64,000 nucleotides of DNA, taken from Gossypium raimondii. Its lineage: Eukaryota; Streptophyta; Magnoliopsida; Malvales; Malvaceae. A program made the position numbers and the translations under genes. Positions 1 through 64,000 of this stretch are shown piece by piece. The stretch spans positions 6,386,001-6,450,000 of the forward strand of contig NC_068569.1 in assembly GCF_025698545.1 (NCBI RefSeq). The letters run 5' to 3'. The notes under the pieces are model-generated. The model worked only from the letters and a program-made list of their open reading frames with translations. It had not been told where the DNA came from and did no database searches. Position 1 is the first letter of the stretch; the number at the start of each line of letters is the position of its first letter.

Positions 1-414
1 TAAATTGAGAACAAATATGTTATTACTTGGTAAGCATATCACACATACTACACAGTAAAACACATTACATGAACTGTACTTTACTAATTCGTTTATATTA
101 GAGTACAAATAAATTATACATATTTTTCATTATTCTTTACGCAAATCATTTGTTTAATCCATCAAAATGTATTTCATATTTTAGTATATTGATCGACAAT
201 GATACAAATATCAAAACGAAACTTTGAACTTAATGATGTAATAAAAAGCATGGTCACTCTGGAACCGTTAGCAAAATTTCATTAATAGAGAAAATTGAAC
301 CTTATGACATACGCATGATACATTTCATGTACAATACATTTTTAATAAACAAATCTAATAATAATATATGTACATTTTCAAAGATTTATGTTAAAAAGAA
401 CTCAGGGTTGAGTG
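1..414 (-). other. 3' flank of the polymerase epsilon gene
   Basis: AT-rich sequence downstream of the stop codon. It probably holds the 3' UTR, with several AATAAA-like strings on the minus strand, but no single poly(A) site can be chosen. I see no other gene here. Confidence 0.5.
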
Positions 415-3400
415 CTAGTTGATTTGTAAGATCCATGAAGTACACTCCTGGAGGAGTTGAAACTTTTTACGAATGGCTATGTTCAAGAATATCTGCATTT
501 TGCGGCGAAACTCAGATACATCTTCCTTGCATTTAAAAGAGCCTGCACACCCGCATTGTTCCGCTAAATGTGCTGCTTTCACCTGTCTGCACCTACAGCA
601 CACTAGATCCTGTAGATGATACAGTCTTTCTCTTTGTCGTACAATTTGCAAAAGTGCATTCTCCATCACCTCCCGATCATAAGGCTGCCCACACTGGGGG
701 ACAGCACAGCACCACTCGTCAACCAGTAAAGCCGAGTCCCGGCATAAATCCAGGTCTCTACAGTCGTTGCAGTAGCTGCCAAAAGATTATGCAAAATCAG
801 CAACAAGTTTCGAAGACAGTAAAATTGATTTTTGCATATTGATAAGATGTTGGATATCTAAGTCAATATCAGAAGCTTCTCAAGCATGTTCAACACGTAG
901 CCTTAATAAAAATTTCATGGTAAAGACTAAGTGCACATTCTCATTAGGAAGGCCAGATGCTATCTAAGAAATACAAATTTAACACCTTTCTATCCAAAAC
1001 ATTAACTCAAGCAACTGCCAGTTAACATTAACCGGTAAAAGCAATTAATTAGTCTTTATCTAGATGAGTTTAACCGAATACAAAGACATTTAGCGCCAAT
1101 TTCAATACCTGCAAATCACATTGGGTAAGATGAAAGAAGGACATGGATCATGAAACTCAGCTTCTGGAGCAAACTCCTTGACATGTACATATTTCAGTAG
1201 ATTCTTCCTTAATACCTGTATAAAGGACCCATGAACAAAACAATTTCTTATTGTATGACATTATTGATCGAGTTGATTAACACAAATAAAAATTGCAGAA
1301 GCCTGCTAACTAGCAAGTGCTATTACCAGAACATCGTGCTGAATACTATGGTCAAGGGCCAGAACAGTACAGACATGCTTAATAAACTCCAGCGCAGCAT
1401 CTCCTTTGTGAGGAACATTATGCACACTCTGTTGACCAACTTTTCCAGATCCGTTCAACCCTTTCATATGAAGCACAATATCACGAACAATCCCTAGAAG
1501 TTTTTCTGTGAAGTAGGAGCTAATCTGTAAAGCATGCACCCAAGTTAATCTGATTGAGAATCCACAGGCAACAAGTCAAGGTATTAAATAACCTTTAACC
1601 ACTATATTCCCAATTCCTACCTGCTCTTTGAGATATTGTACGATATGGGCTTCAAAATTCTCAGCAGCGGTAATAGTGATTGATGGAGTGCATAAGCTGC
1701 CATCCAGAGAGGATGTTCTATTTGCAGCTTGCTCCTGTGCATATTTCCAGGGAGTATGCAGAAACTCGGAGACAATTAAAACAAAATGATCCTGCCAAAA
1801 GTCCAGAAGATAATCAAGTGAAGTACAAAATGCAACTGAGGTTCGTATGATGTTGTTTTACACTGGGAGAAGTAAACTCAATATCTAAGATAGAGGGGAA
1901 ATGGGTACAGAAGCCAGCATACCTGAATCTTCTCAGGTAAATACTGAGCAATGTTCCAGTTAGAAACAATATCCACTTCTGACTTTTCTTGTGAATTTTC
2001 ATGAGATTCCGCCAAGATTCCCCCATGGTTATACTATCAAAGGTAAAGCAACATTATCATAGGTTTACATGAACGAGCAGACAGATAAACATAAATTATC
2101 TCAAATTCTCAGCTATTAGTGCAATATGATTGAAAACCAGTTGAACCGTTTGATTGATAAATTTTTATTCTAGAACTATGGATCGTGATGGGAAAGTAAT
2201 GTGACACGACTGAAGGCACCATAAATACAGCGATCATGAGCAATGCTAGTTACAGGACACCCATGCCATGGCAGACAACTCCATCACCCAATAGACTTTC
2301 ACTTTGGAATCAGATTGGTAATTCTCCAATACGTGAAACTCAATGGAGGTTTCACACTAATCGGGTTTTGAGACTATCAAGATATTGAAATTTCATTAAG
2401 GCTATATTCGCAAGATATAATTTCTGAAGTTGTAGCTCTAATTATATATTATTACAGCGTACAGCAATCCCTTTTGCAGTAATGAAATAACTAAACCATA
2501 AGAAGAAATCATACCTGATCCATAAATAACAAGGAATGCCAGAAGTGAATCGGCTCAAGTTCAATCCATTCAAATAGCTCTCTACCAATCCACAGTAAAA
2601 ATTTAAAATATATAAATATACATACCAAAAATTTAAAAAAAAAATGAAAGATCTAGCTGAAGTTTTTAGGCAAACACCAACCTACTCTGCAGAGCTTTCA
2701 GCAAGCTATGACAATAAGCTTTAGCTGCTGATATATCATATTTTCCTGTGTCAATGATAACCTTGGAGAAGTCTGCAAATATAATTGTGGCACCCAATTT
2801 GCGGAATTCGGCCAACAGCAAAGCAAACACCTTTTGCATGACCTGCAGATATTAGAAACGAATCAGACATATAAGACCTAAATCACAAACCAGAAGAATT
2901 ATTAAAAAAATCAGATTTTTTAATTGTAACAAGCTCAATGCAACTTATCTTAAGGCTAACACAGAAAAAAAGAAACTTATTCATCAGAAAATTGCCTCAA
3001 GTTAGTATTGCTTTTGGAAGAAATTTATAAAGCACTTAATCAAGCACAGCAAAATCAAGATCATCAGATGAGAGTGACATTTGAGTCCAATTTTCAACCA
3101 GTAAATATTCTACTGATGAACAAAAAGATTCTCAGTATCCAAATGGTACATACCTTGTGTAGTATGCGGTGAAGAGCTGGATCATGAAGCTTTGACTGAG
3201 GACTGTAATATAGAATGAGAAATATATAATCATCCAAAACAAAGGTGAAAGGAAAATGAAAGAAGATAAGAAACTACCTGCAAAGCCACCGATAAAGATG
3301 TTGCAGTATTGCATCAGCAAACACATTTCCAGAGGAAACTGCATCAGCAAGGCACCTCTGTATCAGTTGTTTCATGACTCGAAATGCAGCAGCAGATGCA

Positions 3401-6400
3401 TTAGCTTCATCAAAACCACACTGTTCATTTCCAGAATGCACATCTTGGTCAAATCCTAATAAAGCTCCTCCTTCCATTTCATTGATTTGGTTACTTTTAA
3501 GAAGAGCATCTACAGCCAGGTTATGAATCTGAACACAGACAATAAACTAGCTTATTCACAATCACCTTGGTTAACAACCAGATTATACCACCCTACTAAT
3601 ATAGATAAAAACACACAGTGCAACATATAAGAAAAAAGAAAAGCAGAAGGAAGCAAACAATATAGATATTCTAGACCTTTAGCTCCACGGAAACTTTTCT
3701 GTATGCTCCAGGGTATGTGATAACAGGTTGACAGACCTAAATGAAAGTAGACAAAAAGTAAGTTCACTGAATGAAATTGGCATTCCAGACAATTTAAACG
3801 CACTGACATTAACATAATAAATAAGAGGGAGCAACTGTCTGGTTACAAGAGGAATTAAATTTATTCCCAGAACTGTCAAAATAAACTGCCATATTCATTA
3901 CAGCACCCAAAAGGAAAAGATTATTAACCTGCTACGCTTAAACATTAGTCAAACTAACCTCATCAGCAAAACATGTATCTTCTTCACCAATGCCTCCTAG
4001 GTCAGGAACACCATCATCAGATATCCAGAGTACCTAAAAATCAATATTTGATTTTGTTTCAATGAGAAAACTGCTATGAAAAATGCAAATTACAAATTAC
4101 AAATGGAAAAGGCTTTGGTTTGCCTAAGGCATTAACCAGTAATCTTGAAACATTTAAACTATCAAGAGCACCCATAGGAAAACCTGTTGCTGATCACGCA
4201 AGGCTCTAGAATAGAAGACATCTGCGGTATATAACAGCCAATCAGATTGAAAATTGCCCAAGGGTACCTGTCCAAGCAAAATTTAAAAGTTAGCATCCAT
4301 AGTAACAAGCAAGGATATTTAGGAATAGATAAGGTAGACATGGAGGTAAAAGTATTACATGCGCATATCTTGAGAGAGAGATCCTCTCACTCAACCACTG
4401 AGATGATGCAGAACACCGCTGCATTCCAATTTTTGCTGCTGTTTGTTGCCATACAAGAAGCTTTATCGAACAAGAAAATTAAGCAAAAAAATGAGTTTAG
4501 ACAAACAATGTCACTCCATTAGTAACTGCAAATAAAAATATGTGAATCAAGTATCTATTAAACCACAGCTCAGCTACCTGATAATCATTATCACGAGCAT
4601 TGGAAGGTATGCTCACACAAGGGAAATCTTCTAGAGCTTGTATACCTGACTTCATCATTTGAGTATTTGGGCATTCAATGACAGCAAGAATAGGTCCTTG
4701 ATGTTCATGCCTGTCATGCAACATAGGTAAATTGATGCAGGCTTGTGTAAACAAAAGAAATAAGTAAAACCAGACAATGATTGTGCACAAGATGATAACC
4801 TCTTAGCTAAACAAGATGAACCTCATTCTATTCACAGGTACTGATCTTTGATACTGAATTTTGTTTCTTTTCTCAGCCCATGACCTAAACAAGCCGCACT
4901 TTCACCCTAGTACGTGTTCCTCAGGCTGGGGACATCCCCCAAGAGCAGGGGATTTCGTGACATTTCTAATTGGTTGTCTTGCATTTCAAATAAGTTTTTA
5001 ATAGTTGCCATGGGAAAGGCTCAACTTAATTAACTCACCATCCTTTTCTCCTTTTAACAAATATCCTAAAAGTTAACCAGGTAAGATCTATGGGATTATA
5101 GAAAATTAGATTTGTAGTTGAATTTTCTTTTAATTTTCAGTTGTGTTTTTCAAACAAAAGAGATTCTAGATTCCCCAACTCCCTAACAAAATCTCAAATT
5201 TACCAGATTTAATAATAAATGCTCAAATTCTAAAATATACTTAATAACTTGATGTAACAAAAGGAAGTAAGAGTTCATATCATGATTCAGGAACCCTAAT
5301 TCCTGGTATCCCCAGAAATACTTCAGATGTTGCTATTACGATAAAGACAGTTATACACACATATGCATGTATATAAAACCTATAGGGAAAAAATACTTTA
5401 ATATACAAAAATTGTAATAATTGTTACAAAAATCTTGGATAAAAACATAATTAGTATGAAGTAAAACCTGTGTTCACTTATAGCTCTTTGTAAATTTTTT
5501 TCAGCATCCTTGACATGTTCAACATAGTTCACCTGAGATAAGTAAATACAAGAATAACATAAAGATAACAGACAATATAGACAAGAATAAATCAGGAAAG
5601 CTACAATAAAGAAATATAAACTTGCCTTGAAAGAAATACCATTACGAGCTGGTGGTTCAATAGACAATGCCAGGCAAGCTTCACGAAAATATTTCTCAAG
5701 GATAAATGGAGATATACTTTCACTTTCATGGTGAGGATTAACTACCACCACAAACACTGTTCCTGATGAAGAAAAATAAGCAGCATATATGGCACGGCCT
5801 TCACAAATACTGAAGCAAAAAGCAAATCAAAATCAGCAATGTAGCACTTGCAATTCTTCTTTTCCATGAAAAGACAACATCAAGAATGAAAAGGAAGCTC
5901 GAGACCATTTGATATTGGATTTTTCCTAATTAAAGGTTCAACTATAGACTGTCCAAAATCATAGAATAAAAGAATTTTAAATTGAAAAGTTGGTTGAATT
6001 GGCAAACTATCACTCAGAGATGCCTGCCTGCAAAAGTCAGAATATCCACCACATAATGCATAGACAAAGGGGCAGGTATATTCATGTGCATGAAGAAACA
6101 ATTGGTTTAGTGCCACTTTGAGAGCATCATTATTGCAAGTTTTCTCTGTTTAAACCAGCAGGTAGCTTTTAATACAAGGGATAAAATGTTCTGCAAATCG
6201 AAATAATAAGGGAAATAGTGATCTGACAAGGTATTGTTTGGCATCAAGATTTATGATATAATGTATATGATCTAGAAAATTTTTTACATCTTCTGCTTAT
6301 ACATTATTATTTTGCCTCCAGATGCTTAAACTTTAAAAAATAGTGAATTTTATGCTTTTGGAATAAGTAGAATTAACAAGGCATGTCACGGTCAAAGTAA

Positions 6401-9400
6401 AAGTACTAAACCATTAGTACAAATTACTAAAGCAACATTTCAACTTCTTACAGTAAAGCCTCATTCCAAGAAACAAGGAACTGTAATTACCTATGATACA
6501 AGTAAAAGAAAGGGATTGCCTGCTCCAGATAAGCACATTCAGTTGTAGTCTTCATATGCAGTTCACTCAGTCTCCAACCATCCTGGGCATTTCGTTTCTT
6601 GGCTGTCTTATCTACTTTACAAACACAACCAAGCTGGAGAATAGCATTAAACTCCAGCGGAATCTTTCTTTCATAAATTCCCTGATCAAAAGACGCATTC
6701 TTATCAATTAGAGATTAAGATAATTAATCCATTTAACTAGGCATCCACAAACAAACATACTTAAGATTATAAGAGTACAAATAAAATTCAAGCAACAACT
6801 AACTTATTGTTGGTTCAGCCTTATGACATAAGGATAACAGGTTTCAAGGGCAAAAATATTATGATTTACTTTCAATTCTTCTCTTAGATGAAGTTTCAAA
6901 GAAGAAAGGTTCATGTACTTTTTTATTTATTGGTTCCATGCAACTGGAAGAACTGACAAACCAACTCATAACCTACATCACTTTTCCATCAGGACTTGGA
7001 AATTAATTCATAAACAACTTCGTTCACTATGAATCAGAAAAGAACTGGAAGGGAACTATGAAAACTGTTTTAAGAACATCTTTGCCTAACAAAAGGTTTC
7101 TTTATAAGTTTTTGTTAAGATAGAAAATCATTATCATACCTTAAGGTCCTTCTGACAAAATCACAATGCTAGACACGCATATAAAATCTTATAATATAAT
7201 ATATCACTATCCATTGCTAACTAGATTCTCAATAGTAACATACTCATTGATGTTCAGTTAAATTACTCTTCAAGTTTACCATAGCCTAGTTGCGCATAAA
7301 AGCATAATGTGTATGAAAATCAACAAGGTCTTTGCAAGGGAAGGAGCAGTATTATCCAAGGAACATAGTCATAACCTATAAAAGTCACAAAATACATTGG
7401 AAGTATTCTACCTATGGACTAAAATAGATTGCATGTTTCATTGGTAGAAACCATTTGGATTTGGCCAATTTTTTCCAGGTGTTGTTAATTCTTGTCTATT
7501 TTCTGGGAAGGTGGTGTGAGAATAGTGATGCTTAAACAAGACAACAGGCACCTTAAGCTTCCTTTATAAGCAAGAACATGAAACAATATTAGCTACAACA
7601 GATAATATACATTTCAACAAGTTATTGATTGGTTAAAAGGAAACAAATTAAGATAACACAATGAAAAATGGACTTTTATCACTAAATAAGAAGTTCAAGT
7701 ACAGCATGAAGTCAAATTCCGCTAACCAAATGAAAACTACCAACTTATTAACAACATAATAAGCTTTATCTAGAAAAAAGTCAAACCATTGATATATCTA
7801 TATGTGTGCATTGTGTCTCAAAACGATTGATATACAAGGACATAAGGACATAGTATGCTCACCTCAATTTCTGGATCAGCAAGAAGAGCAGCAAGCTTCT
7901 TGCTCTCCCTCCTAAACTGGTCTTCATCAATTATAACCTATTAAATCCAAATAAAAGAGCAGAAAAAGAAAATCTCAAAACTTTCATGGATGTAAAATAA
8001 ATAGAGGCAGGATCTAGCACTAAATATGGAAATGCCAAAATACTTGCCTCAAATAGGTTATAGCTCTGCCTTCCATGAGGCAGAATCTTGTTTACCCGTC
8101 TTCCAGGAAAATTTTCTGATATAGTTGCTTTAGAGTTCAAATAGAACACTCTTGGAACAGTTATAGGAACCTTAAGCATAATTCCTTCAACAACAACCCA
8201 AGCCAAAAATTGACCATTCTGTGAACCTGGAACTAGCTGCATAATCTGAAACATAAAAGAAGATAAAGTGATCAAGTGCATTCCACCCACATTTCGCCAT
8301 GAAAGAAAACTAAACTACCTGCCAATAGGAATTTGTTAGAGATACTTCATGTCTTCTAAAATATGAACCAACACCAGTTCTTCCAGAGGCATCTTTATGG
8401 TTTTCCATGGCACCCAGCATTTCAGAATTGTGACTGACGTGATTTGATGTCCTTAGATTACTCAACCTACCGAAGAAAATGACATTTTAAAAAATATATG
8501 ACATTAAAACATTTTTTGATACATAAACTAGAATCACCACAAGCCCGAACAAAAGACAACTAAAACTAGGGTGTGTGCTTGAGAGTTATTCAACAAGATT
8601 GCATTAAAAAAGTTTGGTCTGTAACATCCAACTGACAACTAGAATTATGAATTTGCTTAAATTAAACACGTCAAAAAACAATGATGTACCTTTCCATATA
8701 CATTATCAGAGAAAAATGTGTTACTAAATGAAAGTTTTGGTTAAACCATAGAATTCAGCCCTTATAGATAGAAGAAGCAACAAGCATGCATCTCCATTGC
8801 ACCGACTTTGCATTAGAAAAGTTTTAGTATCTGAAAAAAAGTCTCTTTTAATGGAAGTGCATAATAAGAAAAGATGTGTGATGTAACCATTATATGCATG
8901 AACAATTTCCTCCAATAAATACCAATTGCACACAGCAGCTCTATGGAATTATTAAAATAGACTATATCCATAAGCAACAACAAAACTACCTTTGCCTCTT
9001 CCTCCTTTCCAGATTGTCCTTCCATTTCCTCTTCTTCAGTTCAAGCCATCCTTGATAGTCAACATTTCTGTCAATATTTTCAGTGGATTGAACATTTGGC
9101 TGCAATATTGACGACAAATTTTGCTCACTTCCTCTATGATCAGTTTGGCGTTGCATAGTATTGCCTTGGATGGCTGCCTCGATTGGACCTTGATCCTTAT
9201 TCATTTCATAACTACGAACAATTGGTACAGGTCCTTTCTTAGAACCCCTTTTGTTTTGGAAGTCTTCTAGATCTCCAACCACATCTGTGGTGAGAACAGC
9301 ATCATTTGCCTTTTTCACTGTATCATTTCTAACTGATGAGCCAAAGATATCAACCAACTTTCTTTGACGGAATTTATCCTCCTTCTCACGAACCCTTTTA

Positions 9401-12400
9401 TGAAGCCAATCAGGATGAGCGACCCTTGGGACAGGATTTGTAACCTAACAAATCCAACTAATTTTAGCAGGTGACAAAAGGAGAGATTATTATGATAAGT
9501 GATGTTAAACAAACAATGGAACCTTTTGCATTGCGGCAGGTATAGTGATAATTTTCTGAATTGCCGAGCTAAGCCGTTGCTTGTAATACAACCAATCAAC
9601 AATAGAACGTATGCCAACATCTGAAGAAGTTTTGCACCACTTGCGTAGATAGAACTTCATTATTTCTGATTAGAAGCAGTTAGTTATTCCATTTATTCTA
9701 CTAAAAAGAGAAAAACCAATTGAAGTTAAAAATAACAGAACTAACCAGGATCAGTTTCAAATATTGCAACAGGAATAGCACGTTCACTAACAGGTGTACC
9801 CTGCTCACATTATAATTATGAAATCTTCAAAACATAACATTCCAGAGAAAAAGAAAAAAATTGAAATGCCAAGGTCATGGTGTTGACTATTTCCAAGACA
9901 GTTAAAGACCTAAGAGTAAGAATGTCAGAAGAAAATGTCAGACCCCCTACATCTTAATAAACTAGTTGCATGCACGCGAATTCCTTAATGGAAGTCAGAA
10001 CTGAATTAGTTGAGTATTTGGATCAATATGGCTTCTGAAAGATTGCAACAAGCTTTCTAGAATAGGAGAAAATGAAATGTATCTTAACAATTTTGCAGTA
10101 ATGTTGGTTTATGGTTGGTTTTTCATGGAAAAGCAGCTACCGATAAGACTTTCAAATACAAGGTAAGAGCCTGCTTGGTTAGCATGAACGTTTGAAACTT
10201 TTGGCTGGTATGAAACAAGAATTCTCATGATATGGCAGCATCAAGAAAAAAAAAGGCATCCAAGTAACGACTCTCTTCTTATATTCCTGTGTTTCTTTCA
10301 ACATTGTAAACCAGCTCTGATTGTTCCTCCACTTCCAAATTAAGCATGATCATATGGTTGAAGTTTTGACATTGGTACTTTTACAGAATTATATAGATTA
10401 AATACACAAGAAAAGATTCATCACATTATCAACTATTAAATAATAGAACTTACTCTTGGTTCACATGCCACTATATACTGGCAGTGCAGTCCTTTATCTT
10501 TAACCATAGCATCACCAAGAAAATCAGCAAGACGCCTTGCTGTGGTCACTGCACATGACTTTTGTTCACCATAATCTGCTAAAGACTTGCTCATTGTGCT
10601 AGATTCCGATATGTAATCCAATAACTCACTATCTGCAATATCCTTTCCTTGACTCTGTGAGATAACAAAAAGAAAATATTTTAAATAAAACAAGTTGCTT
10701 GGTCCACATTAAATTTATATATATAAATTACACAGGTAAAAAGCACAAAAATGATGATGGAAGACCGAATTTTAGGAGCTTAATTTCATACATCAAGAAG
10801 ATCAAGCCAGCGGTTTGCAACAACAGCGACAGCTGAGTAGCATTCCTCTAAGGTGGATCCATTAAGGAACTTATCAAAAAGCTCTGCCTGCAAAAGAGAA
10901 AGTATTTCATGTCTAGAAAATGCCAAATGTGGAGGAGAGAAGTCCTAATCCTGAAATATGAAAATTGTGGTACATACAATAATAACATAATGCAAACAGT
11001 TGAAGAACGAAAACAATTTTTAACTTTGTTCCTTGTTGGGAATGTATTGAAGCTAAACAAACAATGGAAGACAACTTTTATCAAATTTTTAAGACCTAAA
11101 GCATTCAAATACAAAGAACTGAAAATTCTCTTTTATCATAAGCTGATTACAGAAATCACATAGAATTGTCTTTAACAATATGTGCACACACATATGCCAC
11201 GCACTGCACCAAAAATTAATGTAATATTATGGAGCGCAAGAACTCAATATCCCAAAATTCATAACCCCAAAGGTCAAAGCATTAGCTTTGTTATATTGGC
11301 AAAAACCATCTCAAGATGCATACTGTAAACAGGGTATATCGAAGAGAGTGGGTACCTGGAAAACTTTGATGAGTTTCAGCTCACCTCTACGCTTTATCTC
11401 AAAACCTTTCAGTTCCGCAAGGGTTCCATCATCATTAAAAACAGCATATCTTTTCTTGATTAATATTCCTTCTTCCTTAGACGCAGGTATAATCATTGCC
11501 TAAATCCCATAACCAATTTGAGCCCTCAAAAAAGGAATGCGAAATTTAGCATTCAATAACAACTTAGTTTTCAGTATTACCTTGTATGGGCCATCTACTT
11601 CAAATTCAATTGAGCATTCACTATGAATTGTGTATATTTTATTGACAGGATTCACAAGTGTCTGTCAAAAAAACGTAGCTTAGAAAGTTGAACAAAAACA
11701 AGTCTTTCAAAATACCAAAACTTCCAAAAGAATTTATCAAATGCATTTGGAAGAAAACAATTCGAACATAGATTAGAACAAAGTTCCATGAAAACCTGGT
11801 ACTGATCATTTGTATTATTTCTTGCCACATCAACATTAAGCATAACACATGGATAAGAGATAGTCAGCTTCTTCTTCAAGTCACTGACAGACATATTGTA
11901 CAGATTATCAGAATCTTTAAATAAATCATGAAAAAAAAGCAACATATTCTCTCCAAATATGAAATCTAGAATCATATTTCATTTCAACTTTAAATACAAT
12001 GAAAAAGTACTCAGAAATCAGTCACAAGTCCCAACTTCAGAGCACATATGCAAATAGGTCATGAATATAGCTTACTTAGTTTTAAAAGTAAAATTTTCTG
12101 GAAAAGACCCAGGAAGCGCACACCAGATACCATCTGTGTCTAATTCAAGTGGTTTCCCAATTTTTTCAACAAGTAAGCGAGCATTCTGAATGATTTTAGC
12201 ACCAGTATATGTAACTACACCAGCCATTTCCATTGAGTACCATCTCGCACCTCTGCAGCAGACATATTTAGAACATTACTCTAAGCATGAAAGATATGTT
12301 CTATTTTTTTATACTAAAAAAGGAAGATATGTACAGAACAAGTAGACAACCAAGTTCAAATTGTGGGAATTTATAAGTAAATACAAGCTTTGAAGCCTAC

Positions 12401-15400
12401 CCACACCCCACCCAAAATAAAGAAAAGAAAGTGAAGTCACAACTTACTTGCGCATGACATATCCATAGAATGAGTTCAGAATACACTTATGGGCAAGTTG
12501 TAAGGAATCATAAAGCACTACCATGTCCTGAAAAATATTGAGAAGAAAAGGAAAAACCATAAGAAGTTTATTTGATTATTGCGAGTCGACTATAATGGTA
12601 GACAAAATGAAGAACATTTAGCATACTTGTGCTTCTTGGATCTTCATAGGGTTTCCACCAGCCTTGGCTTCAGACAGCTTCCCTTTCCAAACTTTATTCA
12701 GTCCTTTGTATTCATACCTTCTATCTCGAAAGCTTGAATAAGGTTAAAGAAAATATGATTTAGTAAGAAACCAATTTACTCAAGGTCACTTTAATAACTC
12801 AACTTCTTGTCATTAGAAGAACATCTAAATAATAATCACCGATGCTCTTTTACAGCAATTATAATCCATCCATGATGAGAAGCACTATATATCAACATAG
12901 ATTATGCTACTAACAAAATAGAAATGATTATTTAGTGGTAAAATTTAGCATATGAAATGTAAGACAGGAAATATAATAGCTTACCTGCGAACTGTGTCAA
13001 CGTAAAAAGGGTTTTCACGCATACAGATCCCTGCTTCTCGAAGTTCAGTGACTGGCTTGTCCAATACCCGTCTGTAAACCTATAGAAGATACCAAATCCC
13101 ATTATGTGAACTATTACTCAAGCAAACATGCTTACTAAAAACAACCCTTATCTTACCTTCTGACAGTATTTCTTCAATCGGTCTTTCAGCCTGGACTGCT
13201 GCTCCAGTTTAGGCAGGTCAAGAAAAGATTTTGACAACTGATTATCAGTACCATCAAAAAGTTCAGACTCGATTTGCTTCTTCAGGTGGTAATAATCACT
13301 GAAAACATTGAGAATGATGTTCATGTACAGATGTCAGTTAAATTTTGGTAATTGTACAAACAGAAAGCCGCAAAGTAAGAGAAGCAAACCTTTTCTTTGC
13401 CATGAATATCTCCCCACGCCAAACCCATTCAAGTTTCCGGAGGCAAGTCTTGTCCGGACGATTGAAATCACATGCAGTACAGACCTCATCTGTAACTATT
13501 GATGGTGGCTGGAATTCAAAAAGAAACACCTCATTGCTTGTTAGTTAACAAGAAACTTCTAAAGGATAAAGATCCTTAAATGAAATGAGAACACTGTCAG
13601 ATCAGAAGCACCTAGTACTAAAAAAATGACTTGTGTAAGCACACAGTGTTTAGTTCAACCATTAAAGACTGTAGATCAGCATGTTTTTGCTATCTATATT
13701 CTAATGTCATGCCACCAAATAGCTCATAGGTATGCACTAGTCAATTATTTTCATGCTACCAAAATTGAAACTCAGTAACAAGTAATCCTTGAAATTAATC
13801 AAAATCATTGACATTGTCATCACAATGCACCAAAAGCAATTTATCAGTAGCAAACCTGAAGCCTGTTTGTCAAAATAATATTCGGGTACATTGCAGCAAC
13901 ATCTAAATGATAAATGAGAGGGCATTCTTCATGGATAGGTTCATCTCGTAACTTCACAAGCTGCATCAAAAGAAATAATAGATAAATAAAATTTTCTTAC
14001 TCAAATGATATGATAAGTATAAATTGCAAGCCTTAAAATCGTCAGAAAAAAATTTAGAAAAGAAGCCAATGCACCTAATGAGAAGAGTGAATCCTTGGAT
14101 AGAAGTATATAAAAAAATCAGTTTACCAAATTTGACAGCATGCATGATTATAAATAAAAAGATGACCTAGAAAATACATGTAAGTTAACTTCAAAGAAAC
14201 AGCAAGGAAGAATAATTTTAAGCAAATAAGTTGGAAATTGCAGCACAAGTATCAAGGCAGCAATCAGACACATGGACATCAAGCTCAACCAACAAAATAT
14301 CTTCACCTTTTCCATTATTTCATTCTTTACTTCGTCGTAGTTCAAGACTGACTCCAAGTCCATCTTTCCCTCAACTCTAATAGCATACTGTAGATCTCGG
14401 TCAAGATTACTGATCAGTTGCTGGATTCAAAGTAGCAAATGTTAGCCAATAAAGTTAATAAAGTTTACATCTCAGGTACCAAGAATCCATGCACTCGAGG
14501 ATATGACAATTAAATGGTGCAGATTATGTTAGTGCATCCACACTAAGATTTTCCAAAAGATAACATAATGCACACCAACTCAAGCACATGGCATCAAAGA
14601 TAGAAATAAGCACTTCTTTCAAACAGAAGATGGGCAACAATGTTTGTTTTCACCTATATGAGATATGTGTTACCCATTTTGAATTTCAAGTTTCAACACA
14701 AACTCATTTATTGAAAACTTCTGTCAAACACAAATATGAACATTAAGAAAAACAAACAGGTCTCGATGGTTTTCTCCCCAATCTTTATTTGGTTAGATGA
14801 TGGTAAACCAATAATACTTTGAACAAAAAAAAAAGAACCATGATATATCAACATTATTTTCCACCAGATTTCATGATGTATCAAGGACACAACAATTTGG
14901 TTAAAAATATTAAAAGAAATGCATTTCTCTGTGTTCTTATAACTTCCAACAATTTCAAGTCTATGAGTTTCCATTATTATTTTACAGGTATAATGTAAAA
15001 TCTAATTGCATAACCCTGATCTAAATAGACTGAAATAGCAAATATTCAACTACAGAACAACTCTGGCCAGCAAAAAGAAAAACCATAGCAGCCACTCAGT
15101 AGTTCATAACAATAATCTGTTGAATATATTAAAATGAGTGATACAATCTGCCAATACCTAAAGCGGTATTTGATTGTTGAAGCTAGCAAAATGAACACAT
15201 ATTAGATGCCATATAGACTTAATGTGTAGATGAATAAAGACGACTTCTGCCAAGCCATTGTACTATAGAGCCAGAAAAATCTTAGCATAAACCTGTCAAG
15301 CCTGTTCCTACACTATATACAACTAATTCAAAGGTACTATGGTCAACAATAGAAGAATAGAAGACCCTTGAAAACAACATACCTCATAGCCAGATGGGTC

Positions 15401-18400
15401 AAGTTTAAAGCTAGTTGGAAGATCAGATCTGAAAACACCACTTTCAAGGCATTCCACATGGCCACCTATATAGGTCTCACTCTCAAGAAGGTGATTCTTA
15501 TAGAACTTCTCAGCATCCGATTGGTGTTTGTTAGGGCAGATAACATTTGCCTTGTAGGCCTGTGAAAATGCAATATCATATTAAAATTCTGAAAAACAAA
15601 TAAAAACAATTTTGTTCAGTGAAGAAGCAACAAAGTTCAGTAAAAATGTTCACTAAAACTACCTGAACCATCAGAAGCATTTCGCAAAGTGTCCCACTTC
15701 CTTTGCGCAAAACCTCGTCAGGTGACATGGGAATAATAGTTGCCAGAGAGAAAATAAAGGGATGAACATAGGTCATATACAAGTAATAAGTTGCAACAGC
15801 ATCAGAAACAGAATAGGAGGCCATCATCTGTCATAATATTGCCAGCAATCCAAACAGAAATTTAGTGAGAAAAGCTCTAGAAAGACATGCAGGGTAGGCA
15901 AAATTCTGTGCCTTAAAGATGTTTGCTAAAAGCTTGATGAATGACAGGACATATCATTAATATCAATATCATATATTACTAGACCCACATCATAGCAATT
16001 TGCAAGAACTAATCAAATTCATAGCAAGCAGATAAATGAATATCTGTAAGTACTCCTATTCTACTCTTCAACAATTCCTACATCACTTCTAAACCATCTT
16101 CACTTGTATAAACCAAAACAGGAAAGAAAACGGATTCATTTTTTAGCCAGTTATACCTGGGGCTTTTCCTTTGCAAATCGAACCATATCCTCTGGATTCA
16201 CCTCTAGTGGATCATAACCCAGCTTTGCCTTCGTAACAGCCTAACATATTAACACAAGAAAGTTAACCATCTCAAGTGTCATGAAACATATAAGATCAGT
16301 TTAATTGCAAATAAAAAATCATTCTACCTAAATTAAACTTTAGAATGACTAATAAATTTATATTTCATTGCTCAAAGTACAAAAAATTCTGGAGCTTTAA
16401 TGCTTTTGGCATTCCTTAGAACATAAATATTTAGTTGATTACTTCTACCCAACAAAACTAAACTCAATGCATTTTGTTTCAGAAAATCATGGTATTTCTT
16501 AACATGACTAAGAAATATTATTTTTCTCCTGCAAATCAATTACCCAACTGCCTTAAATGTTAAACATAACTCTAATTTCAGGACTGAATGTATGATGTGA
16601 AAGTTTAAGCACTAATAGTTATGCATACAATTAAATTCATTGTATCTAGAAAATAATGTAGTCAAAACCTGGACATGCTGTGATAACATTGTAGCATTAC
16701 CCGTATCTCTCACCAAGGCATGGACATTAAGTAGATCATAATTATTGGTTGAATAAATAAAATAGCACTATCAGTACGAGGCAGCATGCTTCTATTTTAG
16801 CCATTTTATTCCTTGAGAAAACTAGTGAGGATGTCGTTATTAATACAGAGACATAGATATAAGTACCTTCAGTTCAACAAAAAGAATTATTGCAGAATAC
16901 AAACTAAATATAACAAACAAAATAACTCAGTTTGCGTGTATGCACCTTCAGGCCGTGGCTCCCCTGAGGAAGATAACTATCACGTTTGACCCAAGCAAAA
17001 CAATCCAAATGACAAGCAAATTTGGCTCGACATTCCCCCTGATTTTCATCACATCGAAACCCTATTTCCTGCAAAATCACCAAAAAAGGTGACAAATAAA
17101 GCACAATTCTTTAATGGAGTAAATGAACTGAAGTTGAGAATACATACATCACTCATTCTAAATCCATGATAAGCAGCTCTTTTTTCTATGAATGGCCAGT
17201 CAAAATAATCACCATTGTATGTAACAAAAATACCAGGCTTGACCTCTTGCATGTGGGTAAACCACTGCCGTAGAAGTTCTATCTGCAAGAAACATCAAAA
17301 TAAATAGTTAAGGAAAACCAGTATCAGCATCATGAAGCCCCCATCAGAAGAATGTGTATGCAACTTCTGCTACCTCATTTTTCACATTTGTGACTTTGAA
17401 AAATCCTTGAAATTCTGGTTTAGGAGTATACTCTAAGCCCTCTATGTCTTGCCCTACACACTGCGGACAAGTGAAAAATCAGGTACTAAGTTGAAAGGAA
17501 AAGCTTGGTTAGAATACTATTTCTGGCAACACGTTTAGTGTGGTTCCAACTAATGGAAAATAGATAACAAACTGGAAACTGCAAAATTACGCAACGGCAG
17601 TAGATGACTAACAGAAACACATACAATTAACCATAAATTATTGATGAATACAAACAACCCAATAGTACATATTACAAACATGACTCAGGAAACCTTTGGG
17701 GCCAAATACAGATACAAATAAATCACGATCTTTGAATAAATGAATGAAGTAATAAAAATACATCATATATACCTCTCTGTTAATAATCAAGTAACCTTGT
17801 CCGTCAACCATGTATGATATCATCATTATTGAATCATACTCGGCATCTGGAAATTTCAAAGGAAGCTTTGTCGTCTCAATATCAAATGCACAGACACGCA
17901 CTTCAGCACGTTGCAAAAGATCAGTTCTCTTCTCTAGCATGACTCCAGTACTAGAAACACTTACATCGTACCACTGGCCACATCTCACATCTGTGCTCCA
18001 TCAAGTCCTCAGAGTTAGAAAAGTCAAGTGTAATACAACTACGGAAATAATAACAAGTTACAAGATCCGAAGAATAAAGGAAGAAATTACCATTGTCAAT
18101 GGCAAAACGAACATGGTAAGGAACATCATATTCACGGAGATCAACTAGAAGATCTAAAAGATCTAGTGGCCTTTGTTCTCTGCAAGATAAGCCAGATTAT
18201 GCTCAGAACACACATGGAATTACCATCTAATAAGTACTTGATGAATGGAATTCAAACTATGAACTGCCAAAAGAAAGATAGGTACTATTCCATTAATGAA
18301 TAGACCTGCACTAAAAGCCAAGCTGAACTTGCCAAAGGACCATAGAACCTTACCTATTCCCCATTAATATCGACTCGTATGCTTCAGCAGCATCAAATTT

Positions 18401-19746
18401 TGTCCGGTTTCTTTCAACAACATGCACTAGATCTCTCTTCACATCCATCAATTGTTGAACAGTATCAAAAGATATTTTTAAATAACGTTTGTGTAGACCA
18501 GACAAATGGTTTTTCTGTCCATAAGCATATGAAGCAATCAGAACTGTTTGTTTGGAGAAACACAAATGTAATGAAAGCTATCCAAATCAACCATGAATAA
18601 CCATGATGATTCACAAAATATTTAGCAATTCCAATAACCAGATAAGATACATTAAAATAAACAGCTAGAAAAAGTATATTGAGGTACCAATATGTCAATT
18701 ATATGAATAAATGAATTCAAATTATGGGAAAGTATTAAACAATATAATAGCAATGTGCTTGCACCAGATAAAAGCCACAAATTACGACAGTACAACATAA
18801 TTCAAAAAGGTGAAAATTTGAGGAGAGCAATCGAAAAGGGCAGGGCATCTAATTCTTCCATCATTAACTCTACCCACAACTAGAACAACAAATGAGATAA
18901 CGAAATCAGATTAACCAACAAAGAAATCAAAATATAACAAAACCAAATGCTCTCTTTAGCAAATCCACTGCTCAGACAACATTATATTTTGATATTAAGG
19001 ACTAGTTTTAATTATGAAGCCAATTTCAAAGTACAGGCGATAAAGTAGCTCACAAGATCAAGATCTTCCTTCTCCACAATTTCAATCCCTGCAATTTGAG
19101 TTTCATAACGTCGTCTCAAATAGGATTCCACATCCATTTCTGCTTTGTTCTGTCATAAGACAATCACTCATCATTATCATCAAAGAATTAGCATCAACTT
19201 AATAGTTCATGGAAAAACAAAATTAGAAAGAGAATAAACATATATAGAAAATGTACCTTTGCAGCTGCGTAAAAGTAAGGACGGAATTTGAACTTCGACT
19301 TAAAACAAGAACCATCCTACATTTCAATTTAAAATTTTAAAAAAAATGAATAATTTCCCAAAACAGAACCAATTTTCAAAATGAATTTCATCAACGAACG
19401 AGAACTTTAATTTTTACCTGAGAAACAAAGTAAAGATCGACGCAACTATATACTTTTCCTGCATCCGAATCCTCCCAAGATGACTGCAATTTAAAATAAT
19501 GAGATCCTTTTTTGTATAAGTAATAGTGAGAAATGTTAATCTCATTTGATTCAATTGCTGAATACGATGAAGAGGTCGAACTACCGAAGCGAAAGTAAGT
19601 AACCATCCGAGACGTTTTTCGCCTTCAGTGAAGAGATCAAAGCCAAGCTTGGACTCGAGCTCCTCTTCTGCGCTGCGGATCAGCTTCTGCTTCTTCGATC
19701 TCCAAAGGTCTCGCCGGTCCAGCCGTCGGTTATCTCCGCCATTCAT
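415..19746 (-). CDS. POL2A: DNA polymerase epsilon catalytic subunit, complete 48-exon gene
   Basis: Leading-strand replicative B-family polymerase of the nucleus. My spliced model is 6513 nt, 2170 aa, close to the plant family length of about 2160. Exonuclease domain: DIETTK at residues 248-253 (metal ligands D248, E250), NGDYFDWPF at 336-344 and [10 protein letters not shown] around D436. Polymerase core: motif [11 protein letters not shown] (D599), motif [10 protein letters not shown] (782-790), and motif C ELDTDG (831-836), the epsilon-specific form of the usual DTDS. Cysteines 624, 627, 636 and 699 match the Fe-S site of the epsilon catalytic core. The C-terminal half is the inactive polymerase-like region, and the last exons carry two cysteine clusters (about 2050-2079 and 2110-2133) that contact the B subunit. 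The start is the ATG at 19746 ([15 protein letters not shown]). No stop or frameshift was found and all catalytic residues are present, so the gene looks functional. It is divergent from the ribosomal P2 gene. Confidence 0.97.
5533..5625 (-). other. Second GC-AG intron in the polymerase epsilon gene
   Basis: The exon ending NGISFK is followed by AAG|GCAAGTTTA, and the next exon begins [11 protein letters not shown]. The frame closes only with the GC donor. It has the same GCAAGT donor as the intron at 7938-8047. Confidence 0.8.
7938..8047 (-). other. GC-AG intron in the polymerase epsilon gene
   Basis: The exon ending in residues YNLFE is followed by GAG|GCAAGTATT, and the next exon begins VIIDEDQF. 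No GT donor nearby keeps the frame, so the donor is GC. AG|GCAAGT fits the known consensus for GC donors. Confidence 0.82.
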
Positions 19747-20201
19747 TTCGCGCGGTGGTGTTTTCAATTGCTCTAGTAACCTATTACTAGTTAGTGAATA
19801 AAAAGAGGATTTTTATTATTATTATTATTTCAAGACAGAAAAACCTCAGGCTCAGGCAGTGAAAGGGGGAGGGAGGGATAAAGCGTTTTCCCGCGCTTTG
19901 TTGAGAGGAACTAAATGACCCAAATGCCCTTGATATATGGGCTTCGGCCTGTGTATCCTTTTAGGGCCTCTTGTCCTTTTGACTTGGGCATTTTGCTTAC
20001 TAGGAAAAGAAAATACTAATTCCAAATGAACGGCCACGATTGAAATTAGACGGTCCTCACCAAAAACCAAAAAAAAACCCTAGCAACGTCGACAGACACT
20101 TGTCAATATATATTCATTTTTTTCTGAAAACCCAAGCGTTTTTCCTCCGCGGCTCCTTTGTCCTTCTCGCTCTCTAGGGTTTTCGTGGTCAAGTAAAAAA
20201 A
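19747..20201. promoter_or_regulatory. Bidirectional promoter between polymerase epsilon and ribosomal P2
   Basis: Only 455 bp separate the two divergent start codons. The interval holds site II-type elements (TGGGCT at 19938-19943, TGGGCA at 19985-19990), a telo-box AAACCCTAG at 20075-20083, and a second telo-box-like TAGGGTTTT at 20175-20183 in the P2 leader. Site II plus telo-box is the known promoter signature of plant ribosomal-protein and cell-proliferation genes, which suits both neighbours. A TTA microsatellite-like run lies at about 19813-19830. Shared regulation is inferred. Confidence 0.7.
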
Positions 20202-21172
20202 ATGAAGGTGGTAGCTGCCTACTTGCTTGCCGTCTTGGGAGGGAACCTTTCCCCTTCTGCCGATGATTTGAAGGATATTCTCGGATCTGGTCATTTTTCT
20301 ACTCTTTTGTTTTCTCTATTTACTATATTTTGAACATCTTTGATCCAATGATGTTCACTTCGTTTATCTATGTTTAGTTGAGCTATGATTTAATTTTCTG
20401 TTCTTATGTTCGTTGGATTTGAATCGAATTTAATGAAATCTACGTAAGGAATTTTGTTTTTATTATATCAAAATATATTATTTGCAAATAGTGAAATTAG
20501 CGAAATAGCATGGAACTGATATGGAAGTTATATCCGAATGAAATTGAGCAACTGGAATTAGATTCTAGTGGACTTCTTATGTCTGGAAAACTTGAACTGT
20601 AAATGCATATATTGCTCATAAATTAGGTAAGATGCAATATGATTGTGTATTTAAACAGTATAAAAACATGATCACAAAATAGGCGTCCAATTAATTTATG
20701 AATTTGGAAAAATCAACTATGAATGATACGTTTCCGTGTGCTGTATTATGCAATTTTATACAATTTTGCGAAATCCAAGTTCTCGCAAACTAGCATCCAG
20801 ACAGTATTGACTTATTTTTCTTTTATCATGTATGTTAAAGTTGGAGCTGAGGCTGATGATGATAGGATAGAGTTGCTATTGTCCGAAGTCAAAGGCAAAG
20901 ATATCACCGAGCTAATTGCAACTGGAAGGGAGAAGTTGGCTTCAGTCCCTTCAGGTGGGGGTGCTGTTGCTGCTGCTCCTACCGCAGGTGGCGGTGGTGC
21001 CAGTGCTGCACCAGCTGCTGAGGCCAAGAAAGAGGAGAAGGTCGAAGAGAAGGAAGAGTCCGATGATGTAATGATTGTTAAAGTTTGACCTTGTATATAA
21101 TTCTTTATTGATGTGTTCTTCGCTAACATAATTTTCATTTTTCAGGATATGGGTTTCAGCCTCTTCGATTAA
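20202..21172 (+). CDS. RPP2: 60S acidic ribosomal protein P2, three exons
   Basis: Stalk protein of the large cytosolic ribosomal subunit that pairs with P1, binds P0 and recruits elongation factors. Exons 20202-20289, 20841-21067 and 21146-21172 give 342 nt, 113 aa, the usual P2 length. The start [15 protein letters not shown] is the P2 (not P1) signature. Exon 1 joins exon 2 through [14 protein letters not shown]. An alanine/glycine-rich hinge (about residues 62-85) is followed by a charged E/K stretch, and the protein ends DDMGFSLFD, the conserved C-terminal tail that contacts elongation factors. Without splicing out the 78-base second intron (21068-21145) the reading frame would end early and lose the tail. 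It faces the polymerase epsilon gene across a shared promoter. Confidence 0.96.
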
Positions 21173-21529
21173 GCCAAGTAATGCAGATGTCAAGGTTTTT
21201 CTTATGCAGTTAGTGCTTTTATTTCAAGCGGTATATGATTTTGTATGTTTGTTACTCTCTGGTCGAAAGTTGTTTCTTTATCAACTTTTAGGTTCGAGTT
21301 TTCTTTGGAAAATGTAGTTAAAGATAATCCATTCAAGTCGTAACTTTAATTTTGGATTAAAACAAATTATTATCTATGTTTTATGTGTTTGGATATGAAG
21401 TTCAGATACATGCTTACTTAATTCTTTTAAGTTATAGCCGAATTATGGTTATGTATTTAAAGGACTCCCAGGGACTTGGTTTTCGGATAAGAAAGATCAA
21501 TACTCGCATGGAAATAGCGAAAGCAGTAT
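21173..21529 (+). other. 3' flank of the P2 gene
   Basis: AT-rich DNA, probably 3' UTR at its left end. I see no gene here. Confidence 0.4.
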
Positions 21530-22050
21530 GATCCTCTAGACCAATGAAATCTCCAAGGCCAGATGGACTCCACCCATTTGGAAGTCTAAATTACTTGAAG
21601 GTATCATTGAAACACTATTGTGCTTATCCGAAAAATGCAAGAACCTGAATCAATTAAAATCTTCAGATCCATTAGCTTGGGCAACGCTACTTGTAAAATT
21701 ATTACCAAGCTAATAGTCAGCAGGATTAGATGTTTTCCTTGAGAAACTGATATCGCCTTTATAATGGAGCTTTGTTCAATGTGCTTGGGTGACATGGTTA
21801 TAAAAATTGATGTGAAAAAGGGGAAACTGTTAGGAAATCCAAATAAATGGGAGGAGTGGGCAATAGAGCTTCAAAGCCTAAGAATGAAGCCTTTATCCTC
21901 GGACTTGAATGGCAGCTCATTAATGAAAGCCCCAAGTCGGGGGCGAAAATTGAGTAGCCTTCGTGAAAAAGGTTTATGGTCGGGGATGGGTCAATGGTTA
22001 AATTTTGGATGGATAAGTAGTCGAGGAAAGGACCGCGGAAAGCTCTGATT
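21530..22050 (+). mobile_element. Decayed LINE (non-LTR retrotransposon) fragment
   Basis: Broken reading frames match plant LINE reverse transcriptase blocks in order: KSPRPDGLHP (family form KSPGPDGFHP), then a block reading ISLGNATCKIITKLIV (family form LCNVxYKIITKxIV), then DMVIKIDVKK (family form DMVIKIDLEKAYD). Several stops and frame changes separate the blocks and the catalytic FADD box is absent, so this is a dead fragment. Boundaries are approximate. Confidence 0.65.
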
Positions 22051-22106
22051 CAAGGGGCTCTGATCCAAGGGGTTGTGACCTGAGTTCAATCAACTTAGTA
22101 GACGTA

Positions 22107-22732
22107 GGGTCAGTTCTTCATTACTTAAAAAATTTACTTCTGACTCCAAAAATACTTTTGAAAAAAAACTGTGAAGAATAAGTTACTTTTGGCTGAAATT
22201 TGCTGAAAAGGAGAATCTAAAAATTTTAGCTTTTCCTCTCCCAATTCCTCTCCCAAAAACATTTTTTGTGCTTAATTACTTTTTCACCCCTCCTATAACA
22301 TAGTATTTTTCTTTTTTTTCTTGGTGCTTAATTACAAATGTGTTAAAATCATTAATTAAAAATAATAATAAAAAATGTTTTTAAAATACTAATTACAAAT
22401 ATTTAATTGTTATATTTAAATATTTAAAATATAGTTTATATATTCTAATTAAATTGTATAAATAATTCATATTTATTGCTTAAAAATATTTAAAATTTAT
22501 ATTTCATATATTAAAATATTAACAACAATTTATAATAATTTTTATATTTTTACTAAAATATAATAATATTAACTAATTTAAATATTATTTAAATGCATAT
22601 TTGTTAGTTGATAATAACATGTCTAAAATGGATATTTTATTTCTCAAAAGCAACTAAACACTCAAATTTTAAACTAAAATTTTCAAAAATACTTTTTCAC
22701 AATATTTTTCAAAAGCAATGAAGAACTGGCCC
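22107..22732. mobile_element. MITE copy 1 (626 bp) with terminal inverted repeats
   Basis: The left end GGGTCAGTTCTTCATTAC and the right end, read on the minus strand as GGGCCAGTTCTTCATTGC, are inverted copies. GTA flanks both ends (22104-22106 and 22733-22735), a possible 3-bp target duplication. The inside is very AT-rich and non-coding. Two further partial copies occur at about 41023 and 54200. The 3-bp duplication points to a PIF/Harbinger-like or CACTA-like origin, but the superfamily is not settled. Confidence 0.75.
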
Positions 22733-22742
22733 GTAGTGAAGC

Positions 22743-23030
22743 CTATGTCGCCAAGTTTGAGAAGCAGTCATCAAGGGAGAGGGAGTCGGAATGAGGGAAT
22801 TTGGAAGAGGAGCCATGAGCGGGAGGAGTGAGAGAGGAAGAATCAGAGTTGGAGGCAGAGCCCGGACTAGCATTGCGATTTATGGTGGTGTTGGAAGTGG
22901 AGGTGAAGCTTGGGCTTCTGAAATTATCAACCAAGTCTTCGAGGCACGAAGATAAAAGAGAGGAAGAAAATTGGAGTAAGGAAGAAATGTGTTTGATATT
23001 CGAAGGGCTGAAGCTAATGGGTTGAACTTG
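22743..23030 (-). other. Serine-rich open frame beside the MITE, possible gene fragment
   Basis: On the minus strand an open frame of about 90 codons has a balanced, Ser/Pro/Asn-rich composition, ending SLSLDDCFSNLAT just before the MITE. The base composition is clearly less AT-rich than its surroundings. I do not recognise the protein. It could be the broken N-terminal part of a regulatory protein or a chance frame. Confidence 0.25.
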
Positions 23031-23039
23031 GACTTGGGG

Positions 23040-26000
23040 TTAAAAAAGGACCTAAACAATTGGTTAGGTCTTGATATTTAGCTTCCTCTTACTACGAGGT
23101 GTTCCTTAAAACTTTATATAGTGTTTGCTATTAAAAATCAAGTCAACACTAAGTTTAATACCTTGTTGTTTGTCACTAAAATAAATTGTATATTTAGAAA
23201 ATAAAAAGAAAATGACATTAACCTCCTGGAAAATAAAAAAGAAAAAAACATTATTGCATCCGGAAAATAATAAACAAACAGATAATCTAGAAGGATTATT
23301 AATTATATTGATGCTGGATTTAGTAATTTATGTTCTGAATTCTGCACTCAGTAAGCTTAGTTGTGTAAGTAGCACCATATTTTTTCCAATATGAACTTAA
23401 TTAAGTATAGGATCTCAAGTCGGTCCAAACCTACATTTGACATACAAAATAAACTAAAAAATTTTCATATTTTGCATAGAAATGAGACCTATATACAATA
23501 AGTACAAATATACGTACCGAAAGGAAATAATAAGAAGTCTGAATTGGAAAGCAAGAATATATAGTGCTTTGATTTGATATGCCGCTTATCTTACCGTCAT
23601 CAGGAATATTTTCCCAGCATTTTGTAGCAAAACGGCACATGCATGATAAGCGATTGGATTTAACGTTTGCAAATGAAAATAAAAGTATGACAACTAATCG
23701 GGTTTAACGTTTTCATTTATATGGGTGTCATGCGACTTGGAATTTTCTCTTTCTAAAGTCCAGAAATGGTGGTGAAGTTTATGGACAAAAAAAAAAAGAT
23801 TAATAAGCAATTAATAACTTGATGAAAACTCCACATAAATTACTTGGAGTTATTTGTTTGTCCAACAATGATAGTTTCCAAACTTAATATGGATCACTCG
23901 CCGGATTCAATTTCAGCTTCAGTTACCCGTAGCTAGCTTTGTTATATTATTTCATCGTTTTTTCTCTCATTGTCACCTTTTTAGAAAAGGGATATTATGA
24001 ATGATTCGAAACCCTTTCGAAGAAATTGCCGCCCATTCAAACAATCATTAATTAGCTTCATCAGTCAAAGTTCATTAATAGTTAACCTTTTTTTTACCTA
24101 CCAAACACGTAAAAGCAACCAAAGAATTGTTTTTTTAAAACTCTTTCACATCTTCATAATTCATATACTGCTTTTAATTGAATTTATATTTCGAATTAAT
24201 TAAAATTTTATTTTATTATAATGGCAAATGATTTTTATTTTTATATTTTATAAATTAATAAAAATTTAATAATAATATTTAAACTCGCAATGCAATAAAT
24301 TTTAAATATTTAATTTTATCATTTAAATTAAAACAGTATTTGAATTTTGTATAAAATTTAAATAAATATATTTTATGCATATATATTTTTTCTCTCATAG
24401 TAATTACGAGATAATCTGTAGATTAAGTCAAATTCGTTGTAAAGTATATCATTTGCCTTCAAGTTTAAAGCATTCGGTGGAGCACCAATCCTTGTTATTT
24501 TTTTCTTTCCTTTTTAACTTTTTTTATTCACGTGTTCTCCAACTTTTATTCATTAACCTTTCAATATATATAACACTTTGAGAAAGTGCTGGGAGAAAAG
24601 GATAATTTTACCGTGAAATGTTAACAGCCATTGGTTTTTAGGTCATGACACTAAAAGAATCTAAGATAATTAGAGTTATTAATCTCATTGGAGAAAAAAA
24701 AAACACTCAACTATCGACGGCTAAATCATTGTATGCATAATCATATGCATGTTCTTAATTCAATTTTATAATTTACTTCAAAAATTCCAAGGTTATAAAT
24801 GCCATAGATGCGTGCATGGACAGAAAACATTGAAAAAAAAAATTACTCAATCTAATCATATCTGTTTTTTTTTTAAGATAACGTTTAAAACTACTCATAG
24901 TTTCCTCCCCAACCCATGAAATAGGAGAATAATGCGCTCAAAATCACGTCTTCCTACATTGCCAACAATACTTATATCAATCGAGTTAAGACTCAATCAA
25001 CTTATTTAATTATTTTATAAGATAACTTTAAAAGCTAACCTTAAAATGAACTAATATTTATAATCTATTTCTCACTTATAAATCATCATTGTCCTTGTAT
25101 TTATTGAAAAACTTTTACTTCTTCTGCATATCCAATTTATATTAGGTATAAATTAACTTATTTACGTACGAGTTGGTAAAAGATTTGTATGTAATTATTA
25201 ATTTTATTCCTGGAGATAAATATTAAAATTATATATAATATTTTAGTCAATACGTGAATTTTTATTTTATATAATTATAGACATGAAATTTTAATTATGA
25301 TTCAAATGTATACATAAAAATTAAATTTTGATTCATTTATATGTATTTAAAGAAAGGAATATATTAAATTATTTTATATCGAGTAAATATACATTTTTTA
25401 TGTATGTTTAAATAAAACTATAAAAATTAAAAGTTTATGTACAATTTTATTTTTTGAGTGGTGTTTATGCATAATTTAAAAAACAATAAAAGAACAATTT
25501 TATGAGGCTTTACTGAATTGCTCTTCAATCCTAGACCCATATATCTCTAGTTCAATTGATGGTCCATTCATGGTTTTAATTTTCAATTTTGTCACTTCTT
25601 TACCGACGCAGTATATGGAATGTAATAGGAGGTTTTCGGGTCCCTTAAAAATTTTAAATAGCTCTTTTAAATATAAATTATTGTTTTTGCATTCATTTAT
25701 TTTGCATTTAATTTTATTCATTGCAATAAAGAACACATTATTATTTATATATTTATTGTATTAACTAAGCATAATTCACGAATCTATTAAAAGGGTTAGA
25801 TCTAAATATTAATTTGTAATAACATAAATGTAACAAAAATAAAATTACTGATTGAGTTTTAGCTCATTGGTATTAGAATTGTTGTCAAGATAAGAAGATT
25901 GAAACACATTTATCTTCTTATTTAAAATAAGGATTGGAGCCCTAAAATAAAAATTTTCTATTGAAGTCATTTATAATTTATAAAATTTTAAATTAGTAAT

Positions 26001-26500
26001 GGTAAAATTGTACTTTAGCCCTCCCAAAATAATAAAAACTTGATTTAATCATTTAAAAATATAAAGATATAATCTATTAAAATTGTGAAATTATATTTTA
26101 CTATCGTAAAATATATAATTTAATTCCGTCCAAAAAATTTTCTGACTCCACCAATATTTGTATTGTTTATTTGATAAAATTAATAAATGTGAGAGGTTAT
26201 TTTCGCTAATTATATAATTGCTTACAAATAACTGTATTATTAGTCAAATTTATTACACTCGAAATCGAAAACCAATATTTACCACAGAGTTACGTCGAAA
26301 TTATTCCATGATTTTTGTGTCGTCGTAACAAAAAACACTTGGGAATTGGTTTGAAGACATTAAAATTATTAACGAGAGACACTTCACGAAAGGATTTTTA
26401 TTTTATTTTTCTTTTTGCTTCTTTTATAAAAGGGTGGTAATACAATTAGTTATCGTTACATTGAAATGGAATAAAACCAATAAATTAGCGTTAAAAATCA
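23040..26500. other. AT-rich intergenic spacer
   Basis: Very AT-rich with no coding signal I can support. A block near 25860-26150 (text like 'gtactttagccctcccaaaa') resembles dispersed plant repeat text seen again near 55900-56130 and 56900-57080. Nothing else was identified. Confidence 0.4.
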
Positions 26501-26519
26501 TAATCAAATGCAGTGTCCA

Positions 26520-26735
26520 AAAAACTCAACATGACATATTTTGAGTTGGATGATCCTCATGTAATACTAGAGATATTACACATTCGCGATTTTTGTGAGA
26601 GGAATTGGCTTTTTACAATTGCGCCATGTGAAGCGGAAAGTGAATGATTGTGCTAACCAGCTCGCAAAATAAGGGGAACTCTGCATACTGATAAGGGGAA
26701 CTCTGCTAACCAGCTCGCAAAACGTCTGAGGTGGT
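26520..26735 (+). mobile_element. Possible LINE RNase H tail remnant with a local duplication
   Basis: A short frame reading about LRHVKRKVNDCANQLAK resembles the end of the RNase H domain of plant LINEs (family form REANxxADxLAK). The text GCTAACCAGCTCGCAAAA occurs twice, at about 26654 and 26704, around repeated AAGGGGAACTCTGC. It is a short remnant and the family call is weak. Confidence 0.35.
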
Positions 26736-27048
26736 GCATTCGTTAGAAAAGAAACCTATTTCTTTCTTTTATTAAAAAAAAAAAACAAAATAAGAGTTTT
26801 GAAATGGAAAAGAAAGAGGGTAGAAACAGTAGGCAGTAGGTAGCCAAGCCTTTCAACTTTTTTTTGAAGTAAATGAAAAAGTGTAAAACTGTAGAGAAGC
26901 TTTGACTACCCAACGTTGAAAAAGAAGAAAGGGAGAGAGAGTTGGGAGTTTGATTGATTTTGCATATTTTTTGTCGTTCTTGTCTTTTATCCCTTTGTGA
27001 ACCATCATGTTGCTCCTCCTGAATCTGAAGTGCATGCCACCGCTTTAC

Positions 27049-27072
27049 TATATATATATATATATATATATA
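27049..27072. repeat. (TA)12 microsatellite
   Basis: An uninterrupted run of twelve TA dinucleotides upstream of the KIPK-like kinase gene. Confidence 0.95.
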
Positions 27073-28494
27073 GATGCTAGTACATTTTCGATTTCATGCA
27101 CCTCTGTTCTTTTCTTTATTGTTTTTTCCCCCTTATATAATTAGTTTGTTATACGATGGCAATTCATGGTTGCTATTTTTTTCCGTTCTTTTTCTCTCTC
27201 ATTTCATTTTTATTTTTTAGGTGGAAAATATAGTTAAAACTTGAAAGATGAAAAGAAAATTAAAAGCAGAATTCATTTTATTTATTCATTTATTATAATA
27301 CATTTTTTTAATTTTATTATTCCGCCATTACAGAGTAAAAAGAAATTGTAGAGCAGCAGTAGGTCGTAGTAGCATTTAGTAGAACAAGGTGAAACTTCTC
27401 GTGAGTTATTTAACTTTTGTTTTCTTTTTCCCTCTATCTCCTCTTTCTTTCTTCGGTCGTTCAATTCACAATTTCCTTTTTTTTTTCCTCTCTCTTTTTT
27501 CCCTCCTTTTGTCCCAACCCTAATTATACCCTTTCTCTTTCTCTAGATGCCCAAATTTCCGACTTTTCATTCTTTTTTCTTCTTGTTTGGCATCTTCAAG
27601 GCCACCTCTTTTCTGGGTTCTACGTAATTCCCAGTTTATAGTTCCCTTTTGATATTTTCCTCTGAAAGTATTTTTGAACTGCTCTGGTTTGGGGGTTTTT
27701 TTAGTTAGCTCTTACCGTGCTTTCCTTTTTGTATTCAAATCTTCTGCTATTAAAGTTATCTTTGTGCTTTTAGAGTTTGTATCTTTTTTATTGCTCTTGC
27801 TGGTTTTTGAGAGGTAAAGTTATTTGATTCTTTAAAGTTACTCTTTTTGGATTTGAAAGCTTAAGCTTTTATGCCCCGTTTAGGTGCTAAAATTTGTTGT
27901 TTGCACATGGTGGTTGGTTGTGTTCATTAAGCCAAAAGCCTTGACGTGGGCATGGGATTTCAGTTGAAACTCCGTGTTCAATGTCTGCAATCAATAGGGC
28001 TTTTAATAAAATTTAAAAATACATAAAGGCAGTTGTTGTACAGCTAGGGTTTCGTTAGTCTTTAGCTTCTTTAATTTCGAAAATGGGAAGGGGAAAAAAA
28101 AAGAACCTTTTAGTACTTACGACTTAATTGGTTTGATGAAGTTTAGTCATTTTGTTAATTAATTATTCACACCCTTTCATGTATTTGTGCAGGTTTGTTC
28201 TTCTTCATTGACAGGTTTGTTTTATGGCTTCTATTTGTCTAAACTTTGTCATCATTGTGGAATTTGAATGATCTGGTTTGAAATTAAAAAGGTGGGGTTT
28301 TGATTGGCCATCCAAACCTGAGAACCATTATGATCCAAGGTAATCTTTAGGGATACGTGAGGTTGTTTTATTGCTCAGCTCTACTCAATCTTCGAGATCG
28401 AGAAGTTTCTTCGGAATTAGGTAGAGTAAGTGTGCAAAGCACATAGTTTTCTCCTTATCCCTCTAGTGTTGTCTTTGAGTTGAATTCTGAAAAG
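27073..28494 (+). promoter_or_regulatory. Promoter and long leader region of the KIPK-like kinase
   Basis: Pyrimidine-rich DNA (notably 27417-27560), typical of plant 5' leaders, precedes the kinase ATG. AG acceptor-like sites followed by GTTTGTT at about 28190-28220 suggest one or more introns in the 5' UTR. Exact transcription start and leader exons cannot be fixed without transcript data. Confidence 0.45.
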
Positions 28495-31400
28495 ATGGAT
28501 ATGGGGACTAGTACTTCTGAAATCGTCGAATCGATTGATGAATTAGATGCTGAATTGAAAAGGGGAGAACCTGCTAAGAACCGGTATATGCCAAAATCAG
28601 GAAATAAGTATTCTATTGAAGATGACATTAACCGTCTTTTTGAAGCAATCGAAGTTAGGACAGCTTCTAGGGTTTCTGGTTTCTCAAAAGAAATCGGTAG
28701 AGATGCTTTACGGAAGAGTGCAATGAAAAGACCAGTTAGAGTTAGTTCTTCTCATGCTTCAGGGATTGGAATTTCTGAACCAGTGAGTTTGAAGCAGGCA
28801 CTTAGAGGGTTGTCTATATCTCAGGCATCAGAGATGGCTGCTATGAAGAAGCGATTATCAAAGCCATCAGGTTCATCTGGTGTCTCAGAAGCAGGAACCA
28901 TCAAAAGATTGTACAGGGCTGTAGTAGTTGAAGAAAATGGATCAAGAGTTCCTCTGAATGAAGGTAAAGGGAAGTTGGTGGAAATATCACTTGTTCCCGA
29001 AAAGATTACATCCAATACTTCGGAAATGATGCCTGAATCTTTGCAAGTGTCAAACAAGGAGGTATTCAACCTAAATTCTAGTATTTCAGACAATGCAACA
29101 ACAGAACGGGTAAGAACCACCAGATTGCCATCCCCAGATCAGATTGTCCCTTTGGTCATGGAGTCTGAAAGTGAAGTATCAGAAGCAGAACTTAAAAAAG
29201 TAAATTCTATAGATTCTCCAGCTGTTAATCATGCTGTCAAGGAAGCTTTGGAGATTGGTTCTTCCTCTATCCAGACTTGTGTTGAAACTCCAATGCCTAA
29301 TAAGGAGCCAAAGGGAAAGTTGCTTGCTGAATCTTCTCATTCAGTCTCTGGTGCTGCTGGTAAGGTGAAATCTGTTTGCCAAAATCCACGTCTAATCAAG
29401 CCAGTCTTGAGAAACAAAAGCTTTACAAGGAAGAAAGCAAAACAGGAATCAACTACCGTTGTCAGCAATTCCAATTCTTGTAATGGTTGTTTAGGCAATG
29501 ATCTTGGACCTAGTACTAGTTATTCAGATAGCCTACTACAGAAGCCTGCTTCAGGCAGTGGAACAAAGGAAAATATGGAAGTGTCTCGTGTTTCGAGCAG
29601 TACAAGTTGCAGCAATGAAGTTAACTCAAGCATGGTGGGTACAAGTGGCAAGTCTATTTTGAGTTCAAACTCTAGTAACAAATCCAAAGGATTGTTGGCC
29701 AAAGCTGATGACAAATCAAGATCAAGGGAAAAGGGAGAGTTTTCCCAGAGCTCGAAAAGTAGTATTGGCGAGTATAGTAGTAGCACTGCCACTAGTGAAG
29801 AAAGCAATATCAGTGGGTCTAGTCGGATTGGTAGTAGACCTCACATGTCAAAAGATTTGAGGTGGGAAGCTATTCGCTCCATTCGCAAGCAGCATGGAAG
29901 CTTGAGTTTGAGGCACTTCAAGCTCCTCAAGAAGATTGGTGGTGGGGACATTGGCACTGTTTACCTTGCCGAGCTGACTGGTACAAACGGCTTATTTGCT
30001 TTGAAAGTGATGAACAATGATTTTTTGTTGAGTCGCAAGAAGATGCTTAGGGCACAAACAGAAAAGGAGATAATGCAAATACTGGATCATCCTTTTCTTC
30101 CCACACTATATGCCTATTTCACAACAGAAAAACTTTCTTGCTTGGTTATGGAGTATTGTCCAGCTGGAGATTTGCATATTTTACTACAGAAGCAACCTGG
30201 CAGGAGTTTCTCTGAACAAGCAGTAAGGTAACATCTATCTCTTAATGATGTTAGAACATGCTTCTAGTTTGTGCTGACAAGAACTTTAGTGTGTGCATGC
30301 ATTGTTTGCTGTTCTTAATTTTATCTATTTCTTCCAGAAGGACATACAAGAAAATAGGGAGGAGAAAACGCTCTCATTTTTGTCTGAATTACCCAATCGT
30401 TTTGGTACTCGTTTTTCTTGTCATTTAGTCATTTATAATCAAGTTAAAAGATTATGGATTTTATGTGGAAACTCAGAGGCTATAGTCAAATTCAGGCAAA
30501 TTATTGAGCTTAAAGTCAAATTCATAACAATGGACTTGTGAGGTTTTGATCATAATTACGATTGTTAGAATTAGATTTGAATACATTATTATGGTTCATC
30601 CACGATTTCTTGTTGCCCTGATTTTCTGATATTTTTGTTCCGATTTTTGCTTTTCATTCTTGCAGGTTTTATGGTGCTGAAGTCCTGCTTGCGTTGGAGT
30701 ACCTGCACATGCTTGGTGTTGTATATCGAGATCTAAAACCAGAAAATATCTTGGTTAGAGAAGATGGTCACATCATGCTCACGGATTTTGACTTGTCACT
30801 CAGATGTGATGCTAATCCAGTGCTGCTAAAGTCTGCTTCACCCGTTGCTGAACCTGCAGAGAAGATGTCAAGTCCATGCTCTCAGTCCAGCTGTATAGAG
30901 CCTTTGTGCCTCAATCCATCCTTTCAAGTACCATGCTTCACTCCTAGGCTTCTATCGCTTGCTTCCAGATCAAGGAAGATAAAATCTGATCTAGCCACTC
31001 AGATTAGCCCCATGCCACAGCTTGTAGTGGAGCCAACCAGTGCCCGGTCAAACTCATTTGTCGGAACTCATGAATACCTTGCTCCAGAAATCATCAAAGG
31101 TGAGGGTCATGGGAATGCCGTTGATTGGTGGACGTTTGGAATCTTTCTGTTTGAGCTTTTGTATGGTAAAACACCCTTCAAGGGTTCAGGAAACGATGAA
31201 ACACTATCCAATGTGGTGTCACACAGCCTTAGGTTTCCTAGCAGCCCTATAGTTAGTTTTCATGCAAGAGATCTGATAAGAGGGCTTTTAGTTAAGGAAC
31301 CTGAGAACCGGTTAGGATCAGTGAAAGGAGCTACGGAGATCAAACAACACCCTTTCTTTGAAGGCCTAAATTGGGCTTTGATACGATGTGCAATACCACC

Positions 31401-31524
31401 CGAGATGCCTAGGTTCTGTGACTCGAGCATCTGTTTGCCAACTGCAGCTTTGCAGAAAAAAGACAGCTCCAGAGGTGACGAGTTGCCGGGTACTGGAGAC
31501 GATGTTGAGTTTGATATGTTTTAG
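28495..31524 (+). CDS. KIPK: KIPK-like AGC VIII serine/threonine protein kinase
   Basis: Exons 28495-30227 and 30666-31524 give 2592 nt, 863 aa. The long serine-rich N-terminal half (about 1-470) carries blocks of the KIPK subgroup ([30 protein letters not shown]). The kinase domain follows: glycine loop [10 protein letters not shown] (481-490), ATP lysine K504, catalytic loop YRDLKPEN (D600), DFD instead of DFG (618-620), which defines AGC VIII kinases, a long insertion before the activation segment, then GTHEYLAPE. The protein ends VEFDMF, an FxxF-type hydrophobic motif for PDK1 docking. The intron falls just before the catalytic loop, as in relatives. Relatives act at the plasma membrane in auxin transport and growth; KIPK binds the kinesin KCBP. 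The start is the ATG at 28495; the frame is open a few codons upstream but without an ATG. Assignment to KIPK rather than a close paralogue is inferred. Confidence 0.92.
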
Positions 31525-32019
31525 CTTAGGTTTTATCCAATGTGCAAAAAGGAAGATATTTTAGCTTCTCTTTTTAACAGTGAGTTTGTTTTACGATCCT
31601 GTTGTAACTGATCATATATATATATACTCATACATATAGCATATGTATAGTGTAAATGTATTTCAGAAAGTTGAGGCAAGTTATTACTGTCATATAAATA
31701 TACAGTAAAGCTAGTCGTCTTCAAAAAGTACTGCAATCTTTCAAGTTTGCGAGCTCTGGTGTCTGAAAGAAGAATTTAACAATTCTCATACATTTAATAT
31801 TCGAACGCCTCCTTGAAGATTGAAGAGCATTAAGCCATTAACCCAACCCATTTCAGAAAGTCCAAATCCATTATCAGCCTCATGTTTCTTTATGTTTTTA
31901 TCCATCTTGAATCTTAATCTACTTCTAACAGTCCCAACTCCTTTTTATTCTAAATCCACTCCGGTTCCCACGACAGGCTTTTATTTTTTGCTTCTAAAAT
32001 CTCCACATTTGCAGGAGTT
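31525..32019 (+). other. Spacer between the kinase and phosphatase genes
   Basis: Holds the kinase 3' UTR and the phosphatase promoter and leader; the two genes are in tandem about 500 bp apart. A short (AT)n run lies at about 31615-31626. No other gene was seen. Confidence 0.5.
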
Positions 32020-33858
32020 ATGAGGCCATATCTGAACCATGCCACAACTAGACCATCATCATCAGCAACTCCTCCATATTTACCATTTTACCACCACTCC
32101 CGTTTCCTTTCTCCCAAGACCTCTTTTATTCCTCTCTTTCATTCAACCAAATACCCAACTATTCAAAACCCGAAATCCCCTTCATATCCCCTGCAAGACC
32201 CCACCAATTTTCCTGCTTTTGCGTCGCTAGTGAAAGCATCGATGGCCTCTTCAGCATCAGGAAGGGCTGCCACAGAGACAAAGCCTTTCTCTGTTCTTTT
32301 CGTTTGCTTAGGCAACATCTGCCGGAGCCCAGCTGCTGAAGGTGTCTTTAGAGATATTGTGAAAAAGAAAGGCCTTGACTCCAAGTTTAACATTGACTCT
32401 GCTGGCACCATTAATTACCATGAGGTATGGCCCATTTCAAATATGCTAAAGCATGGTATTTTTGGACTGAGGTTTTACATTTTCTGTATGGTAAAATATC
32501 TGCCTGGTCTTGGTTTATGATTTTGGTTATAGAATCAGTATAAGTTCAGATCGATGCTTTCTGTTAAAGGTTTTAAAAGATAAAGATCGGTATCTCCTAG
32601 GACTCCGAGCAATGTGACTGATGTGATTAGAAACCTTTTCCCTAACCTTTTAATATTTTCAAAAAAAAAAATTAACTGTTTTGTTGTTTGTGAAGGGAAA
32701 TTTGGCAGACCCAAGAATGAGGGCAGCCTCAAAAAGGCGTGACATTGAGATAACATCTATTTCAAGGCCAATCCGGCCATCGGACTTTAGAGATTTTGAT
32801 CTTATTATTGCAATGGACAAGAAAAATAGAGGTAGTATTCATGGATTGGCTGTTTAATTTAGCCTTAAAATTGAATTCATCGGTGTTCTCTCACTTTTGA
32901 TTGCTCAGATTCACTTATGTAGTAAATAGTGTTAGATATCTGTGTAGTGATAGTTACTTTTATTGCCTGCAGAGGATATATTAGAGGCTTTCAATAGGTG
33001 GAAATCAAGAGACAAACTCCCCGCTGATGCCTATAAAAAAGTTAGTAGAATGTTCAGAGTGAAGACTATCAGTCAATTATGTAGGTGGCCTTTTTATTCT
33101 GATATTTGTAATGGTTATGCAGGTTAGACTGATGTGCTCTTATTGTAAGAAACATGACGAGACAGAAGTCCCAGATCCATACTATGGCGGAGCGCAAGGT
33201 TTTGAGAAGGTAATGTAGGGGAGTTTCATATTTTTAAGGTAGATTTTAAAAGTTGATATGGTATTCAAATCATAGTATTTCTCTTGGCATATCTGGAGCC
33301 TGGGGTATACTTGATGGACTTTGCAAAACAGTGAGCTTTTTAGGTCATTAGAGTGGGAGAAGTTATGGCAAGGAGAGAAGGAAGAAGCATGTGGATATGG
33401 TGAATTATGGTGATTTTTTGTGATCTGAAAAGAAATAATGAGGAAAAAGGAAAGATGGGAGGGAGGAAACTGAAAGTTCTGTTTGCACAAGTATTTTCCC
33501 ACTTATATATATGAATTTTTACATGTACTTCATTGTAAGGTTTGAAAGACACAAGGATACAACTATAAAGTATAAACGATTTGAAATGCCTTCACATGTG
33601 AGGTTGGAAGTTGGCATATGTATGCATATCTTGCCATTGAGCTGGTTGTGATACTGCGTTTTTAGTTCTTGATTAGCTAAAACGATATTGGATAATGTGG
33701 TTTTTTTGTTACCTTACCGAGCCTCCCTTGTTTTGATTTGTTTTTCTTATGTGTTGTGTTGGCAATTGGTGTAACAGGTTTTAGACCTGCTTGAAGATGC
33801 TTGCGAATCCTTACTGGATAACATCTTGGCCGAAAACAGCAACATTCATGGGTCATAA
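32020..33858 (+). CDS. Low-molecular-weight protein tyrosine phosphatase, probably plastid-targeted
   Basis: Exons 32020-32424, 32696-32831, 32973-33040, 33123-33209 and 33778-33858 give 777 nt, 258 aa. The phosphatase loop VCLGNICRS is present: nucleophile C96, then R102 of the C-X5-R signature. The general-acid loop DPYYGG has D221. The enzyme core runs from about residue 90, so about 80-90 residues lie in front of it. That extension is rich in Ser, Thr, Pro and Phe and poor in acidic residues, like a chloroplast transit peptide, and a second in-frame methionine (ASMASS, about residue 74) could start a shorter form. The core hydrolyses phosphotyrosine through a cysteinyl-phosphate intermediate. 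All catalytic residues are present. Plastid targeting is an inference from composition. Confidence 0.94.
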
Positions 33859-34651
33859 GTGTCTACTTCAAACCTCTGTTTGATCCTCAGTTCCAATATA
33901 GGCCATAATTATTGGCCGAGAAATTTGTTCATATACCCAACGTATTGAACTACTTATTATGTGTTTGAAAGGGACTTCCATTGGTGTTTGCATGTATTTA
34001 AACTCTTTTTTTTTTTTTTTTTTGTTGTTGAAAAGCAATGTGTCCCCTGTTAAGTTCACTCTTAAAATTTCACTGGCGATCCATGAAATGATTTCTCTTA
34101 ATATATTACCTCAGAAATTATGCTACTTATATTGGCCAGTTGGATGGAGATGGGTGTGTCATTTTCTTTTTCAGGTGATGGCTGAGCCGAAAGGCCATCT
34201 TTTGAAAATTGAGAAAATAAAATTTATGATGTTAAGATAATAAAATTGATTGTCAAATGATTTGATGGTCAAGATGTTCATTATTTCAGGTGTGACTTGG
34301 GTTGGGTTCGAGTCGCACTATTCGCGTTTGTTGTTCGGGTTTTGTCTTGTTATTGTATTTCAAAAGTAAAAAAATTATTGTCAAATGGGATATCCCAAAC
34401 TTCAAACAAATATTTATTTAAAATCATGGAAATATTAAGTTTCAAATAAAATACTGAACCTAAAGCAATGTGCTGAACAGGATCCTCTAAGCAATCTACT
34501 GAATATATTTCCCTATCTCTCTGCCATTTAAACTGTTATAGGGCTTAAACCTCTAGATTTAGCATGGCCCAGGATGGTCAATATATTGAACCTTAAATAG
34601 AATTTTATTTAGATTTTGATTGTCACATTGATAGGTTTGATTCTGAGTCAA
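33859..34651. other. Convergent 3' flanks
   Basis: Space between the stop codons of the phosphatase (plus) and the dehydrogenase (minus). It holds a long poly-T run at about 34006-34023 and otherwise AT-rich sequence. No gene was seen. Confidence 0.5.
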
Positions 34652-37568
34652 CTAATTGACCAGCTCTATCCCTTTCAGGGGTTTTCCAGCATGAAGTTGT
34701 AAGGCAACATCACCAACCACCTGAAATTAACAAAATATGAGCCAAAATCATACTTGGAAATCAACATTAAACAACTAGTAAAACAAGCCATAATAATGAT
34801 GATTAGAGGAAAGTAAGAGAATGCATTTACAATGAAAAATGAAATTCATGTTACTTTCAAGAATATTGATAAGAAGCATACCTTAGCCATTGATCTATAT
34901 GAATGTTCGGTAACCCCGGCAACATGAGGTGTAAGTATAACATTCTTAAATTTCAAAACTGGGTCATTAGGGTCAAATGGTTCTTTCCATGCAACATCAA
35001 TTCCTAAGCCTCCCAAGTGTCCAGACTCAAGATGTTGCACAACAGCCTCATAGTCAAGAAGACCCCCTCGAGCAATATTCACCAAAAGGGCTCCCTGAAA
35101 TCACACTATTGTTAACATAAACATCCAACAACTTAAATCAACCATGAGTGCAGCTCTTTCAATACAAAATTAAACGTTGAAAATTTATAGAAGATAGCTA
35201 ACATAAATATAAAACAAACGCTATGAAAACATGCCTTCTGAAAATTTTGATTCCTGTTTTCATATCTATGGTTGCAACTAAAAAAACAAGAAAGAGTTCT
35301 CTCTTCAATTTTGGAGTGCATTTGAAACAAACCTTTTTCATTGAAGATATGAAGGGCTTGTTCAGAATGCCAACCTGAAAATTTGAAATATCCTTATTGT
35401 ATTAACTATGGTTGGAGAATAAGTATTTTAGCATATGTATGTACATAGAACATAAGAAGACAATACCATTCCCTCTGAAAGCGGATATTTTAAGTAAAGA
35501 AGGAAAAGAAAAGCCTTACTGTTTCTTTATTCATACTCAAGCAACAGACAACTATGTCAGCCTTGCTTGCAAACTCATAGATATCACCATGACTGCCTTT
35601 CTCGTCAACCAAATCATCGAGAACCCCATTTTGAGTTGGAAAGGCTGAATGTTCAATACATAATGAATGAAAATGCCATCCAACTAAGCTACACTATTTA
35701 CATAATAAATCCTCTATACCTTTCGGGATAAGAACTTCCGAGTTGGAGGGCCAGCTCCTTTTTGTAGCAATAATTTTAACATCAAATGGTTTCAAGCGCT
35801 TTGCCAAATCAATTCCAATATTTCCAAATCCCATTATAAAGACCTACACAAGCAGGGGATAATATGTGAAAAATAAACTAAAACATAATCTCAAATTAAT
35901 GTCAAAGCAAAGGGAAAATTGAAGAGATAAAGTAGAAACTGACTGTTTTCCCAAGAAGTGTTTCCCCAATAGGCTCTCCAAGCATTTTCTGCTTTACAGA
36001 TATTTGCATTTCATTCTACAACACCACCATAATCAATGACATAATAGAAAATGAATTTAAAGGTGCAGATTTGAAAGAAATATGCTAAAATGTGAGTCGA
36101 GTAAATGGTAATGAGATGCTGAAGACGAGATGATAAAAGGCTGCCAGTCATGAAGGATATGAAGTAAATTTGGTGAAGCTTTGCATATGAAATTGGCTGA
36201 AATGATGGCCAACCTACTAGAAAATTAGTTTGCGATGTAATGGCTATCCAATGCATTGAACAAAATAGTATTTAATCAAACGAAAAAGTACAGAAATGAG
36301 TTTGCACTCTAGCTGAAATGCAAGAAAGAAAACAATGCTTTCTCTCTTTAATTCAAATTGTGAAAGAGAAAATGCGTGATCAAGCTCACCTTCAATATGC
36401 ATAAACCAAGGTATGACTGCGTTATTGAATTATTCATATTTTCATATTACTATATTAGGCACACATCCTTAATTTCGAGGCTTGATCAAAATTTTCTGCT
36501 AATAGAAAGGAAGATAGAGCACTCATGCCAGCAAACATTTATATCCATTCCAATTAGACTTGGAGGCTAATCTAGCTGATAAACAGCCATAGATCTCATA
36601 GCAGTTGTAAAGCCTACGGTTTGGTCATGGTTTATTCAACTGATAAACAAATTGCATTCTAAAGTCTCTTTCATTTCTGTAACCCAGACAGTGGATACAG
36701 CTTTCAATTGTATGCAACAACCAAGCCAATACGATTATAGTGAACTACATCACAATAAAAATAAAGTCAGATATTTTTCATGTTTAACTATAATCATAAG
36801 AACATGCTACAGAAAAATGCAACTTTTAGTTTCTAAATAAAATAAATAAACCTGTTTCCGAAGAAGGCCCAACGTTAGATATATAGCCATTTCAGCACAA
36901 GATGCAGCATTTCCAGTAGCATCACCAGGAATTCTGGCAACTTTTATCCCATGCTTTGTAGCAGCATCAATATCAATGCCTTCATGCCGAAGTATGAAAA
37001 CCAAAAATTTAATACAGTAAATGTAAAGTGGCAAAAGCTTTAAGCTATGGAATATTAACATTAAAAGAATAAGGACCTTCTAGGCCAACACCAAATTGCA
37101 TTATAAGCTTCATCTGTTTTGCACGAGATAAGACATTTGAATCAAACAGCATGTTTTTTGAAACACAAAGATCATAGTTCCCAATATGATCAGGAACTTG
37201 CTTGAGGGGCACATCATCAACCTACAAGAAGTTCAATATAGAGAAGATCAATATGAAATAGGAAAGGTTCAAATCCAACAGAAAAGGAAAACAAGAAATT
37301 TGTGTGGCTTGCATTTCATTGGAACATTTTGGCATATGCTTGCTAGTGCATGTTTGGTTTATGATAATGCTTTAATATTTAAGTGCTACTCTATAGCAAA
37401 AAAGTACATAAGCAGTACAATTTGAGAAAAGTACTTGGATAAAAGGATACTTCTCCAAGTACTCTCTGGTATAAATTTGTGAAGCTGGAAAATGTGGTCC
37501 GCAAAAAAGAACACGAGTGATGGGTTTATCTTTGTCCACATCTTTCTTCTCTGCCATCGAAGACATAC
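34652..37568 (-). CDS. D-isomer-specific 2-hydroxyacid dehydrogenase family protein
   Basis: NAD(P)-dependent oxidoreductase of the D-lactate/phosphoglycerate/hydroxypyruvate reductase family. Exons 37435-37568 (ATG at 37566), 37077-37221, 36852-36979, 35944-36015, 35720-35843, 35520-35644, 35333-35374, 34882-35094 and 34652-34720 give a 1050-nt frame, 349 aa. The dinucleotide-binding fold has GFGNIG at 164-169. The catalytic triad is visible: R265 (NIARGG), E294 (KEPFDP) and H313 (TPHVAG). No transit peptide is obvious. The frame is open upstream of the ATG but begins with no methionine; the acceptor at 37569 shows that a non-coding first exon precedes it. The substrate cannot be told from sequence; plant members of this type resemble the Arabidopsis At1g72190 group. 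All key residues are intact. Confidence 0.92.
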
Positions 37569-38314
37569 CTGCACTGAAGGACCTCAAAATCAACACAAAA
37601 TACCTTGGAAAATTAGAAGACAAAGCAAATTATAATTGAACTATATGCAATCCAAAATTTCCTGAAGCATTTCTCTATCTGATCGTCTAACCTCTACTGT
37701 AACAAAGACTAGGGTAAGTCTGCCAAGATACAATATTATAACAGAGACAACACGTATTGCCATTAAAAAAAACATTGAAAAAAAAATCAAACCAGGGCTA
37801 CCTTTAGAGCAGAAATTAACTACCTATATCTGGTGTGTAATGACCTTCATTTCATCAGGTACTGCAGATAAAAACCAGTTTGGGCGGTAAAGCACCAAAT
37901 TGTAGCCATTATGAAAATTATATTGGATGCTACTTGTACAACTGTCTACCAAGGGTAGCTGGATAAGGAAGAAAATAAGTACTCTCACAGCATATCCGAG
38001 GACGATTAGGACATGATAATCTATGAAAGACTGCATCACAGTCTCACAGGAAATCAACATATTGATTTCATAGACCTTAGCACGGTTAAACAGAGTTCCC
38101 CCTTGTTGAATGAGAAAGTCTTAATTCTTCTCTACTAACATTGAGTTTATTCCCAGGACGAAAGTGGGTTCAATTTAAATAGACTCTTTCCCATTGAAAA
38201 CCAAGGATTCCAAAATTCCATTTTCATCTCAAACCTTCTGCTAAAATACTTCTCTTTTAAAGGAACGTTAGAAAACAAATAGAAGAATCGGGGAGTGAAG
38301 ATTTGGTGGTGTAC

Positions 38315-38470
38315 CTGCGAGTAAGTGGTGATGAGAAACAAGTGAGACCCGGAATCAGATTTTTGGCGTTGGCTAAAGCAATCTGCCTTTTAATACACCA
38401 AACGAGCATTTCAATTTAAACACGAAACTCAGGACAGAGCAGTCTGCACTAACTGTGAGTCTGTGACCCC
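38315..38470 (-). promoter_or_regulatory. Non-coding first exon and core promoter of the dehydrogenase gene
   Basis: On the minus strand CTCGCAG|GTACACC at 38315 is a good splice donor that would join to the acceptor at 37569 over an intron of about 750 bp. The upstream text, with a run of 12 C at 38467-38478, is the likely promoter. This block is repeated at 52247-52402. The transcription start is not fixed. Confidence 0.55.
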
Positions 38471-38479
38471 CCCCCCCCT

Positions 38480-39577
38480 TTTATATATATTTTTAATCAA
38501 TCATAATATTGGGGTTATCCCCAATTTCCCCTTATAAAATGATGACGAAGTTCGTCGTAATATTGGTATTTGTTCTTTCACATGTGTATGGGTTTAGGGT
38601 TTTGAATCTGTTTTTTTCCTTCTCAAGTGTATTGGATTTTTCTTAGCTCTGGTCGTTGATTTCATTTGTTTATGTACTTTCCTACGAGTTATTAACTGTT
38701 CTGCGTAACGGCTTCTATCTTTTTCGTGTTTATATTTATAATATATCTATAATATATATAAAACAAAGTTGGTTTTCACAGTATTACTAAATTATCATTT
38801 AAAATATTTATAATTTAATTTATTTAATTTATTTAAATTATTAATTATAAATTTATTTTTTAAAATTTGTGATAATTTTGTTAATTCTATAATAAAATTA
38901 CAGTTTGAATAAAAATCTAAAGCATACTACTATTAAGTTAAAATATTTAATAATTAAAGTTAAAATATTATTTTAAATTTTTGAATTATATTTATTTTTA
39001 TAAGTAAACTGTTTTTATTATTTTGAGGATTTTATCTTTAAATTTTGATATTTTTCAAATTGTTTTTGCATGATAGTTAATTAATTTATCAAGTTATTCT
39101 TATATCAAATCTCAATTTATCTTTTATTTATCAAGTTGAAAAAAAACTAGTGTTTTAATTTTTTTCGATATTAAAAACACGATTTTGTGACCGAATGGCC
39201 ACTTCCGTGTCAGCCGTCAAGCTGGTTCAGCCAAGCTATCACAAGTTCGTATTTTTAATACCGGAAAATAAATTAAAAACATAAGTTTTTTTCAGCTAAT
39301 TTTTTTTCAAAATATTTTTGGGTGTAGCCTGACACATCGGCGGCACCAAATAAATTATTTTTTTACTTTTTTTCCGTCTATTGAAAAAAAATCGAATTTA
39401 CCATGCAAAATATGGGTGTCGCCGATTGATCTGACTACACCCAAAAAAATGCTTTTTTATTAGAAATAAAGTGGTGTCGCCGATTGGTCAGGCGGCACCT
39501 GTATTTTACTGTGTATTTTACCTATTCTCGTAAATATTATTCATGTTATACTATTTTCGTATACATTGATATGTTTT
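38480..39577. other. AT-rich spacer with repeated 'gtgtcgccgattg' modules
   Basis: AT-rich and non-coding. At about 39180-39505 the text GTGTCGCCGATTG appears twice (about 39415 and 39473), with related CGGCGGCACC/GGCGGCACC strings. These look like sub-modules of the adjacent Mutator-like element family or a second decayed element. No gene was seen. Confidence 0.4.
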
Positions 39578-40060
39578 GGCTATTTTACTCATCTAACCCC
39601 AAAAAATTTAATATTTAAGAAAATTACCCTAGTTCAAAAACATTCACCCAAATGACCTAAAATGAATAGTAAATTTGGGTTATGGGAACTCAATGGCCAG
39701 CACCCCCTTGTATTTTGGCCCCATGAGTGCCTGATGATTGTGTCAGGCTTTAAATATATATATTTTACTTTGGGACATCAATGGTCGGAATCAGGCTATT
39801 TTTTTTAAACCGTATCATATTGGTATGCTCAAATACCGGAATTTGAAAAAAAAATTGGGTTATGGTCATCTAATGGCCAGCACCAAAGTACTTAAAAAAA
39901 ATTTTAGGTGTTGGCCAATAAATGATCAGCACCAACACCTTTTTCAGGTCCCAAGACTATTTTTTTTCCTTTGGGACATTGATGGTCAGCATCACCTTTT
40001 TCAAGACCTGAATTTTTTTTTATTTTCAGACACTGATGACCAGTACCGAGTATTGAAAAA
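39578..40060 (+). repeat. Left terminal inverted repeat of the Mutator-like element
   Basis: Matches the right arm in reverse complement, for example ATCTAATGGCCAGCACCAAA on the left against ATCTAATGGCCGGCACCAAA from the right. A module ending GGGACATTGATGGTCAGCA is duplicated in tandem at its inner end. Confidence 0.75.
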
Positions 40061-40885
40061 TTATTTCTCTTAATTTTGGGAATCATATGGTCGAAACCCT
40101 CCCTCACTTTATATATAGGAGCTTGGTTTGGGTTTTTGAGAGAGCCATAAAAATGAAAGTGTTTTGTAATGGATTGCATATGGGAGTTTTTTGTAGTGTA
40201 CAACCAAATTTTGAGGTTGAATTGTATACTATCATGTTTTAACGGAGTTGAATTATATATTGTCATGTCAACCAAATGTTATGCCATTAAGGGTTGGATG
40301 ACTTTCTGCGCGATAGATGACTAACTGAGATGTCTAAAGCAAATAGACATTATCTACACTGTAAGAGCGTTTATTCTGCAACTTATAGGTGGGGTACTAA
40401 TGCAACGTATACCTGATTCAAGTAGAAGATGACTAATTGTGAAAAATTACTATTCAAAAATTTTGTATTACTTTTGTATCTTTAAATCAAATTTAGCCTG
40501 TATTATTTGTTGTTCGAAATTTATATTTTAGTGTATTAATTCTTTATAATGTTTGTATTTTTTTGTATTTGTAAATTTAGTTTAGTCGGTATTATACTAT
40601 TATTTGTGGTTTCAATTTTATATTTTCGTGTATTAATTTCTTAGAATGTTTGTATTATTTTGTATCTGTATTTTTTTGTATTTTTTTTCTTAGAATGTAG
40701 TTTCAATTAGGATCCATTAAGTGATCGGCGGTAATCAGTGGTGAACGACGGTGATCGAACGTGATCAGTGACGGTCGATGGTGAATGACAATTATAGTGG
40801 CGATCGGGTTTTGGGTTGAAGTATGCCATTTATAGTGGGGGACCATAGTGGCTAAGCAATGGTAAAATATATATATTTTAGGTCT

Positions 40886-41015
40886 TGACCTATTGGGTCA
40901 CGTCAGAGCAGGCCTAACCTACTAGTGCCAGCCATTCAAAGGCTGCCTGCCACTTGGACCCTGTTGGTGCTGGCCAATTGATTTTTTGTTTTGAGTGGCC
41001 TAACACAAGCCTATC
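40886..41015 (+). repeat. Direct repeat A (copy 1) inside the Mutator-like element
   Basis: Text including CTAGTGCCAGCCATTCAAAG and TGGCCAATTGAT recurs in the same orientation at 45272-45398, continuing after the solo LTR at 46633. The gene fragments lie between the two copies. Confidence 0.65.
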
Positions 41016-41022
41016 ATGCTAT

Positions 41023-41443
41023 GGGCCAGTTCTTTATTACTTTTGAGAAACGCTTTTGAGAAGTGCTTTTGAGAAATTTGGTTGTTTGGCATTGCTGTCA
41101 AAAAGTGCTTTTGAAGAATAAAATGTCCATCCATTTTAGACATGAGATTATAAAGTAACAAATATGTATTTAAATAATATTCAAATTTGTTAATATTATG
41201 ATATTTTAGTAAAAATATAAAGAAATAATTTATTATAACTTATTGTTAATATTTTAATATATAATATTAATTTTAAATATTTCTAAGTAATTAATATTAA
41301 TTATTTATAAAATTTAATTAGAATATATAAACTATATTTAAATATTTAAATATAAAATTAAATATTTGTAATTAGATATTGACACGATTGTATTATTATA
41401 AAAATTATTTTTATTTTTAATTAATGCTTTTAACACATTTGTA
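41023..41443. mobile_element. MITE copy 2, truncated
   Basis: Starts GGGCCAGTTCTTTATTAC and follows the reverse complement of copy 1 (22107-22732) for about 420 bp, up to the text ACACATTTGTA. The other end, about 170 bp in copy 1, is missing. Confidence 0.65.
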
Positions 41444-42439
41444 TTATTTTATTTTAAAATGTATTTGAATATATAACTCATATTATATACTAACATAACA
41501 TAGAAAACATAAACCTAATGAATTAAAATATTACATATATTTGGATTAAAGTTTTAAAAGAGATAATATTTATATACCAAATATAAATACTAAAATTTGT
41601 CAATAGCATTTACAATTTAAAGTGAATTCATTAAACTAGATGCTATATTTGATAAGCATATGAAAATGATTTGGTTATATTCAATAAATGATTTGGTTAA
41701 TACAATACTTATATTTGATAAGCATATGAAAATGATTTGGTTAATACAATACTTATATTTGATAAGCATATGAAAATGAAAGCCGAGACTGTCTGATCAA
41801 GAACGCAAAAAAGAATATTTCATGGAAAGAAGATTGTTAGGATGAATTCTTCAATTCCAAAGTCTCAGAAACCAAGCAATATGCCAAATTAGTGGACAGT
41901 CCACATCATTAACATTACATACTGTTTTAAGATGAACAAGAATGGAACTAAAGTGTCTACCGAGGAGTAACATACTGCTATTTTTGTAAATAAAGTACAG
42001 AAAGTGTATAAATAGATGGTTGAATAATACACATCCAGAAAATATCATTGCCAATAAGCCACTAACAAAGTAGCCTCATAAACAAAGAAATAGTTTTTAG
42101 GTTCTGCCTACATTTCATGATAATGACATAAAACTACATCAAAGATCAGAGTCGAACTTTGTTCATAAGAACATAAAATAAATCATTGGCAAGAAACAAT
42201 TTTGCAGCATGTCATATGTGTTGAGCATCCAAAGGAAAAAAGAAATTGTCAGCCAGTGGCTCTCATCTTACTCGCCCGCATAGTAGTGTCGCCTCACTAT
42301 GGCATCCTTAACCCCCATATGACATGTATACAAGCAGCCACCCCTAGAAAGGCAATTCCACTTCATATGCAGCGAAATAAAAATACCATGCTTCATACTT
42401 TTTCCTCATTTAGCAAGAAAGTTTCTTTACGGATTATGA
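41444..42439. other. Non-coding stretch inside the Mutator-like element
   Basis: AT-rich. A 55-bp-scale unit with the text TTGATAAGCATATGAAAATGA recurs three times at about 41649-41780. The part from about 41830 to 42430 could be captured 3' sequence of the CNX1 fragment, but this cannot be shown. Confidence 0.4.
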
Positions 42440-43008
42440 CCAAACATAACTTCAAAGCATTAGCTGACTTCATACTCAGAAGCCGACTACTCATTTGGTG
42501 ACCAGTGCTCTCAACGACAAATCTAAAATCCGAAAGAAACAAATTGCTTCTTAACACAATTATAATATCATTACAAAGTAGAATAAAATAGCAAAAACCA
42601 TGACACTTGCAGATAAATTAGGTCCAAGAAGGATCTAACTGAACAACAAATCGAAAAAGTGAGGAGACCTATGATCAAGGAAACTATAACTCTAAATTTA
42701 CCTTGCACTCTCCGATCCATCATTAGCCTCCCATCTGATAGTAGCATGATAAAATTCTGGCCGAATTGGATCCGTCTTTAGGAAGGGAGGTGCTTCAGAA
42801 AGAACCTTCAAGCCTAATTAGAGAATTTAACCTTACACAAATTTTGTTTTAGGAAGCTGAACAAGCTTTTGAGAAGTCATTAAAATGAAAACAGTAGGCA
42901 ATGTAGTACCTTCACCATAGTAACACCAACTGTAGAAAGTAGTCCCACTTCTGAAGCAGCTAATCTTTCTCCAGATTTTAGAATTTCCAGTGTATCAAAC
43001 AGAGAACT
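42440..43008 (-). pseudogene. CNX1: CNX1 (molybdopterin biosynthesis) gene fragment
   Basis: Three exon-like blocks on the minus strand match the E (molybdenum-insertion) domain of plant CNX1: about 43008-42910, including LKSGERLAASEVG and STVGVTMVKV; about 42815-42702, including TDPIRPEFYHATIRW; and 42522 to about 42440, reading FVVESTGHQMSSRLLSMKS. Splice sites remain and the last junction still closes in frame (AG|A). The catalytic middle of the domain, which belongs between the first and second block, is absent, and the text beyond LLSMKSANAL runs out of the family frame. It is a non-functional, internally deleted copy carrying introns, so it was captured from DNA rather than mRNA. Confidence 0.75.
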
Positions 43009-43565
43009 AAAGCAATAATACCAAATAGTAGAGTTTAAAACATATCACCAGTTTTTATTTGTCTAAAAAATGGGCATCTGTGAGAATATATATAGAATAT
43101 AAACATCAGAATCAATAATGGAGCTGGACGTTGACCAACTATGCAACACTTTACATAGATATGCTGACCTTTTAATTGAAAACATAATACAATCATAAAC
43201 AGCCTAAGCTGATGAAGGGTTAAATGAAAGAACCCTACAAGTGAATCAATCTGAAGAGTGCATGAACATAAAAAAGAACAATATAGCAAGCAAGCACTTA
43301 TGAAGCAGCTATAGCAAGGATCATTAACGTTTAACAGTATCCTATTAACTTAAAAAAAAAAAAAAAAGAGTAGTTCCAAGCTTCTAAGAAATCAAGAAAA
43401 AAACATCAATTCATGCACATAAGCAATTCAAAAACATCGTTGCCCTCTCCTCATAAGCAAGTTAAGATATAATTAAGATAAAACCATGCAAATAAACAAA
43501 TAATAGTACCATTAGGTGGAGCAAAAAAAAGTGAAGAACAAATAGTATAATAATAGTTACAAGAA

Positions 43566-44216
43566 CCTAGCGTTCAGTGTTGACAATTTTGTTGGTGAAA
43601 CAATCAAAAGACCCAAAATTCTATTTCCATTCAGCAACAAGGCCTCTTGATTCCCACTCAGTAACAACGCTCAACACATCGAGATTTGTCACTGTGAAAT
43701 AAGGAGCACCATGATCGAATAACAGCTCTCTCCCATCTTCACTTATCTCTCTAAATTCCCAATGTTACATATTACCAAAAACAACAAAAATTCATTAAAC
43801 TATGCACTTTAAAATTTTATTTCTGCATCCCAAAACACCAGCAAATAATAGAATATAAAAAAGGGCAGTCAAAATTCGTCAAAGAAAATGAATTTTTAAT
43901 AAAAAATAAGTGGAGAGAAACAAAAAAGGAACCTTCTTTGAGACATGCGGCCACCAGGACCCCTGGCAGAGTCAAAAAGGGTCACTGAAATTCCATTCCT
44001 TGCCAAAGTAGCGGCACATTACAAACAGACCCTGAAACTGTGAATTTCAAGTTTTTAAAGTTAACAAAATAATGATAATAATAAATCTAAAAAAAAGATC
44101 AGAGGAGTGGGGATTTAATTTTTGTTTATTAATGGGTGTAGAAAGAGAAAGTGAGATATTATAGTAGATAGTAAGTATGGATACTTCCGCTTCCCACCGC
44201 GGCAACCTTGGCGACA
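43566..44216 (-). pseudogene. Fragment of a renalase-like FAD/NAD(P)-binding oxidoreductase gene
   Basis: Exon-like blocks on the minus strand read VAAVGSG (near 44200-44180, start of a Rossmann fold), then CAATLARNGISVTLFDSARG and PGGRMSQRR (about 44022-43933), then EISEDGRELLFDHGAP through VTEWESRGLVAEWK (43750 leftwards) and NFGSFDCFTNKIVN. The junction CAAAGAAG|A GAG ATA keeps its splice signals and phase. In-frame stops interrupt the copy (before CAATLARN and after AEWK), and the rest of the enzyme is missing. It is the N-terminal part of a renalase-like gene (Arabidopsis At3g04650 type), in the same orientation as the CNX1 fragment. Confidence 0.75.
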
Positions 44217-44739
44217 ATGTTTTGCATTCTATCCCGGTCGGTGTCGTAAACGGCGATGCTAATCAATTGGGGCTCATCTGTATGCTAATCAATTTGGGCT
44301 CATCTGTAATTACTGTGCCTATTAAACAAAGCAGTTTTAACAGAATCCATGCGTTGGGGTTCGGAACCCAGACGCAAATTCAATAGAGAGAGGGTGAACA
44401 ATCGAAGAATGTAAAATTTCTGTAAAATTTTTGCTAAACTCTAAACAATCAGAAAATAACTAAAAACAAAGCAGAATGAATAATTAAAGAGAAGAAGAAG
44501 AAAAGAAACTCACCGGCGGAAGAGGAACAAAAAACCAGAGGAAAAGAAACAAAGGCAAAGAACTTGATATCTCAGGCAAAGAACAAGAGGGAAGAACGGT
44601 TTTTGGGGGAGAAAAATGTAAATTACCAGCCAAAAACACTTTTGGCTGAAGAAAAGGAGAAAATTTTAACTTCTTCGTCTGGAGAAAAGAACTTCTCCGA
44701 TGGCGAATTTTTTTCTGAAATGGAGGCCGTTCTTCGTTC
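44217..44739. other. Possible 5' region of the captured oxidoreductase fragment
   Basis: Contains an imperfect 26-bp tandem duplication (ATGCTAATCAATT-GGGCTCATCTGT, about 44260-44311) and then purine-rich text. No intact gene was seen. Confidence 0.35.
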
Positions 44740-45260
44740 CTTTTAAAAGAAAAGGACTTTTCATTTCAATTTATTTTTTAATTTCAATTCAAATTTCATT
44801 TAATTTTATATTCATTTCACATTTCATTTTATTTTTTCATTTAATTTTTTCATATTTTATTTTTCATTTAAAATTTTTTCATATTCATTTTTTTCTTTTC
44901 CATTTTTTCATTTCATTTCATATTCATTTCAACGTTATTTTCATTTCATATTCATTACAACTTTCATTTCATTTCATATTTCATTTCACATTTCATTTCT
45001 TTTTTTTTCATTTCAATTTATTTTTTCATATTCATCTTTTCTCATTTCAATTTTTTTAATATTCATTTTTTCTCATTTCAATTTATTTATTTTTCATTTC
45101 AATTTATATTTTAATTTCATTTCAAATTTCATTTCATTTCAAATATTTTCTTCTTTAATTAAATTTCATTTTATTTAATTTTTTTCTCATTTTAAATTTC
45201 ATGTTATTTCAAAATTTTAAATTTCATTTAAATTCAAAATTTTTCTCATTTAATTTTTTT
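44740..45260. repeat. TTTCA-rich low-complexity tract, part 1
   Basis: Dense TTTCATTTCA-type text derived from a TTTCA/TTTCAATT repeat. It resumes at about 46660-47280 on the other side of repeat A and the solo LTR. Open frames here are composition artefacts. Confidence 0.8.
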
Positions 45261-45271
45261 TCAAATCAAAG

Positions 45272-45398
45272 TTTTAGGCCCTGATTCGTCGGATCACGTC
45301 GGAACAGTCCTAGGCTGCTAGTGCCAGCCATTCAAAGGTCGTCTGCCACCTAGGCTCTGACTGGTGCCGACCAATTGATGGCCCGATTTGATAGGCCT
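45272..45398 (+). repeat. Direct repeat A (copy 2)
   Basis: Same orientation as 40886-41015: CTAGTGCCAGCCATTCAAAG, then a segment ending GGCCAATTGAT-like text. It is split by the solo LTR that begins at 45399. Confidence 0.65.
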
Positions 45399-46632
45399 TG
45401 TAACACCTGATTTTTTAGTGGTGTCAAAAACAGTGGTTTCGAGGCCACTAAATCCAACAATTAAGTTCGTAAATATTATTATTTAATATTTACGAGCCAA
45501 ATATGGTTTTAAAAAGATTTTTGATTTGGTAATTTATGTTTTATAACGATTTATTAGGTTCAAGTGGTAAGACCCTAAGGTCAAATACTTTTAGAAAGTG
45601 AAGTATAGGGACCTCATTTCTATAAACCGAGCCGTAAATATTTTTATAAATATTTACGGTGTGTCATTAAGGTGGTATTAAAGTTTTGTTGAAAATTTTT
45701 AAAGTTTCGTTTCTATAAACCGAGCTTCTGTTCAGCTTTCGAGCTTCTGTTGGCATATTCGAGAGGACCAACTCTTATGAGCTTCTGTTGATGATGTACT
45801 CTTATCCGTAAGTCATTCTTCGAATGGAAAAATCTCGGTTAGGTGATTTATTTAATAAATTTGAAAGACCTGTTTATTTATTTTTATATTAATTTGAATA
45901 TAGATGTATTTATCGATTGAAGTTGTGAATGACAATGAGTTGTCATGAATGATTTTTATTATTTGATTTATTATAGTTAGTTTGGTAAAATTTTTGTTTA
46001 TCTCGTCGAACTTACTAAGCTTCGTTAAGCTTACTTGTGTTGTTTAATGTCATTGTAGATTTTCGGAAGGTTGTACAATCGGAACGACATTCAAGTCATA
46101 CTATCCAGTTTATCTTGGTGGTTTTTGAAACGTTAAATTCGGATTATATGACATGTATAGACTCTTGTGCTGTTTTGTTAATGTTTGGCTTATGTAAATG
46201 TTATGAATGATATTTTGTGCAAATAACCAATTTGCAAAGGGTATGAGAATGAGGTATAGTTGTTACGCTAGTATGTGTGGCTTATATATATTTGATTTGT
46301 TGTGGTTGTGGTAACTTTGTTAGATATTTTGATTTGGTATTACTTGAATGAGTTGATGAATTGAATTAATGTGTATTTTGAGATTAAATTGTATATAATT
46401 GTGGTACTAATCAGGGTACATTGGTTAGGCACATATTAGGTTGATTTTGATGTGTTTTTGACCCGATTAATGTCATTTTGATTTTGTATTTTGGTTAGTA
46501 TTTGAGTTTCTTAAGGTCCAAGCAATTTGATTATGTTTGTATTGATGTATGGTTTGAATGATTTACTATTCCATTGTCCTGTAATACTCTGAAGCCGTGT
46601 TCCGGCGACGGATACGGGTTAGGGATGTTACA
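45399..46632 (+). mobile_element. Solo LTR, 1234 bp, inserted in repeat A
   Basis: Begins TGTAACACCTGATTTTTTAG and ends GGGTTAGGGATGTTACA, the TG...CA form of an LTR. The flanks GGCCT (left) and AGCCT (right) fit a 5-bp target duplication with one change. Its end is the reverse complement of the LTR end at 62147 (TGTAACAYCCCTAAC), so the two belong to related families, in opposite orientation. No internal retrotransposon genes lie next to it, which indicates loss by LTR-LTR recombination. Confidence 0.75.
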
Positions 46633-46659
46633 AGCCTGACACAGGCATGTCATGCCATG

Positions 46660-47280
46660 CCTTGCCACTTTTTTTTATTTCAATTTATTTTTTAATTTTA
46701 TTTCATTTTCATTGTTCTCTGTCATTTGAATTTCATTTCACTTTTTTTTTCTTTTTTAATTAAAACTTAAATTTAATTTTAATTTCAATTTTTTTATCTT
46801 TTTCAAATGCCATGTCAATTTTATTCTCATTTCAATTTCTTTTTAAGTTTCATTTGAATTTCGATTTCTTCATTTCAATCTTATTAAACTTATTAAAAAA
46901 AATCAATTCATTTCATTTCATCTGATTTATTTTTAATCTTATTAAAAAATCAATTCAGCCAAAACAGGCTTCGTTATGCGGGCCTTGACCTTGGTACTGC
47001 CCATTAGAAACAAATTTTGAAAGGCCTGTCATTTCAAATCAATTTTTTTTTCATTTAAATTTCATTTCATTTCATTTCATTTCAACTTCATTTCAATAAA
47101 AAAGCTTAATTTATTTTTTAAATTTTACTCATATATCTTTTTTAAATATAATTTCATTTCATTCCCAATTTTAATATAATTTTATTTCATTTCATTTCAA
47201 AATAAAATTCAATTTCTTTTAAATTACTCATATATCTTTTTAAATATAATTTCATTTCATTCCTAATTTTAATTAATATA
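46660..47280. repeat. TTTCA-rich low-complexity tract, part 2
   Basis: Continuation of the TTTCA-type low-complexity text, ending in a near-duplicate pair (ACTCATATATCTTTTTAAAT at about 47127 and 47225). Confidence 0.75.
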
Positions 47281-47392
47281 TTTAAAGTGTTTTAAATTAA
47301 ATATGTATGTATATTGTATTATAATTTGTATATTATTTAAAAAATGTATTTATTAATATATTTAATCATTTGTATCATTTGAATAAAGTATG

Positions 47393-50001
47393 TCATTTGG
47401 ATAATTTATATATTTTTACAACGTTTTTACAAGAACATGTGCTCAATAATATATCATTTGTCATCTTCCAGTCCGACATTAGAAGATGATTGACCGGAAA
47501 CATAGACATGATGTGGGCAAATTGATCAGTTGTGTCTGAATGTTCGGCACACTGTGTACAATTTAGGTTTGCATGTCTCCCTGACGTCCATGTCATTTTG
47601 AATTCTCGTCGATTGTGGTCAACCTTGATGTCTACGGAGACTACGGCCAGACACTATCTCAAAAGCAGGCGGTGGAACTTCTTAGCTAGAGACATCGGGG
47701 ATTATAGGAAATTCGTTTCCCTAGATATGCAATGTGTGTTGCAACGTGTAGATCTCGTATATGAATTGTTCAACATTTAAGTTTGCTCTCGCACACATTA
47801 CATGAACATGCGCACACGGATATCAAAGAGTTTGAAATATCTCGCACTTGCAACGTCTATTTTGCAAATCAACTGGGTACGACCTAGGCAGAAGACTCGA
47901 GCGATGGCTGATGTACTCTTGAACCCAGAAAGTCTCCAAGTTGCGCAAATACAAATCTGCGATCATCATTTGCGCCCTTTGACCTTTTGCTGCCGTGGCC
48001 TTTCAGATGGCCTCAACGTACACGTGCCTGGCCTCGATTTGCTTAGCTTGTCTCAACCCTATCCTAAGCATCAATGTGACCAACCTATAGATGTTACTGA
48101 GGAAACAGCAGAAAATGGCAGATGACGTATGCGCCTCAATACGGAGTTAACCGCTTCTACTAGGTCGGTTGTCATCTAGCAATACAGAAACCCCTCATCG
48201 TAACTTTGAGTCCATTTCCAGTTCTCCATGCAACCCAACCATGTCCGGAGATCTATTGGTAAAGATGACATCTAAGATTCAAGCCTCGCAAACCTTAGCC
48301 TGAGTCTTCGCGGTTCTAACTCATGAGCTGCATATGCAGTTTGGAATTAGTATTTTAAAAAATTACAGACTAATAAAATTTGAAAAGGAATTTTTGAAAT
48401 AAATACAAACAATATTTTTTAACTATGTTCACGAGTTCTTTTTTCCATTCTTTATTCTTATAATCTCTGTGGAAGTTTAACGCGATGTGCCAAATGCAAT
48501 AAATAAACCTCCACGGAACACCCGATCGCCTTATCGCAACAAATAGTCCCTTTGATCTGTCCGGTATAAGGAAAATGTTGTCTTTTCTGACAACGTGCCT
48601 CCGTAGATTTCTAAGAAAAAATTCTCAGGATTCGAAGCACTCACTCTTTATGATGGCAAAAGCGACCGGAAGTACATTTCGATTGTCGTCTTCTACAACA
48701 GCCATTAGGAGTATTTGCGTGTATTTACCGTACAACCAGGTTCTATCCATCTGTACCATCAGCTTGTAGTGAGGGAAGACCCTAACACATAGCTTGAACG
48801 TCCAAAATAATCAGTGAAAAACTCATTTCCCTGATTACATCTCGTCATTCAGGCCCTTATACGACAGTGTTTGCAAATCAGTCATCATCCCCGGGACATA
48901 CTCCCGCATCGCGACTGATGCATCCCAGTCACCATACAACTCCCGCATTGCCATTTGCTTCGCCCACCATGCCTTCCGATAAGACACTTTGTACTTGAAT
49001 CGAGCTTGCATGTCCGCAATAAGAACCGACACCTGAATAGTGGGCAACTCTTTTACCAAATTGATGACGCAGTTGCATATGATTTTTGCATCTAACTTTC
49101 GACGGTCTTGCCACATACGAGCAGATGTGCATGTATGTGGACATTCTATTTTCCTTATCATCTACATCTGAGTCTACTGCATTAATGCAGCTCGAACACG
49201 CCAGTTACACCTACTCAAGGCTTTCCAACACTCTGCGATGTATAAAGACTGCGTCGATTTCGTCACTTTATAGTCCATACCTAACTTCAAGTTGTGTTGT
49301 TTTATTGCATGTAAACAATATTTCTTGTTATCGAATTATTGTCCTACGAACAACTCTTCACTGTCGAATTCTTCATCAAGTAGATGAGCCGAAAAAATGT
49401 TTGTATATTCCAGAAACTCGTGTATAAGAGCCGTATAAGGATCCACGTTAGTCACAAAAGACTTTAAATTATTCCTTATAGTTATATTGGGGCCCGTGTT
49501 CCCGACCGAATGGGGGTTTACATTTTCACCCTCTACCGAGTCCTCTTCGTCTATGTCTTCAGGGATGTCATCCAAATCGAGGTTACTGAAATCATCGTTA
49601 GGATCACGGTGGGGCTGATCATTACCATCTTCTATGGTGGCCAACACCTCTGGATGGATTTTTAGACGAGTACGCGAGTTTGGGATGTTATGCGAACATC
49701 CACGAGTGTTTGGATTTTTGAGAGTTGGCATTAACCCTTCACAACCCGACTGATATTCCCAGTAGACGTTAAGATCAAAATCAATTCCAAAACGCTGGCT
49801 TACTGGAATTACAACTTGAATGAGATCCGATTTAGCTATCTCAGCAAACAACTCAATTGGGTTGGGATTATCCATCTTAGGATGGCAATAAATTGATATC
49901 ATTATCCCTAGATAGATCATCATCATCTTCAACATTTGCTTCCCGCAACGGTAGCTATCTTTGTACCGATCTTTCGTTTTAAATCCGCCAGCGAAACACA
50001 T
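47393..50001 (-). pseudogene. Broken Mutator-like (MULE) transposase
   Basis: From the ATG at 50001 the first open block runs 221 codons to 49336. It has an acidic C-terminal part like the N-terminal region of plant MULE transposases. After a frame change, 49161-48835 matches the MuDR-type block (FKYKVSYRKAWWAKQMAM, then YVPGMMTDLQT). Next, 48820-48540 matches the DDE core: MVQMDRTWLYGKYTQILLMA (first D), AFAIIKSE, LIPDRSKGL (second D), and then a WHIALNF-like block. A stop replaces the Trp in ES*EFF. Downstream to 47393 there are more stops. It is clearly inactive. Its 5' end points to the right arm of the element. Confidence 0.8.
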
Positions 50002-50229
50002 TTGTTAAATCTCATTCCCATTTTTTTCGACTTTGAAAGATACAACCTTCTTCAGTTTTATTTATCATTTCTCCATCAAAATGAATATAAACAAACAAAA
50101 TCAGGGAACTCATCTTCAAAAATTTTTGCTTCATTCTCAACAAAGAAAAAACTGATATTTTTAATCTTGATTTTCAACTAATAAAGCAAACAAAAAGCAA
50201 ACAAAAATTCAAATGGAAGACAAAACACC

Positions 50230-51231
50230 TATATATATATTTGATAAAGTTGGTGCTGGCCATCAGTGTCCCAAAACAATAAAATATTCAGGACCCAAAA
50301 AAGGTGTTGGTGTCGGCCATCTATTGGCCAGCACCAAATTTTCTTTTAAGTACTTTGGTGCCGGCCATTAGATGGCCATAACCCAATTTTTTTCAAATAC
50401 TGGTATTTGAGTATACTAGTATGATACAGTTTAAAAAAATACCCTGATGCCGGCCACTGATGTTCCAAAATAAAAAAATTTATTTTTTTAAAGCCTGACA
50501 CAATCATCAAGCAATCATGGGGACAAAATACAAGGGAGTGCCGGCTAGTAGTGAGTAAAATCCGATTCAATTCGAAAAACTCAATAAAATTTTCAAAGTT
50601 TAAATTAAATAGTTCGAGTTATTTGAGTTAATCAAGTTATTTGAATCAACTCAAATAAAAAAATTAAGTTTTTCGATTTAACTCGAATATGAATTACACA
50701 ATTCGAGTTATCCGAAAATCCGAATAAGAAAAGGTAAAACTAAGCCATATTGATAAATATTTATCTCTTCTAAAGTTAAAAGTCAAAACCATTAAGTTAA
50801 AAGGCAAAACTATGTTGTTTTGAAAAATGTTTACTAATTAATTTAAAAAGCAAAACCATTATATTTTTTATGTAGTTAAATAATTTTATACTTCATTTAC
50901 TAGTTAAACAATCGGTTCATGTAAACGCAACATTGAGTATAAATAATAGAATTCGTTAACTTGACTCGAAATTTTTTGACTTGATTCGATCCGATTCGAA
51001 AAAAATTCAAATTGAGTTCGGTTGCTAAAATAGGATTCGTCTACTCGACTAACTCGAAATTTTTTTACTCGATTCGACTCGACTCGATTGTATACTCACC
51101 CCTAGTGCCGGCCATTGGGTTTTCATAACCTAAATTTACTGTTCATTTCAAGTCATTTGGATGAATGTTTTTGAACCAGGATTTTTTTTATAAATATTAA
51201 ATATTTTTGGATTAGAGGGGTAAAATAGCCA
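50230..51231 (-). repeat. Right terminal inverted repeat of the Mutator-like element
   Basis: Reverse complement of the left arm (39578-40060). It is interrupted by a hAT-type insertion at 50546-51104; without it the two halves join exactly where the left arm is continuous. Confidence 0.75.
50546..51104. mobile_element. hAT-type non-autonomous element (559 bp) nested in the right arm
   Basis: The right end read on the minus strand is TAGGGGTGAGTATACAATCG and the left end is TAGTAGTGAGTAAAATCC, the TAGGGGTG-type ends of plant hAT elements. It is flanked by a perfect 8-bp direct repeat GTGCCGGC (50538-50545 and 51105-51112), the hAT target-site length. The inside is non-coding, with repeated 'ttcgagtta/actcgaa' text. 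Confidence 0.88.
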
Positions 51232-52246
51232 TTTATTTTATATTAATCATGAAAAAAAAAACCTCATATTTATTGGATTTACATTATGATTTGGCTGATT
51301 TTAACAAAAAAAGTTTACGTAAAATATTAAAAATATAAATTTATTTAAATGATTTTTATAATGATTAAATTAAGGAAAACATTTTATTCCTTAATTAATT
51401 TTATTTTTAAATATATTATTTAATTTTACAAATTCTATTTAAAGTTTTAAGTTTACTCATTGATTCAAACCTCGACTTAAAGATTTGTATTGGATAAAAA
51501 CTTAAAAAGGTTAAAATAAGTTATAAGTTTATGTATTTTTGTAAATTTAAAATTTAATCTTTATATATATTTTTATTTAGAAGTTAGTTATTTAATTTTT
51601 CAAATTTTAAAATTTAAGTTCAACTCTTGATACCATTAATATCATTTTGCTAAATTTAGGTTCATTTGCATATATTATCAAGTGAGTATTCTTTTTATTT
51701 CAAAATATCACCTCAAAAAATAAAATTTAGATCTGAAAAATGAAATCTTAAAAAAGAATTCTAAAAGTAAAATTATGATGACTAAATTCTAAATTTGTAA
51801 ACAATACAAAGACATATGATATATTTTAACTAAATTTAAATATTACTCGAATAATGATTATATTCATTTTAAACAATATATGTAAAAGAACGAATATTAA
51901 AGTGTTGGTTTCAAACATTTACTCATATCAAATTAAAATTTATACTTGTAAAATATTTTTATTTATTTTAAATATTATTTAAAGGAACTAGTACATTTAT
52001 TCGTAAGTCAATTTAGATTTTATGTCTGATTCACTTAAAAAAGTTATTTTTGTTTTTAATTATTTTGAACTGAGAAATACAATTGCAAGCACAACCCAAT
52101 TGCAAATTCTAATGAAATATCTATAACTGTTCAATACTAGACTTAATTATCAAGTTAATGTATCTAATTCTTAAATCATTATCAGTATATAACAGAAAAG
52201 AGAAATAAAGAATCGGAGACTAAGGTAAATTATATTTAAAAGAAGC
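51232..52246. other. AT-rich spacer
   Basis: No coding signal and no repeat boundary that I can support. Confidence 0.4.
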
Positions 52247-52402
52247 CGAAGATTTTGTGGGTTTACCTGCGAGGAAAATGGTGTGAGAAGAAACAAGCGA
52301 GACCCAGAACCAGATTTGTTGCGCCTGCTAAAGCGGTGTGCCTAGCGAGCATTTCAATTTAAACACGAAGCTCATTACAGAAGACAACGCACTAATTGTG
52401 AC
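52247..52402 (-). repeat. Second copy of the dehydrogenase promoter/first-exon block
   Basis: Aligns in the same orientation with about 38295-38467: shared text includes ACCTGCGAG, GAGACCC, GCTAAAGC and AGCATTTCAATTTAAACACG. Even the splice donor (minus strand CTCGCAG|GTAAACC) is kept. No dehydrogenase coding exon follows it to the left, so it is a promoter/leader fragment without its gene. Confidence 0.75.
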
Positions 52403-52499
52403 CCTTAATACTTTAGTTTTTCAACTCAGACCTTTACTTTTAACGTCTTTTTATTATTATTTAGTATAGGTTGCTTCTTAGCTGCGGAGGTTGAGTTGT

Positions 52500-52716
52500 T
52501 TACATATACTTACTACCTCTCCCCTTGTCTGCTTGTCGAGGATCCAGACCTAGTGCAGTAAACAGGACTCGTTTATATATTTTCTTGCTACATTTGACTG
52601 TAATGTCTTCAAGTTGTTCAAGTGTGTATAACTCATTAAAATCAAAATACATACTATCAATTGTGATTTTATGTGCGTTCAATCCATCGATGATTTCTGT
52701 AAAAAAAATGTGATCT
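52500..52716 (-). other. Exon-like orphan open frame
   Basis: On the minus strand a pyrimidine tract and ACAG at about 52717-52720 precede an open stretch reading from EIIDGLNAHK through LEDITVKCSKKIYKRVLF to LGLDPRQADKGRG. It is then followed by GAG|GTAGTAAG, a good donor, near 52517. The composition looks like real protein. I do not recognise the family and see no partner exons, so it may be a gene relic. Confidence 0.35.
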
Positions 52717-52984
52717 ATCGATTTCGAATTTTTCCAGCTATGAGAGTTTCCAGCAAATGCTAGGTATTAAGGGGTTAAGTTTCTAATGGCTGGAATCCTC
52801 CCTTTAAGCTTGTATCCCATTAAATCATTTTATGTATCTAGTAATATTATTGATGTTTTGTAAATGCTTCAATAAATTATATGTTCATTGAGACGACTCA
52901 CTTGAATTGAAGGAAGCATCATAAATTGCTACATAAAATTTATATCTAACTTGATTTCCTAGGCCAGCGTTTTTCGGCCGATCA

Positions 52985-53274
52985 GTCTAGGCCCAATTAG
53001 ATAATAATTTTGCATGTGGGCCAAGCCAGTCTAGGCCCGTACAAATGTTTACTACAATCGTAGTCTCCTGTAAATAAATATAAAGACCATTTCGTGATAT
53101 GCTTAGATTCATCTAGAATTTCTAAGGTTTTGGCATCCAAGGGAAGAGTTAATTTTCTATCAGGTACTAACTCTCTATTGTTTCCGATAGGTGTTTGATT
53201 TCACATGTATTATTTTCCTTTGTGTTATATATCTGTGGTTGAATCAGCTGAATTTTATTTAGTTGTGAAGCAGA
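52985..53274 (+). promoter_or_regulatory. Promoter and leader of the COX7a gene
   Basis: Site II motifs GGCCCA (52990-52995) and TGGGCC (53017-53022), plus a nearby TAGGCCCGT, match promoters of nuclear genes for mitochondrial respiratory proteins. A GT donor after TTTTCTATCAG at about 53163 and an acceptor ending GAAGCAG just before the ATG suggest a 5' UTR intron. Confidence 0.6.
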
Positions 53275-53571
53275 ATGTCGGAGCCACCGTTCAGGCCGAG
53301 GGAGAAGCTTATTGAGAAACAAAAACAGTTTCAAAGCATCCATAAGCCCACTTACCTTAAAGGACGATATGATAAGATCACTTCCATTGCCATTCCCGCT
53401 GCTTTGGCTGCAACTTCACTTTATTTCATTGTCAGCTTATCTCTACTTTTTGAGGTTTTCTTTGTTAGATTTGAGAGATGTAGCTGTTGATGATGTTGTG
53501 ATTTTTTGCGTGTGTTGTTACAGGCAGAAGGGATTTACAATATGTCTCATGGGATTGGAAAGAAAGAATGA
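53275..53571 (+). CDS. COX7a: Cytochrome c oxidase subunit 7a, plant type
   Basis: Small nuclear-encoded subunit of respiratory complex IV in the mitochondrial inner membrane. Exons 53275-53430 and 53524-53571 give 204 nt, 67 aa, the normal length. The start MSEPPFRPREKLIEKQKQFQ is the conserved plant N-terminus. One membrane segment lies at about residues 35-52 (ITSIAIPAALAATSLYFI). Exon 2 supplies AEGIYNMSHGIGKKE, the conserved matrix/intermembrane tail. The donor is ATT|GTCAGC, a weak but usable GT site in phase 0. Upstream site II motifs agree with a mitochondrial role. Confidence 0.94.
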
Positions 53572-54199
53572 GGCCTACGCTACTCATGGCTGGAAAACAT
53601 GTATTCCTCGACTTTTGTGGGTTTTTTTAGCATCTTCATTAGCTCTAATGTTTTAATACATCTTTATGAAGAATGTGAAAATTCCTTCAGAACAATATAA
53701 ATAAACATGTTTTAAGATAACATCATTTCTGTCTTGATGTTTAGTCAAAATGTAGGTTTCTTATTAGCTTCAATTTTCCAATTTTTTAAACTTTTTATCC
53801 CAAGTATACAACCACAAAAACACACCCCTCGGCCTTGGAGGCCAATTATGGCCATCAAAAAGGGTTAAAAGATATATGTTGATGATTGGTATTAGACTGT
53901 GTTCTTTTGGTCGTTTGAAAAATACTTTTACATATAAAATTGTTTTTGGGTGAAAAGTAGTAAAGAACAAACTTCGGTGGTAGTAAATTTTTAACTTATT
54001 TGAACTACTTTTGGCGCAGATGAAAACGTAAATTTTTTTAACTTTTTCAGCCAAAAAGTACTTTTGGGCTGGTTTTTTATTTTTTTAGCCAACACACACT
54101 GGTTCTTTTACATTTTCTTCTGGAGATTGACCATAACCATCTTTGTTCATGTGGAATATTATCCAAAAAGTACTTTGTTTTCATCTCTGGTTCTTTGCT
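53572..54199. other. COX7a 3' flank and decayed repeat text
   Basis: From about 53900 strings such as AAAAAGTACTTTTGGGCTGG resemble the left half of MITE copy 1, so this may be the diverged left part of MITE copy 3. No gene was seen. Confidence 0.35.
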
Positions 54200-54581
54200 T
54201 TCATCAATTGGAATATAATATTTAATTATTATATTTAAATATTTAAATATCATTTAAATATTCTAATTAAATTTAATAAATAATTAATATTAATTACTTA
54301 AAAATATTTAAAATTAATATTATATATTAAAATATTAACAATAAGTTATAATAAATTATTTTTATATTTTTACTAAAATATTATAATATTAATTAATTTG
54401 AATATTATTTAAATACATATTTGTTACTTTATAATATCATGTTTAAAATGGACATTTTATTCTTCAAAAGTACTTTTTGACAGCAATACGAAACACTCAA
54501 AATTTTCAAAAGTACTTCTCAAAATAACTTTTCCACAGCATTTTTCTACAGCTCTTTTCAAAAGCAATGAAGAACTGACCC
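54200..54581. mobile_element. MITE copy 3, right portion
   Basis: Follows copy 1 in the same orientation and ends AAAGCAATGAAGAACTGACC+C, matching the copy 1 right terminus, then TTA. The left boundary is diverged and uncertain. Confidence 0.6.
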
Positions 54582-54923
54582 TTAGTTGATACTCATCGAT
54601 ACAACTCTTTTTTTCATATTTAAATGTATTTGAATTCATCTTTTTTAAGCAAAAAATTTAAAAAATTTAAAAGAAAGATTTGAGTTCCAAGCGCTTCATC
54701 TTCAAAAGAACAAAAGATTGTCTCGAGTTTTTTTAGGAATTAGGAATTAGGACCCTTATTCTAAAGGAAGGTTATTTTTTAAACATAATTATTCATATTG
54801 AAAAAAGTTATTCAAAATAGAAGTTATTTGAATGACTGTCATTTTCAACATAGGTATTTTTCAAGTACAATTATTTAATAAAAATTAATTTACTAACTAT
54901 TTTCTTATTTTAGTATTTTAAAT

Positions 54924-55862
54924 TTTTGGTCTCAATTTTGTACCTAAAGTATCAATTTTCTCTATTTTTAATTTACTTTGTAATTAAATCTTAAAAAAAT
55001 ATTTAGACAACTTTCGCCAATGAAAGAGCACCACGTGACATTTTTTTGCTAATGAAAAATGTCAGCATGAAAATTAAGTATTTAAAATAAAAATATTAAA
55101 TTTTAATTTTAATTTTAATTTTAAAAATAGAAAGTATAATATTTAAATATCAAAAACACTTTTGACTTTGGCTGGCATTGACCAGTCACGTGACGCTATT
55201 AGAACACACCATATGTGGTTTTTTAGTATTATATATTATATTGATTAAAAATATAAAAATCATATATAATATATAAATTTAAAAAAAAGTTTGAAAATAA
55301 TTTTTTACAAAATTATAAAATATATAATTTTAAATTTTAAAATTTAAATAATATATAAAATTGAAAAATTAAAAAATGTATTTAAATTACTTGAAATTTA
55401 AATAATTTTTTAAATTTAGAATTATATGTTTTAGAATTTTATAAAAAATTATTTTAAACTTTCTTTTATTTTTATTACAATTTTACATTTTATATTAATA
55501 AGATTAATTTAAACTAATTTCTTTTAATTTTTGTAAATTTTATTTATATATATTTTAAGATTATATATATTTTTGTGAACTTTTATATATTTATTTCCAT
55601 TTTATATTGTTTAATGTATATGTATATATATATTTAATAAAAAATGTTTATTTTATATAAAGATGTCATATGGCGCTTTGTGATTGGCTATAAAATTTTT
55701 TTAACGTTTGTCAAAAAATAGACTAAAAATATAATGGGGCATACTTTAAGTCCCAAATTGGGAATTCGAGTGTACTATAGGTAACACATTGAGACAAAAA
55801 AAGTTTAGGCACCAAAGTGAGAAAATGAGATTACTTTAGGGGCCAAATCGTGAATTAAGCCA
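54924..55862. mobile_element. Probable inverted-repeat element, non-coding
   Basis: The left text GGTCTCAATTTTGTACCTAA and CGCCAATGAAAGAGCACCAC match, in reverse complement and with differences, the right text near 55682-55860 (CTTTAGGGGCCAAATCGTG; CATATGGCGCTTTGTGATTG). The core is extremely AT-rich. Ends are approximate. Confidence 0.4.
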
Positions 55863-56200
55863 AAAAACACTATTATAGACAAGAATTATTCTTCCAAATA
55901 GAGGTGAATCCATAAATTTTTTTAGTAATGGAATTTAATTATAAATTTTTCATAGATCAAAATATAAGTTTATCATGTACTAATTTATAATTTCATCAAC
56001 TTTGAAGAGACTAATTTTTTTCATTTTAGAGAGGCTAAAGTGTAATTTTACTATATTTTAATTTATAACTTTTTTATTTATAAGAGGAATAGATTGAAAT
56101 TTTTTATTTTGAGAGGTCGAGCAATTTCACTATATATTAATATATAATTTCTCTAATTATAAGAGGATTGGATTTAAAAAATATTTTTGAAGGTCCAAGG

Positions 56201-56815
56201 TAGATGGGTGGCCCAGCCCAAAGGTCCGTCCAAAAAGTGGGAGGGTTTGAGTAAAAATGTAAGCCCAAAAATGGGTTTAGACAAAAAAAATAATGCCCAT
56301 TTAGAAAACGGGTTGGGCCTCGAGTAAGGCTTTTTTGGCCCGAATATGCCAAAAAAAACTATTATTTTTTATTGTATTCTTGTTGTTGTTTTTTAAATTT
56401 TCTTGCTTTCCTTTTCATTATTTTACTACCATTTCACAATTATATTGTTACTATTTTTTTGTTATTAGTTGGATATTGTATAATTTTTGTTTTATTGTTA
56501 ATTTTGTTAATATTTTAAAGGCATTTGCTTGTTAAGTTGCACCTATCTTAGTGCATTTTAAGTATACATATTTTTAAATTTATTGAGAAACATTTATTTG
56601 AATGTTTTAGTATTTTTGATGTATTAGTTTTTAAAAAAATTGTATAAACAATTTGATATGAGCGGGACGGGCCCAGATTTTAGCATTTTATCCAGGCCAA
56701 GCTTGGAAAAAGTTTAGACCCATTTTTCATGCCTGGCCAGGCTCGAGCCTAACAAACAAGCCTTAAATTTTTATTGGACCCAAACCCCATTCAACCTGGC
56801 CCATGGACACCTCTA
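56201..56815. mobile_element. hAT-type non-autonomous element (615 bp)
   Basis: The left end is TAGATGGGTGGCCCAGCCC; the right end on the minus strand is TAGAGGTGTCCATGGGCCAGG-type text, the common plant hAT terminus. The flanks GTCCAAGG and CTCCAAGA share TCCAAG, a worn 8-bp target duplication. Internal inverted GGGCC/GGCCC strings are plentiful. It has no coding capacity. Confidence 0.7.
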
Positions 56816-59800
56816 CTCCAAGACCCTTGCTTGTACCGCCACCAAATTTGTCTCTCCTCCAAATAGAGGCGAATGTAAAGGGGTTAGGGGTTGGCTCCCA
56901 AAAATGAATAATTACAATTTTACTTCTTTATAAGTTATTAAAATATAAATTATATATATGATAAAATTATACTTTAACTTCTAAAAATAAAAAAATTTAT
57001 ATAATACTTTTAAAAAATATGAAATTATAAATTAATATATAATAAAATTATATTTTAAGCTTTTAAAAAATGATAATTCAATTCTTATCCTTCCTAAAAT
57101 ATTTTCTAAATTCCTGCTTTCAAAAGAGATATAAGTGATGTAACGCTAATACTTGTTCAGAGCTTATATGCTTAATTTCTTTAAACATGATCTTATTTAT
57201 CCTAAAAAAATGTTAAAAGTAAGTTATATACACGTTCGCAAAACAGTGTTTGACACTTTGCCTCAAAAAAGAAACATTGATGTGCTTTGTCTTGATGCAG
57301 TGATTACACCAAGTTTTTCTGATGTTTTGATACATTTCTGTTTCTATGTCCACGTTTTCTCGTCGGTTCTTCAATGGGAATTGGCAAGTGTTTCTGATTT
57401 TAATCAGTAGTCTCTGATCGCAGATCCCACACCAAACGTGTCAACACTCTACTACTAATTTTTTTGATATGTTTGGTGATCCCCATCATTAATGCAAGTG
57501 ATTTTCTTCAAACTATCATTATTATTTACAATATTTTTAAATCGAATCAGTTGTTAATTCAGTTAAGTTAATTGATTCGATCGGTTCAATTAATTCAATT
57601 AAAAATTATTAAAAATAAAAATTTTAATTTAATATGTTTAATCATTAATTTAATCAATTTTTAATTACTTCATATTAATTTTAATCTAACCAAATCAAAA
57701 TTAAATTGGTCCTTAACTGATTTATAATTAGACTAATTAATCCAATTTAATTCAAAGGTAAGACATTCATCTAACTCGAAGAAAGCGATGTAACACCGTC
57801 AAATTTTGCTTCAAATTCTAATACACGGAACATGACTAATATCCGTAAAAATTTTACTATACTGAGTGTGGGCTATCTTTACTTAATAATCACGTTTTCT
57901 ATTGGGATCTTAATACCTTCCCCTTCTTGAAGCTGTTTTAAAATGCATGCACAAAGTTGAGATGTCGGTCTTTTGCTAGTTCTAATTTCTAAGGCAAAAT
58001 ATCATTAATTTGCTATTCATTTTCTTCTGTAGTTCTCTTACTCTTATTTATCCATATGGATGATGTGAATATGTAATTTGTAAATTACATTAGTAGTTAA
58101 TTATGATGAAAATACTTTATTGTAAAATGAAATTATTAGTATTGAAAGATGAAATAAATAGAACCTAAATCAATAAAAATAATTACTATGCTGTGAAATA
58201 ATTACTGCCTTAGAAGCAAATCCACTCTAATCAGTATAATTGTATAGTGGACGTTGCCCCACAAAATTAACACAATATTTTAATATTTGTACACCAGAAT
58301 AAAGAATCTGGAGTACAATTGGTATTGCTTTTCTCAAAAGGAATTGGAAAAATAGGCCGAAAAATAAAACTGATGATTTGGTCAGAAAATTTAACCAAAA
58401 ATGATATTTGAAAAGAAAACAGACGAATTGAGAAAAGAAGTATGAAGATTTTCTTGTTGTGTAAAATGAGGAGCATGATCTGCTATTTAAACAGTTTTTT
58501 GAAGGGTAAAATGGTAAAACACATAGTGTCAATTTCCACAAAAAGAAACACATGCATGAACACAGATTGGGCGGCAGCGGCGCACATGTGTTGAGTCTTT
58601 AGTCTCAATTACTCAATGAGGGTAAAAGGCAAGACTATATTTAAACCGTCTTATAAGCATTTTCTCAATTAATGTGAGATTACCCATTTTGCATTACCAA
58701 TAACCTATTTATTAATAAATATTTTAGTCACCCAACTATGGAAAATTATAAATTTGATCACTTAACTATTCAATTTAATTTATCTTTCTTGTCACTCAAC
58801 CAATTTAGATTTTTAGATGTTTTCATTTTCTTATTAGGCAGCTGGTGATCACAAAAAATAAAGTTGATCATTTTGTAACTTTTCATAGTTGAGTGATTAA
58901 ATTTTTAATGTGACACGTTAACCAATTGAATGACAACACATGACCATTTTTTGACATTTGACTAAAATTTTAGAACATCTCTATAATTATTCCAAAATAT
59001 TTTTTCTTTAGCAAATAATAATGTGATTATTTAGATAACTAAATTAAATAATGTGATTATTTAGATAACTATAATTTAGAACACTTAACAAGTAATTTGT
59101 CTAATTGCCCCCGTTGTTACATGTGGCATTTAATTTGTTTTAACTTTTAAGCCTTGTCGTATTCCTAACATTATTATAGAATTAAAAGAAATAATTAAGA
59201 AGACGGCCGTTTTTAATATTTAAACAGTTTTGGGACTAATTAACCCTAAATCGAGAATTCAAAGAGAAGTTGGAGTTCAACGAAAGTAATTCAAAGAGTT
59301 GAATGATTTTAGGGTTCTCAATTTCCACCACATAAATTAGTCGACCAAATAAAACTATTCTTAGAGTTGTGTGATCCAAATTCTAATAGATTACTTGTAA
59401 GTCAAGTTAAACAAAATATATTTTCTTTCTAGAAGATTTAGTATTTATTAGTATAGTTTATTTGACCTACTAATTTAACCTATAAATAGGTTTTTTACAA
59501 TCTTAGAAAATACATCCATTAGATATTAGAATTCATAACACATTTAGAGAATTTTATGTTTACATTTTAAGGGTCCTTTGTTTTTGGGTTTTGAGTTTAA
59601 TTTTTATCTCCATCTTTTGTACTCTTCGTTCTTTTGTCATTATAGTAAAATTATTTTTGCCTATAGTTTTTTATCCTCTTTAGATGGATTTTTTCATATT
59701 AAATTTGTATGTTTAATTTCTCAATTTATTCTGCTATTTTTTTTACTTATTACTTAATCAAGTCGATTCTAACAACTGCAATGTGGAGCAATGGACACCA

Positions 59801-60489
59801 CTCCTATATTTGAAATATTATACACAATTTCTTTCTATTTTCTGCAATTACTAGCTTCTGCGCCCATTATTTCTTACAACACTTTCATAGACAAAAGCTA
59901 TATAAAATAAAAGATCAAACTTTTAAAAACGTAATTTAATTTATTTTAAAATAAAATAAAATTCACTTTTCTAAATATTTGAATTTTGGTGCACTCAACT
60001 TTTCCAACACTATCATAATTTAATACACAAAACTATTTGCATTTTCTATTACTTTATTAATAATATTTATTTTTAAAATTCATTATTATTTTTTATTCTG
60101 ATTTCTCTCACCCTGCATAGTGGGTGTACTCTAAGGAAATGTATATTAACTTATTTTTATTTTTAAAAAATACCCACATAAAAATAATACCTTAATGTTT
60201 TAGGTCAAATTCTTACATTGCATGTATCATTTGTAGGTTATTTACATATTTTTACTTAAATCCTACCATCCAAATATGAGTAATTAAAAACTATTTTAAC
60301 TTAGTTTTAATATATTTTAATTATCAATAAAAGGGTACTGTGTTATACTTAGATTCTAAGTAAAGTTAATTTGATTATGCGGTCGAGTTCATCCAAAATC
60401 TTAATCCATTTTTAGGCACAGGCTCAGTCCGAAAAACAGGTCTAATATTTTACCCAAGTCACTCAACAATTAATGTATTTCTGTTTTGG
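56816..60489. other. Gene-poor AT-rich region
   Basis: No supportable gene. A short frame at 57153-57410 is probably chance. At about 59395-59775 a TATAAATAGG box (about 59481) and a T-rich tail ending GATTCTAACA look like a worn copia-type LTR, but the ends and target duplication do not fit well. 58720-58930 holds 'gtcactcaac' type dispersed repeat text. Confidence 0.35.
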
Positions 60490-61745
60490 TCACTTAAGTT
60501 TAGAAATTTTTATTTCAATCACTAACATTATCGAAATTTAATATTTTGGTCACTCCTTTGTTAAATCACAAATGAAAATTGTTTAATTAGTATAATAACA
60601 AATTTAACCTTCCAATGTTTATAGATTATATCAATTTGATCCTAATTTTAAAAATTAAACAAATTTAACCCAAAACTTTGTACATTGTCAAATTAGTCTT
60701 GATTCTCAAAATCAAAAATTAAAAAAATTAAAAGCAAAATTTAATCTAAATGTTAATTTATCGATAAAAATACACCAATTTTTATAAAATGCATTCAAAA
60801 TTATAAAATATTTACAAGTAAATGAATATATAATTTTCTCATTTTCTAACATGACATTTTATTTATTAAAACAATATTTTTATAAGCAACAAAAGTCAAG
60901 GAAAAAATAAGAAAACTTAGGTAGATGCAGCTTTTCTATTTTTCCAACATTAACGACCACCATATTTAGATTAGATCAAAAATTACAACTTGAGATTGAA
61001 AATGGTAAGAATTGATGCCTTTAGGTTGTTGCCTAGAATAGTCCTGTTGCGTTTGAGGTTGTGCTTAAGGCTAGACATGATTGGGGATATATAGGCCAGG
61101 ATGAGGTCTTAGAGACCTGGTAAGTGGAAGGCCATGCTGGTAGTTGCACAATTGATTCCTAGTTTGATGGCGTGACGATAGAGGATGTGAACATCAAGGA
61201 GTTTGGAGAAAAGGCTATTAGCGTAGGTGGTTGTTAGGGAAGGTGGTGCCCGGCACTCCACAAATTTGGCGAGGATTAGGGAACAAGGCCAAACATATAA
61301 TAAATAAATTATTATTTGTAGAATAAAACTTCAAAAGAAAAAAGAGAGAGAAAAGTTTGAATTTGGTTTAAGTCTTGTCTGTGGGTTTTTTTTGAAAACA
61401 ATTTACTTTTAAAAGTATTATTTTAGTAAATAAATTTCATGTTAGAAGAAAGAGAAAAATAGGTATTCAATTATTTATAGTTTTGTATGTATTTTTTTTA
61501 AATCTTATGTATTTTTAGCGAAAAATGAACTTTAAATTTGTTTTAAAAGTTATTTTTAAAAATTTTTAAGGATCAATGTTAAATTAACAGAATGTGTGAA
61601 ATCGAGGGCTGATTTTGTTGGAATTTTTAGAATTAGGACCAATTTGATATAACAATGGCCAAATCAACATTCCATTATTGATTTAACGGATGAGTGACTA
61701 AAATACTAGATTTCGATAACGTTAATGACCAAAATTCACTATTCA
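60490..61745. mobile_element. Inverted-repeat element with about 200-bp arms
   Basis: The left arm (about 60490-60665, with CATTATCGAAATTTAATATT and GGTCACTC) matches the reverse complement of the right arm (about 61560-61745, which gives CGTTATCGAAATCTAGTATT and AGTCACTC). The inside has a less AT-rich block at about 61000-61280 that I could not identify; several stops occur in every frame. Confidence 0.5.
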
Positions 61746-62129
61746 TCCATAATTACCTAACAATCCTTGTCATATACTTCATATATTACTTTTGTATATT
61801 TATAATTTAGTTATCAGCACAATATTTCGTGTAGCACTATAATTTACTTTTAATAGTATATATAACATAATATTCATCATCGACATGTATTATAAAACAT
61901 TTATTCATACCTTTATGAGTTCCAATTTATCATAATCAACTTTCTACTCATATACTTGAGTATTGCTTTCAATATTATCGGAATTAGCTAAGTTGAAAAG
62001 CATATCTATCTATAAGTAAAACAAATCTCATCAGGGTCGGGAGATATCACACTATCACAGGTTATATAATGGCATGTATTTCCAAACTTCACATATGCTA
62101 CGTTCGGTTTAAAAATCGACTAAACCGTA
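61746..62129. other. Short leftover of retrotransposon internal region
   Basis: Sequence next to the primer-binding site of the LTR element at the right edge, on its internal side. It is AT-rich and non-coding; no gag or pol block is seen, so the element is truncated or lies behind another insertion. Confidence 0.35.
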
Positions 62130-62141
62130 GCTCTGATACCA
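62130..62141 (-). other. tRNA-Met primer-binding site of an LTR retrotransposon
   Basis: The minus strand reads TGGTATCAGAGC, the initiator-methionine tRNA primer-binding site used by many plant LTR elements, five bases inside the LTR end. Confidence 0.85.
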
Positions 62142-62146
62142 ATAAA

Positions 62147-64000
62147 TGTAACACCCCTAACTCGTATCCATCACCAGAATAGGGTTATAGAGTATTACCA
62201 GAGTTTACAAATTAATTTGCAGATATTTCATTTCATCAAGCATTCATATTTATAACCAATCAAAATCAAAACATTAATGAGCTAATGTTGGCCAATTTAA
62301 CTTATACATGCCATTACAACCAGAATCAAATCATGCAAAATTACCGATAGTACCAATGGATAGTGTGATATATCTTCGACAAGCTTCCAATAATCATTTC
62401 AATGCATCTAATAATTATACATATTACCAATAATATTTCAATTCCAATAATAAAACACATATTTATATAATATTCATCACCAAATAACATCCACTTTAAT
62501 TAAAATTATACATAATATAATTCATATGAACTTACCAGGCTAAATTGCGAAATACCATAATTCAGGACATTTTGGTAATTTTCTATTTTCTTCAATTTCC
62601 ACCCAATCTTGATCTAAATTAATATTTCATTCAATTTAATAATTTAAATAATAAAACAATTCATTTCATGCAATTTGGTCACTTTATGACTTTTTTACAA
62701 AATTACCTTTAAAATTTTACTTTTATTAAATTTAGTCCCTGAACCTAAAACATGCAAAGTAGCCATTTTTAATGAAAACACATGCTAGTTGAATAATCAT
62801 ATGTTTTCCTCATCCTCCTCTCCATTCCACATCCTTAATGTATATAACATGCTTATATGTAACATTATCTATAATTTCACTATTTATTTATATGTTCATT
62901 CAAAGTTGTCCATTTGAGTTACGGTCACTAAATTATTTATATATTGAGCTACAGAACCCCGAATTAAGATCCGCTAAATTTCTATGAAACTAGACTCACA
63001 TATCTTCTTACCATAAAATTTTTAGAATTTATGGTTTAGCCAATAAGTACAGTTTATTCTTTAAATTCATCCATGTTCTGCTGTCTTACAGTTTCGACCC
63101 TTCTTCACTAAAAATTAATTATCTCCTCGTATGAGATTCAGATGATGTTACCGTTTATTTCTATTGAAAATATACCCATTAAGGATTTAAAAATATAAAT
63201 TTAAGCCCCTAATTATTTTTATACAATTCTTAAATATTTTCCAAAGTCAGAACAGGGGAACCCGAATTCATTCTGACTTTGTCTCACAAAATTTATTATA
63301 TCTCATGATTTACAACTTCATTGCTTACACCGTTTCTTCTACGAGAAACTAGACTCATTATGATTTAATTTTATCTTTTATTCATCTTCTAATTTGATCC
63401 CCACAATTTTTGATATTTTTTTAAATTTAGACTACTGCTGCTGTCCAAAACTGTTTTAATGCAAGATGTTGATTACTAAGTTTATAACTCCCTTATTCCC
63501 TTTCTCTATAATATTTCCCATCACTTTCACTTATTTACCTTCACTAATATATCAAAAACATAAGACCTTATATAAGAAAACTCTACTATAACATCATTTC
63601 CATGCTTTTTCAATAATATCAAACTTAAAATATATTGAAATCTTGATGTTCTTACCTTGTCCTATTAGTTTCAAACTTTAACTTAATATTTTCTCTCCTC
63701 CAGCTTCTATTTCTTGAATCTAACTTGATATTTTAGCTCCCCATAGTCTCCTTGTTATCATTCTCTCTTGTTGGATATGTAAATTATTTTGATTTCTAAG
63801 TGAAAATGGTGAGTATTTGGTGAAAGGACCAAATTGTAAATAAAGCAAAACTTTCTTTCTTTCTCTCTTCTTCTCACGTTGATGCATGGGAAAAATGGTG
63901 GGATGGTGGCTTTTCATCTTTCTTTCCACACATATATACTAAATAAAATATAAAATATCATTAAAAAAATCAAATCAAAATATTATAAACAAATATTTAT
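62147..64000 (-). mobile_element. 5' LTR of a retrotransposon, minus strand, running off the window
   Basis: The LTR end at 62147 reads TGTAACACCCCTAAC on the plus strand, so on the minus strand the LTR ends ...GTTACA just before the primer-binding site. At least 1.85 kb of LTR-like text follows to the window edge; its other end is not seen. The text resembles Gypsy-type LTRs common in cotton. A short open frame at 63720-63929 is not a gene. Confidence 0.75.

Follow-up and report, generated by a model that had tools for sequence, protein, structure and literature searches.

The window, that is, the whole stretch of 64,000 nucleotides analysed here, contains a decayed MULE within which a shorter, gene-carrying element is nested, together with a solo LTR and a 559-bp miniature element that we take to be of hAT type (Table 1). 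Without these three insertions the MULE measures about 6.1 kb. A sequence-only reading of this DNA had described a MULE with long inverted arms that was later broken by other insertions, and our analysis bore this out: self-alignment paired 39577-39703 with 51105-51231 at 84% identity (E 6e-34) and 39696-40004 with 50241-50545 at 83% identity (E 2e-85). The region of the left arm (39577-40130) showed at least 72 matches in the genome, with the best 40 of 303 candidates scored. The decayed transposase was also recovered on the minus strand, where the Pfam MULE domain was detected at 48625-48810 with an E-value of 1e-4, which is below the curated cut-off, and continued weakly at 48370-48624 (E 0.024), in the same frame beyond a stop. 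In addition to these arms and this domain, the outer element is bounded by a candidate 9-bp target duplication, ATATGTTTT at 39569-39577 and ATTTATTTT at 51231-51239, matching at 7 of 9 positions. Both ends were found in 8 of 11 sister MULEs, whose target duplications matched at 9/9 in four cases, at 8/9 in two and poorly in two (6/9 and 1/9), while one end was not found in the other 3.

Table 1. Features of the outer MULE and the nested element (window positions).
Feature	Position	Strand	Remarks
Decayed outer MULE, bounded by long terminal inverted repeats	39578-51230	.	
MULE left arm	39578-40004	+	arm alignment
MULE internal repeat, copy 1	40876-41022	+	flanks Pack-PIF insertion
Nested non-autonomous Pack-PIF (PIF/Harbinger) with gene fragments	41023-44761	.	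3.7 kb; right terminus lost
PIF left end	41023-41647	+	starts GGGCCAGTTCTT; matches L059, L060
Older acquired or derived DNA	41648-42318	.	stepwise common to other family members
SnRK2 kinase gene piece, 148 bp	42316-42463	-	non-coding there; source L039, 94.6%
CNX1 piece, two exons and intervening intron	42454-42780	-	L037 1301-1627, 95.4%
CNX1 intron piece	42776-42867	-	L037 73-164, 95.7%
CNX1 exon piece	42874-42983	-	5' part and acceptor missing; L038 2710-2819, 97.3%
Renalase-like gene, exons 1-3 and introns	42983-44280	-	L030 1501-2795, 96.4%
Exon piece of a further gene	44304-44405	-	common to element L043
PIF right end minus last ~37 bp	44443-44761	+	joins MULE DNA at shared ACTTTT
MULE internal repeat, copy 2	45272-45398 and 46633-46657		split by solo LTR
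Solo LTR (TG...CA) in internal repeat copy 2	45399-46632	.	5-bp duplication, 4/5 match
MULE transposase relic	48370-50004	-	Pfam MULE; in-frame stops inside
MULE right arm	50241-51230	-	arm alignment; interrupted by 559-bp insertion
559-bp miniature element in right arm	50546-51104	.	8-bp duplication GTGCCGGC; ends TAGNRGTGAGTA

The fragments of a renalase-like oxidoreductase and of CNX1 that had been recognised between the arms do lie on the same (minus) strand with introns kept, and their source genes were located in the genome, that of CNX1 on C5 and that of the renalase-like piece at C13:48288539-48289833. A third source, the SnRK2 gene L039, was found at C12:3304800-3309300; the identities of the pieces to the three source genes range from 94.6 to 97.3%. 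For CNX1 the earlier description held with regard to the introns but not to the integrity of the fragment or of all its splice sites, since three pieces are present (95.4-97.3% identity), the exons between them are missing, the join at the intron piece omits about 1.14 kb of the gene and the last piece has lost its acceptor. The CNX1 protein query, which contained about a dozen residues that were in fact intron, matched PDB 6rms, named CNX1, with an E-value of 1.6e-24 and MoeA_C with 2.5e-5; GLKVLSEAPPFLK, a candidate for CNX1 coding sequence, was dropped because it is intron. The renalase-like exons matched PDB 3kkj (E 2e-8) and NAD_binding_8 (E 4.5e-9). An exon of the SnRK2 source gene, as distinct from an exon of any element, matched SAPK10 and SRK2 in the PDB at 7e-9 and weaker, and gave no kinase match in Pfam. 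The remaining exon piece, which may encode a GDSQ-type protein, gave no Pfam or PDB identification when queried through its longer relative in L043. The renalase-like piece in the window carries a frameshift and a premature stop, exons 2-3 are still open in some other copies, and no protein function is supported for the cargo of the window copy. Three junctions were checked base by base and revealed shared overlaps of 4, 4 and 1 bp, values that replace the larger overlaps of the BLAST coordinates.

The nested element encodes neither DDE_Tnp_4 nor a Myb/SANT protein, and yet its 625-bp left end is 93.6% identical to that of L059 and, across 41054-41647, 92.5% identical to that of L060, that is, to elements of the PIF/Harbinger kind that do. 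The frames of L059 that were tested revealed DDE_Tnp_4 (E 1.8e-11) and Myb_DNA-bind_3 (E 6e-23), and the genome search placed DDE_Tnp_4 in both L059 and L060. L060 and L061 together form a complete 4.9-kb element flanked by TTA on both sides; the right end of L060 is 77-78% identical to the right ends of the family, and the alignment of this end with that of the window copy scored 124, compared with a maximum of 35 in 50 shuffles. In the window copy the triplet on the left is TAT, not TTA or TAA, the right flank is deleted, and the right terminal repeat and the target duplication are absent; its membership in the PIF family thus rests on its left end and on its sisters. A stretch at 44723-44746, considered as the right end with 6 mismatches, was abandoned once the true ends became apparent from complete sisters.

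At least four further copies of the inner element, about 92-95% identical, are present on other contigs, and near-full cargo in the same order was found on C10, C7, C13 and, split, on C3. Among these relatives L027 (3812 bp, TAA/TAA) and L028 (3598 bp, TTA/TTA) are complete, and L026 is without the right end. Identical TTA or TAA triplets, the 3-bp duplication typical of PIF/Harbinger elements, flank 9 of 12 two-ended elements (L027, L028, L041-L046 and L060+L061), while L040 (TTT/TTA), a MITE at 22107-22732 (TAC/TAC) and the split copy L029/L031 (CAA/TGA) do not fit. The terminal pattern combined with TWA occurs at 274 sites in the genome, compared with 0 for the reversed-pattern control. Seven further elements share both ends with the inner element and differ in their interiors, and exons of an aquaporin, a K+ transporter and an LRR protein were identified in three of them; the genome searches scored the best 40 candidates, and all these element numbers are lower bounds. 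L034, with a top match to an entry named CAP REPEAT (E 6e-7), was not counted as a purple acid phosphatase, as this assignment was weak (acid phosphatases from E 0.015, Metallophos E 0.06). The DNA common to family members shrinks stepwise toward the inside, and the innermost cargo looks as if it were the most recent capture. The inner element is therefore a Pack-PIF, because its left end matches elements with DDE_Tnp_4 and Myb_DNA-bind_3 and its complete sisters lie between TTA or TAA triplets; like other Pack-TYPE elements it is non-autonomous and multi-copy, with parents in the genome for CNX1, renalase and SnRK2.

The position of the fragments between long MULE arms, with a transposase relic beside them, had invited the view that the MULE itself took the CNX1 and renalase pieces as a Pack-MULE. 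A capture element with unrelated genes does exist here, but the capturer is the nested PIF/Harbinger-type Pack and not the MULE. The proposed search for sister copies recovered sister MULEs of the same genome, but the gene fragments of the inner element were found in 0 of the 11. The empty site was seen in the sisters L010 and L024 and is also represented by the second internal repeat of the outer MULE. Short matches of sister MULEs to the inner region, all outside the gene fragments, were limited to a 109-bp, 73%, AT-rich match of L022 to 41160-41267 (E 1e-6) and a 152-bp, 71% match of L011/L012 to 44733-44870, which spans the boundary of the inner element. Moreover, the cargo unit has its own ends, and the same fragment order recurs at at least four other places without this MULE, which is in spirit the observation that the sequence-only reading had itself set against its proposal. 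L027 and L028, outside the outer MULE, are directly flanked by TAA or TTA; the flanks of the cargo copies are without bounding MULE arms, one weak match of 56 bp to a MULE end (79%, E 2e-5), beside L027, being the sole case in five flanks. Because the fragments are housed in an element of their own, which recurs elsewhere and whose site is empty in two sister MULEs, they are not placed directly between MULE terminal repeats, and capture by the MULE is very improbable. The pairing of a transposase with captured genes in one element, which had seemed unusual, disappears because the MULE and the Pack-PIF are two elements. Less credible still is the hypothesis that host-gene relics or a segmental duplication account for the fragments, with no transposition involved. 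Retained introns and the high identity to the source genes would accord with it, whereas sources on three contigs are joined in one fixed order, the joined unit possesses transposon ends at at least five places, and copies of this unit flanked by target duplications exist (L027, L028).

Thus, a Pack-PIF holding several host-gene fragments almost certainly transposed into an older, decaying MULE. The inner element would have been moved in trans by a PIF transposase of the L059/L060 type at TTA/TAA sites, and template switching during repair synthesis, at matches of 1-4 bp, may have copied the gene pieces in at or after excision. This template-switch route rests on three junctions. Each round would add cargo inside, because mobility needs only the ends. 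In the window copy, a small deletion at the shared ACTTTT has taken away the right end, and with this end lost the copy is probably immobile. The same Pack-PIF might also have gained its cargo by fusion of neighbouring insertions together with mobilised DNA between them, not by template switching, as Catoni 2019 proposed according to the available text of Gisby and Catoni 2022 (PMC8903248). Such fusion predicts young cargo inside, matching the observed pattern. However, L026-L028 contain no internal terminal repeat at up to 1 mismatch in 12. The three source genes, each examined with 4-9 kb of surrounding DNA, yielded no family end and only two chance-like 12-mers (1 mismatch at L039, 2 mismatches at L037), and parts are deleted within the CNX1 pieces, in one case where 4 bp match. 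These objections are weak, given that internal ends can vanish. We consider fusion rather doubtful, though a real contender.

Pack-PIF elements have been described in maize and rice, and the available text of Gisby and Catoni 2022 (PMC8903248), which reports no new Pack superfamily for Arabidopsis, leaves Gossypium unmentioned in its main part. As portrayed there, the maize and rice elements resemble the present one in being non-autonomous and multi-copy, with target duplications of the PIF type (TTA/TAA), captured gene pieces, shared ends and newer DNA inside. Here, in contrast, the host is a cotton-like dicot, a single element combines pieces of four genes, and captures reach 1.3 kb with introns, compared with captures of 163 bp and 58 bp in their cluster #18. 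Pack-MULEs likewise enclose intron-containing gene fragments in terminal repeats, whereas the capturer here has PIF ends and 3-bp duplications instead of MULE ends and 9-bp duplications, and the MULE is simply where it landed.

The family is a new one, in a cotton-like genome. It is possible, if not quite probable, that it represents a single branch of an extensive PIF lineage that has recently been active and accumulates genes, in which one set of ends, with a transposase source still present, repeatedly captured different genes on the inside, so that its copies would form a readable stratigraphy of capture and some, with renalase exons 2-3 open, may make fused transcripts. The genes named for this lineage include CNX1, renalase, SnRK2, aquaporin, K+ transporter, LRR protein, PP2A B55 and RNase P p30, among others. 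These findings illustrate that genes between MULE arms need not be MULE captures, which corrects the assignment that sequence reading alone invites. The Pack-PIF literature that we found, in the available text of PMC8903248, concerns maize and rice; with its many copies, its known source genes, a candidate source of transposase and cargo that is shared in steps, the family described here makes it possible to test directly in what order and by what mechanism transposons other than MULEs capture genes.

The outer element, a decayed MULE, spans 39578-51230 with the termini GGCTATTTTAC...GTAAAATAGCC, and its flanks, ATATGTTTT on the left and ATTTATTTT on the right, agree at 7 of 9 positions. The long inverted arms and decayed transposase described in the sequence-only reading were both recovered, the former as pairings of 84% and 83% identity and the latter as a minus-strand relic with a Pfam MULE domain at 48625-48810 (E 1e-4, under the curated cut-off). 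A search of the assembly (750.8 Mb, 281 contigs; the window is C5:6386001-6450000) with the MULE arm returned 72 matches (best 40 of 303 candidates scored). We compared 16 stretches representing 11 sister MULEs. Ten were chosen because two arms faced each other at a distance of 6-17 kb, and L024 was added as the top match beyond the window. All 11 possessed the arms together with some or all of the transposase region (~67-91% identity). Among the eight sisters with both ends found, the 9-bp duplication was perfect in four, matched at 8 of 9 positions in two and was poor in two; the other three, in which one end was not found, were left out of this count. The outer MULE is old, and its relatives are numerous. 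We also observed a direct repeat (38297-38458 and 52248-52401, 73%) that brackets the entire MULE and resembles a duplicated promoter or gene in its 5' portion, and a short imperfect palindromic repeat (39140-39292, 72% to its own reverse complement) directly outside the left arm.

It had been proposed that the MULE itself captured the gene fragments, and the sisters did not bear this out. None of the 11 carried the fragments, and no match above 70 bits fell within 41024-44732. A looser search gave a single match, in L022 (109 bp, 73%, AT-rich stretch 41160-41267), and the sister L011/L012 aligned at 71% to 44733-44870, spanning the right boundary of the inner unit; neither match touched the gene fragments. 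In the sisters L010 and L024 the site is empty: the DNA ending at 41022 resumes no more than ~15 bases later as 44758-44761 onward. The second internal repeat of the MULE (45272-45398 and 46633-46800), which is split by a solo LTR, likewise runs uninterrupted across the insertion point. Because of these empty sites and the MULE's own repeat, we regard 41023 to ~44761 as an insertion.

Querying the genome with 41780-44620 yielded 50 matches (best 40 of 150 candidates scored), including three near-full copies, on contigs C10, C7 and C13, and one on C3 that is split; among these best 40, the CNX1-renalase join was found only in the window copy and the four sisters. With flanks included, the copies match from 41023 to 44765, except that L031 starts at ~41024-41038 and L026 stops at 44688. 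Piecewise identity to the window copy, gaps counted, was 92-95% (89% for one 214-bp piece of L026), while ungapped segments were 93-100% identical among copies and to the source genes and 87-97% in the right block. The ends seen in L027-L029 lie at least ~37 bp farther out than the window copy reaches, and the latter joins MULE DNA at a common ACTTTT. In the 0.5-2.1 kb flanks of the cargo copies, no MULE DNA was detected except one 56-bp match (79%) in L027. The L027 match, which is to the MULE end, is located in the right flank (C7:18362881 region) and perhaps represents a separate small MULE end. About 10.9 kb of other DNA splits L029/L031. The inner insertion is a mobile element in its own right.

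Allowing up to 2 mismatches, the pattern TWAGGGCCAGTTCTTTATTGCTTTTGA occurred 274 times in the genome, and its backwards-read control did not occur. A profile search with PF13359 (DDE_Tnp_4) gave at least 168 matches (150 of 1326 candidates scored); among those listed, three (on C13, C6 and C10) sit ~0.8 kb inside family left ends, and two of these loci, L059 and L060, were examined. The left end was 93.6% identical to L059 over 41023-41647 and 92.5% identical to L060 over 41054-41647, and between the two loci identity was 93% across 3.5 kb. Both contain transposase and Myb protein frames (for L059, DDE_Tnp_4 1.8e-11 and Myb_DNA-bind_3 6e-23), and the right end of L060+L061, compared with five right ends of the family, showed 77-78% identity. 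Identical TTA or TAA flanks were present in 9 of 12 elements with family ends on both sides, the exceptions being L040 (TTT/TTA), the MITE at 22107-22732 and L029/L031. Since its left end is common to DDE_Tnp_4/Myb elements and the duplications of most elements with these ends are TTA or TAA, the inner element is assigned to PIF/Harbinger, with L059 and L060+L061 as candidate transposase sources. Among the papers listed on Pack-TYPE/PIF-Harbinger elements and cotton gene capture, neither the titles nor the opening lines of the abstracts described this Gossypium Pack-PIF family.

Source genes were located in the same genome, and the exon of the SnRK2 source matches SAPK10 and SRK2 structures. 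As first noticed, the renalase-like and CNX1 fragments share one orientation and retain introns; GT...AG is kept between renalase exons 2 and 3, with codon phase intact across the junction, and in a CNX1 intron from ~42690 to ~42520. Three inspected junctions share 4, 4 and 1 bp. Renalase exons 2 and 3 are both open in L026, L027 and L029 and readable in L028, where the start of exon 3 is altered. The window copy has a frameshift in exon 2 and a stop in exon 3, and its CNX1 portion lacks some exons; we saw no support in the sequence for a protein function of this cargo.

Features of the nested elements and related loci
Feature	Position	Strand	Remarks
MULE arm pair 1	39577-39703 vs 51105-51231		84% identity
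MULE arm pair 2	39696-40004 vs 50241-50545		83% identity
MULE transposase relic	48370-50004	minus	broken by in-frame stops
SnRK2 piece	42316-42463		source on C12, 94.6%
CNX1 pieces, three	42454-42983	minus	source CNX1 on C5; ~1.14 kb and 0.15 kb missing
Renalase-like piece	42983-44280	minus	source on C13, 96.4%
Exon piece	44304-44405		common to L043
MITE, same PIF terminal repeat	22107-22732		complete, 626 bp, TAC/TAC
Insertion, same PIF terminal repeat	~54217-54581	minus	
Cargo copy L027			complete, 3812 bp, TAA/TAA
Cargo copy L028			complete, 3598 bp, TTA/TTA
Cargo copy L029/L031	C3:47301421-47312319		split, CAA/TGA
L059	C13:49406900-49412700		DDE_Tnp_4 and Myb/SANT frames
L060+L061	C6:38116200-38121450		complete, 4.9 kb, TTA/TTA; DDE_Tnp_4 and Myb/SANT frames
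L042			aquaporin, MIP 4e-29
L043			K+ transporter, 3e-6
L046			LRR protein, LRR_8 6e-14
L035	C11:48946337 region		SnRK2 parts; PP2A B55 (3dw8 6e-10); RNase P p30 (1.7e-5, under its cut-off)
Left shared extent, end	41588		L041, L045
Left shared extent, end	41621		L043
Left shared extent, end	41647		L046, L059, L060
Left shared extent, end	41762		L042
Left shared extent, end	41809		L040, L044
Left shared extent, end	42318		L035, L036
Left shared extent, end	42463		L032-L034
Right shared block, start	44502		L040, L044
Right shared block, start	44481		L046
Right shared block, start	44443		L045
Right shared block, start	44401		L041
Right shared block, start	44308		L042
Right shared block, start	44304		L043, two separated pieces

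Seven further elements (L040-L046), picked for a left and a right end within ~2.4-3.9 kb, all have both family ends, with TAA/TAA flanks in every one but L040. L040 and L044 are 95% identical along their whole length, L042 has 1.2 kb in common with both, and L041 and L045 have 1.7 kb in common. Frames were tested from L040, L042, L043 and L046; a gene was identified in three of the seven elements, and the two L040 frames searched gave no match. Among L032-L036, which are known from the left end side only, SnRK2 parts occur in L034, in common with L032 and L033.

The DNA shared with these relatives extends inwards by steps from both ends, and steps of like kind were seen in a wider left-end search (best 40 of 1779 scored). 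Against one simple series, the ranking of members differs between left and right: L043, with a short left extent, has the longest right one. Internal deletion could alternatively have shortened the shared blocks. PMC8903248 presents a model in which new DNA is placed inside elements, and the stepwise shared extents in this family are in agreement with that model.
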